Below are positions 1 to 64,000 of a stretch of 64,000 nt of DNA, piece by piece (the first letter of the stretch is position 1; each line of letters begins with the position of its first letter). The DNA comes from Herbaspirillum sp. LeCh32-8 (lineage in GTDB: Bacteria; Pseudomonadota; Gammaproteobacteria; Burkholderiales; Burkholderiaceae_D), in the NCBI RefSeq assembly GCF_017814915.1, contig NZ_JAGIPZ010000003.1, positions 248,001 through 312,000 of the forward strand, read 5' to 3'. The translations under genes were made by a program, and so were the position numbers. The notes under the pieces are model-generated. The model had not been told where the DNA came from and ran no database searches. It saw nothing but the letters and a program-made list of their open reading frames with translations.

Positions 1-852
1 GTAGCCCATGTTGGCCGCCATCTTGGCCGGGAAGCCCTTGGCGATGAAGGTGCCCATCAGCATCATCGCCGCCTTGCCCTGGAACAGGAAGGGCTGCGCG
101 CCGTCGAGGTCATAGGAGAGTGCGTTGTCGATGAAGTACTTGTTGTCGATCAGGGTCTTCCAGGCGGTGTAGACCTTCTTCACGCGGGCGTCGGTGTAGG
201 CGATCTCGCCGGCCATCAACTGCTGGTGGAAGGCGTTGCCGTTCAGGCGCAGGTCAAGGTAGTCGAACCAGCCGGCCAGGGTCCAGGCGTCGCGCCCGCC
301 CACGGCCAGCGGCGCGATGCCGGCGGCCTTGAGCTTCTTGCAGGCGTCCAGGAATTCATCCCAGGTCTTGGGCTCGGCGGCGATGCCGGCGCTCTTGAAG
401 ATGTCCTTGCGGTAGAACATGCCCCACGAGTAATACACGGTCGGCAAGGCGTACTGCTTGCCCAGGTAGGACGAGGCTTCCTTGGTGGAGGCGTAGGTGG
501 CGTCCCAGTTGTTCTTCTTCCAGTCTTCGCTCACGTCTTCCAGCAGGCCGCGGCTGGCGTAGAAGGCCATGCGCTCGCCGTTGTGCCAGTTGATGATGTC
601 CGGCGCCTGGGTCGACAGCCAGCCGGGCAGCTGCACCTTGTAGGCCTCTTCTTCCACGAAGGCGACCTTGATGTCGACGTCGGGATTGGCCTTCTTGAAT
701 TCGTCCAGGGTGGACTGCCAGACAGTGCGCTGGACCGCGCCCTTGTAGGCGATGTTCACCGCCAGCGTACCGGCTGCGGCCGGCGCGGTGGAGGTCGCGG
801 CGGCGGTCGCCAACAGGCCGGCCAGCAGGCCCATGCGTATGATTTTGCTCAT
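1..852 (-). CDS. Sugar ABC transporter extracellular substrate-binding protein (3' end outside window)
   Basis: Periplasmic solute-binding protein of a CUT1-type sugar ABC importer. The reading frame is open for 284 codons from an ATG at 852 to the window edge, so the C-terminus is missing. It begins with a Sec signal peptide (basic MSKIIRMG start, hydrophobic core, Ala-rich cleavage region near residue 27). Mature residues include the family-typical stretches GMFYRKDIFKSAGI and PKTWDEFLDACKKLKAAGI, and GKAAMMLMGTF, which match family-1 extracellular solute-binding proteins. It lies 118 bp downstream of the beta-galactosidase gene on the same strand. The permease genes expected for the importer would lie beyond the left edge. 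The sugar is inferred to be a galactoside because of that neighbour. Confidence 0.9.
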   Translation of the reverse strand, partial: MSKIIRMGLLAGLLATAAATSTAPAAAGTLAVNIAYKGAVQRTVWQSTLDEFKKANPDVDIKVAFVEEEAYKVQLPGWLSTQAPDIINWHNGERMAFYASRGLLEDVSEDWKKNNWDATYASTKEASSYLGKQYALPTVYYSWGMFYRKDIFKSAGIAAEPKTWDEFLDACKKLKAAGIAPLAVGGRDAWTLAGWFDYLDLRLNGNAFHQQLMAGEIAYTDARVKKVYTAWKTLIDNKYFIDNALSYDLDGAQPFLFQGKAAMMLMGTFIAKGFPAKMAANMGY

Positions 853-970
853 TGATGTCTCCGAATAATTTTCTACACGATGTCGTTCAGCGTATGCGCA
901 GGTCTTGGCGCCTGCTTGGCCTCGGTGCCGCTTGCGTGGCGCCGGGCGCTCTTCCAGAGTGTGTGTTTTC

Positions 971-2938
971 TTATTGCTGCGTGCTGCGGTAGATCGCCAC
1001 GCCTTGCGGCGGCAGCGCCGCGGCGCCGACGATGAAGTCGGCGGCACCCGGCAGCGTTAGCGTGGCCTCGCTGTAGTTGAACGCGAACGTCAGTGGGCCG
1101 CGCTGCTGCAGGCGCAATCCCTCGGGCAGGCGTTGCGGCGCCAGGCCGGCGGCGCGGGCGACCTGCTCGAAGTAGCCCGCCGTCAGGCCGGCGTCGAAGA
1201 TCGCCGCCAGGTAATGCATGCGCTGATGCCGGAGGATGGCGGGATGGCCGTCGCCGAATTTGGCCACCGTCTCTACATCGGCGCCGTCGAACTCGACCAG
1301 ATCGCGCCAGTGCATGGCTTGGCCCGACAATGCGCCTGCCTGCACCGGCTCGGTCACGTTGGGACGCATCGAGTCGACGCGCCACACGCGGATCGGTAGC
1401 ACCGATTGCAGCGGGCCCGGCGGCAGCTCCTGCGGAATCTGCAGCGACACCGTCTTGGAACCGGTGCGCGGCCCGAACAGCACCTGCGCACCGCTCTGTT
1501 GCAGGCGCTGCGCCAGATCGTCCGGCACCACCGGCAGCGGCGGCACCACGATCATGGCATACCCATCCAGCGGCGCGCTGGTCGGGACGATGTCGACGTC
1601 CAGCCCGAGCGAGCGCAGCGCCGAGTAATAGTCGAAGGCGAAGCGCGCGTACTGGAAATCGGCGCCCTGGTGATGGATCTCGAACAGCCATTTCGCCTGA
1701 TAGTCGAACAGCAGCGCGACCTTGCCGCGCGGTTGCGCCAGCGCGCCGGCGGCCTGCTCGACCTCCTCGATCTCGCGCGCCACGCGGGCGGCTTCCTCGC
1801 CGCCTACGTCAAGACGGTTGTCGGGACGGTTCAGGCCGGCGTGCATCTGCTCCTGCCCGAACGGCACCTGGCGCCAGCGGAAATAGGAGACGCAGCCGGC
1901 GCCGTGAGCGAAGGCCTCCCAGCTCCACAGGCGCACCATGCCCGGGAGCGGGTGCGGATTCCAGTGCGCCCAGTTGACCGGACCCGGTTGCTGCTCCATC
2001 ACCCAGAACGGTTGCGCCGACATGCCGCGATAGAGGTCGTGGTTGAACGAGGCGAAATCCGGATGGCCGGTGCGCAGCCAGCATGCCTTTTCTTCCGGCG
2101 GGAACCACATCTCTTCCAGCGCGCCCAGCGGGTAGCTGTCCCAGCTGGCCACGTCCAGATCGGCGGCCACCGGGTAGTGATCGAACTCCAGGAACATCTG
2201 CATGAAGTTGTGCACCATCACCCGGCCCGGCGCGTGCGCGCGCAGGATCTCGACCTGCATGCGGTTGTAGCGCACCACCTCGTCCGAGGCGAAGCGGCGG
2301 TAGTCGAGGCGATGCGAGGGATGCGCCTCGGTCACGGTGCCGATGGGCGCGTCGATCTCGTCGAAGCTGCGATATTCCATGCTCCAGAACACCGTGCCCC
2401 AGGCGCTGTTGAGCGCGTCGATGCTGCCGTAGCGCGCGCGCAGCCAACTGCGAAAACGTCGCTGCGCCGAGGGCGAGTAGCTGACCACGGTCTGGTGGCA
2501 GCCGTATTCGTTGTCGGTTTGCCAGGCGGTGACGGCGGGGTGCTTGCCGTAGCGCTCGCCCAGCAGGCGCACGATGCGCTGCGATTGCTCGAAGTAGGAG
2601 TCGGAGGAAAAATCGTAATGACGGCGCGAGCCGAAGGCGCGGCGGCGGCCGTTGGCATCCACCGCCAGCACGTCCTCATGACGATCCACCAGCCACTTCG
2701 GCGGCGTCGCCGTCGGCGTGCACATCACCACTTCCAGTCCTTCTGCAGCCAGCACTTCGATGGCGTGATCGAGCCAGTCCCAGCGCAGTTCGCCCGGCGA
2801 GGGCTCGATGCGGCTCCAGGCGAATTCACCGATGCGCACCTGCTTGATGCCCAGCTCCTTCATGCGGCGGGCGTCGCTCTCCCACATGCTTTGCGGCCAG
2901 TGTTCGGGGTAGTAGCAGACCCCCAATCGTATCGACAT
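971..2938 (-). CDS. Beta-galactosidase, glycoside hydrolase family 42
   Basis: Hydrolyses terminal beta-galactosides in the cytoplasm after uptake. It is 655 aa, the usual GH42 length. The N-terminus (LGVCYYPEHWP) and the acid/base site WQTDNEYG are typical of GH42, and the likely nucleophile is the Glu of VMEQQPGPVNW. A C-terminal trimerisation and beta-sandwich part follows. I chose the ATG at 2938 because GAGAGG precedes it closely; the frame stays open upstream to 3208, but that extension has no family similarity. No signal peptide is present, so the substrate must be imported, which fits the flanking ABC transporter genes. Natural substrates could be galacto-oligosaccharides from plant cell walls rather than lactose. 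Confidence 0.93.
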   Translation of the reverse strand: MSIRLGVCYYPEHWPQSMWESDARRMKELGIKQVRIGEFAWSRIEPSPGELRWDWLDHAIEVLAAEGLEVVMCTPTATPPKWLVDRHEDVLAVDANGRRRAFGSRRHYDFSSDSYFEQSQRIVRLLGERYGKHPAVTAWQTDNEYGCHQTVVSYSPSAQRRFRSWLRARYGSIDALNSAWGTVFWSMEYRSFDEIDAPIGTVTEAHPSHRLDYRRFASDEVVRYNRMQVEILRAHAPGRVMVHNFMQMFLEFDHYPVAADLDVASWDSYPLGALEEMWFPPEEKACWLRTGHPDFASFNHDLYRGMSAQPFWVMEQQPGPVNWAHWNPHPLPGMVRLWSWEAFAHGAGCVSYFRWRQVPFGQEQMHAGLNRPDNRLDVGGEEAARVAREIEEVEQAAGALAQPRGKVALLFDYQAKWLFEIHHQGADFQYARFAFDYYSALRSLGLDVDIVPTSAPLDGYAMIVVPPLPVVPDDLAQRLQQSGAQVLFGPRTGSKTVSLQIPQELPPGPLQSVLPIRVWRVDSMRPNVTEPVQAGALSGQAMHWRDLVEFDGADVETVAKFGDGHPAILRHQRMHYLAAIFDAGLTAGYFEQVARAAGLAPQRLPEGLRLQQRGPLTFAFNYSEATLTLPGAADFIVGAAALPPQGVAIYRSTQQ

Positions 2939-3008
2939 TGATGCCTCTCCTTCGGGTTGCGTTGGTTGCAGTGCTTGCGTTCGTGCGCGCGCGATGGCGC
3001 TCGGATAT

Positions 3009-4178
<1,170 letters not shown>

Positions 4179-4279
4179 CTATTCCCAAAAGAATGAATCA
4201 CACCGCACGCGGCCGGGGGCCGCCACCGTCCGTTCGCTGTCGAGCGGACAGGCAAAGGCGCATCAAGAAAGCAAAAAGG

Positions 4280-4291
4280 TTAAGCGCTTAA
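4280..4291. promoter_or_regulatory. Candidate LacI-family operator
   Basis: TTAAGCGCTTAA is a perfect 12-bp palindrome with a central CG step, the pattern usual for LacI/GalR-type operators. It stands in an AT-rich patch of the 332-bp divergent intergenic region (4179-4510), about 100 bp from the ATPase start and 219 bp from the LacI-type gene. Binding of the neighbouring regulator is inferred. The rest of this intergenic region shows an A-rich run at 4302-4310 and no ORF that looks real. Confidence 0.6.
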
Positions 4292-4510
4292 TTAAACCGC
4301 CCAAAAAAAAAGACGGCAGGGTGTTTCCGGACTGCAATGATGCTTTGTCTCCACATCGTTGTTCTGATTGTGAGGCCGGTTTCGGCTTGTTGTGGCGTCC
4401 GATCATACGCATCTTGTTTTGGGGATGCAATAGTCTTTACAGCGCCGGCATCGCGTTGACAAGCCCGGCGATAGAGGATTGAATGCGAGGGCCTTCATAC
4501 TTCTGCCCCC

Positions 4511-5527
4511 ATGACTACCCTATCCGAAGTCGCCCGCCTGGCCGGCGTCACCTCCGCCACCGTCTCCAACGTGCTGCGCCAGCGCGGCAAGGTCGGCGAG
4601 CAGACCCGGCAACGCGTGCTGGCGGCCGTCGAGGAACTCGGATACCGCCCGCACCTGACCGCGCGCGCACTGGCCGAAGGTCGCGCGCCGACGCTGGCGT
4701 TGATGGTGTCGAGCATCGCCAACCCCTTCTATCCCGAATTCGCGCTGGCCGCCGAACGCGCTGCGCGCGCGCATGGCCGCTTCCTGATCGTGTGCAACAC
4801 CAACGACGATCCCGAGACCGGGCGCGCCTATCTCGACCAGATCGCCGGCACGCTGTCCGACGGCGTGCTGATCATGAACGCCAATCTCTCCATCGATGAG
4901 CTCAAGAAGACCGAGCAGCGCGGCGCGCCGGTGGTGCTGTGCATGTGGGAGAAACCGGATGCGCCGCCCGAGCTACCCTGCATCGCAGTGGACTTCCACC
5001 AGGCCGGCGCCGTCGCCGGACGCCACCTGCTGGCGCTGGGACACCGACACATCGGCGCGCTGGTCGGCAGCAAGAAAGGCGGCATCCATGCCGAGCGCTA
5101 TCGCGGCTATATCGACGCCTGCGCCGAGGCTGGCATCAGGCATCCGCAGAACCGCACGCGCTTCATCGCCGATACGGTCGAGGCGGGTTATCAGGCTACC
5201 CGCGAGCTGCTGGCCGCCTTCCCGCAGCTGACCGCCATCTTCGCCAGCAACGACCTGCCGGCCCTGGGCGCGATGAACGCCATCGCCGACATGGGCTTGA
5301 ACGTGCCGCACGACATTTCGGTCATCGGCATCACCGACATCCAGTGGGCGCGCGTTTCGCGACCGGCCTTGACCACGGTGGCGGTGCCGACTGCCGGCGC
5401 AGCCGAGATGGCCATCGAGCTGCTGCTGTCGCTGATCAACCGTAGCAGCCCGTCGCCCACGATGCGCGTGACCGCCACGCCGCAACTGGTGGAGCGCGCT
5501 TCGACTGCGGCGGTGCGCAGCGCGTAA
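4511..5527 (+). CDS. LacI-family transcriptional regulator
   Basis: DNA-binding repressor of 338 aa. The N-terminus holds the LacI helix-turn-helix (LSEVARLAGVTSATVSNVL) and the hinge region (RQRVLAAVEELGYRPH), followed by a periplasmic-binding-protein-like effector domain (residues ~60-330) with the usual ALMVSSIANPFYPEF and GHRHIGALVGS stretches. It is transcribed away from the sugar ABC/beta-galactosidase genes, so local control of that locus by a sugar effector is the natural inference. It converges on the chemoreceptor gene with 46 bp between the stop codons; I see no clear terminator in that gap. Confidence 0.92.
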   Translation: MTTLSEVARLAGVTSATVSNVLRQRGKVGEQTRQRVLAAVEELGYRPHLTARALAEGRAPTLALMVSSIANPFYPEFALAAERAARAHGRFLIVCNTNDDPETGRAYLDQIAGTLSDGVLIMNANLSIDELKKTEQRGAPVVLCMWEKPDAPPELPCIAVDFHQAGAVAGRHLLALGHRHIGALVGSKKGGIHAERYRGYIDACAEAGIRHPQNRTRFIADTVEAGYQATRELLAAFPQLTAIFASNDLPALGAMNAIADMGLNVPHDISVIGITDIQWARVSRPALTTVAVPTAGAAEMAIELLLSLINRSSPSPTMRVTATPQLVERASTAAVRSA

Positions 5528-5573
5528 GCCGCGCCGCGACCGGCTCACCCGGGATAATGCGAGGCGACGATGT

Positions 5574-7187
5574 TCAGGAAATCGCCGGCAGCGGCCCGCC
5601 CATGCTGTTGCCCAGGCTCCTGTCGCTGCGGATCTTGAACACCGACACCACGTTGAGCAAGCCGCCGGCCTGTTGCGCAAGCGACTGCGCGGCGGCGCTG
5701 GCCTCTTCCACCAGCGCGGCATTCTGCTGCGTAACCTGATCCATCTGCACAATCGCGGTGTTGATCTGCTCGATGCCGTTGGACTGCTCCGTCGATGCGG
5801 CGGCGATGTCGCTCATGATCTCGCTGAAGCGCTCCACCGAAGACACGATGTTGGCCATCTGCTCACCGGTGGTAGCCACCAATTGCGCGCCGGCGCCGAC
5901 ATGGCTGACCGACTCGCCGATCAGTTCCTTGATCTCCTTGGAGGCGACCGCGCTGCGTTGCGCCAGCGAACGCACTTCGCTGGCCACCACCGCAAAGCCT
6001 CGCCCCTGTTCGCCGGCCCGCGCGGCCTCCACCGCGGCGTTGAGCGCGAGGATGTTGGTCTGGAAGGCGATGCCCTCGATCACGCCGATGATGTCCGACA
6101 TTTTGTTGGAGCTGGCCGTGATGCGATCCATGGTGGCCACCACACGGCCGAAGGCTTCGCTGCCGGAGGCGGCGATTTCGGAAGCGCCGGCCGACAGGCG
6201 GCGCGCTTCGCTGGCGTGCTCGGTGTTCTGGCGCACGGCGCTGGTCAGCTCCTCCATGCTGGCGGCGGTTTCTTCCAGCGAGGCGGCCTGCTCCTCGGTG
6301 CGTTGCGAGAGCGAGTAATTGCCCTGCGCGATCTCGCCGCTGGCCACGGAAATCGTCTCGGCGGCCGACTTGATGCCGTGCGCGATGACGTTCAACTGGA
6401 AGCGCATCTGCTCGATCGAGGCCATCAGGCTGGAGCCGTCGCCGTTGCGCAGTCGTACCACCGCGGTGAGGTCGCCATTGGCGATGTCGCGCGCCACCGC
6501 TTGGGCTTCGCCGGGCTCGGCGCCGAGCTGCTTGAGGATGCTGCGGGCGATCAGCGTGGCGCCCGCGACGCCGATCACCACGGCGGCCAGCGCCACGGCG
6601 AGGGTGAAGGCGCGCAAGCCCGTGTAGGTTTCCTGGGCGGCGGTCGCGGCCTGCTCGTTCTGCTGCTCTTCAAATTCGGCCAGGTCGGTCAGGCTCTTGA
6701 TCCAGGCCGCCTGCTTCGGACGCACCTCGGTGATCAGCACCTTGACCGCCTCGGCGCTCTGGTTGTCGCGGCCCAGCTGCAACGCCTTGGCCATCAACGG
6801 CACGGTGGCGTTCTCGTCGAGCTTGATCTGCTCCATCAGCTGCCGCTCGCGATCGGTGGTGGACGGCTCGCCGGCGAACACTTTCTGCAGCGCGGCGTAG
6901 GCGTCGGCGTAGGTCTTCTCCTGCTTGGCCAAATTCTCGGCCTCGGCGCGCATGGCCTCGGGATCGTCCAGCAAGGCGATGTTGCGGATGATGATGGCGC
7001 GCGAGCTGAGCGCGTTGCGCAGCGACGCCGCCAGTTTGGTTTCCACATTGTTGACGTTGGTGATGTCTTGCAGGGCGCCGTTCATCCTGGACATGCCGTA
7101 CAGGCCCAGCATCGAAATGCATAACAAGAACACCAGGATCAGGCCGAACCCGCACGCCAGCCTGGTCACCACTTTTAGCTTGCCCAT
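5574..7187 (-). CDS. Methyl-accepting chemotaxis protein (chemoreceptor)
   Basis: Membrane chemoreceptor of 537 aa that signals to CheA/CheW. It has a first transmembrane helix at about residues 8-32, a ~150-residue periplasmic four-helix-bundle-type sensor, a second transmembrane helix near 190-212, a HAMP region ([21 protein letters not shown]) and a cytoplasmic signalling domain with the near-invariant tip [21 protein letters not shown] (in part quoted by family knowledge). I chose the ATG at 7187 because it begins [10 protein letters not shown] just before the first membrane helix and has a GGGGG Shine-Dalgarno; the frame is open to 7364. The C-terminus ends without a CheR-docking pentapeptide, unlike the other receptor at 50.3 kb. 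The ligand cannot be told from sequence. Confidence 0.93.
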
Positions 7188-7591
7188 CGTATTTCCCCCC
7201 TTGCACAGGAATGTCCGGCGCCGTGGCGGTGGAGCCGGAAAATGTTGTCGGATCTTGCCGGAAGACCGACCGAAGGCGAGGCCAGGTTTTATTGTTGGGG
7301 ACGTTGGCGTTTTCTTTTTTGCTATTTTTTTTGACTTGCGTTTTCGTAGGGAGAGTGCCGGCAAGAGCGCTTACTTTAGAGCCGCACCCAGTTTGGCAAA
7401 GCGAGGATTAGCGAGCTTTTAGTTACGCAATTTACGTACATTTCATGTTTGGCCATGTTTTAGTTGATCTGGCGCAAACCCTTGCGCAGCCTGCTTGGTC
7501 AGTCTGACAACGTGCGGCGGATGGCACTGATAGCACACGAGCAATTACATGCCATCCTGTCCATTGCATCGCGGGAAACAGCAGGTCGCCA
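7188..7591. other. Intergenic region upstream of the chemoreceptor
   Basis: This 404-bp stretch has no convincing gene. Read on the minus strand it carries A-rich tracts at about 7311-7332, as often found upstream of promoters. I looked for a flagellar sigma-28 promoter (TAAA, 15 bp, GCCGATAA) and found none with correct spacing. A small hairpin (GCGCAA/TTGCGC, 7472-7487) lies downstream of the small gene that ends at 7592. An open frame at 7432-7815 on the minus strand has Cys/Ser/Thr/Arg-rich composition typical of a shadow frame. Confidence 0.5.
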
Positions 7592-7891
7592 TCACGGTCG
7601 CTGACCATCGCCTTGCCGCGCGAGACGCCGGTCGACGATCTCATAGGCATGCAGCAGGCCGGCGATGCGGGCGTGCGAAAAGTCCAGGTAAAGCTGGTCC
7701 GGATGCGCATGGCGGGCGATGCGTTTGCCCAGGTGCAGGATCTGCAGTTGCATGCGCCAGCCCTGTTCACTGTCCACGGCGATGACGCGGATCTCGTGGC
7801 TGCGATATTGCGCATGATGGATCAGCGACTGGAAGCCATCCTTGGGAATGAGCCTGCGTCCGTACAGCCGCAGGTCCGCGCGCGGGCACAT
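7592..7891 (-). CDS. Small protein of unknown function, translationally coupled to the RND pump gene
   Basis: I do not recognise this 99-aa protein. Its ATG (7891-7889) shares its A with the TGA stop of the RND gene (TGATG), which argues for a real, coupled gene. It is soluble, with no signal peptide or membrane segment, rich in His and Arg, and contains one Cys (residue 2). The central part (SHEIRVIAVDSEQGWRMQ) resembles a short beta-rich fold. The frame is open upstream to 7927 but the overlapping start fits best. Codon use looks like the neighbours. Function could be linked to efflux, but that is only positional inference. Confidence 0.6.
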   Translation of the reverse strand: MCPRADLRLYGRRLIPKDGFQSLIHHAQYRSHEIRVIAVDSEQGWRMQLQILHLGKRIARHAHPDQLYLDFSHARIAGLLHAYEIVDRRLARQGDGQRP

Positions 7892-10800
7892 CAGCGCACC
7901 GCCTTGCCGCGCAGGCGCTCGACCCACCCCAGTACGAACACGAAGAACACCGGCACGAAAAACACCGCCAGCACGGTGGCGCTGACCATGCCGCCGAACA
8001 CGCCGGTACCGATCGCCTGTTGGGTCTCGGCGCTGGCGCCGCCAGCCAGCATCAGCGGCACCACACCCAGGGCGAAGGCCATGGAGGTCATCAGGATCGG
8101 CCGCAGGCGCAGGGCCGACGCCTTCACCGCAGCCTGCGCGAGGCTCATGCCTTCTTCACGCAGCTGCTTGGCAAACTCCACGATCAGGATGGCGTTCTTG
8201 GCCGACAGGCCGATCACGGTGATCAGGCCGACCTTGAAGAACACGTCGTTGGGCATGCCGCGCAACAGCACCGCGGCGACCGCGCCGATCAGACCCAGCG
8301 GCACCACCAGCATTACCGACAAGGGGATGGACCAGCTCTCATACAACGCCGCCAGCACCAAGAACACGACCAGCATCGACAAGGCCATCAGCATCGGTGC
8401 CTGGGCGGCGGACAGGCGCTCCTGCAGCGACTGGCCAGTCCAGGCCACGGCAAAGCCGGGCGGCAATTGCTGCGCCAGCCGCTCCATCTCGGCCATGGCC
8501 TCGCCGCTGGAGACGCCGGGCGCGGCGCTGCCGGCCAGGCGCACCGACGGCAGGCCCTGGTAACGCACCATCTGCGTGGGCGAGGTGCGCCATGAGGCCT
8601 TGATCAGCTCCGCCAGCGGCACCATGCCGCCGCCGGCGTTGCGCACGTAGAGCTTCATCACATCTTCGATCTGCATGCGCGAAGCGGCATCGGCCTGCAC
8701 GATCACCTGCTGCATACGGCCCTGGTTGGGGAAGTCGTTGACGTAGAGCGAACCCATGGCGGCCGACAATGTGTCGCTGATGCTGCCGAAGGACACGCCC
8801 AGCGCCGCCGCCTTCTGGCGATCGACGTCCAACCGGATGCTGGCGCCGGCGGGCAGGCCGTCCGGATAGACCCCGCTCACCTTGCTGCTGTGCGCGGCCA
8901 GCTCCAGCAACTTGGCCTCGGCCTGCTTGAGCGCGTCATAGCCCTGGTTGGCGCGATCCTGCAGACGCATGGCGAAACCGGACGAGTTGCCCAGCTCCTC
9001 GATGGCCGGCGGCATCAGGCTCATGACGATGCCGTCCGAGCTGTTCTCCATCGCCGCCTGGGCATGCACGACTTCAGTGGCGGCGTTGGACCCGCGACGC
9101 AGCTTCCAGTCCTTGAGCTCGGTAAAGGCCATCGCCGCGTTCGGGCCGGAACCCGAGAAACCGAAGCCCAGCACCGACAGGTTGGCGCCGATGTCGGGAC
9201 GCGTCTTCAGGTAGCGCTCGTACTGCGCGACCACCTTCGAAGTACGTTCGGCAGTGGCGTCGGAGGGCAGCTGGAAGGAGGTCATGAAGTAGCCCTGGTC
9301 TTCCTCCGGCAGGAAGGCCGAGGGCAGCGAACGCAACGCGAACACCAGCACCACGGCCAGTCCCGCGAACACCAGCATCATGCGCGTGCCGCGCGCCACC
9401 AGGCCGACCAGGCGCGACTCGTAGCGTGCGGTCATGCGTGCGAAGGCGCGGTTGAACCAGCCGAAGAAGCCGCGTTTTTCATGATGGCCCGGCGCCACCG
9501 GCTTGAGCAGCGTGGCGCACAGCGCCGGCGTCAGGCTCAGCGCGAGGAAGGCGGAGAACAGGATGGACACCGCCATCGACAAGGTGAACTGGCGATAGAT
9601 CACGCCCACCGAACCGCCGGCCAGCGCCATGGGGATGAACACGGCGGTGAGCACCAGCGTGATGCCGACGATGGCGCCGGTGATTTCCTTCATTGCCTTG
9701 AGGGTGGCCTCGCGCGGGCCCAGGCCTTCATGCGCCATGATGCGCTCGACGTTTTCCACCACCACGATGGCGTCGTCGACAATGATGCCGATCGCCAGCA
9801 CCATGCCGAACATGGTCAGCACGTTGACCGAGAAGCCGGCCGCCAGCATCACCGCCAGCGTGCCGAGCAGCGCGATCGGCGCGACGATGGCCGGGATCAG
9901 CGTGTAGCGGATGTTTTGCAGGAACAGGTACATCACGATGAACACCAGCACCATCGCCTCGATCAGGGTCTGCACCACTTTCTGGATGGAGATCTTGACG
10001 AAGGGCGCGGTGTTGTAGGGCAGCGCGTAATGCACGCCGGTGGGCAGGCTGGCGCGCAGCTCGGCCATGCGCGCCTGCACCCCCTCGGCCGTGCGCACGG
10101 CATTGGCGCCGGGCGACAGCTGCACCGCGGCCACTGCGGCGGCCTTGCCGTCCTCGCGGTTGGAGAAGCTGTAAGACTGCGCACCCAGCTCGACGCGCGC
10201 GACGTCGCCCAGCGTCACCCGCGAGCCGTCTTCCTTGGCCTTGAGCACGATGGCGGCGAACTGCGCCGGCGACTGCAGCTGGCCCTGCACGGTGAGCGGC
10301 ACCGCGATCTGCTGGCCGGGCAGCGCCGGCATGTCGCCCAGGCGGCCGGGCGCGATCTGCACGTTCTGCTGCGTGATAGCGCTGCTGATGTCGCTCATCG
10401 ACAGCTTGTAGGCGCTGAGCTTGAAGGGGTCGACCCAGATGCGCATCGCCTGCTCGGCGCCGAACAGCTGCACGCGACCCACGCCATCGATACGGCGCAA
10501 CTCTTCGACGATGTTGCGCGCCATGTAGTCGCTCAGCGCGACCTCGTCGAGACGACCGTCGATGGAGGTGAGGCTGACCATCAGCAGGAAGCCCGAGGCG
10601 GCCGACTCTACCGTCACGCCGTTCTGGCGCACCGTCTGCGGCAGGCGCGCCTCGATTGCCTTCAGGCGATTCTGCACGTCGACCTGGGCCAGCTCGGGAT
10701 CGGTGCCGGGCTTGAAGGTCACGGTGATCTGGGCAGTGCCGGAGGTGTCGGCCGAGGACTCGAAGTACAGCAGGTTCTTGACGCTGGAGAGCTCGCGCTC

Positions 10801-10995
10801 GATCAGGCCGATCACGCCGTCGTCCATCGCCTGCGGCGTGGCGCCGGGATAGCTGGCGTTGATGGCCACGGTCGGCGGCGCCACCGAGGGATAGCGCGCA
10901 ATCGGCAGCTGCGGAATGGCGATCACGCCAAGCAGGATGATGAACAGGGCAACCACCCAGGCGAAGATGGGGCGGTTGATGAAGAACTGGGGCAT
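7891..10995 (-). CDS. RND efflux pump permease, HAE1 family (AcrB/MexB/SmeE type)
   Basis: Inner-membrane proton-driven drug exporter of 1034 aa, full length for the family. It starts MPQFFINRPIFAWVVALFI, the usual HAE1 N-terminus, preceded by AGGAG on the minus strand; the frame remains open to 11223 but without similarity. The proton-relay Asp pair is in GIIVDDAIVVVENVERIM (TM4) and the partner Lys in GLSAKNAILIVEFAKQL (TM10). Two large periplasmic loops are present. Such pumps need a membrane-fusion protein and an outer-membrane channel, normally encoded alongside; neither is next to it. The upstream neighbour is a divergent two-component system, and the downstream neighbour a coupled 99-aa gene. 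Regulation by the two-component system is inferred. Confidence 0.95.
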   Translation of the reverse strand: MPQFFINRPIFAWVVALFIILLGVIAIPQLPIARYPSVAPPTVAINASYPGATPQAMDDGVIGLIERELSSVKNLLYFESSADTSGTAQITVTFKPGTDPELAQVDVQNRLKAIEARLPQTVRQNGVTVESAASGFLLMVSLTSIDGRLDEVALSDYMARNIVEELRRIDGVGRVQLFGAEQAMRIWVDPFKLSAYKLSMSDISSAITQQNVQIAPGRLGDMPALPGQQIAVPLTVQGQLQSPAQFAAIVLKAKEDGSRVTLGDVARVELGAQSYSFSNREDGKAAAVAAVQLSPGANAVRTAEGVQARMAELRASLPTGVHYALPYNTAPFVKISIQKVVQTLIEAMVLVFIVMYLFLQNIRYTLIPAIVAPIALLGTLAVMLAAGFSVNVLTMFGMVLAIGIIVDDAIVVVENVERIMAHEGLGPREATLKAMKEITGAIVGITLVLTAVFIPMALAGGSVGVIYRQFTLSMAVSILFSAFLALSLTPALCATLLKPVAPGHHEKRGFFGWFNRAFARMTARYESRLVGLVARGTRMMLVFAGLAVVLVFALRSLPSAFLPEEDQGYFMTSFQLPSDATAERTSKVVAQYERYLKTRPDIGANLSVLGFGFSGSGPNAAMAFTELKDWKLRRGSNAATEVVHAQAAMENSSDGIVMSLMPPAIEELGNSSGFAMRLQDRANQGYDALKQAEAKLLELAAHSSKVSGVYPDGLPAGASIRLDVDRQKAAALGVSFGSISDTLSAAMGSLYVNDFPNQGRMQQVIVQADAASRMQIEDVMKLYVRNAGGGMVPLAELIKASWRTSPTQMVRYQGLPSVRLAGSAAPGVSSGEAMAEMERLAQQLPPGFAVAWTGQSLQERLSAAQAPMLMALSMLVVFLVLAALYESWSIPLSVMLVVPLGLIGAVAAVLLRGMPNDVFFKVGLITVIGLSAKNAILIVEFAKQLREEGMSLAQAAVKASALRLRPILMTSMAFALGVVPLMLAGGASAETQQAIGTGVFGGMVSATVLAVFFVPVFFVFVLGWVERLRGKAVR

Positions 10996-11052
10996 GCAAG
11001 ACTCCTGGAATCGGCCTTGCGCTGATGTGGCGCCGATGCCGGCAACATCGCT

Positions 11053-11082
11053 TTGCTGCGCGCGGCGACCCGACAGTACAAT
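11053..11082 (+). promoter_or_regulatory. Possible promoter for the response regulator/kinase pair
   Basis: TTGCTG (11053-11058) and TACAAT (11077-11082) are separated by 18 bp, resembling a sigma-70 promoter with a good -10 and moderate -35. It would place the transcript start near 11089, giving a leader of about 70 nt before the response regulator. Confidence 0.4.
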
Positions 11083-11119
11083 CGCAAGGGAAGGCGGAGT
11101 CTGCCCGGCAACGATGAGG

Positions 11120-11134
11120 ATTGCGCTGCGCAAT
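11120..11134. promoter_or_regulatory. Perfect 15-bp palindrome in the RND/two-component divergent region
   Basis: ATTGCGCTGCGCAAT is perfectly symmetric about a central T. It lies in the 166-bp gap between the efflux pump start (10995) and the response regulator start (11162). It could be a protein-binding site or form a small hairpin in the regulator's leader. No other copy was noticed nearby. Confidence 0.45.
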
Positions 11135-11161
11135 TGTGGAGTTTTGATGGAGAGCGAAAGA

Positions 11162-11917
11162 ATGTCCGAGAATGCGGCCGCGCCCGGCGAGACCGGGCCG
11201 ACAGGCGTCGCGCAGGAAGCCAACGTGCTGGTGCTGATCGCAGAGGACGCGCCGGAGATCGCCGAGATCCTGGCCGCCTACCTGGCGCGCAGCGGCATGC
11301 GCAGCGTGCACGCCGCCGACGGCGCCCGCGCGCTGGAGCTGCACCTGGCGCTCAAGCCCGACCTGTTGCTGCTGGACGTCCAGATGCCGCATGTCAGCGG
11401 CTGGCAGGTGCTGGCGCAGATCCGCCAGCGCGGCGATACGCCGGTCATCATGCTGACCGCGCTGGACCAGGATGTCGACAAGCTCACCGGCCTGCGCATC
11501 GGCGCGGACGACTACGTGGTCAAGCCGTTCAACCCGGCCGAGGTGGTGGCGCGGGTGCAGGCGGTGCTGCGCCGCAGCCTGCCGCGCCAGGCGCGCGACG
11601 AACGCCGCATCCTGCGGGTGGCGCCGTTCATCATCGACTTCGACCAGCACGAGGCGGTGGCCGAGATCGACGGCCGCTCGCACACGCTGTCGCTGACGCT
11701 GACCGAATTCAGGCTGCTGGCGCAGCTGGCGCGCGCGCCGCGTCGCGTGTTCAGCCGCGCCGAACTGCTGGCGGCCTGCCTGCCCGAAGGCGACACGCTG
11801 GAGCGCACCGTCGACAGCCATGTCAGCAAGCTGCGCAAGAAGCTGGAAGACCTCGGCATCGCCGGCGTGCCGGTCAGCATCCGCGGTGTCGGCTATCGTT
11901 TCCACCAGGGTCTTTGA
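11162..11917 (+). CDS. OmpR/PhoB-family response regulator (BaeR/SmeR-like)
   Basis: DNA-binding response regulator of 251 aa. The receiver domain (residues ~22-138) has acidic EDAPE, phospho-acceptor Asp72 in LLLLDVQMP, the Thr of MLTA and Lys121 in DDYVVKPF. A winged-helix output domain follows (TLTEFRLLAQLARAPRRVFSR, then TVDSHVSKLRKKLE and RGVGYRF). The start at 11162 is preceded by GGAGAG with good spacing; an ATG at 11147 is an alternative. The sensor kinase gene begins 10 bp after its stop. The divergent RND pump resembles the arrangement of baeSR-mdtABC and smeSR-smeABC, so control of efflux is likely but inferred. Confidence 0.92.
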   Translation: MSENAAAPGETGPTGVAQEANVLVLIAEDAPEIAEILAAYLARSGMRSVHAADGARALELHLALKPDLLLLDVQMPHVSGWQVLAQIRQRGDTPVIMLTALDQDVDKLTGLRIGADDYVVKPFNPAEVVARVQAVLRRSLPRQARDERRILRVAPFIIDFDQHEAVAEIDGRSHTLSLTLTEFRLLAQLARAPRRVFSRAELLAACLPEGDTLERTVDSHVSKLRKKLEDLGIAGVPVSIRGVGYRFHQGL

Positions 11918-11927
11918 GGCCGCCGCC

Positions 11928-13007
11928 ATGAACCTCTTCTCCGTCGTCGCCCGCTCCAAGGGCCTGGGCCGCCAGATCGTCAGCTCGGTCGCCATCCTGG
12001 TGCTGGCCGTGATGATGATGGTGCTGCTCGGCTCCTACGCTTTTTACGCCACGCTGTGGGTGCTCTATCCGGCGGCCCTGTCGGCGCCGGACAGCTGGCT
12101 GCCCTCGCCGGCGGAATGGGGCTGGATTGCCGCCACCACGCTGACCGGCCTGGGGATCGCGGTGTGGGTGGCGATCCGTCTCGCGCGCCGCATCCTGGCG
12201 CCGTTGAATTCAGTGGCGACCAGCCTGCGCCAGGTGGCGCAAGGCGACCTGGCGGCGCGCGCGGCCACCGACGACCATTCGCTGGGCGAGGCCACGCAAC
12301 TGGTCAACGACTTCAACGCCATGGCCGAACGACTGGAACGCGGCGAGCAGGAGCGCATCTTCTGGAACGCCGCCATCGCGCATGAGCTGCGCACGCCGGT
12401 CACCATCCTGCGCGGCCGCCTGCAGGGGCTGACCGAAGGCATCTTCCAGCCTGACCCGGCGCTGTTCGCCAGCCTGCTGCTGCACGTCGAGGGGCTGGGA
12501 CGGCTGATCGAGGATTTGCGCGTGGTCGGCCTGGCCGAGAGCGGGCACCTGCAGATGCAATTGCAGCAAGCCGATCTGCAGCAGGAAGTGATGACGGTGG
12601 TGAAGGCCTGCGAATCGGCGTTGCAGGAAAAGGGCTTTGCCCTGTCGCTGGCGCTGCAGACGCGCCAGGCGCTGTGCGACCCGGTGCGCATCCGGCAGGC
12701 CTTGCTGGCGCTGCTGGAAAACGCCCTGCAGCACGCCACGCCCGGCACGCTGACGATCAGGACCTGGACCGATGCCGGCCAGCACGGCCTGAGCGTGGAA
12801 GACAGCGGCCCCGGCATCGACTTGGCCGATGCGCACAACATCTTTGACGCCTTCCAGCGCGGCCCGCTGGCGCCCGGCGCGCAGCAGAAAGGCAGCGGAC
12901 TGGGCCTGGCCGTGGTACGCGCCATTGCCGGCGCGCACCGGGGCACGGCGCGCTACGCGCGCACGCCGTCGGGCGGGGCCTGCTTCGCGCTGCGCTGGCC
13001 GGTGTAA
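11928..13007 (+). CDS. Sensor histidine kinase (BaeS/SmeS-like)
   Basis: Inner-membrane sensor kinase of 359 aa and partner of the preceding response regulator. It has transmembrane helices at about residues 17-45 and 64-85 around a very short periplasmic loop, a HAMP domain (~86-138), the phosphorylated His152 in the H-box NAAIAHELRTPVTILRGRL, an N-box (ALLENALQHAT), and G-boxes (VEDSGPGIDL and GSGLGLAVVRAI). The short periplasmic loop suggests that it senses membrane or envelope disturbance rather than a large ligand. The ATG at 11928 follows the regulator stop by 10 bp, so the two genes form an operon. Confidence 0.93.
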   Translation: MNLFSVVARSKGLGRQIVSSVAILVLAVMMMVLLGSYAFYATLWVLYPAALSAPDSWLPSPAEWGWIAATTLTGLGIAVWVAIRLARRILAPLNSVATSLRQVAQGDLAARAATDDHSLGEATQLVNDFNAMAERLERGEQERIFWNAAIAHELRTPVTILRGRLQGLTEGIFQPDPALFASLLLHVEGLGRLIEDLRVVGLAESGHLQMQLQQADLQQEVMTVVKACESALQEKGFALSLALQTRQALCDPVRIRQALLALLENALQHATPGTLTIRTWTDAGQHGLSVEDSGPGIDLADAHNIFDAFQRGPLAPGAQQKGSGLGLAVVRAIAGAHRGTARYARTPSGGACFALRWPV

Positions 13008-13061
13008 GCTGCCGCCCGGAAAGAATTGTTTTGGCCGGCCTTATCGTCGATAATTGCGGCC

Positions 13062-13310
13062 ATGAACGATACTACCCAACGCCCAGCCCTGCCCGATCGC
13101 CTCTCGATCGATCCCCGCAGCCCGCACTACAACGCGGCCATCTTCGAGTTCGACGTCGGCATCCGTTTCAACGACAAGGAACGCACCAACGTCGCCGAGT
13201 ATTGCATCAGCGAGGGATGGATCATCGTCCCGGCCGGCAAGGCGCTGGACCGCAAGGGTAATCCCCTGATGACCAAGCTGAAGGGCCGGGTCGAAGCGTT
13301 CTACCGCTGA
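13062..13310 (+). CDS. DUF3297 family protein
   Basis: Small soluble protein of 82 aa whose whole length matches the DUF3297 family as I know it: a LPDRLSIDPRSPHYN start, then GIRFNDKERTNVAEYCISEGWI, and an ending in KLKGRVEAFYR. The molecular function of the family is unknown. It is a single gene, 54 bp after the sensor kinase, followed directly by a strong terminator. The ATG at 13062 gives the family's usual length. Confidence 0.88.
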   Translation: MNDTTQRPALPDRLSIDPRSPHYNAAIFEFDVGIRFNDKERTNVAEYCISEGWIIVPAGKALDRKGNPLMTKLKGRVEAFYR

Positions 13311-13323
13311 TCCCCTTCTTCCG

Positions 13324-13353
13324 AAAAAAAGCCCCGCATCGCGGGGCTTTTTT
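13324..13353. terminator. Bidirectional intrinsic terminator
   Basis: A perfect GCCCCGC/GCGGGGC stem with an ATC loop (13331-13347) is flanked by A7 on the left and T6 on the right. It serves the DUF3297 gene on the plus strand and the convergent LysE-type gene on the minus strand. Confidence 0.9.
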
Positions 13354-13373
13354 ATTGCGGCGGCCATATCGGA

Positions 13374-13976
13374 TTACCTCCACGCGCCCCAGAAAATGAA
13401 GGCCGAAAACATCGCCAGCGCCACCGAGCTGGCGCGCTGGATATTGCCCGGCGCAAGGATGGCGCGACGGCGCGCGCCCAGCAGCTGGCCCACGGCGATC
13501 CACAGCGCGCCGATCGGCACCAGCAGGCAAGTGAACGACGCCATGGCCAGCGCATAGGCCGGTGCGCTTTCGAAGCTGTGCGCGGGGAACAGCACCAGCG
13601 CGAACAGCAGCGCCTTCGGGTTGAGCAAGGTGGCGATGAACAGCATGCGCGGGGTGATGGCGCGCTGCTGCGGCGTCTGCAGCAAGCGCGCGTCGCGCCA
13701 CACCTTGACGGCGGTATAGGCCAGGTAGCAGCTGCTGGCGATCTTCACCACCGGCGACATCCAGGGATGCTGCGACTGCAGCGGCGCCAGCAGCAGGCCC
13801 CAGGCCGAGATCGAGAGGAAGTAGCCGCTGAACTCGAACGCCAGCAGGTGCAGCGCGCGGCGCAAGCCCAGCCCGAGGCCGGCGATGGCCAGCAAGGTGT
13901 TGGTCGGACCGGGTGTGATCAGGATCAGGGCGACGCTGAACAGAAAGACAACATACGCGGAATCGAAACTTGTCAT
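13374..13976 (-). CDS. LysE/RhtB-family amino-acid exporter
   Basis: Inner-membrane exporter of 200 aa, a typical LysE-family length. The N-terminal segment contains the family signature ILITPGPTNTLLAIAG, and there are about six hydrophobic helices, with positive residues at loops (GLGLGLRRALH). Members export amino acids or derivatives such as homoserine or threonine; the substrate here is unknown. It is monocistronic, converging on the DUF3297 gene with a shared terminator. The 5' flank (13977-14155) shows no gene. Confidence 0.88.
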   Translation of the reverse strand: MTSFDSAYVVFLFSVALILITPGPTNTLLAIAGLGLGLRRALHLLAFEFSGYFLSISAWGLLLAPLQSQHPWMSPVVKIASSCYLAYTAVKVWRDARLLQTPQQRAITPRMLFIATLLNPKALLFALVLFPAHSFESAPAYALAMASFTCLLVPIGALWIAVGQLLGARRRAILAPGNIQRASSVALAMFSAFIFWGAWR

Positions 13977-14155
13977 GGTGGCGCGTTCTTCTGGTGGGAT
14001 GGATGCAGCCCGTGGCGGGCCAGCGGCATCGTAACGTATGCGGCGCGCTACGCAAAATCAAACGCGATGCCTCGCTTATGCACCGCTGGCCGATGTGGCC
14101 AACGCTCGTCGGCATCGGCATCGATATTGCCCTCGACCGGCGCGATGGCGTTGCC

Positions 14156-14188
14156 GAAAAAAAGCCGCATCCATGGATGCGGCTTTTT
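14156..14188. terminator. Intrinsic terminator downstream of gatB
   Basis: GCCGCATCCATGGATGCGGC (14164-14183) is a perfect 20-bp palindrome flanked by A's on one side and T5 on the other, so it can act in both directions. It lies 28 bp past the gatB stop. Confidence 0.88.
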
Positions 14189-14215
14189 CAACTCCGGCAA
14201 ATGCGCGTGTGCGTA

Positions 14216-15676
14216 TCAGCCGGCCAGTTTCTTGCGTAGCAGCTCGGTCAGCTGGGCCGGGTTGGCCTTGCCGCGCGTGGCCTTCATGGCCTGGCCGATC
14301 AGGGCGTTGATGGCCTGCTCCTTGCCGGCGCGGAACTCGGCCACCGACTTCTCGTTGGCGGCCAGCACCTGGTCGACGATGGCTTCCAGCGCGCCGCTGT
14401 CGGAGATCTGCTTCAGGCCCTTGGCGTCGATGATGTCGTCGGCCAGCGAGTCCTTGTCGGACCTGGCTTCCCACATGCCGGCGAAGACTTCCTTGGCAAT
14501 CTTGTTGGAGATGGTGCCGTCGGCGATGCGCTTCAACAGCAGCGCGAACTGCGCGGCGCTGACCGGGGCGTCGGCGATGTCGGTGTCCTCGCGGTTCAGG
14601 GTCGAGGCGACGTCGCCCATCAGCCAGTTGGCGGCGGGCTTGGCCTGGTCGCGGCCGGCGGCGGTGACCACCGCTTCGAAATAGGACGCCATGCCCTTGG
14701 ATTGCGTGAGCACCATGGCGTCGTATTCCGGCAGCGCGTAGTCGGCGACGAAGCGCTCGCGCATCGCGGCAGGCAGCTCGGGCATGGTGGCCTTGACGCG
14801 CTCGATCCACTCTTGCGCAATGGCCAGCGGCGGCAGGTCGGGATCGGGGAAGTAGCGGTAATCCTGCGCGTCTTCCTTGCTGCGCATGGAGCGGGTTTCC
14901 TTCTTGTCCGGATCGTAGAGGCGGGTTTCCTGCACCACCGTGCCGCCGTCTTCGATCAACTCGATCTGGCGACGCACTTCGTAGTTGATGGCCTCTTCCA
15001 GGAAGCGGAACGAGTTCAGGTTCTTGATCTCGCAGCGGGTGCCAAATTCCTTTTGGCCGACCGGACGCACCGAGACGTTGGCGTCGCAGCGGAACGAGCC
15101 TTCCTGCATGTTGCCGTCGCAGATGCCCAGCCACACCACCAGCGAGTGCAGCGCCTTGGCGTAGCCGACAGCTTCGGCGGCGCTGCGCATTTCAGGCTCG
15201 GTGACGATTTCCAGCAGCGGCGTGCCGGCGCGGTTCAGGTCGATGCCGGTCATGCCCTGGTAGTCCTCGTGCAGCGACTTGCCGGCGTCTTCTTCCAGGT
15301 GGGCGCGGGTCAGGTTGATGGTCTTCAGTTCGGTCTTGCCGTCCTTCTCGACGGCGAAGGTCATGGTGCCGCCCTGCACGACCGGGATCTCGAACTGGCT
15401 GATCTGGTAGCCCTTGGGCAGGTCGGGGTAGAAGTAATTCTTGCGCGCGAACACCGAGCGCGGCGCGATGGTGGCGCCGATGGCCAGACCGAACTGGATG
15501 GCGCGCTCAACCGCGCCCTTGTTGAGCACCGGCAGCACGCCCGGCAGCGCCAGGTCGACCGGACTGGCCTGGGTGTTGGGCTCGGCGCCGAACTGGGTCG
15601 AGCTGCCGCTGAAGATCTTGGATTGGGTCGAAAGCTGCGTGTGCGTTTCGAGGCCGATGACGACTTCCCACTGCAT
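14216..15676 (-). CDS. gatB: Aspartyl/glutamyl-tRNA amidotransferase subunit B
   Basis: Subunit B of the GatCAB amidotransferase, which converts Glu-tRNA(Gln) or Asp-tRNA(Asn) to the amidated form. It is 486 aa, normal length. It begins [20 protein letters not shown], typical of GatB, and has the catalytic cradle region followed by a C-terminal YqeY-like tail ([16 protein letters not shown]). It is the last gene of gatC-gatA-gatB on the minus strand. In most relatives gatA and gatB nearly touch, but here 148 bp with an inverted repeat separate them. Confidence 0.97.
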
Positions 15677-15713
15677 GATGTTGTCCTTGCGAATTCTGTT
15701 AATCAGTACGTCA

Positions 15714-15802
15714 CTGACAAAGCACCGCTGGCGGCGTTGCGCCTCCTTGCCGTACAGCCGTACTGTCTGCCTCGGCGCGCCTTGCCAGCGGCGCTTTGTC
15801 AG
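15714..15802. repeat. Long inverted repeat between gatA and gatB
   Basis: Left arm CTGACAAAGCACCGCTGGC (15714-15732) pairs with right arm GCCAGCGGCGCTTTGTCAG (15784-15802) with one mismatch. The 51-nt interior contains a near-symmetric GTACAGCCGTAC. Both outer flanks carry similar TTAA-containing sequence, so the similarity extends a little further. It may be an interspersed repeat or a folded RNA element inside the gat transcript. Confidence 0.7.
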
Positions 15803-15824
15803 CGACTCTTAATCTAAAAACTGC

Positions 15825-17291
15825 TTACGCGGGCTCGCGCAGGTGCCAGTCGGTCGCTTGCTGGAACTGGTGCGCCACGTTCAGCAGGCGGGCCTCGTCG
15901 AAATAATTGCCGATGATCTGAAGGCCCACGGGGCGCTTGCCGTTCTTCTCACCCTGACCGAAGCCGCAGGGGATCGACATGCCCGGCAAACCGGCCAGGC
16001 TGGTGGACAGCGTGAAGATGTCGGCCAGGTAGTTGGCGACCGGGTCGTTGGTCTTGTCGCCCAGATCCCACGCGACGGTGGGCGACACCGGGCCCATGAT
16101 CACGTCGCACTGGCGGTTCTCGCCGGCCAGCGCGTTCTGGAAGTCCTGCGCGATCAGGCGGCGGATCTTCTGCGCCTGCAGGTAGTAGGCGTCATAGTAG
16201 CCGTGCGAGAGCACGTAGGAGCCGACCAGGATGCGGCGCTTCACTTCTTCGCCGAAACCTTCCGCGCGCGACTTCTTGTACATGTCGGCCAGGTCCTTGT
16301 AGTCCGCGGCGCGATGGCCGTAGCGCACGCCGTCGAAGCGTGACAGGTTGGACGATGCTTCAGCCGGGGCGATCACGTAGTACACAGGGATGGACAACTC
16401 GGTCTTGGGCAGCGAGATGTCAACCAGCGTGGCGCCCAGCTTCTCGAACTCGGCCAGCGCGGCGCGCACGGCCTGCTCCACATCCGCGGCCAGGCCGGCG
16501 CCGAAGAATTCCTTCGGCACGCCGATGCGCAGACCTTGCAAGCTGTCATTGAGCGAGCGGTTGAAATCTTCCTTGGGACGCTGCAGGCTGGTGGAATCGC
16601 GCTCGTCGAAACCGGTCATGGCGTTCAACAGCAGGCCGCAGTCTTCGGCGGTCTTGGCGATCGGGCCGCCCTGGTCCAGCGAAGAGGCGAAGGCGATCAT
16701 GCCGAAGCGCGACACGCTGCCGTAGGTCGGCTTGATGCCGGTCACGCCGCACAGCGAAGACGGCTGGCGAATCGAGCCGCCGGTATCGGTGGCGGTAGCG
16801 GCCGGCGCCAGGCGCGCGGCCACGGCGGCGGCCGAACCGCCCGAGGAGCCGCCGGGCACGGCGGTCTTGTCCCACGGGTTCTTCACCGGGCCGTAGAAGG
16901 AATTCTCGTTGCCCGAACCCATCGCGAACTCGTCGCAGTTGACCTTGCCCAAGGTCACGGCGCCGGCCTGGTTGAACTGATCCACCACGGTCGCGTCGAA
17001 CGGGCTCACGTAGTTCTGCAGCATCTTCGAGCCGGCGGTGGTGCGCCAGCCGCGGGTGACGAAGATGTCCTTGTGGGCGATCGGGATGCCGGTCAGCGGG
17101 CCGGCGTCATTGCCCGCCAGGCGCGCGTCGGCGGCCTTGGCCTGGGCCAGCGTCAGTTCGCGGTCCACGTGCAGGAAGGCATTGAGGTCGCTGGCGTCGA
17201 TGCGGTCGAGGAACAGCGTCGCCAGTTCGGCGGCGGAAATCTTGCGCGCTTGCAGTTGCGCGGACAGTTCTTTGAGAGTGAGCTTGTGCAT
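15825..17291 (-). CDS. gatA: Aspartyl/glutamyl-tRNA amidotransferase subunit A
   Basis: Amidase subunit that releases ammonia from glutamine for the transamidation reaction. It is 488 aa. The Ser-cisSer-Lys triad is visible as Lys74 (IAHKDIF), Ser149 ([12 protein letters not shown]) and Ser173 ([18 protein letters not shown]), at the spacing of characterised GatA proteins. It lies 56 bp downstream of gatC on the same strand. Together the three subunits make the indirect route to Gln-tRNA and/or Asn-tRNA. Confidence 0.97.
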
Positions 17292-17347
17292 GAGTAATCG
17301 TTTCGCGGCAGGTCGGGCTATCGGGCGTGTCTTGGCGGCGCCGGGGT

Positions 17348-17650
17348 TTATTCGATGACCTTGGGCACCAGGTACAGGCCGTCCTGGGTTGCCGGGGCCG
17401 GTTGCTGATAGTCCTCGCGGCGATTGGACTCGGTCACCGCATCTTCGCGCAGGCGCAGGGCCAGCATGGGCTCGATGGCGGCGATCGGATGCGACAGCGG
17501 TTCCACGCCGGTGGTGTCGACGGCCTTCATCTGCTCCACCAGGTCGAAGATACCGTTGAGCTTTTCCAGCGTTTGCTCGGCCTGGGCGTCGGTCAGCTCC
17601 AGGCGGGACAGGTTGGCGATGCGTTTGACGTCGGAAAGGGCTAGGGACAT
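17348..17650 (-). CDS. gatC: Aspartyl/glutamyl-tRNA amidotransferase subunit C
   Basis: Small scaffold subunit of GatCAB, 100 aa. It starts [19 protein letters not shown] and contains the [17 protein letters not shown] stretch that wraps around GatA in known structures, ending [24 protein letters not shown]-like as usual. The open frame runs to 17998, but only the part from 17650 matches the family. It is first in the gatCAB operon and divergent from mreB. Confidence 0.95.
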
Positions 17651-19053
<1,403 letters not shown>

Positions 19054-19069
19054 GCCTCCTTCAGCATCA

Positions 19070-19094
19070 GCAGCCGGCGCCAGACGCCGGCTGC
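19070..19094 (+). promoter_or_regulatory. Strong hairpin after mreB (attenuator-like)
   Basis: A perfect 10-bp stem GCAGCCGGCG/CGCCGGCTGC with a 5-nt loop lies 17 nt past the mreB stop. No full T-run follows (GCATTTCTG), so it may pause or partly terminate transcription, or protect the mreB message 3' end, which would favour mreB over downstream genes. Confidence 0.5.
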
Positions 19095-19285
19095 GCATTT
19101 CTGTAGCAAGCAACACCATTACCGGGGAACCGATACGTTCGTCATGACGCAGTTCACACCGACTTGCCCCACGGCGCGGATCACCGTTCCGCCCTTGGCG
19201 CAGGCTCGGCTGGCGGACCGTTCGATGAAGAATGCATCGGCTCCCCTTTTCATATCGTTTTCGACGCAGGAAGTGAGTGCCCCCT

Positions 19286-19327
19286 CCTGCAGCCGGCCGC
19301 AGGCAGCGCATGCTGCGGCCCTGCAGG
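19286..19327 (+). promoter_or_regulatory. Stable hairpin covering the mreC leader and ribosome-binding region
   Basis: CCTGCAG (19286-19292) pairs with CTGCAGG (19321-19327), and GGCCGCAG (19295-19302) with CTGCGGCC (19313-19320), a 15-bp stem with a 2-nt bulge and 10-nt loop. Its 3' arm ends 12 nt before the mreC ATG and includes the only G-rich sequence available as a ribosome-binding site. Confidence 0.6.
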
Positions 19328-19339
19328 CGGCCTGACGCC

Positions 19340-20413
19340 ATGGAAATCCCACCACTCTTCAAGCAGGGCGCCTCGGCCCGCGTGCGCGTCACCATCTTCG
19401 CCCTGTTGTCCGTCGTGATGCTGGTCGTGGACGCGCGCATGCACGTGCTGGGCACGATACGCCAGGGCATCGGCGCGGTGCTCTATCCGTTCCAGACGGT
19501 CGCCATGGTGCCGCGCGACGCAGCCATGAACGTGGCCGACTACTTCACGTCGATCACCGCGCTGCAAAAGGAAAACCAGGGCCTGCGCCAGCAGCAGATC
19601 GTCAATTCGCAGCTGATGCAGCAGGAACGCCAGCTGGCCGCCGAGAACGCGCAGCTGCGCAAGCTGCTGGACATGCAGCAGAAGGTGCCGGTCAAGTCCA
19701 TCGTCGGCGAGATCCTGTACGACGCGCGCGACCCCTTCACCCGCAAGATCATCTTGAACCGCGGCTCCCAGCAGGGCGTGGCCACCGGCCAGCCGGTGAT
19801 CGACGAAGTCGGCATCGTGGGTCAGGTCACGCGCGTGTTTCCGTTCACCTCCGAAGTCACGCTGCTGACCGACAAGGATCAAGCAATCCCGGTCCAGGTG
19901 CTGCGCAACGGCCTGCGCAGCGTGGCCTACGGCCGCGGCCAGACCGGCGCGCTGGACCTGCGCTTCATGCCGGCCAACGCCGACATCCAGAAGGGCGACA
20001 CGCTGGTGACCTCCGGCATCGACGGCGTCTATCCGCCGGGCCTGTCGGTGGCCACCGTGGTGCTGATGGAAACCCGTTCGGCCGACTCCTTCGCCCGCAT
20101 CGTCTGCCAGCCGCTGGCCGGCATCGACCGCCATCGCCAGCTGCTGATCCTGCTGGTGGAACAAAACCTGCCGCCGCGCCCGGAACCTGAAGCCGTCGAT
20201 GAAAAGTCGGCCAAGCTCTTCAAGCGCCGCCTGCGCGACAGCACCCGAGACACCTCCGCCGACGACGCCAACGCCACGCCCAAGGACAAGCCTGCCGACG
20301 AGCGCAAAGGCGCGGCCAACGTGACCCCGCCCGCCGCAGCACCAGCCGCGCCTGCCGCAGCGCCGGCGGCGGCTCCTGCGGCCAAACCGGCCGCCAAGGA
20401 AAACGCACGATGA
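19340..20413 (+). CDS. mreC: Rod shape-determining protein MreC
   Basis: Bitopic inner-membrane protein that links MreB filaments to PBP2. It is 357 aa from the ATG at 19340. A short cytoplasmic N-terminus leads to a membrane helix (residues ~14-32), a coiled coil (~70-110; QKENQGLRQQQIVNSQLMQQERQ region) and two beta-barrel domains (ILNRGSQQGVATGQPVIDE and GDTLVTSGIDGVYPPGL). The last 60 residues are a disordered Ala/Pro-rich tail, longer than in E. coli. Its stop overlaps the mreD start (ATGA). A strong hairpin lies over its leader. Confidence 0.95.
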   Translation: MEIPPLFKQGASARVRVTIFALLSVVMLVVDARMHVLGTIRQGIGAVLYPFQTVAMVPRDAAMNVADYFTSITALQKENQGLRQQQIVNSQLMQQERQLAAENAQLRKLLDMQQKVPVKSIVGEILYDARDPFTRKIILNRGSQQGVATGQPVIDEVGIVGQVTRVFPFTSEVTLLTDKDQAIPVQVLRNGLRSVAYGRGQTGALDLRFMPANADIQKGDTLVTSGIDGVYPPGLSVATVVLMETRSADSFARIVCQPLAGIDRHRQLLILLVEQNLPPRPEPEAVDEKSAKLFKRRLRDSTRDTSADDANATPKDKPADERKGAANVTPPAAAPAAPAAAPAAAPAAKPAAKENAR

Positions 20414-20919
20414 ACGATCATTACATCCTCCTGCCGGCCAACCCGCTGTTCATCGCGTTCAGCCTGGTGGTGGCCTTCCTGTTGAACCTGATGCCCTGGG
20501 GGCAGATGGTGGGCGTGCCCGACTTCGTGGCGCTGGCGCTGGTGTTCTGGAACATCCACCAGCCGCGCAAGGTCGGCATCAGCGTGGCCTTCCTGATGGG
20601 CCTGCTGATGGACGTCAACGAAGCCACCCTGCTGGGCGAGAACGCGCTGGCCTACACCCTGCTGTCCTATTTCGCCATCATGATCCACCGCCGCGTGCTG
20701 TGGTTCCCGCTGCGCACGCAGGCGCTGCACGTGCTGCCGCTGCTGCTGCTGACGCAGGCGGTGCAGCTGGTGGTGCAGCTGCTGGTGACCGGCAAGTTCC
20801 CGCACTGGTTCTACTTCAGCGAGAGCGTCATCTCCGCCATCCTGTGGCCGGTGGTGAGCCTGCTGCTGCTGGCGCCGCAACGCCGCGCGATCAACCGCGA
20901 CGAAAACCGCCCTATTTGA
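20410..20919 (+). CDS. mreD: Rod shape-determining protein MreD
   Basis: Polytopic inner-membrane component of the elongasome, 169 aa with about five hydrophobic helices. The segments NLMPWG and PDFVALALVFWNIHQPRKVGISVAFLMGLLMDV (quoted in part; 20446-20612) are typical of MreD. Its ATG overlaps the mreC stop, indicating translational coupling, and mrdA starts 15 bp after its stop. Confidence 0.93.
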   Translation: MNDHYILLPANPLFIAFSLVVAFLLNLMPWGQMVGVPDFVALALVFWNIHQPRKVGISVAFLMGLLMDVNEATLLGENALAYTLLSYFAIMIHRRVLWFPLRTQALHVLPLLLLTQAVQLVVQLLVTGKFPHWFYFSESVISAILWPVVSLLLLAPQRRAINRDENRPI

Positions 20920-20934
20920 TGAGCCGGCAGCAGC

Positions 20935-22905
20935 ATGACCGAATTCAAGAACACCGCGCATGAGCTGAAGCTGTTCAGGCTGCGCCTGGTCGCGGGCAGC
21001 GCCCTGGTGCTGATCTGCTTCAGCCTGCTATTGGCGCGCTTCCTGTGGCTGCAGGTGGTGCGCCACGACGCCTATGCCGCCCAAGCCGAGGAAAACCGCA
21101 TCTCGGTGGTGCCCATCGTGCCCAACCGCGGCCTGATCCTGGACCGCAACGGCGTGGTGCTGGCGCGCAATTACTCCGCCTACACGCTGGAAATCACGCC
21201 CTCCAAGATCAAGACCAACATCGACGACCTGATCGACGAGCTGGGCACGCTGGTGGAGATCCAGCCGCGCGACCGCCGCCGCTTCCGCCGCCTGCAGGAC
21301 GAATCCAAGAACTTCGAAAGCGTGCCGATCCGCACCCGCCTGACGGATGAGGAGGTGGCCAAGTTCACCGCCCAGCGCTACCGTTTCCCCGGCGTGGAGG
21401 TGCAGGCGCGCCTGTTCCGCCAGTACCCTTACGGCAAGACCGCGGCGCACGTGATCGGCTACATCGGCCGCATCAGCCAACGCGACGCCGAACGCATCGC
21501 CGACTCCGACGACGAGGCCAATTACAACGGCACCGACTACATCGGCAAGGAAGGCCTGGAAAAGAGCTACGAGTCGCAGCTGCACGGCACCACCGGCTAC
21601 GAGGAAGTGGAAATCTCGGCCAGCGGCCGCGCCGTGCGCTCGCTCTCGCGCACGCCGGCCACGCCGGGCAAGAACCTGATCCTGTCGATCGATATCGAGC
21701 TGCAGAAGGTAGTGGAAGAAGCCTTCGGCGACCAGAAGGGCGCGCTGGTGGCGATCAACCCGGCCACCGGCGACATCCTGGCCTACGTCTCGCAGCCTTC
21801 CTACGACCCCAATCTGTTCGTGGAAGGCATCGACCAGCAGAGCTGGGACGAGCTCAACAAGTCGCCTGACCGACCGCTCTTGAACCGTCCGCTCTCCGGC
21901 ACCTACTCGCCCGGCTCGACCTACAAGCCGTTCATGGCGCTGGCGGCGCTGGAACTGGGTCGCCGCCGTCCGCAGGACGCCATCCGCGACCCCGGCTACT
22001 TCATCCTCGGCAACCACCGCTTCCGCGACGACAAGGAAGGCGGCCACGGCGTGGTCGACATGTACCGCTCGATCGCCATTTCCTGCGACACCTATTACTA
22101 CATGCTGGCCAACGATATGGGCGTGAACGCGATCCATGACTTCATGAAGCCGTTTGGCTTTGGCCAGATCACCGGCATCGACCTGGAGCATGAAAAGCGC
22201 GGCATCCTGCCTTCCACCGAATGGAAGCGCACCGCTTTCCGCAAACCCGAGCAAAAGCGCTGGATCGCCGGCGACACCGTCTCGTTGGGCATCGGCCAGG
22301 GCTACAACAGCTTCACCCCGCTGCAGATGGCGCAGTCGATGTCGGTGCTGGCCAACAATGGCGTGGTGATGAAGCCCCACCTGGTGAAGATCATCGAGGA
22401 CGGCGTGACCCACGAGCGCACCGAGACCGTGCCCAAGGAAAGCTACCGCATCCCGCTGAAGCAGGAGAACATCGACTTCATCAAGCGCGCCATGGTCGGC
22501 GTGGTCAAGGAAGGCACCGGCCGCGCGGCGTTCGCCGGCGCGCCCTATGAGTCCGGCGGCAAGACCGGCACCGCGCAGGTGGTGAACATCGCCAAGAACC
22601 AGAAGTACGACTCCAAGAAGCTGTCCCGCATCTACCACGACAACGGCCTGTATATCGGCTTCGCGCCGGCCGACGCGCCGCGCATCGCGATCGCGGCGGT
22701 GGTCGAGAACGGCGGCTGGGGCGCCGGCGTGGCCGCGCCGCTGGTGCGCAAGGCCATGGATTATTTCATGCTGGGCAAGCGCCCCAACGAGCCGATCAAG
22801 TCGGTGGCGCCGGCCGAGCCGATCCCGGCCGACACGCCGGTCGAAGGCCCGACCGCCGAAGACAGCGGCAACACGCCAACCGTCCAGCCGGACGTGCAGG
22901 AGTGA
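20935..22905 (+). CDS. mrdA: Penicillin-binding protein 2 (elongation transpeptidase)
   Basis: Class B PBP that cross-links peptidoglycan during lateral growth. It is 656 aa. One N-terminal membrane helix (~residues 20-42) is followed by the pedestal domain (IVPNRGLILDRNG, ~60-240) and the transpeptidase domain. Active-site motifs are Ser328-xx-Lys331 (SPGSTYKPF), SCD (AISCDTYYYM) and KTG (SGGKTGTAQ). The C-terminal ~35 residues are a Pro/Ala-rich tail. It acts with RodA, encoded 73 bp downstream. Confidence 0.97.
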   Translation: MTEFKNTAHELKLFRLRLVAGSALVLICFSLLLARFLWLQVVRHDAYAAQAEENRISVVPIVPNRGLILDRNGVVLARNYSAYTLEITPSKIKTNIDDLIDELGTLVEIQPRDRRRFRRLQDESKNFESVPIRTRLTDEEVAKFTAQRYRFPGVEVQARLFRQYPYGKTAAHVIGYIGRISQRDAERIADSDDEANYNGTDYIGKEGLEKSYESQLHGTTGYEEVEISASGRAVRSLSRTPATPGKNLILSIDIELQKVVEEAFGDQKGALVAINPATGDILAYVSQPSYDPNLFVEGIDQQSWDELNKSPDRPLLNRPLSGTYSPGSTYKPFMALAALELGRRRPQDAIRDPGYFILGNHRFRDDKEGGHGVVDMYRSIAISCDTYYYMLANDMGVNAIHDFMKPFGFGQITGIDLEHEKRGILPSTEWKRTAFRKPEQKRWIAGDTVSLGIGQGYNSFTPLQMAQSMSVLANNGVVMKPHLVKIIEDGVTHERTETVPKESYRIPLKQENIDFIKRAMVGVVKEGTGRAAFAGAPYESGGKTGTAQVVNIAKNQKYDSKKLSRIYHDNGLYIGFAPADAPRIAIAAVVENGGWGAGVAAPLVRKAMDYFMLGKRPNEPIKSVAPAEPIPADTPVEGPTAEDSGNTPTVQPDVQE

Positions 22906-22978
22906 GGATGGCATTCGTTTATCATTCCCGTGCGCGCCGCATCCTGGCCGGCGCCGCGGACCAAGCAAGGGAGCCGGC

Positions 22979-24088
22979 ATGAGCCTGCAACGCCCCCCTC
23001 TGTGGCAAATCGTCAAGCCCCACCTGACGGTGTTCGACGGCGCGCTGTCGCTGATCGTGTTCCTGATCCTGTCGGTGGGCATCGTCACGCTGTACTCGGC
23101 CGGCATGAACTTCCCGGGCCGCGTGGAAGACCAGTTGCGCAACATCCTGATCGCCTTCGTGGTGATGTGGATTGCCGCCAACGTCTCGCCCCAGCTGCTG
23201 CTGCGGCTGGCGGTGCCGGTCTATACGGTGGGGGTGACGCTGCTGATCGCGGTGGCCCTGTTCGGCATCATCAAGAAGGGCTCGCGCCGCTGGCTCAACA
23301 TCGGCGTGGTGGTGCAGCCGTCCGAAATCATGAAGATCGCCATGCCGCTGATGCTGGCCTGGTACTTCCAGAAGCGCGAGGGCATGCTGCGCTGGGACGC
23401 CTTCCTGGTGGCCACGGTGCTGCTGATGATCCCGGGCTTCCTGATCATCCGCCAGCCCGACCTGGGCACGGGCCTACTGGTGCTGGGCGCCGGCTTCTAT
23501 GTGATCTTCTTCGCCGGCCTGCCGTGGAAAGTGCTGGCGGGCCTGTTCGTGGCCGGCGCGGCCAGCCTGCCGGTGGTGTGGTCGTTCATGCACGACTACC
23601 AGCGCCAGCGCATCATGATGCTGATCGACCCGACCTCCGACCCGCTGGGCAAGGGCTTCCACATCATCCAGTCGACCATCGCGATCGGCTCGGGCGGGGT
23701 CACCGGCAAGGGCTGGCTGATGGGCACGCAAACCCACCTGGAATTCATCCCCGAACGCACTACCGACTTCATCTTTTCGGTCTACTCGGAAGAGTTCGGC
23801 CTGATCGGCAACGTGGTGCTGCTGGTGCTGTACCTGATGCTGGTGGCGCGCGGCATGATGATCGCCGGCAACGCGCCGACGCTGTTCACGCGCCTGATGG
23901 CCGGCTCCATCACGATGATGTTTTTCACCTATGCCTTCGTCAACATGGGCATGGTCAGCGGCATCCTGCCGGTGGTCGGCGTGCCCTTGCCGTTCATGAG
24001 CTACGGCGGCACCGCGCTGGTGACGCTGGGCCTGGGCACCGGCATCCTGATGAGCATCCAGCGCCACCGCAAGCTGGTGCAGACCTGA
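22979..24088 (+). CDS. rodA: Peptidoglycan glycosyltransferase RodA
   Basis: SEDS-family polymerase that extends glycan strands from lipid II together with PBP2. It is 369 aa with about ten membrane helices. Recognisable SEDS features are the NIGVVVQPSEIMKIAMPL region, RQPDLGTGLLVL with the conserved Asp, and the long periplasmic loop RITMPERTTDF-like sequence (FIPERTTDFIFSVYSEEFGLIGN), and PLPFMSYGGTALVTLG near the end. The ATG at 22979 is preceded by AAGGGAG. Confidence 0.96.
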   Translation: MSLQRPPLWQIVKPHLTVFDGALSLIVFLILSVGIVTLYSAGMNFPGRVEDQLRNILIAFVVMWIAANVSPQLLLRLAVPVYTVGVTLLIAVALFGIIKKGSRRWLNIGVVVQPSEIMKIAMPLMLAWYFQKREGMLRWDAFLVATVLLMIPGFLIIRQPDLGTGLLVLGAGFYVIFFAGLPWKVLAGLFVAGAASLPVVWSFMHDYQRQRIMMLIDPTSDPLGKGFHIIQSTIAIGSGGVTGKGWLMGTQTHLEFIPERTTDFIFSVYSEEFGLIGNVVLLVLYLMLVARGMMIAGNAPTLFTRLMAGSITMMFFTYAFVNMGMVSGILPVVGVPLPFMSYGGTALVTLGLGTGILMSIQRHRKLVQT

Positions 24089-24308
24089 TTCAAGCGCGTT
24101 CTCAAGCGCGTTCGCCGGCCCCGCATCGGGCCGCGATGAACTTGCCCCACTGACGAGTTGTCAGCCATGCTGCGATGCACTCTGGTATCGTTTCGAAAAA
24201 TTTCGGCCGGACACAGCGGCCGCATTGTTCAAGCGTCATCAGGACGACCTCGATTGCGGGCCTGCGCAAGCCGCCCGCGACGTGCCGCCTGGCGACGCCC
24301 AACCGGGA

Positions 24309-25496
24309 ATGCGACCCACCATGCGATCAATATCAATCGAACAATATGGCAAGGCGCTGCGCCTGACGGCACTGGCAATTCCGGTGCTGCTGGCAGCCTG
24401 CAGCACCACACCGCCCGCCTCGCGCCAGACCACGGCGCAAGCGCCCGCACCGACCAAGGCGACGGGCTCGACCCGTCCCAACAACGCCCCGGCCTTGCCG
24501 GCAGCCGGCTCCGGCCGCGGCGGCTACTACAAGGATGACGGCCCGGGCGACCACATCCCCGATGGCCTGCTCGACGTGGCCGACGCCGAACCGCAGGTGG
24601 AGCCGCTCTCCAGGGCTGCCAGCAAACCCTATGTGGTGTTCGGCAAGACCTATGTGCCGGTGACCGACAACCAGCCCTTCATCCAGCGCGGCATCGGCAG
24701 CTGGTACGGCAAGAAATTCCACGGCCAGAAAACGTCCTCGGGCGAGCTCTACGACATGTACAAGATGACGGCCGCGCACCCGACGCTGCCGATTCCGTCC
24801 TATGCCCGCGTCACCAACCTGAAGACCGGCAAGCAGGTGATCGTGCGCATCAACGACCGCGGCCCGTTCCATTCCAGCCGCATCATCGACCTGTCCTACA
24901 CCGCGGCGCTGAAGCTGGGTTACCTCGGCAGCGGCAGCAGCGAACTGGAAGTCGAGCGCATCCTGCCGGAAGAGGCGCAGCGCATGGCCGATGCGCGCCG
25001 CAACGGCACCCAGCTGGCAGCGGCCGATCCGATCAACAACGCGGCCGACACCGGTGCCGGCGTATCCACCGGCGCGGTGACCATCGCCTCGGTGAGCTCG
25101 CAGAACATGGCGCCGCAGCCGACGGTGGCCGCGGTGCAGCCGATCAATGCCACCACCTCCAGTTCAGCCGACGGCGCCGGCATGGCGGGCGGCGGCGGCA
25201 TCATCAACGCGGTGGCCAGCGGCTCGGCACCCTCCCCGGCGATGCCGCAGGCAGTGCCGCTGTCGGCCGGCTATTACCTGCAGTTCGGCGCCTATTCGCA
25301 GGAAACCAATGCGCTGCAGGCGCGCGACAAGCTGCTGCCCAGCCTCTCGGGCGTGATCGACAGCCTGCAGGCGGTGCAGGTCAACGGCCTGTATCGCCTC
25401 TACGCCGGACCCTATCCGACCCGCCCGGCGGCGCAAAATGCCGCGCTGCTGGTGCGCCAGCGCAGTGCCGGCACGCCGTTCGTGGTCGAACGCTGA
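24309..25496 (+). CDS. rlpA: RlpA-like septal ring lytic transglycosylase, lipoprotein with SPOR domain
   Basis: Outer-membrane lipoprotein that cleaves denuded glycan strands or binds the wall during division. From the ATG at 24309 it is 395 aa, with a lipoprotein signal ending LLAAC (Cys31). The double-psi beta-barrel domain holds [19 protein letters not shown] and [19 protein letters not shown], including the catalytic Asp region of RlpA. A low-complexity Ala/Thr/Ser linker leads to a C-terminal SPOR domain ([14 protein letters not shown] ... [13 protein letters not shown]) that targets septal wall. Starts at 24225 or 24321 are possible; no strong ribosome-binding site settles it. It follows rodA by 220 bp. 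Confidence 0.88.
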
Positions 25497-25508
25497 GCCA
25501 CGGCCTTC

Positions 25509-25541
25509 CTTCCGGCGCGCTGCTGACGCGGGCGCCGGAAG
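25509..25541 (+). terminator. Terminator-like hairpin after rlpA
   Basis: CTTCCGGCGC (25509-25518) pairs with GCGCCGGAAG (25532-25541), loop 13 nt. It is followed only by CCGTTCTTCC, so termination strength is uncertain. Confidence 0.4.
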
Positions 25542-25617
25542 CCGTTCTTCCTTGCGGCTTCTCCTTGCCGTTCTTCCCCTGCGCCCATCGCGGCGCACTT
25601 CCTCGCGGAGCGCACAC

Positions 25618-25950
25618 ATGCACCCCTATCTCGCCCTGGGCATCGCCATCGTCTCCGAAGTCATCGCCACCTCGGCGCTGCGCGCCTCCGACGGTTTCTC
25701 GCGCCTGTGGCCGTCGGTGATCGTGGTGGCCGGCTACGGCCTGGCGTTTTTCTTCCTGTCGGTGACGCTGAAATCGATCCCCGTGGGCATCGCCTACGCC
25801 ATCTGGTCGGGGTTGGGAATCGTGCTGATCTCGGCGGTGGCCTGGATCGCGTTCGGCCAGAAGCTGGATGCGCCGGCCATCATCGGCATGGGCCTGATCA
25901 TGGCCGGCGTGGTGGTGTTGAACGTGTTTTCCAAATCGTCGGCGCATTGA
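25618..25950 (+). CDS. Small multidrug resistance (SMR) exporter, EmrE/QacE type
   Basis: Four-helix proton antiporter for quaternary ammonium and other cationic compounds, 110 aa. The essential Glu14 of SMR proteins is present ([14 protein letters not shown]), as are Tyr60 and Trp63 ([11 protein letters not shown]), at the same numbers as EmrE. Start at 25618 gives the canonical N-terminus. It is a lone gene convergent with rsmI, with 16 bp between the stop codons. Guanidinium-export (Gdx) or polyamine function cannot be excluded from sequence alone, though the WSGLG pattern favours Qac type. Confidence 0.92.
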
Positions 25951-25966
25951 GCGCCGGGGCGGCTGT

Positions 25967-26863
25967 TCAGACGCCGTCCTTGATTTCCAGCGCGCGCTCG
26001 TAGAGCGCGTTCTTCTTCTTGCCGGTAATCTGGGCCGCCAATGCCGCAGCCTGCTTGACCGGCAGCTCTTCCAGCAGGATGCGCAGCACGCGTTCGGCCT
26101 CGGCTTCATCGCCGTCGGTTGCCGGCGCGCCCTGCACCAGCACCACGAACTCGCCGCGCTGGCGATTGGCGTCGGCTTCCAGCCAGGCCGGCGCTTCACC
26201 CAGCGGGCAGCGATGGATGCTCTCGAACAGCTTGGTCAACTCACGCGCCAGCACCACTTCGCGCGCAGGGCCGAAGGCCTTCTGCATCGCCTGCACGGTC
26301 TCGACGATGCGGTGTGGCGCTTCGTAGAACACCAGCGCAGCCTGCACCGCGGCCAGCTCCTGCAACGCCGCCTCGCGCTGGCGCGGCTTGGACGGCAAGA
26401 AGCCGACGAAGTGGAAGCGCTCGTCGGTGAAGCCCGACGCCGACAGCGCGGTCACCGCAGCCGACGCGCCCGGCAGCGGTACCACCTGCAGGCCGGCGGC
26501 GCGCACTGCCTCGACCACGCGGGCGCCGGGGTCGGACACGGCCGGTGTGCCGGCGTCCGAGACCAGCGCGATGCGCTGGCCGGCGCGCAGACGCTCGACG
26601 ATCTTGGCAGCAGCTTCGCGCTCGTTGTGCTCGTGCGCCGCCAGCAGCTGCTTGGACAGACCGTAGCGCTGCAGCAACTGGCTGGTGTTGCGGGTGTCCT
26701 CGCAGGCCACGGCGTCGGCCAGGGTCAGCACGTGGAGCGCGCGCAACGTGATGTCGCTGACGTTTCCGATGGGCGTGGCCAGCACATATAATGCCGACAC
26801 CGGATAGTTTTGCTGGGCGGCATCAGACAGGATGGAAGCGGCTGCGCTCGAATTCTGATTCAT
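25967..26863 (-). CDS. rsmI: 16S rRNA 2'-O-ribose C1402 methyltransferase
   Basis: SAM-dependent methyltransferase of the tetrapyrrole-methylase fold acting on 16S rRNA C1402. It is 298 aa. Family motifs: LYVLATPIGNVSDITLRAL, EDTRNTSQLLQRYG, SDAGTPAVSDPGARVV and FVGFLPSKPRQR. The ATG at 26863 gives about 20 residues before the conserved core; no good ribosome-binding site is visible on this strand. It is head-to-head with the lpoA-like gene, whose start codon is only 13 bp away, the same pair as rsmI-lpoA in E. coli. Confidence 0.93.
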   Translation of the reverse strand: MNQNSSAAASILSDAAQQNYPVSALYVLATPIGNVSDITLRALHVLTLADAVACEDTRNTSQLLQRYGLSKQLLAAHEHNEREAAAKIVERLRAGQRIALVSDAGTPAVSDPGARVVEAVRAAGLQVVPLPGASAAVTALSASGFTDERFHFVGFLPSKPRQREAALQELAAVQAALVFYEAPHRIVETVQAMQKAFGPAREVVLARELTKLFESIHRCPLGEAPAWLEADANRQRGEFVVLVQGAPATDGDEAEAERVLRILLEELPVKQAAALAAQITGKKKNALYERALEIKDGV

Positions 26864-26876
26864 TGGAGGAGGCGGG

Positions 26877-28112
26877 ATGTTCAATGTATTGAAGAAAATG
26901 GCCGCACTGGCGGGCTTCATGGGCGGCATTGCCGGGTTGTGGCTGCCGACCGGCTCCGCTGCGGCAGCCGACAGTGTACCTCTGCTGGCGCAAGCCGCCC
27001 CTGCAACATCGGCGGTACCGGCCGCCCCAACCGATCCCGCCGCCGCCCAACTGCCGCCGGGCGCCACCATGCCGGCTTCCCCGCCGGTGCGCATGGCGTT
27101 GTTGCTGCCCAACCGCAACGGCATGTTCGGCGCCGCCGCCGACGCGGTGCGCACCGGTTTCCTGACCGCCTATTCGCGCCAGAAGGAAAACATCCAGCTG
27201 GCCATCGTCGAGACCGGCGACTCGGTGCAGGACATGCAACGCGCCTATGACGACGCCTCCGCCAAATATGACATCCTGATCGGCCCGCTCTCGCGCAGCG
27301 CCGTCACCGCGGTGGCGCAAAGCGGTCGCGTCAGCAAACCCACCATCGCGCTGGCCCAGCCTGACCTGCCCGGCGAGACCGAGGCCCAGCTGCCGCCGCT
27401 GATGCTCACCGTGGGCCTGTCGATCGACGACGAGGCGCGCCAGGTGGCCAACTGGGTCGAGAAAGAGAAGCGCCCGGGCAAGATCTTCGCGATCGCCACC
27501 TCGGTGGCCTGGCAAAAACGCGCCGTGCGCTCCTTCCAGGCGCGCGCCCGGCAGCTCGGCCTGGCGGTCGAAACGCTGGAGCTGACCACGCCCAACAACG
27601 CGCTGTCGGCGCCGGGCCTGGCCCAGCTGACCAAGCGCGTGGAGCAGGAAAAGCCGGCGCTGATCTTCGCCGCGCTGGACGCCTCCCAGGCGGTGCAGCT
27701 GCGCAGCGCGATCGGCACCGAGCTGCCGGTCTACGGCACCTCGCAGATCAACCCGTTCACGCTCAATCGCGACAATCCCAACGACAAGATGCCAGAGCTG
27801 GACGGCGTGCGCCTGATCGACATCCCCTGGCAGCTGGAGCCGGACAACGTCGCCGTATCGCGCTACCCGCGCCCGGCCGGCAATGAGGGCGACCGCCCCA
27901 ATGCCGACCTGGCGCGCCTGTACGCGCTGGGCATCGACAGCTATCGGGTGGCGCGCGAAATCGCCCTGCGTCGCTCGGGCTTCGACCTCGACGGCGTCAC
28001 GGGACGCCTGAACGTGAACATGGTCGGCGGCGGCGCCACTTATTTCCAACGTCAGGAAACCCAGGCGGTGTTCCAAGACGGCCTGCCGGTGCCCATCGCC
28101 GACCAGTACTGA
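26877..28112 (+). CDS. LpoA-like penicillin-binding protein activator (periplasmic-binding fold)
   Basis: Homologue of the C-terminal domain of LpoA, the activator of PBP1A. It is 411 aa against 678 in E. coli LpoA: the N-terminal TPR-like half is absent. The signal peptide ends around residue 31 with AAAADS and contains no Cys, so it is not a lipoprotein by the usual lipobox rule. The rest is a type-1 periplasmic-binding fold (VRMALLLPNRNGMFGAAADAV ... LIGPLSRSAVTAVAQSG ... LGIDSYRVAREIAL). It has an excellent GGAGG ribosome-binding site and starts yraN 10 bp after its stop. PBP activation is inferred from homology and gene order. Confidence 0.85.
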   Translation: MFNVLKKMAALAGFMGGIAGLWLPTGSAAAADSVPLLAQAAPATSAVPAAPTDPAAAQLPPGATMPASPPVRMALLLPNRNGMFGAAADAVRTGFLTAYSRQKENIQLAIVETGDSVQDMQRAYDDASAKYDILIGPLSRSAVTAVAQSGRVSKPTIALAQPDLPGETEAQLPPLMLTVGLSIDDEARQVANWVEKEKRPGKIFAIATSVAWQKRAVRSFQARARQLGLAVETLELTTPNNALSAPGLAQLTKRVEQEKPALIFAALDASQAVQLRSAIGTELPVYGTSQINPFTLNRDNPNDKMPELDGVRLIDIPWQLEPDNVAVSRYPRPAGNEGDRPNADLARLYALGIDSYRVAREIALRRSGFDLDGVTGRLNVNMVGGGATYFQRQETQAVFQDGLPVPIADQY

Positions 28113-28122
28113 GGCCGTCGCC

Positions 28123-29882
<1,760 letters not shown>

Positions 29883-29910
29883 TTCTTCCCGCTGTCGCCT
29901 GATGCATGTC

Positions 29911-29936
29911 AAACCGCCGGCTTGTCCGGCGGTTTT
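29911..29936 (+). terminator. Intrinsic terminator after dolP
   Basis: AAACCGCCGG/CCGGCGGTTT stem with a 5-nt CTTGT loop, ending in TTTT, 28 bp past the dolP stop. Confidence 0.85.
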
Positions 29937-29975
29937 CACATCCGGCGCCCGGCCGCACGATTCGGCGCGGGAAGC

Positions 29976-29981
29976 TATAAT
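29976..29981 (+). promoter_or_regulatory. -10 element for the TlpA-like gene
   Basis: TATAAT in otherwise GC-rich sequence, 34 bp before the ATG at 30015, leaving room for a short leader with GGAG. A -35 is not obvious. Confidence 0.45.
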
Positions 29982-30014
29982 GGTCGGGTTTTCTTTCCGG
30001 CATCGGAGCACCCC

Positions 30015-30542
30015 ATGCAAGCACAGGCAACCTCCCCGCGCAGCGGCCTCTGGATCAAGCTGGCCGGCCTGGCCGTAGTCGCCGTCATCGCCGCGTTCGC
30101 CTTCTTCAAGGTGAACGCCGGCAACGCCGCGCCTGACGTCACCTTCACCCGACTCGATGGCCAGCAGGTCGCCCTCAAGGATTTGCGCGGCAAGGTCGTG
30201 ATGGTCAATTTCTGGGCCACCAGCTGCACCACTTGCGTGGGCGAGATGCCGCAGATGATCGAGACCTACAACAAGTTCAAGGACCGCGGCCTGGACTTCG
30301 TCGCCGTCGCCATGAGCTATGACCCGCCGAACTACGTCCTGAACTACACCGAAACCCGCAAGCTGCCCTTCCAGGTCGCGCTGGACACCCAGGACAAGCT
30401 GGCCAACGCCTTCGGCGACGTCAAGCTGACCCCGACCACCTTCGTGATCGGCAAGGACGGCAACATCATCAAGCGCTATGTCGGCGAACCGCAGTTCGCC
30501 GAGCTGCACCAGCTGCTGGAGAAGGCGCTGGCTGCGGCCTGA
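30015..30542 (+). CDS. TlpA-like membrane-anchored thioredoxin
   Basis: Thiol-disulfide oxidoreductase of 175 aa facing the periplasm. An N-terminal membrane anchor (residues ~12-32) precedes the AhpC/TSA-TlpA thioredoxin domain. The redox motif is Cys71-Thr-Thr-Cys74 in NFWATSCTTCVGEMP, and the cis-Pro loop is LTPTTFVIGKDG. CTTC differs from the CxPC of many TlpA/ResA proteins. A role in cytochrome c or cofactor maturation is possible but unproven. It is flanked by terminators on both sides, so it is monocistronic. Confidence 0.9.
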   Translation: MQAQATSPRSGLWIKLAGLAVVAVIAAFAFFKVNAGNAAPDVTFTRLDGQQVALKDLRGKVVMVNFWATSCTTCVGEMPQMIETYNKFKDRGLDFVAVAMSYDPPNYVLNYTETRKLPFQVALDTQDKLANAFGDVKLTPTTFVIGKDGNIIKRYVGEPQFAELHQLLEKALAAA

Positions 30543-30565
30543 GCCCGCCATCTTGCCTTCATGAC

Positions 30566-30594
30566 AAAACGCCGGCCGTCGCCGGCGTTTTTTT
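30566..30594 (+). terminator. Intrinsic terminator after the TlpA-like gene
   Basis: ACGCCGGC/GCCGGCGT stem with a CGTC loop, preceded by A's and followed by T7. Confidence 0.9.
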
Positions 30595-30778
30595 ATGCCG
30601 GGCGCACACGCCGCCGGCCATCGCCTTCCGTATATTTCCGAGGAACATCACCCTTCCCGCCGCAGTCCAATCCATTGCGCTTGTCGCAATGGCAAGCATT
30701 GCCCGGCGGCAGCGCCGTCGCCGCCCATAGCAACCGTGCTTTGCGTGCCTGCAAACAAACCCAGAACAGGAGGCTGCA

Positions 30779-31276
30779 ATGAGATTTCGTACCGTTTTTC
30801 TGATCGTGCTGCTGGTGCTGATCGCCATCTTCGCCGCAATCAATTGGACCGCCTTCACGACGCCCACCACGCTGTCCTTGATCTACACCGACTTCCAGGC
30901 GCCGCTGGGCGCGGTGATGCTGGGCGTGGTGGTGCTGTTGACGGCGTTCTTCCTGCTCTACATCCTGGCGCTGCAGACCAGCGTGATGCTGGAAAGCCGG
31001 CGCCTGACCAAGCAGCTCGAGGGCCAGCGCGACCTGGCCGACCAGGCCGAACATTCGCGCTTCAACGAGCTGCGCGGCTTCCTCAAAGCCGAGCTGGAGC
31101 AACTGGCGCGGCGCCAGACCGAGCAACAGACCTTGCTGGCGCAGCGACTCGATACACTGCAAAAGGACCTGAGCCTGCGCGTGGAGCAGACCGAAAACGC
31201 AGTGGCCGCCCAGGTCGGCGAGCTGGACGACCGCATCCAGCGCCACGGCGCGACCAGCGCCATCAAACCGCTCTGA
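30779..31276 (+). CDS. LapA/DUF1049-family inner-membrane protein
   Basis: Membrane protein of 165 aa with two N-terminal helices (residues ~4-22 and ~43-66) and a long cytoplasmic coiled coil (~75-150, rich in Glu, Gln and Arg). The two-helix part matches the LapA (YciS) family, which works with LapB in controlling LPS synthesis via FtsH/LpxC in E. coli; the coiled coil is longer than in E. coli LapA (102 aa). It is not next to a lapB gene here. AGGAGG stands 6 bp before the ATG. Confidence 0.82.
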   Translation: MRFRTVFLIVLLVLIAIFAAINWTAFTTPTTLSLIYTDFQAPLGAVMLGVVVLLTAFFLLYILALQTSVMLESRRLTKQLEGQRDLADQAEHSRFNELRGFLKAELEQLARRQTEQQTLLAQRLDTLQKDLSLRVEQTENAVAAQVGELDDRIQRHGATSAIKPL

Positions 31277-31305
31277 CCGCCCACCCGGCCCATTCTGCTC
31301 GGCAA

Positions 31306-31339
31306 CAAAAAAGGCTGCATCTCGCGATGCAGCCTTTTT
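31306..31339. terminator. Bidirectional intrinsic terminator between lapA-like and pyrE
   Basis: GGCTGCATC (31313-31321) and GATGCAGCC (31326-31334) with a TCGC loop, A6 to the left and T5 to the right. Confidence 0.9.
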
Positions 31340-31376
31340 CTTTGGCCCATTCCTTGGTCGATACCCTCAAGGCTGT

Positions 31377-32036
31377 TCAGACCCCGTAGCGCGTGCGATA
31401 CGCGGCCACCGCATCCTTGTACTGCGCCAGGCGGGCGTCGCCGCCGTTGGAGATGTACTCGAACAGGTCGCCCAGGTTGCCGATGGAAATCACCGGCATG
31501 CCGTATTCCTTGGCCACTTCCTGCACCGCCGAATGTTCCGACAGCGCGCCGTCCTTGCCCGAGCGCTCCATGCGGTCCAGCGCGATCAGCACCGCGCACG
31601 GGGTGGCGCCGGCGGCGCGGATCATGTCCACCGACTCGCGCACCGAGGTGCCGGCCGAGATCACGTCGTCGATGATGACGACCTTGCCCTGCAGCTTGGC
31701 GCCGACGATGGTGCCGCCTTCGCCGTGGTCCTTGGCTTCCTTGCGGTTGAAGGCGAATGGTACGTTGCGGCCCATGCCGGCCAGCGCCACGGCGGTGGCC
31801 GAGGCCAGCGTGATGCCCTTGTAGGCGGGGCCGAACAGCATGTCGTACTCGATACCGGCGTCGGCCAGCGTCTGCGCGTAGAAACGGGCCACCTGGGCCA
31901 GCGTCGCGCCTTCGGAGAACAGACCGGCGTTGAAGAAGTAAGGCGAGGTGCGACCCGCCTTGGTGACGAACTCGCCAAAGCGCAGCACGCCTGCCGACAC
32001 GGCGAATTCAATGAATTCCTGTCTCAAATTGCTCAA
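31377..32036 (-). CDS. pyrE: Orotate phosphoribosyltransferase
   Basis: Pyrimidine biosynthesis enzyme that joins orotate to PRPP. It is 219 aa if started at the TTG at 32036, which gives the family N-terminus ([23 protein letters not shown]) and has GGGGAA 7 bp upstream. The PRPP-binding motif is [17 protein letters not shown], and [14 protein letters not shown] is the family's N-terminal phosphate loop. An ATG at 32081 in the same frame, with AAAGG before it, would add 15 residues with no family similarity; either could be used. It converges on the lapA-like gene and is divergent from xthA. Confidence 0.93.
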
Positions 32037-32196
32037 GATGCATTCCCGGGGAAAAATGTTACGAAGGCCGGCGCGGCCCATGTTTGCCTTTCGGCAAGCC
32101 GGCGCGCGCGGCGAAATCAGACCGACATTTTAAATGAAACGCCCTATCGGTTATGCTACCGGCCTCACTATCGGCCCTATTTTGCAGGAATCGCCC

Positions 32197-32973
32197 ATGA
32201 CAAAAATCGTCTCCGCCAATCTGAACGGCATCCGCTCCGCAGCCAAGAAGGGCTTCTTCGACTGGATGCAAAAGGAATCTCCCGACTTCGTCTGCGTGCA
32301 GGAACTGAAGGCCCAGGCCGCCGACATGACGCCCGATTTCCTGACGCCGCAAGGCTATGTCGGCCACTTCCACTACGCCCAGAAGAAAGGCTACTCGGGC
32401 GTGGGTGTCTACAGCAAGCGCGAGCCGGACGCGGTGCGTATCGGCTTTGGCAATACCGAGTTCGATGACGAGGGGCGCTACGTCGAGTGCGACTTCGGCG
32501 ACCTCACCGTGATCTCGCTGTACGCGCCCTCGGGCTCGTCCAGCGACGAGCGCCAACAGGCCAAGTTCCGCTTCATGGAGGTGTTCCTGCCGCATCTGAT
32601 GGAACTGGAGCAGAGCGGCCGCGAGATCGTCATCTGCGGCGACTGGAACATCGCCCACAAGGAAATCGACCTGAAGAACTGGAAGAGCAACCAGAAGAAC
32701 TCCGGCTTTCTGCCGGAAGAACGCGCCTGGATGACCCACATCTTCGACAAGCTGGGCTTGGTCGACGTCTACCGCCTGCTGCACCCGGAAACCACCGGCG
32801 ACGCTTATACCTGGTGGAGCAATCGCGGCCAGGCCTGGGCCAACAACGTGGGATGGCGCATCGACTACCACGTGGCAACCAAGGGCATCGCCTCGCGCGC
32901 CCGCAGCGCCGCGATTTACAAGGAGGCGCGCTTCTCGGATCACGCGCCGCTGACGGTAAGCTACACGGGCTGA
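32197..32973 (+). CDS. xthA: Exodeoxyribonuclease III (AP endonuclease)
   Basis: DNA repair nuclease acting on abasic sites and 3' ends, 258 aa. Catalytic residues are visible: Glu36 (CVQELKAQ), Asp and Asn of GDWNIAHKEIDLKNW, and Asp248-His249 in FSDHAPLTV. The start at 32197 gives the standard MTKIVSANLNGIRSA N-terminus, with AGGA upstream; the frame extends to 32134 without similarity. It is divergent from pyrE and followed by a repeat-rich intergenic region. Confidence 0.95.
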   Translation: MTKIVSANLNGIRSAAKKGFFDWMQKESPDFVCVQELKAQAADMTPDFLTPQGYVGHFHYAQKKGYSGVGVYSKREPDAVRIGFGNTEFDDEGRYVECDFGDLTVISLYAPSGSSSDERQQAKFRFMEVFLPHLMELEQSGREIVICGDWNIAHKEIDLKNWKSNQKNSGFLPEERAWMTHIFDKLGLVDVYRLLHPETTGDAYTWWSNRGQAWANNVGWRIDYHVATKGIASRARSAAIYKEARFSDHAPLTVSYTG

Positions 32974-33003
32974 AGGCAGGCGCTGGGTCTCGTACGGCTC
33001 TAA

Positions 33004-33035
33004 CGACGCTGGGTTCCTGCTTTCGCAGGAACGAC
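33004..33035 (+). repeat. REP-like palindromic unit 1
   Basis: CGACGCTGGG followed by the hairpin TTCCTGC-TTTC-GCAGGAA and CGAC. This is the kind of short intergenic palindrome common in beta- and gammaproteobacteria. Confidence 0.85.
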
Positions 33036-33144
33036 ACTGAAGATGTCATTGGAGTCGTCTCAGGTTCCAGATGCGTCGGCTGGACGTCTTGGCAAAGCAG
33101 GAGCGTCGTGTCATCCGACTGCGACGGATGCATGGAAAACGACA

Positions 33145-33172
33145 CGGGGTCCTGCTTTCGCAGGAACGACAC
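33145..33172 (+). repeat. REP-like palindromic unit 2
   Basis: Hairpin TCCTGC-TTTC-GCAGGA followed by ACGACAC, direct orientation, 135 bp after unit 1. Its left flank (ACGGGG) is degenerate compared with unit 1. Confidence 0.8.
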
Positions 33173-33274
33173 GAAGCAGGTAATTGCAATCGCCTCAGGT
33201 TCAAGCAGGCCGGCTTGTCGTCCAAGATAAAGCGGTGATGCCGTGTCACCCAACTACGACTGAGGCACGACGAA

Positions 33275-33307
33275 CGACGCTGGATCCCCGCCTTCGCGGG
33301 GACGACG
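33275..33307 (+). repeat. REP-like palindromic unit 3
   Basis: CGACGCTGGAT followed by the hairpin CCCCGC-CTTC-GCGGGG and ACGACG. The stem has compensatory changes relative to units 1 and 2, so the structure is conserved while the bases vary. Confidence 0.85.
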
Positions 33308-33353
33308 TGTAGTGAGGTAAGTCGGGCTGCAGCGGTATTGAGCATCTCTGCAG

Positions 33354-33386
33354 CGTCGTTCCTGCGAAAGCAGGAACCCAGCGTCG
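33354..33386 (-). repeat. REP-like palindromic unit 4 (inverted)
   Basis: Exact reverse complement of the core of unit 1: CGTCG then TTCCTGC-GAAA-GCAGGAA and CCCAGCGTCG. Units 3 and 4 thus form an opposed pair. Confidence 0.85.
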
Positions 33387-33400
33387 TTGAACCGTCCATG

Positions 33401-33440
33401 AAAAAACCCTCACGGTTCGCACCGCGAGGGTTTTCTTTTT
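33401..33440. terminator. Intrinsic terminator after topB
   Basis: CCCTC/GAGGG and CGGT/ACCG arms (33407-33430) with one mismatch and a TCGC loop, A6 on the left (reads as T6 for topB) and T-rich on the right. Confidence 0.85.
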
Positions 33441-33460
33441 GGCTTCACGCAAACCGCTGA

Positions 33461-36121
33461 TTACGCGCTGGCCGTTTTCTTCGGCGTGGCCTTCTTCAGC
33501 GGCGGCTTCTTCGCCGCAGCCGGTTTCTTGGCGGCTGCTGCCTTGGGCTTGGCGGCCGCTTTCTTCACCGGCTTGGCTGCTGCCTCGTCGGCGCCGCCTT
33601 CGGCGTCAGCCACAGCGGCCTTGCCCTTTGCAGGCGCCTTGGCCTTGCGCTCCTCGAACTCGAAGCCGATCTTGCCATCCTTGCCGCGCACCAGGAAAGC
33701 CTTGAACGGGCGACGGGTGCGCTGCGAGATGAAGCCCGGCAGCAGGTCGGTCTTGCCGTCGTTCAACAGCTTGCCCATCTGCTCGGGCAGGATCTCCTGC
33801 TGCAGGATGATGCGACTGCTGCGGAAGTCGCAAGCCTTCGGCTTGGCGACCGTCTTCTCGCACACGTAGGCCAGGCCCATTTCGTAGACGCCTGACGCGC
33901 ACTTCGGGCACGGGCCCAGCGGCGTCTGTTCGCTGAAGTCGACCGGCTCGCCGCCTTCGCCTTCGGACTGGTCCTGGCCGAAATCGAATTCCAGCTTGAA
34001 GTTCTTGATTTCCTCGTCGCGCGAGATCTTCAGGATGGCAGCGAACGGTCGGCCCATCTTGGAGCGGAAACCCTGCAGCGGACCGATGGTGCGGTTCTTC
34101 AACAGCTCTTCCACTTCGGAGATCTCGAACTGGCGGCCGCCCGGCACCTTGGTCATCGAGAATTCGCATTTGGTGCAGGCGAAGCGTCGATAGTTTTCCT
34201 TCACCACGCCGCCGCAATTCGGGCACGGCGTCTGCAGCGTCGCATAGTCGCCGGGGATGGTGTCGTTATCGTATTCCTTGGCGCGCTTGACGATGATCTG
34301 CGTCATCTGCGCGATCTCGCGCATGAACTCTTCACGACTGATCTTGCCGCGCTCCATTTGCGACAGCTTGTGTTCCCACTCGCCGGTCAGCTCGGGCTCG
34401 GTCAGTTCGTCCACACCCAGGCCGTGCAGCAGCGTCATCAGCTGGAAGGCCTTGGCGGTCGGCATCATTTCGCGGCCTTCGCGCAGCAGGTACTTTTCGT
34501 TCAGCAGGCCTTCGATAATGGCCGCGCGCGTGGCAGGCGTGCCCAGGCCCTTGCCGGCCATCGCCTCGCGCAGTTCGTCGGAATCGACCAGCTTGCCGGC
34601 GCCTTCCATGGCCGACAGCAGCGTGGCTTCGGAATAACGTGCGGGCGGCTTGGTGACCAGGCCGTTGGCGAAGACCTTGTCGGTCTTGACCTTCTCGCCC
34701 GGCGCCACGGCGACCAGGTTGCCGCCGCCTTCCTTTTCCTTGTCATCTTCTTCGACCTGCTTGCCGTAGATGGCCAGCCAGCCGGGGTTGATCATGACCT
34801 TGCCTTCGCTCTTGAACTGATGGCCAGATACTTCGGTGTAACGCGTGGTCACCTGGAACTCGGCCGGCGGGAAGAACACCGCCATGAAACGGCGCGTCAC
34901 CAGGTCGTACAGCTTCTGTTCCGGCTCCGACAGGTTCTTGGGTACCTGGGTGGTCGGGATGATGGCGAAGTGGTCGCTGATCTTGGTGTTGTCGAAGATG
35001 CGCTTGTTGGGCTTGACCCAACCCTGCTTCAGGATCTGCTTGGAGAACTGGTGGTAATTGTTGTTCTCCGACAGGGCCTCCATCGTGTCCTTGACGGTCT
35101 GCAGGTAGTCTTCCGGCAGGTGGCGCGAATCGGTACGCGGGTAGGTCAGCACCTTGTGCTTTTCATACAGCGCCTGCGCCAGGCCGAGCGTGTTCTTGGC
35201 CGAGAAACCGAAGCGCGAGTTGGCCTCGCGCTGCAGGCTGGTCAGGTCGAACAGGCCGGGCGCCATCTGCGTGGTCGGCTTGGATTCTTCGGTGACGGTG
35301 CCGATCTTGTCGCGGCAGGCCGCCACGATGGAGTCGGCCGCGGCCTTGGCCCACAGGCGTTCGGGGCGTTTCTCGGGATCGTTCTCGTCCTTCTTGTGCG
35401 CGCGGTCCAGCCAGCGGCCTTTATAAATGCCGGCGGCGCAGACGAACTCGGCGTGCACTTCCCAGTAGTCGCGCGGGACGAACTTCTTGATCTTCTCTTC
35501 GCGCTCGACCACGATCGACAGCGTCGGCGTCTGCACGCGACCCACGGTGGTCAGGTAGAAGCCGCCTTCCTTGGAGTTGAAGGCGGTCATGGCGCGCGTG
35601 CCGTTGATGCCGATCAGCCAGTCGGCCTCGCTGCGGCAGCGGGCGGCGTTGGCCAGCGGCATCATCTCGTCGTCGTCGCGCAGCTGCTTGAAGCCATCGC
35701 GGATCGCGCCCGGCGTCATCGACTGCAGCCAGAGGCGCTTCACCGGCTGCTTGGCCTTGGTGTACTGCGCGATCAGGCGGAAGATCAGCTCACCTTCGCG
35801 GCCCGCGTCACATGCGTTGATCAGGGTGGTCACGTCCTTGCGCTTGATCAGCTTGGAGAGCACCTTCAGGCGCGACTCGGTCTTGGCGATCGGGTTGAGC
35901 GCAAAGTGCGGCGGAATCATGGGCAGGTGGGTGAAGCTCCACTTGCCGCGCTTGACGTCGTATTCCTCGGGCACCGCGATTTCCAGCAGGTGGCCGACGG
36001 CGGACGACAGGATGTACTCGTCGGATTCGAAATACTCATCGTGCTTGGTGAAGCCGCCGAGCGTCTTCGCGATATCGTTCGCGACAGAAGGCTTCTCGGC
36101 AATGATGAGGGTCTTGCTCAT
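33461..36121 (-). CDS. topB: DNA topoisomerase III
   Basis: Type IA topoisomerase that decatenates DNA, 886 aa. The Toprim domain is N-terminal (LIIAEKPSVANDIAKTLGG; acidic NACDAGREGELIFRLI near residues 102-116). The catalytic Tyr327 is in LTYPRTDSRHLP, at nearly the same position as in E. coli TopB. The C-terminal part holds two zinc-finger-like cysteine clusters (CPNCGG...CTKC and CPKCASG...) and ends in a ~50-residue Lys/Ala/Pro tail. The zinc fingers plus basic tail make it longer than E. coli TopB (653 aa). It follows smg on the minus strand across a 314-bp gap. Confidence 0.94.
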   Translation of the reverse strand: MSKTLIIAEKPSVANDIAKTLGGFTKHDEYFESDEYILSSAVGHLLEIAVPEEYDVKRGKWSFTHLPMIPPHFALNPIAKTESRLKVLSKLIKRKDVTTLINACDAGREGELIFRLIAQYTKAKQPVKRLWLQSMTPGAIRDGFKQLRDDDEMMPLANAARCRSEADWLIGINGTRAMTAFNSKEGGFYLTTVGRVQTPTLSIVVEREEKIKKFVPRDYWEVHAEFVCAAGIYKGRWLDRAHKKDENDPEKRPERLWAKAAADSIVAACRDKIGTVTEESKPTTQMAPGLFDLTSLQREANSRFGFSAKNTLGLAQALYEKHKVLTYPRTDSRHLPEDYLQTVKDTMEALSENNNYHQFSKQILKQGWVKPNKRIFDNTKISDHFAIIPTTQVPKNLSEPEQKLYDLVTRRFMAVFFPPAEFQVTTRYTEVSGHQFKSEGKVMINPGWLAIYGKQVEEDDKEKEGGGNLVAVAPGEKVKTDKVFANGLVTKPPARYSEATLLSAMEGAGKLVDSDELREAMAGKGLGTPATRAAIIEGLLNEKYLLREGREMMPTAKAFQLMTLLHGLGVDELTEPELTGEWEHKLSQMERGKISREEFMREIAQMTQIIVKRAKEYDNDTIPGDYATLQTPCPNCGGVVKENYRRFACTKCEFSMTKVPGGRQFEISEVEELLKNRTIGPLQGFRSKMGRPFAAILKISRDEEIKNFKLEFDFGQDQSEGEGGEPVDFSEQTPLGPCPKCASGVYEMGLAYVCEKTVAKPKACDFRSSRIILQQEILPEQMGKLLNDGKTDLLPGFISQRTRRPFKAFLVRGKDGKIGFEFEERKAKAPAKGKAAVADAEGGADEAAAKPVKKAAAKPKAAAAKKPAAAKKPPLKKATPKKTASA

Positions 36122-36345
36122 AGGTATGGGTCTCGTCGGAGAGGTCGGTTGCTGGAGCGCTTCATACAGGCGCCATGCCCATCTGGGGCCGGGACGTCCC
36201 GAAACAACTCCATGTCGCCCGAAGCGCTTGAAAACCCTGCCTGCAGCCCGCGTGGCGTGCGGCCAGCGCTTTCATTGCTTCTGAACAACTGAATTTTTAT
36301 ATAGTAGCCAATAACGGGCCGATGCGGGGCAATGATAAGCGTGAT

Positions 36346-36377
36346 GCAAATGAAACGGCAAGCCCAAGGGCTTGCCG
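36346..36377 (-). terminator. Intrinsic terminator behind smg
   Basis: CGGCAAGCCC (36356-36365) pairs perfectly with GGGCTTGCCG (36368-36377). Read on the minus strand it is followed by TTTCATTT. A second 10-bp hairpin lies between it and the smg stop. Confidence 0.65.
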
Positions 36378-36403
36378 GATCGGTGTTTTACATGGTCAAG
36401 GCG

Positions 36404-36433
36404 GCAACAGGTGCCCCTTGCGCCACCTGTTGC
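36404..36433 (-). promoter_or_regulatory. Hairpin adjacent to the smg stop codon
   Basis: GCAACAGGTG (36404-36413) pairs with CACCTGTTGC (36424-36433). It lies 2 bp from the stop codon of smg and has no T-run after it, so it may stabilise the message end rather than terminate. Confidence 0.5.
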
Positions 36434-36435
36434 GC

Positions 36436-36912
36436 TCAGTGCAACAGGCGCGGCTCGGTGTCGTCCTCGTCCAGGAACAGTTCCTCGAACATCAGGCCGT
36501 CGGGCTCCTTACCTTGGCTCCACAGCACCATCAGGACGATGACCTTGAGCTTTTCCAGCGTGATGGGGACTTCGCCGGCGGCCAGGGCGCGCTCGATGAC
36601 GATCTCGCGCTGCATGGCGTCGAGCATCTTGGCCGATTCGAGGAATTGGATGAAACCGATGGCTTCCACGCCCAGCACGTCGGTCTCCTGGCGCGCGTAG
36701 ATACGGGTGCCGAAGGAAAATGCGGTTTGCTGGGGGTAACTGTCGGCGAATTCGTGGTTGGCGACTTCAAGGTCGGTCAGCCATCCGAGCGCCTGCGAGA
36801 TTTCTTCTTCTTCAAAACCTATCGCGGACAACTTCTTCACCAGCGCCTCCGGTTCAGGGCAGGCATCCGGGCGATAGTAGGTTTCGTACAAGTAAACGAG
36901 GACATCAAACAT
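36436..36912 (-). CDS. smg: Smg family protein (DUF494)
   Basis: Soluble 158-aa protein of the Smg/DUF494 family. It starts [13 protein letters not shown], the family hallmark, and continues with the [17 protein letters not shown] helix-rich part. In many proteobacteria smg follows dprA, as here (86 bp gap). Its molecular function is unknown; a DNA uptake or DNA-handling link has only been inferred from gene order. Confidence 0.93.
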
Positions 36913-36998
36913 AGGTCTACTCTATCGCGAAGGGTGTTAATACACAAGTCGGCTGGCCCAGTATGGCAGGATTTTACCGATCGCGTGCATTAATTTGC

Positions 36999-38159
36999 TC
37001 AGCTCAAGCGACGATAGCGCGCCCCCGGCAACACCTCGATGCGCCCCTCCATTTCAAGTATCAGCAACAGCGCCGCAAGCCTTGCTGCGTCTAGCCCGCA
37101 GCGCAGCGCGAGGGTATCTGCGTCGACCGGATCGTAACCCATTGCATGCATGACAAGGGCGGCCGGCGCGTCGTCTGCGACGATGTCCTGAAGGCAAGAC
37201 TGCGTGGCCTCCGGCGCGCTCTTCACGATCTCCATGCGTAACTGCAACTGCGGCAGTTCCTCAAGGATGTGCCGGGTCGTTTCGACCAGTTTGGCGCCCT
37301 GCCGGATCAGCTGGTGGCAACCTTTGGCCAGCGGCGCATGGATCGAACCGGGAATCGCGAACACGTCGCGTCCCTGCTCGGCTGCCATGCGCGCCGTGAT
37401 CAGCGAGCCGGACTGCGCCGCCGCCTCCACCACCAGCACCGCGCGCGCCAGGCCCGAGATGATGCGGTTGCGTCGCGGAAAGTTGGCCGCCAGCGGCGGC
37501 GTGCCCAGCGGGTATTCGCTGACGACGCAGCCGCGCTCGGCAATCTGCTGGGCCAGCGCGCGGTTGCGCTGGGGATAGACGATATCGATGCCGGTGCCGA
37601 TCACCGCGACCGTCGACCCAGGGCCGCGCAGGCCGCCGGCATGGGCGGCGGCATCAATGCCCAGCGCCAGACCCGAAACGATGGTCAGGCCGGCGCGGCT
37701 GAGCTCCTCGGAAAAAAGCTCCGCATGCGCCCGCCCCTGCGCAGTGGCATTGCGGCTACCGACCACGGCCACCGCATCGGTCTGCAGCAGCGAGGCGTCG
37801 CCGTTCACGTAAAGCAGCAACGGCGGGTCGGGGATGTTGAGCAGGGCTTGCGGATAGGCAGGATCAGCCAGCGTGACGATGCGATGCCCGGGCAACGCAG
37901 ACCATGCCAGCGTGGCTTCGATATAGGCTTGCCGTGTGGCCGTGGGCGGCTTGCACAGCGCGGCGGCGACGCGCGGCGACACCACGCCTTCAAGCATGGA
38001 CCGACCGGTCTGCAGCACCTGGCCGGGCAAACCGAATGCCGCCAGCAAACGGCGACCGCTGTCGGAACCGACACCCTCGGTCAGGGCGAACCTCAGCCAG
38101 CAGGCGAGGCTGGCGACATCGTCGTCGGCGTCGTGCCGCGAATGGGACATCTGAGACAT
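36999..38159 (-). CDS. dprA: DNA processing protein DprA (Smf)
   Basis: Cytoplasmic protein that binds incoming single-stranded DNA and loads RecA in natural transformation. It is 386 aa from the ATG at 38159. The Rossmann-like core holds VAVVGSRNATAQGRAHAE, GLTIVSGLALGIDAAAH, GTGIDIVYPQRN and SEYPLGTPPLAANFPRRNRIISGLA, and a C-terminal winged-helix (DMT1-like) domain follows (ALRCGLDAARLAALLLILEMEGRIEV). It lies 35 bp after the LysM-less neighbour and is followed by smg. Confidence 0.95.
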   Translation of the reverse strand: MSQMSHSRHDADDDVASLACWLRFALTEGVGSDSGRRLLAAFGLPGQVLQTGRSMLEGVVSPRVAAALCKPPTATRQAYIEATLAWSALPGHRIVTLADPAYPQALLNIPDPPLLLYVNGDASLLQTDAVAVVGSRNATAQGRAHAELFSEELSRAGLTIVSGLALGIDAAAHAGGLRGPGSTVAVIGTGIDIVYPQRNRALAQQIAERGCVVSEYPLGTPPLAANFPRRNRIISGLARAVLVVEAAAQSGSLITARMAAEQGRDVFAIPGSIHAPLAKGCHQLIRQGAKLVETTRHILEELPQLQLRMEIVKSAPEATQSCLQDIVADDAPAALVMHAMGYDPVDADTLALRCGLDAARLAALLLILEMEGRIEVLPGARYRRLS

Positions 38160-38194
38160 ATCACTCCATGCAAGGGAAATGAACGCGCCGCCGC

Positions 38195-38977
38195 TCAGTG
38201 CGGGCAACGCGACAGGAGTACGGCAGCTCCGGGCTCGAGCGGCGCGCGCACCTGCTCGAGCAGCACCGCCGCGGCATGCGCGCCGACATGCAGCACGCGC
38301 CCCGCAGGCTGTTCGCGCCCCGGCAGGCGCAGGCACATGTCCACGCGCGCACCGTCGAGCGCGCCGCGATCCAGCGCCACGATCTGACCGGCGGCGGCGA
38401 AGCGCAGCGCCTCGCCGTCGCGCTGCGCCGCCACGTGCGCAGACATTTCGCGCGGCGGTGGGGCGGCCGATGCCGAGATCGGCAATGGCAACGCAGCGAA
38501 CACCAAGTCACCGGCCTGGATTTCACGTTCGCCATGCAGCGCCACCGCCTCGACCTCGTCGCGATTGCTGTCGGCGCGTAGCCATTCCGCTCGCGCCACG
38601 CGAAATGCCAGCCGCCCAAGTGCACGGCCCCCGACGCCATCCTGCAGCCAGGGGCCCGGCCGATAGACCGCCAAACGATGGCCGCGCAACGTGCCGGCGC
38701 GCCGCACGCGCAGCACCTGTCCGGCGATGAACAGCTGCGCGCCGCCGTCCGCGCCCGCCACCTCGGCCAATGCGCCCGCCTGCGCATCCAGCACGATGGC
38801 CTGCGGCCACGCATCGACTGCCGCCGAAGCGGCCGGCGCAACGAGCGGCAAACTGCGCGGCTGCGGCGACTGCCTGTGCTCGGCACGCGACAGCGAATCC
38901 GCCAAACTGGCCGTGCACAGGCCCGCAAGCAGCGAGCAGGCGCAGGAAAGACCTCGCGCTGTGCTAAACTTTTCCAT
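38195..38977 (-). CDS. Secreted protein resembling dprA-linked LysM proteins but lacking the LysM domain
   Basis: In many Burkholderiales the gene before dprA encodes a LysM peptidoglycan-binding protein. This 260-aa protein matches the C-terminal part of that family as I know it ([67 protein letters not shown]) but I find no LysM signature (no YTVKKGDTLW-type sequence). The start at 38977 gives a Sec signal peptide ([20 protein letters not shown]) that replaces it. The Cys residues in the signal are not in a convincing lipobox. Loss or extreme divergence of the LysM domain is my inference. Confidence 0.7.
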
Positions 38978-39249
38978 GCTTTCGGGGAAGTAAAAAATCC
39001 AAAGGTCCACGCCGGCGCGGCATCTCGGCAAGCAGGAATTGCCTGATGACAATGCGGACAATCCGGCCCGCAAAGCCGGTGATTCTGCCGCTGCCGCGCT
39101 TGAAGCAGCGTGAACCGCCCTTATTTACCAAGCATTCCCGAAATGAATTTTCCAGGCTGCTCGCAAAACAGCGAGCGCCGCTGGGACGGCCGCCTGCAGT
39201 CGCCCCTGATGACCCCGATTTCCAAGATCGATTTCCGAGATTTACGCGT

Positions 39250-39774
39250 ATGGCCCTGCTCAATATCCTCCGTTACCCCGACCCACGCCTGCACAAGGTG
39301 GCCAAGCCCGTCACCGTGTTCGACGAACGCATCAAGACACTGGTGAGCGATATGGCCGAGACCATGTATGCCGCGCCCGGCGTGGGCCTGGCTGCAACCC
39401 AGATCGACGTGCACGAGCAGGTGATCGTGATCGACGTGTCCGACGAGGGCAAGCAGCTGCAGGTGTTCATCAATCCGGAAGTACTGTGGGCCAGCGACGA
39501 GAAGCGCGTCTACGACGAAGGCTGCCTGTCGGTGCCGGGCATCTATGACGGCGTAGAGCGCCCGGCACGCGTGAAGGTGCGCGCCTTCGACGCCGAGGGC
39601 AAGCCGTTCGAGGTGGATGCCGACGACCTGCTGGCCGTGTGCATCCAGCATGAGATGGATCACCTGAAGGGCAAGGTGTTTGTGGAATACCTGTCGCCGC
39701 TCAAGCGCAATCGCATCAAGACCAAGCTGCAGAAGGAAGAGCGCGAGCTGAAGAAGAACGCCGCCAACGGTTGA
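39250..39774 (+). CDS. def: Peptide deformylase
   Basis: Metal-dependent enzyme that removes the formyl group from new proteins, 174 aa. All three motifs are present: [15 protein letters not shown] and QHEMDHLKG, which bind Fe/Zn through the Cys and two His. The ATG at 39250 gives the standard N-terminus ([14 protein letters not shown]); the frame is open from 39046 with no similarity. It is divergent from the dprA cluster. Usually fmt follows def, but here a terminator and an unrelated hydrolase follow. Confidence 0.96.
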
Positions 39775-39795
39775 ACCGCACTCGCCGCAGCCAAT

Positions 39796-39826
39796 AAAAA
39801 ACGCCGGACATGTCCGGCGTTTTTTT
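39796..39826. terminator. Bidirectional intrinsic terminator after def
   Basis: ACGCCGGACATGTCCGGCGT (39801-39820) is a perfect palindrome with A5 before and T7 after. It ends def and also serves the convergent MBL-fold gene. Confidence 0.92.
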
Positions 39827-39878
39827 ATGGCTATGGCGTCTGGCGTGTTCGATGCTGTCGTGCGCGTTTGCCGTGCAC

Positions 39879-40943
39879 TTATGCAGCGACGAAGCGATAA
39901 ACCCCATCCTCACCCAGCTGGCGCTTCAGCAGGCCGTCGTGCCACAGCTTGTGCAGGTGCGCCACTGCCTCGCCCAGCGCGAACGAGAGCTGGTGCGTGT
40001 CCAGCGGGCGCTTGAACATCACCGGCAAGATGTCCATGCCCGACTGCGGCGTGGCGCAGGCCTCCAGCACTTCGGCCAGACGCGCCGCGTGGTGGTCGTT
40101 CAACTGCCCGATGCGCGTATGCAGGCCACGGAAAGGCTTGCCATGCGAGGGCAGCACCAGCGCATCGGCCGGCAGGTGCGCGTATTTTTTCAGCGAGTCG
40201 AGATACTGCTGCACCGGATTGCTCTCGGGCTCGATGGCGAATACCGAGACGTTGGTGGAGATGCGCGGCAGCACCATGTCGCCGGAGATCAGCACATTGC
40301 TCGCCCGGCAGTACAACGACACGTGCTCCGGCGAATGGCCGAAGCCGGTGATGATCTCCCAATCGCGTGCACCGATGCGCACATGGTGGCCGTCCTGCAG
40401 CCGCACATAGGCATGCGGCACCGTCGGCACCAGATCCTGATAGTAGGTATTGCGCCCCTGCAGCTTGGCGACGGTATCGACGTCAGCCAGGCCGTGACGG
40501 CGAAAATGCGGCGTCGCCGCCGTGCCCTCGGCGCCGGGCAATGCGGCCGACATCACGCGCGCGAACGCGTAGTCGCCGGCGCTCATCAGCAACGGCGCCT
40601 GCCAGCGCTTGCACAGCCAGTCGGCCAGGCCGACGTGATCCGGATGACAATGCGTCACCAGCACGCGCACGATGGGCAAGCCATCCAGCTCATCGACGAA
40701 GATGGTTTCCCAGGCCTCGCGCGTGGCGTCGGTGGCGATGCCGCAGTCGATTACAGTCCAACCGCGCTGCCGCCCTTGCGGCGTCTCCACTTCATCTTCC
40801 AGCAGCCACAGGTTGATATGGTTCAGCGCGAACGGCAGGCCCATGCGCAACCAACGCACGCCGGGCGCGACCTCCATGGTGCGGCCGGTCTCCGGCATGG
40901 TATCGCCGAAGGCGTAGTCGAGCTGGGATTCAAGAGCGTTCAT
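39879..40943 (-). CDS. MBL-fold metallo-hydrolase
   Basis: Metallo-beta-lactamase-fold hydrolase of 354 aa. The metal site is THCHPDHVGLADWL (an HxHxDH variant with Cys between), and later metal ligands are GHSPEHVSLY and SGDMVLPRIS, with LPSHGKPF near the end. A C-terminal winged-helix-like region (FALGEAVAHLHKLWHDGLLKRQ) is often seen in glyoxalase-II-like family members linked to acyl-CoA metabolism. It is divergent from liuR, and the LiuR-like palindrome lies in the shared 287-bp gap, so it may belong to the LiuR regulon. Confidence 0.85.
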   Translation of the reverse strand: MNALESQLDYAFGDTMPETGRTMEVAPGVRWLRMGLPFALNHINLWLLEDEVETPQGRQRGWTVIDCGIATDATREAWETIFVDELDGLPIVRVLVTHCHPDHVGLADWLCKRWQAPLLMSAGDYAFARVMSAALPGAEGTAATPHFRRHGLADVDTVAKLQGRNTYYQDLVPTVPHAYVRLQDGHHVRIGARDWEIITGFGHSPEHVSLYCRASNVLISGDMVLPRISTNVSVFAIEPESNPVQQYLDSLKKYAHLPADALVLPSHGKPFRGLHTRIGQLNDHHAARLAEVLEACATPQSGMDILPVMFKRPLDTHQLSFALGEAVAHLHKLWHDGLLKRQLGEDGVYRFVAA

Positions 40944-41076
40944 GAAAAGACCTGGACTGGGTTGAGGCAAACGTAGGCAGCAAGGATACGGCAACGCCAC
41001 GACATTTCCCGCGCAACAACAAAATGCGCGCTTGCCAGGGCGCATGCATTTTCCGCTGGACGGGCAGGCACAATAT

Positions 41077-41096
41077 ACTTTACGTTAACGTAAAGT
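41077..41096. promoter_or_regulatory. Candidate LiuR operator (perfect palindrome)
   Basis: ACTTTACGTTAACGTAAAGT is a perfect 20-bp palindrome and resembles the LiuR box described for proteobacterial branched-chain amino-acid degradation genes (TTTACGTAAACGTAAA-like). It overlaps a -10-like TATACT at 41074-41079, consistent with repression. It is between the divergent MBL hydrolase and liuR. Confidence 0.75.
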
Positions 41097-41230
41097 GAAA
41101 CTGCCGCCAAGCTCAGGGCGACATCCGTTCCGCGCAAAGAGACGCCGCCCGGAACCGACGACGGTATCGTCACGGCCTGGCCCGAGTTTAACCAATATTC
41201 CCGTTCGACACAGACTGCGCAAGCGCCACC

Positions 41231-41659
41231 ATGCCCACCTACACCATCACCGAACTGGCGGAAGAATTCGAAATCACGCCGCGGGCAATCCGGTTCTACG
41301 AGGATCACGGCATCCTCAATCCCAAGCGCGAAGGCGCGGGCGGACGCAACCGCGTCTATCCGGCGCGCGAGCGCACGCGGTTGAAGCTGACGCTGCGCGG
41401 CAAGCGGCTGGGCTTCACGCTTGCGGAGATCAAGGACCTGATCGACATGTACGAGTCGCCAAAAGACACCGAGCCGCAATTGCAGCGCTTCCTAGGCATG
41501 CTGCAGCAGCATCGCGAAAAGCTGGAACGCCAGCGCGAGGACCTGGAGCTGACGTTGGCCGAGATCGCCGGCCATGAAGACGAATGCCGGCGCCTGCTGG
41601 AAAGCGCAAAGGGCGACGGCAGGAAAGCCGCAGTAAAGCCGCGTCGCAAGGCGGCGTGA
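41231..41659 (+). CDS. liuR: MerR-family regulator LiuR
   Basis: Transcriptional regulator of 142 aa with an N-terminal MerR winged helix (YTITELAEEFEITPRAIRFYEDHGILNPKR) and a dimerisation coiled coil (~residues 80-115), then a short Lys/Arg/Ala tail. In other bacteria LiuR represses leucine/isovalerate degradation genes. It starts the locus 117 bp upstream of liuA, which supports the assignment. The start at 41231 gives the usual MerR N-terminus. Autoregulation through the palindrome at 41077-41096 is inferred. Confidence 0.88.
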   Translation: MPTYTITELAEEFEITPRAIRFYEDHGILNPKREGAGGRNRVYPARERTRLKLTLRGKRLGFTLAEIKDLIDMYESPKDTEPQLQRFLGMLQQHREKLERQREDLELTLAEIAGHEDECRRLLESAKGDGRKAAVKPRRKAA

Positions 41660-41675
41660 CCGAATGCAGGCATGC

Positions 41676-41691
41676 TTGACGTAAGCGTCAA
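41676..41691. promoter_or_regulatory. Second, weaker LiuR-like palindrome before liuA
   Basis: TTGACGTAAGCGTCAA has perfect 6-bp arms (TTGACG/CGTCAA) around TAAG. It lies 17 bp past the liuR stop and 85 bp before liuA, and differs from the upstream box by one base per half. Confidence 0.6.
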
Positions 41692-41776
41692 TGAAGCGGC
41701 AAATCAGACGCATCAGGCAAGACGAAGAAGATAAAAAGACGCATCGAGAACCAACATACCCAACGAGGAGACAACC

Positions 41777-42961
41777 ATGATTCACCTGCCCGGCCTCACC
41801 TTCGACCACGGCGAGGACATTGACGCATTGCGCGCCGCCGTGGCCGCCTTCGCCGCCGCCGAGATCGCCCCGCGCGCGGCCGAGATCGACCGCAGCGACC
41901 AGTTCCCGATGGATCTGTGGAAGAAGCTGGGCGAGCTCGGCGTGCTGGGCATCACCGCCAGCGAGGAATACGGCGGCGCCAACATGGGCTACCTGGCGCA
42001 CATCGTGGCGATGGAAGAGATCTCGCGCGCCTCGGCCTCCGTCGGCCTGTCCTACGGCGCGCACTCCAACCTGTGCGTGAACCAGATCAAGCGCAACGGC
42101 AACGACGCGCAAAAGAACAAGTACCTGCCCCAGCTGATCTCGGGCGACTTCATCGGCGCGCTGGCGATGTCCGAGCCCAACGCCGGCTCGGACGTGGTGA
42201 GCATGAAGCTGCGCGCCGACAAGAAAGGCGACCGCTATGTGCTCAACGGCAGCAAGATGTGGATCACCAACGGCCCTGACGCCGACGTGCTGGTGGTCTA
42301 CGCCAAGACCGACCTTGAAGCCGGCGCGCGCGGCATGACCGCGTTCCTGGTGGAAAAGGGTTTCAAGGGATTTTCGGTGGCGCAAAAGCTGGACAAGCTG
42401 GGCATGCGCGGCTCCCACACCGGCGAGCTGGTATTCCAGGATTGTGAGGTGCCGGAAGAGAATGTGCTGGGCGGCATCGGGCGCGGCGTGAACGTGCTGA
42501 TGTCGGGCCTGGATTTCGAGCGCACCGTGCTCTCCGGCGGCCCGCTGGGCATCATGCAGGCCTGCATGGATGCGGTGGTGCCGTACGTGCACGAGCGCAA
42601 ACAGTTCGGCCAGGCCATCGGCGAATTCCAGCTGATGCAGGGCAAGCTGGCCGACATGTATTCCACCATGATGGCGTGCAAGGCCTACGTGTATGCGGTG
42701 GGCCAGGCCTGTGATCGCGCCGACTCGCCGGAGCGCGTGCGCGCGCTGCGCAAGGACGCCGCCGGCGCCATCCTGTACTCGGCAGAGAAGGCCACCTGGA
42801 TGGCCGGCGAGGCGATCCAGACGCTGGGCGGCAACGGCTATATCAACGAATACCCGGTGGGCCGCCTGTGGCGCGACGCCAAGCTCTACGAAATCGGCGC
42901 CGGCACCAGCGAGATCCGCCGCATGCTGATCGGCCGCGAACTGTTCGCCGACACCATGTAA
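41777..42961 (+). CDS. liuA: Isovaleryl-CoA dehydrogenase
   Basis: FAD-dependent acyl-CoA dehydrogenase of 394 aa that oxidises isovaleryl-CoA to 3-methylcrotonyl-CoA in leucine degradation. Family motifs are [13 protein letters not shown] and [20 protein letters not shown]. The catalytic Glu is in the helix [19 protein letters not shown], the location that marks isovaleryl-CoA rather than short-chain acyl-CoA dehydrogenases. GGAG precedes the ATG by 9 bp. It is the first structural gene of the operon. Confidence 0.95.
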
Positions 42962-42990
42962 GCCCACCATTCACCGCAAAGGCATCCGAC

Positions 42991-43593
42991 ATGAGCAATC
43001 CCATCGACTTCTACTTCGACTTCAGCTCGCCCTACGGCTACTTCGGCGCCGTCGAGATCGGCAAACTGGCGGCCAAATTCGGCCGCACCGTCAACTGGCA
43101 TCCCATCCTGCTGGGTCCGATCTTCAAGCAGATCGGCACCAACTCGCTGGTGACCATCCCGGTCAAGGGCGATTACTCGCGCCTGGATATGAAGCGCACC
43201 GCGCGCTTTCACGACATCTTCTTCAAGGAGCCGAGCAACTTCCCGATCGGCGCCCAGGTCGCCGCGCGCGCCGTGCTGTGGACGCAGGAGCAGCATCCTG
43301 AAAAAGCGGAGGACCTGATCCGCACGCTCTACAGCGCCTATTTCACCGAGGACATCGACATCAGCGTGGCCGCGACCGTGCTGCGCATCGCCGGCGACGT
43401 CGGCCTCGATGCGACGGCGCTGGAAGCCGCTCTGGGCACGCAGGAAATCAAGGACAAGCTGCGCGCGGCCACCGAGGACGCCGCCAAAAAAGGCGTGTTC
43501 GGCTCGCCCTTCGTGATCGTCGACGGCGAACCGTTCTGGGGCTTTGACCGCTTTACCCAACTGGAAGCATTTTTGAACAACGGAAAGATCTGA
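42991..43593 (+). CDS. 2-hydroxychromene-2-carboxylate isomerase/DsbA-family protein (kappa-GST-like)
   Basis: Thioredoxin-fold protein of 200 aa of the DsbA/HCCA-isomerase/kappa-GST family. It starts PIDFYFDFSSPYGYF, with Ser at the active-site position (no CxxC), which favours a glutathione-dependent isomerase or transferase over a disulfide oxidase. GVFGSPFVIVDGEPFWGFDRF at the end is a family hallmark. It lies 29 bp after liuA and overlaps the next start by 1 bp (TGATG). Its substrate here is unknown; a role in handling leucine breakdown products is positional inference. Confidence 0.88.
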   Translation: MSNPIDFYFDFSSPYGYFGAVEIGKLAAKFGRTVNWHPILLGPIFKQIGTNSLVTIPVKGDYSRLDMKRTARFHDIFFKEPSNFPIGAQVAARAVLWTQEQHPEKAEDLIRTLYSAYFTEDIDISVAATVLRIAGDVGLDATALEAALGTQEIKDKLRAATEDAAKKGVFGSPFVIVDGEPFWGFDRFTQLEAFLNNGKI

Positions 43594-44018
43594 TGAGCAA
43601 CAAGAAAGACAAGGCCGCCGCCGGCGACTGCCCCTGCGGCAAAGGCAACTTCGCCGGCTGCTGCGGCCGCTTCATCTCGGGCGCGGAAATTCCCGCCACC
43701 GCCGAGCTGCTGATGCGCTCGCGCTACAGCGCCTACGCACTGCGCGACGAAGCCTACCTGCGCGCGACCTGGTTCCCGGAGACGCTGCCGGAGGAAGAAC
43801 TGACCGGCGAGACCGACGTCAAGTGGATCGGCCTGGACATCAAGAAGCAGACGCACGTCGCCGGCAGCGATGAAGCGACGGTGGAATTCACCGCGCGCTT
43901 CAAGGTCGGCGGCAAGGCGCACCGCATGCACGAGATCAGCAACTTCGTGCGCCAGGCCGACGCTGAAGGAAAGCCGCGCTGGTACTACGTCGACGGCAAC
44001 TTCCCGGACGACCAATAA
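43593..44018 (+). CDS. ychJ: YchJ/SEC-C motif protein (UPF0225)
   Basis: Small protein of 141 aa with an N-terminal SEC-C zinc-binding motif ([13 protein letters not shown]) followed by the YchJ domain ([21 protein letters not shown] ... VEFTARFK). The function of YchJ-like proteins is not established. Its start overlaps the preceding stop, so it is coupled to the DsbA-like gene inside the liu operon. Confidence 0.9.
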
Positions 44019-44083
44019 GGCCGGCAGGCACGCGCAGGCCACCGGCAAAAAGAGACCAAAAGAGACAAAAGAGAGAGACAGCC

Positions 44084-45718
44084 ATGCCGCAGATCGACAG
44101 CAAGCTCAACCCGCGCAGCGAAGACTTCCTGCACAACCGCGACGCCATGCAGCGCATCGTCGACGACCTGAAGCAAAAGGTCGCGGCGATTGCCGAAGGC
44201 GGCGGCCAGGCCGCGCGCGACAAGCATATCGCGCGCGGCAAGTTGCTGCCGCGCGAACGCGTGCAGATGCTGCTCGACCCCGGCACGCCCTTCCTCGAGT
44301 TCTCACAGCTGGCGGCCTACGGCATGTACCGCGAGAAGGACCGCGACGGCAACCTGAAGGATGCCGCGCCCTCCGGCGGCATCATCACCGGCATCGGCCG
44401 CGTGGCCGGCCAGGAATGCGTGATCGTGTGCAATGACGCCACCGTCAAGGGCGGCACTTACTATCCGATGACGGCCAAGAAGCACCTGCGCGCGCAGGAG
44501 ATCGCCGAGTTCAACCACCTGCCCTGCATCTACCTGGTCGACAGCGGCGGCGCCAACCTGCCCAACCAGGATGAGGTGTTCCCGGATCGCGATCATTTCG
44601 GCCGCATCTTCTTCAACCAAGCCAACATGTCGGCCAAGGGCATCCCGCAGATCGCGGTGGTGATGGGCTCCTGCACCGCAGGCGGCGCCTACGTGCCGGC
44701 GATGAGCGACGAGTCCATCATCGTCAAGGAGCAGGCCACCATCTTCCTGGCCGGCCCGCCGCTGGTGAAGGCGGCCACCGGCGAAGTGGTCACGGCCGAG
44801 GAGCTGGGCGGCGGCGACGTGCACACGCGCCTGTCCGGCGTGGCCGACCACCTGGCCCAAGACGACACGCATGCGCTGGCGATTGCGCGCGGCATCGTCA
44901 GCCACCTCAACCGCACCAAGCCGCAACAACTGGCGCTGCGCGAGAGCGCAGAGCCGAAGTATCCGGCGCATGAACTGTACGGCGTGATCCCCACCGACAC
45001 GCGCAAACCCTTCGACGTGCGCGAGGTGATCGCGCGCATCGTCGACGCCAGCGAGTTCGACGAGTTCAAGGCGCGCTACGGCACCACGCTGGTGTGCGGC
45101 TTCGCCCACCTGCACGGTATGCCGGTGGGCATCATCGCCAACAACGGCATCCTGTTTTCGGAGGCAGCGGAGAAAGGCACGCACTTCATCGAGCTGTGCT
45201 GCCAGCGCAAGATCCCGCTGATCTTTCTACAGAACATCACCGGCTTCATGGTCGGTAAAAAGTACGAGAACGAAGGCATCGCCCGCCACGGCGCCAAGAT
45301 GGTGACGGCGGTCTCGACGGCCAAGGTGCCCAAGTTGACGGTGATCATCGGCGGCAGCTTCGGCGCCGGCAATTACGGCATGTGCGGCCGCGCTTTCTCG
45401 CCGCGCTTCCTGTGGATGTGGCCCAATGCGCGCATCTCGGTGATGGGCGGCGAGCAGGCCGCCAGCGTGCTGGCCACCGTCAAGCGCGACGGCATCGAAG
45501 CGCGCGGCGGCAGCTGGAGCGCCGAAGAAGAAGCCGCGTTCAAGGAACCGATCCGCGCGCAATACGAATCGCAGGGCCATCCCTACTACGCCTCGGCGCG
45601 CCTGTGGGACGACGGCGTGATCGATCCGGCCGATACGCGCACGGTGCTGGCGCTGGGATTGTCGGCGGCCTTGAACGCGCCGATCGAAGAGACGAAGTTC
45701 GGCGTGTTCCGCATCTGA
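44084..45718 (+). CDS. liuB: Methylcrotonyl-CoA carboxylase carboxyltransferase subunit
   Basis: Carboxyltransferase (beta) subunit of 3-methylcrotonyl-CoA carboxylase, 544 aa. Crotonase-like halves are visible: [41 protein letters not shown], and [20 protein letters not shown] in the N-terminal half, then [20 protein letters not shown] and [21 protein letters not shown]. The [10 protein letters not shown] sequence is typical of methylcrotonyl rather than propionyl or acetyl carboxylases. The biotin partner liuD follows after 31 bp. Confidence 0.95.
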
Positions 45719-45749
45719 CGCCGACCTGAAAAAAACAAGAGGAGATCAC

Positions 45750-47765
<2,016 letters not shown>

Positions 47766-47769
47766 GCGC

Positions 47770-48699
47770 ATGAACGCGCCGGCGCTGCAGGTTCATCCGG
47801 GCATCCACGTGCTGGAGCGCGGCTGGCTGTCGTCCAACAATGTGCTGCTGTTCGGCGATGATGACGTCGCCATGATCGACAGCGGTTACGTCTCGCATGC
47901 CGAACAGACCTTGACGCTGGTGCGCCACGTACTGAAGGAGCGCGGCCGCGACAGGCTCGACCTGCTGCTCAACACCCATCTGCACTCCGACCATTGCGGC
48001 GGCAACGCGGCGCTGCAGGCCGCGTTCGCCAGCCGCACGGCGATCCCCGCGGCGGAGGCGGACAAGGTGCGGCGCTGGGACGAGGACGCGCTGAGCTACC
48101 GCGCCACAGGCCAGCGCTGCCCGCGCTTCAACTTCGATCAAACCATCGGCGACGGCCAGGCGCTGCGCCTGGGTGGGCTCGACTGGCAGGCGCTGGCCGC
48201 GCCCGGGCATGACCCGCATTCGCTGATTTTCTTCTGTCCGCAAGAGGGCATTCTGATCTCGGCCGATGCGCTGTGGCGCAATGGCTTCGGCATCATCTTC
48301 CCGGAGCTGGATGGCGAGACCGGATTCGACGAAGCGCGCGCCACGCTGGAGCTGATCCGCACGCTGGACGTGAAGCTGGTCATCCCCGGCCACGGTGCGC
48401 CGTTCACCGAAGTGGGCGACGCCCTGGACAAGGCCTTCTCGCGGCTGGACTACCTGCAGGCCGATCCGCTGCGCAATGCGCACAACGGCATCAAGGTGCT
48501 GGTGAAGTTCCTGCTGCTGGACCGGCAACGCATCGCGCTGGAAGAATTGCCGGCGATCGTGCGCGACACCCCGCTGCTACGCGTCGCCAACCGGCGCTTC
48601 ATGCAGATGGCTGACGAGGAGCTCGCGTGCTGGGTCGTGGCGCAACTGGAACGCGCAGGCGCGGCGTGCAGCGACGGCGTGTTCCTGCTGGATGCCTGA
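47770..48699 (+). CDS. MBL-fold metallo-hydrolase in the liu operon
   Basis: Metallo-beta-lactamase-fold hydrolase of 309 aa with the canonical HxHxDH site (LNTHLHSDHCGGNAAL) and later ligands in APGHDPHSLIFF and ISADALW, and IPGHGAPF. It starts 4 bp after liuD, so it is very probably co-transcribed. A thioesterase or glyoxalase II-like role towards branched acyl thioesters is possible. The sequence does not tell the substrate. Confidence 0.87.
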   Translation: MNAPALQVHPGIHVLERGWLSSNNVLLFGDDDVAMIDSGYVSHAEQTLTLVRHVLKERGRDRLDLLLNTHLHSDHCGGNAALQAAFASRTAIPAAEADKVRRWDEDALSYRATGQRCPRFNFDQTIGDGQALRLGGLDWQALAAPGHDPHSLIFFCPQEGILISADALWRNGFGIIFPELDGETGFDEARATLELIRTLDVKLVIPGHGAPFTEVGDALDKAFSRLDYLQADPLRNAHNGIKVLVKFLLLDRQRIALEELPAIVRDTPLLRVANRRFMQMADEELACWVVAQLERAGAACSDGVFLLDA

Positions 48700-48765
48700 G
48701 CCGCCTGAAGGCGGGCGGCCATGCTGCTATCATTTTGGGCTCCTGCCACACCACTATTTCCCGCC

Positions 48766-49278
48766 ATGAACGATACCGCCGCCTCCGCCCTGCCCTCTTC
48801 CGCCCAACGCGTCGCCGACCTGCTGGCGCAACTGGGACACGACAAGCCGGTGGTGATGCTGCCGGCGACCGGCCGCAGCGCCGCTGAAGCCGCCGCCGGC
48901 CTGGGCTGCAGCGTGGCCGAGATCGCCAAGTCGATCATCTTCCGGCGCGTCTCGGACGATGCGCCGGTGCTGGTGATCGCCAGCGGCGGCAACCGCGTCG
49001 ACGAGGCCAAGGTGACTGCGCTGGTCGGCGCCCTGGGCAAGGCCGACGCCCGGTTCGTGCGCGACAACACCGGCTATGCGATCGGCGGCGTGTGCCCGGT
49101 CGGCCATGCGGTCAAGCCGGTGATGCTGATCGACCGGGACCTGTTCAATTTCACCAGCGTGTGGGCCGCCGCCGGCCACCCGCACGCAGTGTTCAACCTG
49201 ACCGCCGCCCAACTGGAAAAGATGACCGGCGGCACGGTCGCGGACGTGCGCCAAGAAGCCGCGCCGGAAGCGGCCTGA
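48766..49278 (+). CDS. YbaK/EbsC-family aminoacyl-tRNA deacylase
   Basis: Trans-editing deacylase-type protein of 170 aa matching the YbaK/ProX fold: EIAKSIIFRRVSDD, VLVIASGGNRVDEAK and a C-terminal FTSVWAAAGHPHAVFNLTA segment typical of the family. Such proteins hydrolyse mischarged tRNA (for example Cys- or Ala-tRNA-Pro). It starts 66 bp after the MBL gene in the liu operon; the link to leucine catabolism may be only positional. Confidence 0.88.
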   Translation: MNDTAASALPSSAQRVADLLAQLGHDKPVVMLPATGRSAAEAAAGLGCSVAEIAKSIIFRRVSDDAPVLVIASGGNRVDEAKVTALVGALGKADARFVRDNTGYAIGGVCPVGHAVKPVMLIDRDLFNFTSVWAAAGHPHAVFNLTAAQLEKMTGGTVADVRQEAAPEAA

Positions 49279-49344
49279 GTCCGCCGGGACAACGCTCAAG
49301 ATCAACACCCCACACCCCATACCAACTATTCGGAGACCAGCCAG

Positions 49345-50253
49345 ATGAGCCTGCCCAAGCAAGTCAAGATCGTCGAAGTAGGGCCGCGCGACGGCCTGCA
49401 AAACGAGAAGGAAACCATCTCCGCCGAGGTGAAGATCGAGCTGGTGAACCGGCTCACCGCGGCGGGCTTTCCCAATGTCGAGGCGGCCTCGTTCGTCTCG
49501 CCCAAGTGGGTGCCGCAGATGGCGACCTCGAGCGAAGTGATGCACGGTATCGTACGCAAGCCGGGTGTGGTGTATTCGGCGCTGGTGCCCAACATGAAGG
49601 GCTTCGAGGCGGCGCTGGAGGCCGGCGCGGACGAGGTCGTGATCTTCGGCGCGGCCTCGGAGGCGTTCTCGCAGAAAAACATCAACTGCTCGATCGCTGA
49701 GTCGATCGAACGCTTCCGCGAAGTGGCGAAGGCCGCCAAGGAGCATCGCAAGCGCCTGCGCGCGGCGGTGAGCTGCGCCTTCGGTTGCCCTTATCAGGGC
49801 GAGGTGCCGCTGGACGCGGTGGCCGACGTGGTGCGCCGTTTCCGCGAGCTGGGTTGCGACGAGATCGACATCGCCGACACCATCGGCGTGGCCACGCCCG
49901 ACAAGGTCAGGCCGGTGATGGAAACCGCCATCCGCGAATTCCACATCGAAGGCCTGTCGGGTCACTTCCACGACACCTACGGCCAGGCGCTGGCCAACAT
50001 CTACGCCAGCCTGCAAGCCGGCATCACCATCTATCACTCGTCGGTGGCGGGCCTGGGCGGCTGCCCGTACGCCAAGGGCGCGACCGGCAACGTGGCCTCG
50101 GAAGACGTGCTGTACATGATGAAGGGCCTGGGCATCGAGACCGGCATCGACCTCGACGCGGTGGTCGACGCCGGCCAGTTCATCTCGCAGCACCTGGGCC
50201 GCAAATCGGTCAGCCGCGCCGGCAACGCCATCGCGGCCAAGCGCGCAGGCTGA
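49345..50253 (+). CDS. liuE: Hydroxymethylglutaryl-CoA lyase
   Basis: Final enzyme of leucine degradation, splitting HMG-CoA into acetyl-CoA and acetoacetate, 302 aa. It has the HMG-CoA lyase signature SVAGLGGCPYAKGATGNVA with the catalytic Cys, the N-terminal VEVGPRDGLQNEKE, and SGHFHDTYGQALANIYAS with metal-binding His residues. It is the last gene of the liu operon, 66 bp after the YbaK-like gene. No enoyl-CoA hydratase (LiuC) gene is found between liuA and this gene. Confidence 0.96.
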   Translation: MSLPKQVKIVEVGPRDGLQNEKETISAEVKIELVNRLTAAGFPNVEAASFVSPKWVPQMATSSEVMHGIVRKPGVVYSALVPNMKGFEAALEAGADEVVIFGAASEAFSQKNINCSIAESIERFREVAKAAKEHRKRLRAAVSCAFGCPYQGEVPLDAVADVVRRFRELGCDEIDIADTIGVATPDKVRPVMETAIREFHIEGLSGHFHDTYGQALANIYASLQAGITIYHSSVAGLGGCPYAKGATGNVASEDVLYMMKGLGIETGIDLDAVVDAGQFISQHLGRKSVSRAGNAIAAKRAG

Positions 50254-50300
50254 CGCGCCACCTCCTCTGCATGGCTCCGGCGCCCGGCCGAAGGCGCACC

Positions 50301-52097
50301 TCAGAATTCGGCCCAGTCGCCTTCACCGCCGGCGGCGGTAGTTGCCTGGCGAGCGGGTTCCGGCTTCGGTTTGGCTTCCAGCTTGGGCGGGGTCTTCACC
50401 GGGGCCGCGCGCGGGGGCGACTTGGCGGCTGCCGGTGACGGCTTGGGCCTGGCCGCAGGCCGCGTGGCCGTCGCTACGCTTGCGCCCTGATCATTCTCCA
50501 GTTTGAAGATGCTGACGTCGCGCATCAGGCTGTCCGATTGTTCACGCAGGCTGCCGGCAGCGGCGGCGGCCTGTTCCACCAGGGCGGCGTTCTGCTGCGT
50601 CAGCGCTTCCATCTGCACGATGGCATCGTTGACCTGAGCGATGCCGGTGCTCTGCTCTTCGCTGGCCATGGTGATCTCATGCATGATCTCGGCCACATGG
50701 CGCACTGAAGACACCAGCTCTCCCATGGTGGCGCCGGCCTCGTCGACCAGCTTGCCGCCGGCGTCGACCTTCTCCACCGAATCGACGATCAGTTCCTTGA
50801 TCTCCTTGGCAGCCGTGGCGCTGCGCTGGGCCAGCGAGCGCACCTCGGAGGCCACCACTGCGAAGCCGCGCCCCTGCTCACCGGCGCGCGCCGCTTCCAC
50901 GGCGGCGTTGAGCGCCAGGATGTTGGTCTGGAAGGCAATGCCGTCGATCACGCTGATGATGTCGGCGATCTTGCTTGAGCTTTGCTTGATCGAATCCATC
51001 GTCTGCACCACATTGCCCACCACCGAGCCGCCGCGGTTGGCAAGCTCCGAGGCCGTGTTGGCCAGCTGGTTGGCTTCGCGCGCGTTGGCGGTGTTCTGCT
51101 GCACCGTGGAGGTCAGCTCCTCCATCGAGCTGGCGGTCTCTTCCAGGCTGGAGGCCTGCGATTCGGTGCGGTTCGAAAGATCCATGTTGCCGGTGGCAAT
51201 CTCGCCGGCGGCGACATTGATAGTCTCGGTGCTGTTGCGCACCGTGGCGACCACTTGCGCCAGCCCCTGGCCGATGCCGTTGATGGCGCCCATCAAGCGA
51301 CCGATCTCGTCGTCGCGCTCGATCGCAAGCTTCACGCGCAGGTCGCCCGTGGCCAGCAGCTCGGCCGCCTTCAGGCCGCGGTGCAACTGACTGCGGATGG
51401 CGACGAACAGCACACACAGCGCAGCGATCGACAGCGCCAGCATCAGCGTGAGCATGCCGGCACAAGCCAGGAAGGCATTGCCGCTGGCGCGGCTGGCGGC
51501 GACCATGTTGTCACCGGTGCGCGCATCCATCAGGGCGACGAATTCGTCCACCGGCTTCATGATCTCTGCGACCTTGGCCTCATAGGCCTTGTCGTTGACC
51601 AGCTTGCTCGCCAAAGCGAGATCCGGCTCGCCCTTCCTGGCAAGCTTGCCGCTGCCGTCGTCGAACATGCCCTTGACCGCCGCCATGGCCTGCTCCTCGG
51701 TCTGGATCAGGGCCAGCGACAGGTTCTGCGCCTGGGTCAGCTTGCCCAGCTCCTGCTCGGTGAAGCCGGCCTGCTTCATCATGTCGATGGTTGAGATCAT
51801 TTGACCGTTGGGACGCGCCTTCTTGCCAGTGACGATGTCGACGATCTCGCGATAGCGGGTTTCGTATTGGGCATTGCCGGTGGCGGCGTAACTGCGCACG
51901 GCGCTGGTCAGGTCCTGCGAACTCTGTTTAAGCTCCTGGGCCAGCTGGTAGGAGCGGTAACGGGTATTGGCGGCGTCTTGCACCTCCAGTTCGGCGCTGT
52001 GCATCATCTGCACCGTGGCGAAGGTCAGGACCGCCAGGACGGTCAGCATGATGCCGAAAAGCGCAAAGCTGCGCTTGAGCGTGAGATTGCTTTTCAT
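50301..52097 (-). CDS. Methyl-accepting chemotaxis protein with CheR-docking-like C-terminus
   Basis: Chemoreceptor of 598 aa. It has a first membrane helix at ~residues 10-33, a ~150-residue periplasmic helical sensor, a second membrane helix at ~195-220, a HAMP region ([15 protein letters not shown]) and a signalling domain with the conserved hairpin tip ([20 protein letters not shown]). A ~60-residue Pro/Lys/Ala linker leads to the terminus GDWAEF, which fits the W-x-x-F pattern of CheR/CheB-docking pentapeptides (E. coli NWETF). The ATG at 52097 is preceded by GAGGAG; the frame is open to 52124. It converges on liuE. Confidence 0.93.
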
Positions 52098-52256
52098 GTT
52101 CTCCTCAGAGAAGGCAGCGGCCATGGCGCGCGCGCCCGCAGGCGGCGAAGCCGCGGACGACGAAGCGACCTGCGCCTCAAAAGGCGCCGGGCCGGATTTC
52201 AGACAGGCGATGCAGGAAGAACGCGGCTCATGCCGCGTAGCTGGATGCGGAAAAAA

Positions 52257-52409
52257 TCAAGCCCGCCAGCGGCCGTGGCCACTGCTGCGGCGACGCAGGT
52301 CGGACGCGAGATTTTTTCGGAGAAGGCGGGTATGCAGCACGGCGCTGGCGACGACAGCGGCAGCCAGAACGGCAACGACGACGATATTGATCAAGCTGAA
52401 GGTTTCCAT
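52257..52409 (-). CDS. Small single-pass membrane protein (50 aa), unlisted
   Basis: This short frame starts at ATG 52409 and stops with TGA at 52257-52259. It is preceded by GGGGGAA with good spacing. Residues 6-25 form one hydrophobic helix (LINIVVVAVLAAAVVASAVL) with an acidic short N-terminus and a strongly basic C-terminus (RLLRKNLASDLRRRSSGHGRWRA; positive-inside rule suggests cytoplasmic tail). It stands 159 bp upstream of the chemoreceptor on the same strand. I do not recognise a family; it could also be a chance frame, but the ribosome-binding site, clean TM pattern and ordered charge favour a real gene. Confidence 0.6.
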   Translation of the reverse strand: METFSLINIVVVAVLAAAVVASAVLHTRLLRKNLASDLRRRSSGHGRWRA

Positions 52410-52616
52410 GATTTTCCCCCATCATGAGATGGACGCGAACAAACCGGCGTGTGCCGGCCCCAGCCCTGTGTGCCGCCCCGTTCGGTGTGATCCCGGTTGT
52501 TGGCGGTCATGTCAAAGTTACCACGCCATCCTGGTGGCATGTCGAACAATTTCATTAACAATCTAGCTGCAATTCTCGATTTCGCAACAAAAAGCACGAC
52601 CGTAATATTTTTATCC

Positions 52617-52622
52617 TATAAT
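52617..52622 (+). promoter_or_regulatory. -10 element upstream of the nitronate monooxygenase gene
   Basis: Perfect TATAAT, 55 bp before the ATG at 52678, in an AT-rich patch (52603-52624). The -35 is unclear. Confidence 0.45.
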
Positions 52623-52677
52623 CGCCGAATAACACCGGCCCAAGGCCTTGACATAACGACAACCGACGAGAGACGAC

Positions 52678-53649
52678 ATGCCCCAGCCAGCCTACCCGAA
52701 AGCCTTGCAAGATCTGCGCCTGCCCATTATCTGCTCGCCCATGTTCATCGCCAGCGGCCCGGCCCTGGTGGCGGCCCAGTGCAAGGCGGGGCTGGTGGGT
52801 TCGTTCCCTTCGCTTAACGCCCGTCCGGCCGAGCAACTGGACGTCTGGCTGACCGAGCTGCAGGCCGAGCTGGCCGAGTGGCAGCAACAGCATCCGGAGC
52901 GCAAGGTCGGCCCCATCGCCGTGAACCAGATCGTGCACCAGTCCAACGATCGCCTGGCGCAGGACGTTGCGGTCTGCGTGAAGCACCAGGTGCCGATCAT
53001 CATCTCCAGCCTGCGCGCGCCGCCCAAGGAAATGCTGGACGCCGTGCACAGCTACGGCGGCATCGTGCTGCATGACGTGATTTCGATCCGCCACGCCGAG
53101 AAGGCGCTGGAAGCCGGCGTGGATGGCCTGATCCTGGTGGCCGCCGGCGCCGGCGGCCATGCCGGCCCGCTGTCGCCGTTCGCGCTGGTGGGCGAGGTGC
53201 GCAAGATGTTCAAGGGCCCGCTGGTGCTCTCCGGCGCCATCGCCACCGGCGACGCGGTGCTGGGCGCGCAGGCCATGGGCGCCGACTTCGCCTACATCGG
53301 CTCGCGCTGGCTGGCGACCAAGGAGTCCAACGTCGACGAGGCCTACCGCCAGGCTATCGTCGAGTCGAGCGCGGCCGACGTGGTCTACACCAACCTGTTC
53401 ACAGGGGTGCACGGCAACTACCTGAAGAAGTCCATCGTCAACGCCGGGCTCGACCCGGACAACCTGCCCGAGGCGGACAAGACCAAGATGAACTTCGGCT
53501 CCGGCGGCAACAGCAAGGCCAAGGCTTGGCGCGACATCTGGGGCGCAGGCCAGGGCGTGGGCCTGATGGACGACGTGCCGACGGTGGCGGAGATGGTGGA
53601 TCGCCTGGAAGCCGAATACCAAGCGGCGCGCGCACGCCTGGCGCTGTAA
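52678..53649 (+). CDS. Nitronate monooxygenase-like FMN enzyme
   Basis: FMN-dependent TIM-barrel enzyme of 323 aa of the 2-nitropropane dioxygenase/nitronate monooxygenase family, which detoxify propionate-3-nitronate and related compounds. Typical stretches: LRLPIICSPMFIASGPALVAAQCKAG at the start, VAAGAGGHAGPLSPFALV (phosphate-binding GGHAG), LSGAIATGDAVLGAQAMGADFAYIGSRW. It is monocistronic with a strong terminator behind it. Other activities in the same fold, such as enoyl reductase-like, cannot be excluded. Confidence 0.9.
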   Translation: MPQPAYPKALQDLRLPIICSPMFIASGPALVAAQCKAGLVGSFPSLNARPAEQLDVWLTELQAELAEWQQQHPERKVGPIAVNQIVHQSNDRLAQDVAVCVKHQVPIIISSLRAPPKEMLDAVHSYGGIVLHDVISIRHAEKALEAGVDGLILVAAGAGGHAGPLSPFALVGEVRKMFKGPLVLSGAIATGDAVLGAQAMGADFAYIGSRWLATKESNVDEAYRQAIVESSAADVVYTNLFTGVHGNYLKKSIVNAGLDPDNLPEADKTKMNFGSGGNSKAKAWRDIWGAGQGVGLMDDVPTVAEMVDRLEAEYQAARARLAL

Positions 53650-53672
53650 GCGGTCAACGCCGGCAATAACGG

Positions 53673-53698
53673 GGCGGATCGCTGATCCGCCTTTTTTT
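53673..53698 (+). terminator. Intrinsic terminator after nitronate monooxygenase
   Basis: GGCGGATC/GATCCGCC stem with a GCT loop, followed by T7. Confidence 0.92.
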
Positions 53699-54032
53699 GC
53701 GCATCGATCCGCGCAAATTGAACCTGCGACCCACCGCGCGCATCCAAGCATTGCGCCCCCGGGTGGGCTCATCCCTCTTCGCGGCCCTACCTTTCTCCGC
53801 TTATCTGACCGCACTTGTGCGATTCGTCCGTCGGACAACTCCTCTAATTTTCATGCAAGTTGTAACGTCCGGCACTTCTTGTGCAGTGCCCGGTCGTACG
53901 TGTTCGCTTGCCCCAAGCGCACGGCGCGCGCAGCTCAACGCTACCGCCGCCACGGTGATCCGGTCGGTTGTCCCGGATCCTGCCGCGCACGGCGAAGGGG
54001 GAAAAGCCCGACACTTGATGCGAGGAAAAAAT
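53699..54032. other. Intergenic region before the hydrophilic small protein
   Basis: About 334 bp without a gene. A short palindrome GTCCGTCGGAC lies at about 53827-53837. An open frame across the region on the plus strand (from 53697) has low similarity to real proteins until the ATG at 54033. No promoter consensus could be assigned with confidence. Confidence 0.5.
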
Positions 54033-54302
54033 ATGACCAGCTTTCTCAGAACCAGAAAAGATCGTCATCCAAAACACGACAAGCCGCGTCTGCCGCATGA
54101 GCATGACCAGAACTTCGACCGCCAGGATGCGGGGCGCAGCGGTCACAAGGTGGAGCGCCAAGAGATCCGCCATGCCTACAACGATATCCGTGAGGGCCAG
54201 GTAGATACCGACCTGCGCGGCACCGGCGGACTGGACGAGGGCAACAAGGCCCCCGGCCGCCGTTCGGCCGGGGCGCCGCCCAAGGAGCCGGACGAAGGCT
54301 GA
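54033..54302 (+). CDS. Small, very hydrophilic protein of unknown function
   Basis: An 89-aa protein with almost no hydrophobic residues, rich in Arg, Lys, Asp, Glu, Gly, His and Gln, and without Cys or signal peptide. The composition (KDRHPKHDKPRLPHEHDQNF ... GNKAPGRRSAGAPPKEPDEG) suggests an intrinsically disordered protein, perhaps of the stress/desiccation type; that is inference only. GAGGAAAA precedes the ATG at 54033 with good spacing, and a terminator follows, which supports a real single gene. Confidence 0.75.
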   Translation: MTSFLRTRKDRHPKHDKPRLPHEHDQNFDRQDAGRSGHKVERQEIRHAYNDIREGQVDTDLRGTGGLDEGNKAPGRRSAGAPPKEPDEG

Positions 54303-54358
54303 TCCGGCCGGCAGCGGCCGTTGCAGCTACATGGCGGCCGACGTGCAAATGTCGACAC

Positions 54359-54394
54359 GAAAAAAGGCAGCAGGGTTTTCCTGCTGCCTTTTCT
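54359..54394. terminator. Bidirectional intrinsic terminator
   Basis: AAGGCAGCAGG/CCTGCTGCCTT stem with a GTTTT loop, A-rich on the left and TTTCTTTT on the right; serves the hydrophilic protein and the convergent hydrolase. Confidence 0.9.
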
Positions 54395-54430
54395 TTTGCG
54401 CCTGCGATGCCGATGGGCCGATGCGGCGAT

Positions 54431-55126
54431 CTACAGACCCGACCGCGCGATCCAGTCATCGACCAGCGCGAACAACTCGCGCGGCTTCTCCATCGGCGTC
54501 ATGTGGCCGCAATCGGCGACGATCTCGAAACGCGCATGGTCGATCTGCCGCGCCATCTCCTGCGACTCTTCCACCGAGCGCAACCGATCGTGGTCGCTGG
54601 CGACGATCAGCACAGGGCAGCGCAACTCCTTCAACTGCTCGGCATTGCTGTCGCGCAGCGTCTGCAGCTGGCGCAGGAACACCTCCTTGCCGTTGGACAG
54701 CGCCATCGCCTGCAGGCGGTCCAGCAAGGCGCGGTCGGTGCTCAACGCCGGATGCAGCGACGCCGCCAGCTGCCGTGAGGTCAGCCCCTTGAAGGGGGCG
54801 CGGCTGGCGATGTCGATCTGGGCCTTGGTGGAGACCGACTCCTGCTCGCTCTGCGGGCGCGAGGAGGTGTTCAGCAGCGCCAGCCCGAGCACGCGCTCGG
54901 GCGCCTTCAACGCCACCGCCTGGGCCACGAAACCGCCCATCGAAAAGCCGAACAACAGGAACCGCGCCGGCGCGTCGCGCAGCACAGCGTCGGCCATGGC
55001 CTCAATGCCGATGTCGCGGCCGAGGTCACCGAAGTGGAGCGCACCCAACGTGCCGAGGTCGGCGCGCATGTCGTCCCACAGGTGCTCGTTGAGCATGAAG
55101 CCTGGCAGCAGAACCAGGTTGCGCAT
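54431..55126 (-). CDS. Alpha/beta hydrolase
   Basis: Serine hydrolase-fold enzyme of 231 aa. The nucleophile elbow is GFSMGG with Ser62, the acid is likely the Asp of VASDHDRLRSV, and the catalytic His is in DCGHMTPMEKP. The substrate is unknown; the family includes esterases and lactonases. The ATG at 55126 is preceded by GAGAGGA. It lies 48 bp downstream of an MFS transporter gene on the same strand, likely an operon. Confidence 0.88.
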   Translation of the reverse strand: MRNLVLLPGFMLNEHLWDDMRADLGTLGALHFGDLGRDIGIEAMADAVLRDAPARFLLFGFSMGGFVAQAVALKAPERVLGLALLNTSSRPQSEQESVSTKAQIDIASRAPFKGLTSRQLAASLHPALSTDRALLDRLQAMALSNGKEVFLRQLQTLRDSNAEQLKELRCPVLIVASDHDRLRSVEESQEMARQIDHARFEIVADCGHMTPMEKPRELFALVDDWIARSGL

Positions 55127-55174
55127 GATGTGTCCTCTCTGTTGGCGGCCCGTTGGCCGCAATGTTGGTCGACC

Positions 55175-56335
55175 TTATTCCAGCCACTGCGCACGGCTGC
55201 TGCAGGCGGCAATCGCCAGGCACAGCACACCGATGAAGGCCAGCGCTGCCGGCAAGCCCCAGCCGTGCGCCAGGAAGCCCACCGCCGGCGGGCCGATCAG
55301 GCTGCCGCTGTAACCCAGCGTGGCCACCGCCGCCAGCGCACTCGATCCATGGCGGCCGGCGGCGCTGAAGACAAACGGAAACACCGCCGCCACGCCGGCG
55401 CCGGCAATCGCGAAACCGAGGATGGCCGGGACCATCGAATGCGCCAGCACCGCAATACCGATGCCGAACGCCGCGAACAGCGTACCGATGGTCACCACCG
55501 GGCGCGCACGGTAACGCTGTTTCAGCCGGTCGCCGATCATGCGCATGACCAGCATCATGCCGGCGAAACCGGCATAGGCCAGCGGCGTGCCGCCGTCGCT
55601 GGCGTGGATATGATCCTTCATGTAGATGCCGCTCCAGTCGGCAATCGAGCCCTCGACGATGGCGCCGCAAAAGCCGATCACGCCCAGCACCACCAGGTGG
55701 CCGTGCGGGATGGCGAAGATCTTGCGATGCGGGTCATGCTCGGGCCGGTCGTCCGGCATGGCCTGATAGGCCGCGTACAGCGGCCACAGGAACAGCGCCG
55801 AGATCAGCAGGAAGTGCCACACCGGCGCGATCCCCATGCCGGCGATGGCGCTGGCGATGAGCGCGCCGGAAAAGGTGCCGACGCAGAACCAGCCGTGCAA
55901 CATCGACATGATGGGACGGCCGGCGTCCTTCTCGGCCTGCGCGCCCAGCGCGTTGATGGCCACGTCGAAGCAGCTGGAGGCGGCGCCATAGAAGGTGCTG
56001 ATGGCCATCAGCGTCCATAGCTCGGGGGCCAGGCCCAGCAGCGGCAACGACACCAGCAGCGCCAGCCCGGCGTACAGGGTGCTGTGGCGCGCGCCGTAGT
56101 GGCCGGTCAGCCAGGCCGCCAGCGGGAACGAGCCGACCGCGCCGATGCCGCCGCACAGCAGCACCAGCGCCAAGGTGGCTGCGTCCAGCTGCAGGTGATC
56201 GCGGATGGCCGGGATGCGCGCGGCCCAACTGGAAAAGACGATTCCCAGCAGCAGGAAAAACAGCGGAATGGCGATCTGGCGCCAGCGCGCCTGGCCCAGC
56301 AGGCCGGCGCGGGAGGTGGAGAGCTTGGTTGTCAT
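55175..56335 (-). CDS. MFS transporter (YbjJ-like)
   Basis: Major facilitator with 12 predicted membrane helices, 386 aa. It has short MFS loop motifs such as GDRLKQRYRARPV between helices and an acidic ISTFYGAASSCFDVAINALGAQAEK segment (helix 4-5) typical of the YbjJ/FucP-like group. No substrate can be named. The start at 56335 precedes the first helix; upstream methionines at 56416 would add a tail without hydrophobic segments. It probably forms an operon with the downstream hydrolase. Confidence 0.86.
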   Translation of the reverse strand: MTTKLSTSRAGLLGQARWRQIAIPLFFLLLGIVFSSWAARIPAIRDHLQLDAATLALVLLCGGIGAVGSFPLAAWLTGHYGARHSTLYAGLALLVSLPLLGLAPELWTLMAISTFYGAASSCFDVAINALGAQAEKDAGRPIMSMLHGWFCVGTFSGALIASAIAGMGIAPVWHFLLISALFLWPLYAAYQAMPDDRPEHDPHRKIFAIPHGHLVVLGVIGFCGAIVEGSIADWSGIYMKDHIHASDGGTPLAYAGFAGMMLVMRMIGDRLKQRYRARPVVTIGTLFAAFGIGIAVLAHSMVPAILGFAIAGAGVAAVFPFVFSAAGRHGSSALAAVATLGYSGSLIGPPAVGFLAHGWGLPAALAFIGVLCLAIAACSSRAQWLE

Positions 56336-56564
56336 CGATACGTCATGAAGGTAAACTGCCTTGGCATTGCAGCCGCTATTATCCGACAACCGGGAAGGCT
56401 CCATGAAATGAGCCATGGTCGGTAAGCTGCGCTCAGGCTGCCATCAGATGGCGGCCGTTCTCAGAGGTTCACGATGTGCGCAGACTGTCACGACTGTCCC
56501 AGCGCCGCCGGACCTGCCAGCCGCTTCTGAGCGCGCCGCGCGCTGCAATCTTGCAGGGACAGGG

Positions 56565-57164
56565 ATGCCAGTTTCAGAATCAAACAAGATCTACCAGGAA
56601 ATCGTCGATGCGCTGATCGCCATGCATCGGCTCACCGACGGCTATACGCCCAGCCATGAAGACCGCACCGCCGAATTGTGCGTGGCCATCGCGCGCCAGC
56701 TTGGCCTGCCGGCCGAACGCATCGACGTGCTGCACATGGCGGCCCAGGTGCACGACATCGGCAAGGCGCGCATCGCGCAGGAACTGCTCAACAAACCCGG
56801 CCGCATCACCGACGACGAATACGCCGTGCTCAAGACGCACGTGCAGATCGGCTACGACATCCTGAAGCACATCAGCTTCCCCTTCAACCTGGCCGAGATC
56901 GTCTGGTGCCACCACGAGTACCTGGACGGCAGCGGCTATCCGCGCGGCGTGACCGATGAGGCGATTCCGCTGGAGTCGCGCATCCTGACCGTGTCCGACA
57001 TCGTCGAGTCGATCTCGGCTGATCGCCCCTACCGCAAAGCACTGGGCATGCAAACCGCGCTCGACGAAATCCGCCGCCTGCGCGGCACCCGCCTGGACCC
57101 GGCGGTGGTCGACGCCTGCCTGCAGGTGATCGAACAACATCTCTGGCACGAAGCCGCCGCCTGA
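56565..57164 (+). CDS. HD-GYP domain phosphodiesterase (c-di-GMP)
   Basis: Stand-alone HD-GYP protein of 199 aa that is expected to hydrolyse cyclic-di-GMP. Motifs: first His near 31 (SHEDRTAELC), His63-Asp64 in VHDIGKARI, the GYP-type HHEYLDGSGYPRGVTDEAI at 116-134, and SDIVESISADRPYRKAL. No receiver or other sensor domain is attached, so activity must be controlled in trans or by expression. The ATG at 56565 has AGGGACAGGG before it. The frame is open from 56415 but the added stretch is not family-like. Confidence 0.93.
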   Translation: MPVSESNKIYQEIVDALIAMHRLTDGYTPSHEDRTAELCVAIARQLGLPAERIDVLHMAAQVHDIGKARIAQELLNKPGRITDDEYAVLKTHVQIGYDILKHISFPFNLAEIVWCHHEYLDGSGYPRGVTDEAIPLESRILTVSDIVESISADRPYRKALGMQTALDEIRRLRGTRLDPAVVDACLQVIEQHLWHEAAA

Positions 57165-57235
57165 GCGCATCGCCGGCCGGCCTTTCGGCTACACTCGGGG
57201 CAGAACAAAAAACACAGGCCCCGGAGACGCCACCC

Positions 57236-58462
57236 ATGCACACCGCGCAGCACAGCACACCACCCGCGCCGCAGGACTTCGTCCTGCGCCATCCCATCCT
57301 GACCGCCCTGGCCTTGTCGCTGGGCACCGCCGTCGCGCTGGGCGTGGCGCGCTTCTCGTATGCGCTGCTGCTGGCGCCGATGCGCGCCGACCTCGGCTGG
57401 CCCTACCTGATCGCCGGCGGCATGAACACCGGCAACGCACTCGGCTACCTGCTGGGCGCGCTGGTCACGCCGCTGCTGATGCGCCGCCATGAAGCCTGGC
57501 GCGTGCTGGTCGGCGGCGCCTTCGGCACGGCGCTGCTGACCTTCGTCCCCGGCCTGGTCACCGACACCGGCGCGCAACTCGTGCTGCGCGTGGCGACCGG
57601 CATCACCAGCGCCTTCATCTTCGTCTCCGGCGGTTTGCTGGTGAGCCGCCTGGCGGCGCTGCATACGCAACGCGCCGGGCTGCTGTTGGGGCTGTATTAC
57701 GGCGGCACCGGCATCGGCATCGCCGCCGCCTCGCTGCTGGTGCCGCCGGTGATGCAGGCGGCCGCCGCCCACGGCGCCGCACATCCCTGGCAATGGGCCT
57801 GGTTGCTGTTGGGCGCGCTGGCGCTGGTGGCCAGCGTGTTCATGTCGCTGCCGGTGCGGCACATTCCCTCGCCGCCGGCGCAGGCCTCGGCGCGCGGCAG
57901 CTTCCATGCGCGCGGACTGCTGTTCGGTTTGCTGGGTTACCTTTGCTTCGGCCTGGGCTACATCGGTTACATGACCTTCGTGATCGCGCTGCTGAAAGAA
58001 GAAGGCATGGCGCCCGAACGCATCACGCTGTTCTTCACGCTGCTGGGCGTGGCGACCTTTGCCTCCTCGCGTATCTGGGCGCGCATGCTGGATCGTTTCC
58101 GCGGCGGCCAGTCGCTGGCGATGCTCAACACGCTGTTGTGCGTGGCGACGCTGCTGCCGGCCTTCACCGCGCAACCGGCGGCGGTATTCGCCTCGGGCAT
58201 CCTGTTCGGCGCCTGCTTCCTGTCGGCCGTGGCCTCGACCACCGCGATGGTGCGCCACAACTTGCCGCAGGCCGACTGGCCGGCCGGCATCAGCGCCTTC
58301 ACCATCATCTTCGCGGCAGGCCAGATCGTCGGCCCCACCATCGTCGGCTGGATCGCCGACGGCGCCGGCGGGCTGCAGCGCGGGCTGGTGTTCTCGGCGC
58401 TGACGCTGCTGGCGGGCGCGGCGCTGGCCTGGCGTCAGCAAGCATTGCCCAAACCCGTATGA
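57236..58462 (+). CDS. MFS transporter of the YbfB/YjiJ family
   Basis: Membrane transporter of 408 aa with about 12 helices. The N-terminus (LTALALSLGTAVALGVARFSYALLLAPMRADLGWPYLIAGG) is the hallmark of this MFS subfamily (quoted segment spans residues ~20-58). The substrate is unknown. It follows the HD-GYP gene by 71 bp; a -10-like TACACT lies at about 57188 in the gap. A strong terminator follows. Confidence 0.9.
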   Translation: MHTAQHSTPPAPQDFVLRHPILTALALSLGTAVALGVARFSYALLLAPMRADLGWPYLIAGGMNTGNALGYLLGALVTPLLMRRHEAWRVLVGGAFGTALLTFVPGLVTDTGAQLVLRVATGITSAFIFVSGGLLVSRLAALHTQRAGLLLGLYYGGTGIGIAAASLLVPPVMQAAAAHGAAHPWQWAWLLLGALALVASVFMSLPVRHIPSPPAQASARGSFHARGLLFGLLGYLCFGLGYIGYMTFVIALLKEEGMAPERITLFFTLLGVATFASSRIWARMLDRFRGGQSLAMLNTLLCVATLLPAFTAQPAAVFASGILFGACFLSAVASTTAMVRHNLPQADWPAGISAFTIIFAAGQIVGPTIVGWIADGAGGLQRGLVFSALTLLAGAALAWRQQALPKPV

Positions 58463-58480
58463 GTCATTTCTTCCGACAAT

Positions 58481-58510
58481 AAAAAAGCGGCCCGCAGGCC
58501 GCTTTTTTTA
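58481..58510. terminator. Bidirectional intrinsic terminator
   Basis: GCGGCC (58487-58492) and GGCCGC (58497-58502) with a CGCA loop, preceded by A6 and followed by T7; serves the MFS gene and convergent hisC. Confidence 0.9.
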
Positions 58511-58521
58511 CGCGCAAATGT

Positions 58522-59598
58522 TTACGCCAGATGACGTTTCAAAGCGTCCACCAGCGTGCCGCAAGCTTCGTCGGTGCCGATGGTAATGCGCAGGAACTGG
58601 TTGATGCGCGCACTCGTGAAGTGACGCACGATGATGCCGTCGCCGCGCAGCGCCGCCGCCAGCTTGGCGGCGTCATGCCGCGGATGGCGCGCGAACACGA
58701 AGTTGGCGGCCGACGGCAGCACCTCGAAACCGAGCGCGGTGAGCGACGCATCCAGCTTGTCGCGACTGGCGATGACCATGTCGCAGGTCTGGCGGAAATA
58801 CTGCTCGTCTTCGATCGCGGCGGTGGCGCCGGCGATCGCCGGGCGATCCAGCGGATAGGAATTGAAGCTGTTCTTGACACGCTCGAGCGCAGCGATCAGG
58901 TCGGCGTGGCCGATCGCGAAACCGACGCGCATGCCGGCCAGCGCGCGCGACTTGGAGAAGGTCTGCACCACCAGCAGATTGGGATAGCGCTGCACCAGCG
59001 GGATCGCGGTATCGCCGCCGAAGTCGATGTAAGCCTCGTCGACAACCACCACGCGCTCAGGATTGCCCTGCAGGATGCGCTCGATCTCGGCCAGTCCCAT
59101 CAGGCAGCCGGTGGGCGCGTTGGGATTGGGGAAGATGATGCCGCCGATGGCGTCGCCGTGGCCCAGGTAGTCGTCGGCGCGGATGGTGAAGTCATCGGCC
59201 AGCGGCACTGCGCGATGCTCGACCTGATACAGGCCGCAATAGGTCGGGTAGAAGCTGTAGGTGATGTCCGGGAACAGGATCGGCTTGCCGTGCTGGAGCA
59301 GCGCGTGGAAGGCGTGCGCCAACACTTCGTCGGAACCGTTGCCGACGAACACTTCGCGCGCCGTGATGCCATCGGCGGCGTGGCGCGCGGCAATGGCCAG
59401 CTTGAGCGGCTCGGCATCCGGATTGGGATACAGGCGCAGGCTCTCGCTCACCTCGCGCGCGATGGCGTCAAGCGCGCGCGGTGAGGGACCGTAGGGGTTC
59501 TCGTTGGTATTGAGCTTGACCAGGTTGGCGATCTTGGGTTGCTCGCCGGGGGTGTAGGGCGTCAGGCGGCTGACGATGGGACTCCAGAACTTGCTCAT
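58522..59598 (-). CDS. hisC: Histidinol-phosphate aminotransferase
   Basis: PLP-dependent aminotransferase of histidine synthesis, 358 aa. The N-terminus [12 protein letters not shown] and [14 protein letters not shown] is typical of HisC, and the PLP Lys216 lies in [44 protein letters not shown] and [11 protein letters not shown] are the other cofactor-binding motifs. The ATG at 59598 gives the full family N-terminus; the open frame upstream to 59973 is not similar. The gene stands away from other his genes, so this may be a second HisC copy (HisC2-like). Confidence 0.94.
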
Positions 59599-59683
59599 GG
59601 GAAATCGGCCCGCGCGGGGCATGACGAATTGAAGAGGAAAGCGCAGATGGTAGCAAACTTGCCGCCGGACGGCGGCGGACGGC

Positions 59684-60373
59684 TCAGAAATACGGGCGAT
59701 AACGCGGCCGCCGCGCGGAGGCGTCGGTACGCGCCGACGGCTGGGATGCGTTGGATGCAGGTGCGGGCGCGGCGCTGAGCAGCGAGATCGCGCGGCCGGC
59801 GATCTCCGCCGGCAGGCCGATGACATCCTGGCAAGCTCGCGCAAAGGCGGCAGCCGAGGCAAACCCGGCGCCGCCAAAATCACAAGCGGCGTCATCCATG
59901 CGCGCCAGCCGCGCCAGCGCCCAGGCCACACGCTGCTCGCGCACCAGGCTGCGCAGCGACTCGCCCTCGGCAAACAGCAAGGCGCGCAGCCGTGCCGGAG
60001 TCAGTTGCCACAGACGGGCGATGCGCGCGGCGCTCCAGTCGGCGGTCGGCTCGGCAAAGATGGCGGCGGCCAGCTTGCGGGTCCAGGGCTTACTGGCGTC
60101 GGCGGCGCGCTCCATGTCACTGCCGGCGTCGGTCTCCAGCGCCAGCGACCACACCGCCGGGCGCGGTCCCTGCATCAGCAGCTGCGCCATGCGCGGATGC
60201 GCCAGGCAGGAGAAGCGCACGAAGGGCGGCACGGTGAAGCTCTCCCCCTCGTGCAGCTCGATGGTGACGCCGCCGCTCTTGAGCGTGGCCGCGCCTTTCC
60301 ACACCTTCACGCGCGCAGGCGCGGTAAAACGCAGTTCGCGCAGCTGCAGGTGATGGTGGGTGACGATGGCCAT
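59684..60373 (-). CDS. AraC-family-like transcriptional regulator with cupin N-terminus
   Basis: Protein of 229 aa. The N-terminal ~100 residues resemble an AraC-type cupin ([30 protein letters not shown]), and the C-terminal part resembles an AraC DNA-binding domain: first HTH ([21 protein letters not shown]) and second HTH ([26 protein letters not shown]). The usual final PxxYR is replaced (PAEIAGRAI), and the N-terminal domain is shorter than in most members. The gene ends 85 bp upstream of the hisC start on the same strand. Family assignment is moderate, target genes unknown. Confidence 0.72.
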
Positions 60374-60471
60374 GGGGTACGCAATCCGAAGTCAGGTGAC
60401 GATGATGAGGTGAAGATGATGTTAAGCGAGCCGCGCTCGACACACTGTCGCCGCGGCGACCATGCATCTTC

Positions 60472-61158
60472 TCATAACGAGGCCATGCCGAAGGCGCGCA
60501 GGCCGTCGAGGTCGACCACGCGGATGCTCTGGTAGGAAATCTCCACCAGCCCCAGCTCGGCCAGCCGGCGCATGGCCTGGTTCACGCGCTGGCGCGACAG
60601 GCCGGTCAAGAGGCCGATCTCTTCCTGCGACAACTCCAGCACCGGCGAAGTGCGCGGGTACAGCATGGGATGGAACAGCTGGGCGATGGCTTGGGCCACG
60701 CGGGCGTCGACGTCGAGCAGGCGCTCGTTTTGCACGGTGGCGATGAACTGGCCCATGCGCTCGTTCAACTGACGGATCACGAAAGCGTTGAACGGCAGGC
60801 TCCGGGCCATCAGCAGGTGGAAGGTGTCGGCCGGCACCAGCAGGATTTGCGAGGCGCGCACCGCGATCACGTCGTAGCGCCGCGCCTCGCGCTTGATCAC
60901 GCTGCCCTCGCCGCACCAGCCGCCTTCGGGCACGCCTGACAAGGTGCTGCTGCGGCCGTCGACGTTGTAGACGGCGAGCTTGATCAGGCCTTCATGCACG
61001 CCGATCCAATGGCTGGACAGCTCGCCGCGGCGCGCGATAAACGAGTCGGCGCCAAAGCGCGCGAGCTGCGTGGCGGCGGCCGCCAGCTTGCGGTGTTCGG
61101 GCGACAGCGCGTTATACCAGTCGTGCTGCTGTAGGTGTTGCTCCATCGGGTGCGCCAT
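60472..61158 (-). CDS. Crp/Fnr-family transcriptional regulator
   Basis: Regulator of 228 aa with an N-terminal cyclic-nucleotide-binding-type beta-roll (FIARRGELSSHWIGVHEGLIKL ... GEGSVIKREARRYDVIAVRAS), a dimer helix, and a C-terminal HTH (LSQEEIGLLTGLSRQRVNQAMRRLAELGLVEI). No N-terminal Cys cluster is present, so it is not an oxygen-sensing Fnr of the iron-sulfur type. It is divergent from the acyl-CoA synthetase; the palindrome at 61194-61211 lies between them. Starts at 61158 or 61146 are possible. Confidence 0.88.
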   Translation of the reverse strand: MAHPMEQHLQQHDWYNALSPEHRKLAAAATQLARFGADSFIARRGELSSHWIGVHEGLIKLAVYNVDGRSSTLSGVPEGGWCGEGSVIKREARRYDVIAVRASQILLVPADTFHLLMARSLPFNAFVIRQLNERMGQFIATVQNERLLDVDARVAQAIAQLFHPMLYPRTSPVLELSQEEIGLLTGLSRQRVNQAMRRLAELGLVEISYQSIRVVDLDGLRAFGMASL

Positions 61159-61193
61159 TGCTCCAGTGAGGCGGTCATTGTCGCACGCGCGCC

Positions 61194-61211
61194 TTGTCGT
61201 CGTGATGACAA
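61194..61211. promoter_or_regulatory. Candidate Crp/Fnr-type binding site
   Basis: TTGTCGTCGTGATGACAA has half-sites TTGTCGTC and GATGACAA that match at 7 of 8 paired positions around GT. Its size and TTG/CAA ends resemble Crp/Fnr-type sites. It lies 36 bp upstream of the Crp/Fnr gene and 114 bp before the acyl-CoA synthetase. Confidence 0.5.
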
Positions 61212-61324
61212 AGCGCAAGCCGCCATCGGTGCTACCCTAGGAGAAACACAAGCGCGGCCATCAGAAAACAACAAGCGGCCCGCGCACCGCCCCTGACAGA
61301 AAACGCCGCCGCAAGGAGACCAGC

Positions 61325-62965
61325 ATGGCAGATTTCGACACCGGCCTCGGCCGCAACGCGGCCAATTACGCCGCCCTCACCCCGATCGACTTCATCGCCC
61401 GCGCGGCCGAGGTTTATGGCCGCCGCACCGCCATCGTGCACGGCAGGCTGCGCCAGGATTGGGACCAGACCTATCGCCGCGCGCGCCGGCTGGCCAGCGC
61501 GCTGCAACAGCTGGGCGTGGGCAAGAACGATACCGTCTCGGTCATGCTGCCCAACACGCCGGCGATGGTGGAGGCGCACTTCGGCGTGCCGATGGCCGGC
61601 GCCGTGCTTAATGCGCTCAACATCCGCCTGGATGTCGACTCGATCGCCTTCATGCTGCGCCATGGCGAGGCCAGGGTCCTGCTGGTCGACAGCGAGTTCG
61701 CAACGATGGCGCGCCAGCTGAAGGCGCAGCTGCCGGCGCTGAAGGTGGTCGAAGTCTACGACGAGCTGGGCCCGCCGCCGGTGGCCGGCGAGCGCTTCGG
61801 CGAGTTCGAATACGAAGCGCTGCTGGCCGGCGGCGACGAACAGTTCGCCTGGCAACTGCCGGCCGACGAGTGGGACGCAATCGCGCTGAACTACACCTCC
61901 GGCACCACTGGCGACCCCAAGGGCGTGGTCTACCACCATCGCGGCGCGGCCATCAACGCGATCTCCAACATCCTCGAATGGGACATGCCCAAGCACCCGG
62001 TCTACCTGTGGACGCTGCCCATGTTCCATTGCAACGGCTGGTGCTTCCCCTGGACGATTGCCGCGCGCGCCGGCGTCAACGTCTGCCTGCGCAAGTTCGA
62101 GCCCAAGCTGGTGTTCGACCTGATCCGCGAACACGGCATCAGCCACTATTGCGCCGCCCCCATCGTGCACGCGGCGCTGGCCAATGCGCCGGAGAACTGG
62201 CGCGAGAGCATCCGCGGTCCGGTGCGTGGCATGGTGGCTGGCGCGCCGCCGCCGGCGGCGGTGCTGGCGAAGATGGAGGCGATGGATTTCGAGCTGGCCC
62301 ACGTGTACGGCCTGACCGAGGTCTACGGGCCGGCCGCGGTATGCGCCGAGCAGGAGGACTGGAACACGAAGTCGGTGGACGAGCGGGCCGTGCTGAAGTC
62401 GCGCCAGGGCGTGCGCTATCACCTGCAAAGCGGCGTCACGGTACTCTCGCCTGAGACCATGGAGCCGGTCAGGGCCGACGGTGAGGAAATCGGCGAGATC
62501 ATGTTCCGCGGGAACATCTGCATGAAGGGCTACCTGAAGAACGACCGCGCCACCGCCGATGCCTTCGCCGGCGGCTGGTTCCATACCGGCGACCTGGGCG
62601 TGATGAGCGCCGACGGTTACATCAAGATCAAGGACCGCAGCAAGGACATCATCATCTCCGGCGGCGAGAACATTTCCAGCGTCGAGGTGGAGGACGTGCT
62701 GTACCGCCACCCGGCGGTGCTGGCCGCCGCCGTGGTGGCGCAGCCGGACGAGAAATGGGGCGAGACGCCCTGCGCCTTCGTCGAGCTGAAGGAAGGAGCG
62801 CAAGTGCAAGCGCAGGAACTGATCGACTTCTGCCGCGGCCACCTGGCCGGCTTCAAGGCGCCCAAGGCGGTGTACTTCGGCCCGCTGCCCAAGACCTCCA
62901 CCGGCAAGATCCAGAAGTTCGAGTTGCGCAAACGAATGAAGTCCAGCAGCGCGATCGATACCTGA
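61325..62965 (+). CDS. Acyl-CoA synthetase (AMP-forming)
   Basis: Adenylate-forming ligase of 546 aa that activates a carboxylic acid with CoA. Core motifs: YTSGTTGDPKGVVYHHRGA (P-loop A3), YGLTEVYGPAA (A5), GYLKNDRATADAFAGGWFHTGDLGV (A7), KDRSKDIIISGGENISSVEVE (A8-A9 hinge) and the catalytic Lys of SSTGKIQKFELR (A10). The overall pattern (NALNIRLD, AGVNVCLRKFE) resembles medium-chain fatty acid/dicarboxylate CoA ligases such as FadK/AcsF-like acyl-CoA synthetases. AGGAG precedes the ATG by 8 bp. The Crp/Fnr regulator is divergent and is a plausible controller. Confidence 0.93.
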   Translation: MADFDTGLGRNAANYAALTPIDFIARAAEVYGRRTAIVHGRLRQDWDQTYRRARRLASALQQLGVGKNDTVSVMLPNTPAMVEAHFGVPMAGAVLNALNIRLDVDSIAFMLRHGEARVLLVDSEFATMARQLKAQLPALKVVEVYDELGPPPVAGERFGEFEYEALLAGGDEQFAWQLPADEWDAIALNYTSGTTGDPKGVVYHHRGAAINAISNILEWDMPKHPVYLWTLPMFHCNGWCFPWTIAARAGVNVCLRKFEPKLVFDLIREHGISHYCAAPIVHAALANAPENWRESIRGPVRGMVAGAPPPAAVLAKMEAMDFELAHVYGLTEVYGPAAVCAEQEDWNTKSVDERAVLKSRQGVRYHLQSGVTVLSPETMEPVRADGEEIGEIMFRGNICMKGYLKNDRATADAFAGGWFHTGDLGVMSADGYIKIKDRSKDIIISGGENISSVEVEDVLYRHPAVLAAAVVAQPDEKWGETPCAFVELKEGAQVQAQELIDFCRGHLAGFKAPKAVYFGPLPKTSTGKIQKFELRKRMKSSSAIDT

Positions 62966-62995
62966 TCGCCCTTGCTTGATTCACCCTTCCCTGCC

Positions 62996-63601
62996 TCAGC
63001 CCTTGCGCACGGCGATGTGATAGATGCCCCAGGGGCACAGGCCGAAGCGCTCGGAGACCGGGCGTGAGGCCATCTCCGGGAAGCGATCGGCCTCGTACAC
63101 CGCCCACAGCGGACCGAGGCCGCCCAGCGCCATCGGCTTGCCGTCCAGGTGAGTGGCGACGATGAAACGGTATTTCTGCGCGTCCTCGCGCGAGACCATC
63201 ACCGCGTAGCCGTCGATGGCGCGCAGCACATAGCCTTGCGCTGCAGGATCGGCGCCGGCCGCGCGCATCACGTCTTCCAGCAAGGGGCCGCGCAGGGTGT
63301 GGCGCTTGCCGTCGTATTCCAGCGTGGGCCGGATGTCGAGCGCCGGCAGCGCCGTCAGCGCGGCGAAATCGAAGGTGCGCGCTTTGTCGAACTCCAGCTT
63401 TTGCTTGTGCATCATCTGGTCCAGCGCATGGTCGAGCGGACCGCGGTTGGGCGCGGCAATCTCGCCGGTCACCGTCAGCAGCACCGGGCCGGCGCCGGCT
63501 GCAGACTTGCGGGCGGCCAGGGCCGGCGCGCTCATCGTCGCCGTCGCAGCGGTGGCGGCCAGCGCGGAGGCGGCGGTGCGCAGGAAGTGTCGCTTCTTCA
63601 T
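62996..63601 (-). CDS. Exported protein of the molybdopterin-binding oxidoreductase fold
   Basis: Secreted protein of 201 aa with a signal peptide starting MKKRHFLRTAASALAAT (a KR-type variant of a twin-arginine motif is possible) and ending ...APALA. The mature part resembles small Oxidored_molyb-family proteins: TLRGPLLEDVMRAAGADPAAQ, IDGYAVMVSREDAQKY, and the end RFGLCPWGIYHIAVRKG-like. The conserved Cys for molybdenum seen in sulfite oxidase is not clearly present, so it may be a non-catalytic or divergent member. The frame is open to 63622. It converges on the acyl-CoA synthetase. Confidence 0.75.
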   Translation of the reverse strand: MKKRHFLRTAASALAATAATATMSAPALAARKSAAGAGPVLLTVTGEIAAPNRGPLDHALDQMMHKQKLEFDKARTFDFAALTALPALDIRPTLEYDGKRHTLRGPLLEDVMRAAGADPAAQGYVLRAIDGYAVMVSREDAQKYRFIVATHLDGKPMALGGLGPLWAVYEADRFPEMASRPVSERFGLCPWGIYHIAVRKG

Positions 63602-63685
63602 GGGTGTTCCTCTCCTGTCCATGAGGCATGGGGGCCGACGCAGCCGGAACGGCGCGCTGCCCGCATTGTAGAGCCGGAATGCCGC

Positions 63686-64000
63686 TTACGGCTGGCGGGC
63701 ATCCCTCCCCGCAACCGCGTCATCACCGGATTCGCCCGACTCGCCGCGCTTGCGCATCGGCGCCGGATTGTCCTCATAGGTCTGCAGCGGCACCCAGCGC
63801 TGGTTCTGCGCCTGGTAGATGGTGAACACCTGGTTGCGCGGATTGCCCGCAGCGTCGAAGGCGACGGGTCCGGTCAGGCCCTTGATGACGATCTGGCGCA
63901 GCGTCTCCACGATCATGCGCGGCCGGGTGCAGCCGCACTGGCGCATCGCCGCCATCAGCACTTGCGCGGCGTCGTAGGCGAAGGGCGTAAGGCCGTACAG
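63686..64000 (-). CDS. Liv-type ABC transporter substrate-binding protein, C-terminal end (5' part outside window)
   Basis: The frame is open from the right edge to a stop at 63686-63688, giving 104 C-terminal residues. LYGLTPFAYDAAQVLMAAM, then GLTGPVAFDAAGNPRN and FTIYQAQNQRWVPLQTY match the C-terminal region of periplasmic branched-chain amino-acid (LivJ-like) binding proteins, which end with a short hydrophilic tail as here. The ligand and the rest of the transporter lie outside the window. Confidence 0.8.
   Translation of the reverse strand: MYGLTPFAYDAAQVLMAAMRQCGCTRPRMIVETLRQIVIKGLTGPVAFDAAGNPRNQVFTIYQAQNQRWVPLQTYEDNPAPMRKRGESGESGDDAVAGRDARQP

Follow-up and report, generated by a model that had tools for sequence, protein, structure and literature searches.

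A short reading frame ending at the mreC start in Herbaspirillum and its relatives: a candidate translated leader

Introduction

Short open reading frames (ORFs) that stop close to a start codon and promote translation from it form an established class of elements, and the leader frame in front of mreC described here would be a further case. Cells are generally considered to require more MreB than MreC, and the means by which operons fix such ratios are often obscure. The transcription of mreBCD in Escherichia coli is reportedly the subject of a paper by Wachi et al. from 2006.

Several described systems resemble this locus in part. In Salmonella, the work on mgtQ describes a translated ORF of 8 codons between mgtC and mgtB, with a strong AGGAGG and with Asp2 and Glu5 codons that matter (PMC8092293). 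Like the frame studied here, mgtQ lies in an unusually long operon gap, amid stem-loops and by a structured downstream start, and in both cases the presence of the ORF is kept whereas its length varies. The present frame differs in having 63 codons in the window, no well-placed Shine-Dalgarno (SD) sequence and a stop at the next start codon, and in being known from sequence alone. Leader genes with reinitiation, as presented in the main text of Korolev et al. (2016; PMC4833913), have a main distance peak at 10–11 bp (10–13 bp in Proteobacteria) and a minor one at 5 bp. They too are unannotated short ORFs that stop within a few nucleotides of a structural gene's start codon and are proposed to raise the translation of that gene; the minor peak is near the 4–6 nt found between the stop and mreC in most Herbaspirillum genomes, whereas the main peak differs, and words starting with 'mre' do not occur in the main text of that paper. 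Translational coupling, as reviewed in PMC12548453, shares with this locus the adjacent or overlapping stop and start codons (TGATG, TAATG, NTGA) and the weak or hidden downstream start, but the upstream partner there is a gene for a partner protein, whereas here it is a near-neutral short frame. Finally, in Legionella pneumophila a terminator past mreB is reported, together with a single-gene mreB mRNA (PMC4630621). A stem-loop follows mreB in both organisms; the Legionella mRNA sizes come from Northern blots, whereas the Herbaspirillum hairpin is known from its nucleotides. A short frame before mreC was not found in the titles and abstract openings of the literature searched, from which subscription papers were mostly absent.

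Materials and methods

The window is the whole stretch of DNA analyzed, 64,000 nucleotides of Herbaspirillum sp. LeCh32-8, within a genome of 5.03 Mb. A frame was counted when it started with ATG, had at least 15 codons and stopped within −6 to +4 of the mreC ATG (an 11-nt window). The genus was represented by 34 genomes for frame ends and by 23 named Herbaspirillum-type loci for SD strength, the mreB control and opening cost; the named loci are the best 80 of 303, and the two genus sets overlap. In the family sample, 114 of 116 genomes had a match and 64 gaps were read; the set with one genome per genus includes the genome of the window. The order sample comprised 60 genomes, 58 of them with a match, which gave 30 loci; 27 of these entered the counts, the other three being Oxalobacteraceae.

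Results

The mreB–mreC gap of the window has 286 nt, from the mreB stop (TAA, 19051–19053) to the mreC ATG at 19340 (Table 1). Two other in-frame starts for mreC were rejected: an ATG at −30, present in the window alone among the 34 genomes, and a GTG at −63, present in the same set only in the window and L003. A 296-nt stretch around the gap matched the genome at its own place alone. The gap as a whole is unusually structured (fold z −5.0; 0/100 shuffles), partly because of a third, larger hairpin at about 19124–19246 that was absent from the preliminary description of this gap; the segment 19118–19245 by itself gave a z of −3.83 (1/200 shuffles). When the gap was read in all frames, an unannotated short frame that the preliminary description had missed was found at 19144–19335.

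Table 1. Positions of features in and around the mreB–mreC gap, numbered within the window
Feature	Position	Strand	Description
AGGA, SD-like motif of mreB	18000–18003	+	Seen in sequence; 6 nt ahead of the ATG
mreB	18010–19053	+	ORF, 347 aa; identity 96–100% across 12 loci compared
Hairpin 1	19070–19094	+	10 uninterrupted pairs, 5-nt loop, 16 nt past the mreB stop; candidate partial terminator or mRNA 3'-end stabilizer
5' arm GGGGAaCCGA of long-range stem	19124–19133	+	GGGGA is also the SD-like motif of the short frame, 15 nt to its ATG (poor spacing)
Short upstream frame	19144–19335	+	63 codons + TGA; ATG 19144, TGA 19333–19335; stop separated from the mreC ATG by 4 nt
3' arm TCGGcTCCCC of long-range stem	19237–19246	+	T run 19247–19250 directly after
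Block CGTTTTCGACGCAGGAAGTGAGT	19256–19278	+	Strong conservation across 15 relatives, despite a reading frame that differs between two groups
Hairpin 2	19286–19327	+	17 pairs with one 2-nt and one 1-nt bulge; located within the 3'-terminal part of the short frame
AGGCGG, SD-like motif of mreC	19325–19330	+	19325–19327 paired in hairpin 2; SD energy −5.3 kcal/mol
mreC	19340–20413	+	ORF; start set by homology

Frames ending at mreC were identified in 29 of the 34 genus genomes (200 shuffles: mean 2.3, maximum 6), in 34 of the 57 other named loci within the best 80 of 303 (shuffles 4.3, maximum 13) and in 7 of 27 other Burkholderiales (shuffles 1.0, maximum 3); it should be noted that kinship makes these genome counts not independent, and that taking one genome per genus is the sole guard. 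With one genome per genus, 13 of 39 had an ATG frame (500 shuffles: mean 2.0, maximum 6) and 17 of 39 a frame with any start codon, GTG and TTG included (4.3, maximum 11), whereas a frame with its stop at mreC was missing in 22 of the 39 genera. On scanning frame ends from −61 to +26, the window from −6 to +4 was the peak in every set, and the 13 of 39 ATG frames per genus compare with 0–4 in the other windows. The next-highest windows, any start codon being allowed, were −61 to −51 in the genus (9/34; 1/34 with ATG) and −17 to −7 in the other named loci (12/57). No genus excess was observed in a narrower window of −1 to +4 (3/34 versus 1.3). In these loci no such frame ended at the start of mreB, the sole start used for comparison (0/50 and 0/22; 72 of the best 80 of 303 loci usable). 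Across genera the stops adjoin or overlap the mreC start (TGATG, TAAATG, ATGA). The exceptions within the genus were of several kinds: the frame ended at −12 in L004 and, with 43 codons, at −7 in L016, continued into mreC in L035, was present with a TTG start only in L034 and was lacking in L021.

The peptide encoded by the short frame evolves almost neutrally (ratios 0.7–1.0), whereas mreC is constrained. The dN/dS of the frame was 1.00 and 0.72 in two Herbaspirillum clades (10 and 7 genomes, respectively), and substitutions carried no coding signal, neither ratio being below those of the other five frames (0.56–1.31 and 0.61–1.25). In six Herminiimonas-type loci, picked for a recognizable shared peptide, pN/pS was 0.79, and it was 0.83 in the four of eight Collimonas-titled loci whose frame starts 9 nt after mreB. 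For comparison, the first 80 codons of mreC in six and five loci gave pN 0.050 with pS 0.498, and pN 0.069 with pS 0.227. Openness of the frame was examined by neutral simulations that left out L004. Not a single in-frame stop occurred in 14 near-clade genomes, which was equalled in 44 of 2000 simulations with sites kept and in 6 of 2000 with sites shuffled; for 10 near-clade genomes alone the numbers were 121 and 63 of 2000, and in the second clade alone neutral openness was not rejected (705 and 521 of 2000).

A different kind of conservation was found in the letters themselves. In L002–L006 the frame is shifted by one 1-nt indel and restored by a second, and the letters of the block in between have hardly changed; L004 has one further 1-nt deletion. 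These compensated indels argue for constraint on the whole frame and also on the block as nucleotides, and the block CGTTTTCGACGCAGGAAGTGAGT appears from its alignment to be under nucleotide-level constraint. The block also contains AGGAAGTGA, a near-SD sequence, with no ATG seen at the usual distance behind it.

We then compared initiation signals at the starts of the three frames. An AGGA lies ahead of the mreB ATG in all 12 starts listed (11 of them as cAGGAcaa.tcATG), whereas most mreC starts lack a good SD: an energy of −4 kcal/mol or lower was reached in 6 of the 57 other named loci (of the best 80 of 303) and in 6 of the 23 Herbaspirillum-type loci, the window being an exception with its moderate AGGCGG. 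In the 23 Herbaspirillum loci the mreC start cost more to open than that of mreB (11.6 versus 8.8 kcal/mol; Wilcoxon p = 5e-5, 22 pairs); the mreC mean was 8.5 kcal/mol once upstream sequence was removed, where some fall is expected from the shorter sequence. In the other loci (40 of 57 run), mreC was on average cheaper to open (7.6 versus 8.6 kcal/mol for mreB, p = 0.03). By the SD motifs and by the opening cost in the Herbaspirillum loci, mreC may be equipped for weaker initiation than mreB. A trade-off in which the frame goes with a missing mreC SD was rejected (Mann-Whitney p = 0.14 by genome and 0.56 by genus). With regard to the short frame, its SD-like motif lies 14–15 nt from the ATG, which is far for a normal start, and its start costs 17.8 kcal/mol to open in longer context versus 7.3 kcal/mol in 120 nt. 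We ascribe this cost to pairing of the leader with 19237–19246; in such a model ribosomes would load most readily while that arm has yet to be transcribed.

Hairpin 1 is beyond chance by energy. The stretch 19054–19110 that holds it had a fold z of −3.78 and no equally stable shuffle (0/200), and the 10-bp stem that the preliminary description had placed directly after mreB was found as claimed (Table 1). Hairpin 1 is the sole terminator-like site listed within the gap by a terminator scan whose rate was near chance (4 found versus 3.0 expected over 3.5 kb, both strands), and its U-tract is poor (GCATTTCTGT). A hairpin within the first 80 nt past mreB (p ≤ 0.10, 60 shuffles) was present in 19 of the 34 genus genomes: by the same test, 13 of 15 close relatives including the window, three of four genomes with an inserted gene and three of five others, as against none of the 10 genomes of the second Herbaspirillum clade. 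In L004 and L005 the best stem after mreB is a later CCGGCGG stem. The pattern GCCGGCG-N3-8-CGCCGGC occurred 70 times in the genome versus 11 in a read-backwards control, with varied loops in the occurrences listed, and is therefore a common GC-rich palindrome; the possibility that hairpin 1 is a dispersed repeat was rejected. Hairpin 1 may be a partial terminator, with some transcripts ending after mreB.

Pairing of the long-range stem GGGGAaCCGA/TCGGcTCCCC was retained in 94.8% of cells in 15 relatives, with zero changes on both sides. A further hairpin, CCGGCGG..CCGCCGG, is absent from the window but lies upstream of the short frame in its 15 closest relatives, where 91.1% of cells were paired and two pairs had changed on both sides.

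Hairpin 2 had been described as a 15-bp stem ending 12 nt ahead of the mreC ATG; the distance is right, but the stem consists of 17 pairs broken by two bulges. Shuffles folded as well in 21 of 200 cases (19265–19360) and in 48 of 200 (19277–19345), and thus the earlier impression that both stems are too good to be chance applies to hairpin 1 and fails on energy for hairpin 2. Within the 75 nt that precede mreC, 19 of the 34 genomes have an unbroken stem with p ≤ 0.10; the value for the window is p = 0.60. On the other hand, 92.2% of cells of hairpin 2 kept their pairing in the 15 closest relatives, and two inner pairs were changed on both sides in three of these (L007, L015, L018). Compensatory changes, whose absence the preliminary description had named as counting against its proposal, are therefore present in hairpin 2, although these three genomes are closely related and the changes may be one event. 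For hairpin 2, the long-range stem and the CCGGCGG..CCGCCGG hairpin taken together, 0 of 500 shuffles attained the observed covariation score, but 50 of 500 attained the count of pairs with changes on both sides, and 478 of 500 the count of further pair types. The stem has no U-tract on its 3' side, the sequence after it being CGGCCTGACGCCATGG, and is therefore not an intrinsic terminator.

Discussion

The frame end keeps its position in many relatives while the peptide drifts, which suggests that translation of the frame hands ribosomes to mreC. In the explanation that we favor, and consider probable, the short frame is a translated leader whose translation, rather than its product, would deliver ribosomes to the next gene. 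We infer that ribosomes entering after mreB would read the short frame and terminate at its stop, with 4 nt left to the mreC ATG; they would reinitiate at this ATG or, at the least, open up the structured RNA in front of it. The mreC gene has no usable SD in most relatives, and therefore its translation would follow that of the short frame. Selection would then keep the openness and the end point of the frame but not the peptide. Translation of the frame is hinted at indirectly, by its openness against the simulations in one clade and by the compensated indels. In addition, hairpin 1 would let part of the transcripts end after mreB, and the two elements together would keep MreC below MreB, which is the ratio guessed in the preliminary description, reached by a different route. 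The opening cost of mreC in the window is barely altered by upstream sequence, and we therefore put the weight on ribosome handover at the stop/start junction; unfolding of RNA would be a Herbaspirillum addition to it.

A purely transcriptional explanation, in which hairpin 1 (perhaps with the 19124–19246 stem and its T run) ends some transcripts and the open frame is incidental, appears unlikely to us. The shuffle result for hairpin 1 and the recurrence of hairpins of altered sequence after mreB in close relatives agree with it, but it offers no reason why open frames in different genera should stop at mreC, all 10 genomes of the second clade lack the post-mreB hairpin, and the T runs behind the stems are short. 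Direct repression by hairpin 2 as a mask over the mreC ribosome-binding site, as the preliminary description had it, fares worse and seems improbable. The window's AGGCGG does lie partly in the 3' arm, two pairs show compensatory change, and many genomes have a stem before mreC by the 75-nt test. However, the mreC start of the window costs 11.1 kcal/mol to open with the sequence upstream of −15 and 10.8 kcal/mol once it is removed, and this near absence of an effect speaks against a mask. Moreover, the hairpin sits within an open frame running almost to mreC, its energy is inside the shuffle range, the unbroken-stem test is not significant in the window, and most relatives have no SD to be masked.

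The remaining alternatives concern the product of the gap. A small functional protein of the shape machinery as the product of the short frame is quite unlikely: its operon position, conserved start contexts and recognizable peptides within clades would suit such a protein, whereas the substitution ratios in four groups are those of an almost neutral sequence, lengths in Herbaspirillum range from 17 to 80 codons from a conserved ATG, and by eye no kinship is apparent between the peptides of one genus and another. The peptide of the window had no Pfam or NCBIfam match, and weak hits of the peptides of two relatives (HTH_30, E = 0.22; PVV_CTERM, E = 0.0055, with 16.5 bits where the cut-off is 27) were rejected as below the curated cut-offs. 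A structured small RNA, or a target of one, would account for the two nucleotide blocks conserved in 15 relatives (near 19124–19160 and 19237–19278), one of them across a frame change, and for the strong folding of the whole gap. Yet the six Rfam 15 matches at E up to 10 over 17800–20000 all lie outside the gap and below gathering score, and by eye only the GGAACCGA part is recognizable in the second clade; we regard this possibility as very remote.

The translated leader could be carried further, and more speculatively. The long-range stem with its T run takes in the 5' part of the frame in genomes closely related to the window, and so ribosome loading could decide both transcription and translation. 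It is conceivable, though we think it doubtful, that in many Oxalobacteraceae, and patchily in the wider Burkholderiales, the MreC level is set by a leader frame kept for its end point alone, and that in the close relatives of the window ribosome loading gates both transcription past the GGGGAaCCGA/TCGGcTCCCC stem and mreC translation. If true, this would be a translation-sensing gate on cell elongation. More generally, gene callers that depend on length or protein conservation would miss a leader frame that is kept by its position rather than its sequence. Such a frame would offer a concrete handle on MreC, open to testing, across a large bacterial family, and near-neutral peptides together with frame ends that peak at a start codon suggest a comparative test for leader frames elsewhere.

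Other observations in related gaps

The gap varied in several relatives. In four Herbaspirillum genomes (L016, L017, L019 and L021) it measures 590–630 nt. A lipoprotein-like ORF of 114–117 codons (MKKTV...GC) lies on the opposite strand in the gaps of L016 (1109–1462, +) and L017 (1909–2253, −), and an inserted opposite-strand ORF was also seen by eye in L019 and L021. The short frame has 17 codons in L017 and 19 in L019, and is not clear in L016 and L021. Six Glaciimonas-type loci (L105, L161, L162, L166, L169 and L183), with gaps of 210–308 nt, are without a frame ending at mreC and have almost no SD pairing. In L077 and L173 (gap 282 nt), the frame before mreC has 93 codons and is open up to the mreC start; it contains PANAGIH...WIPAFAGTT, which resembles a common dispersed repeat.
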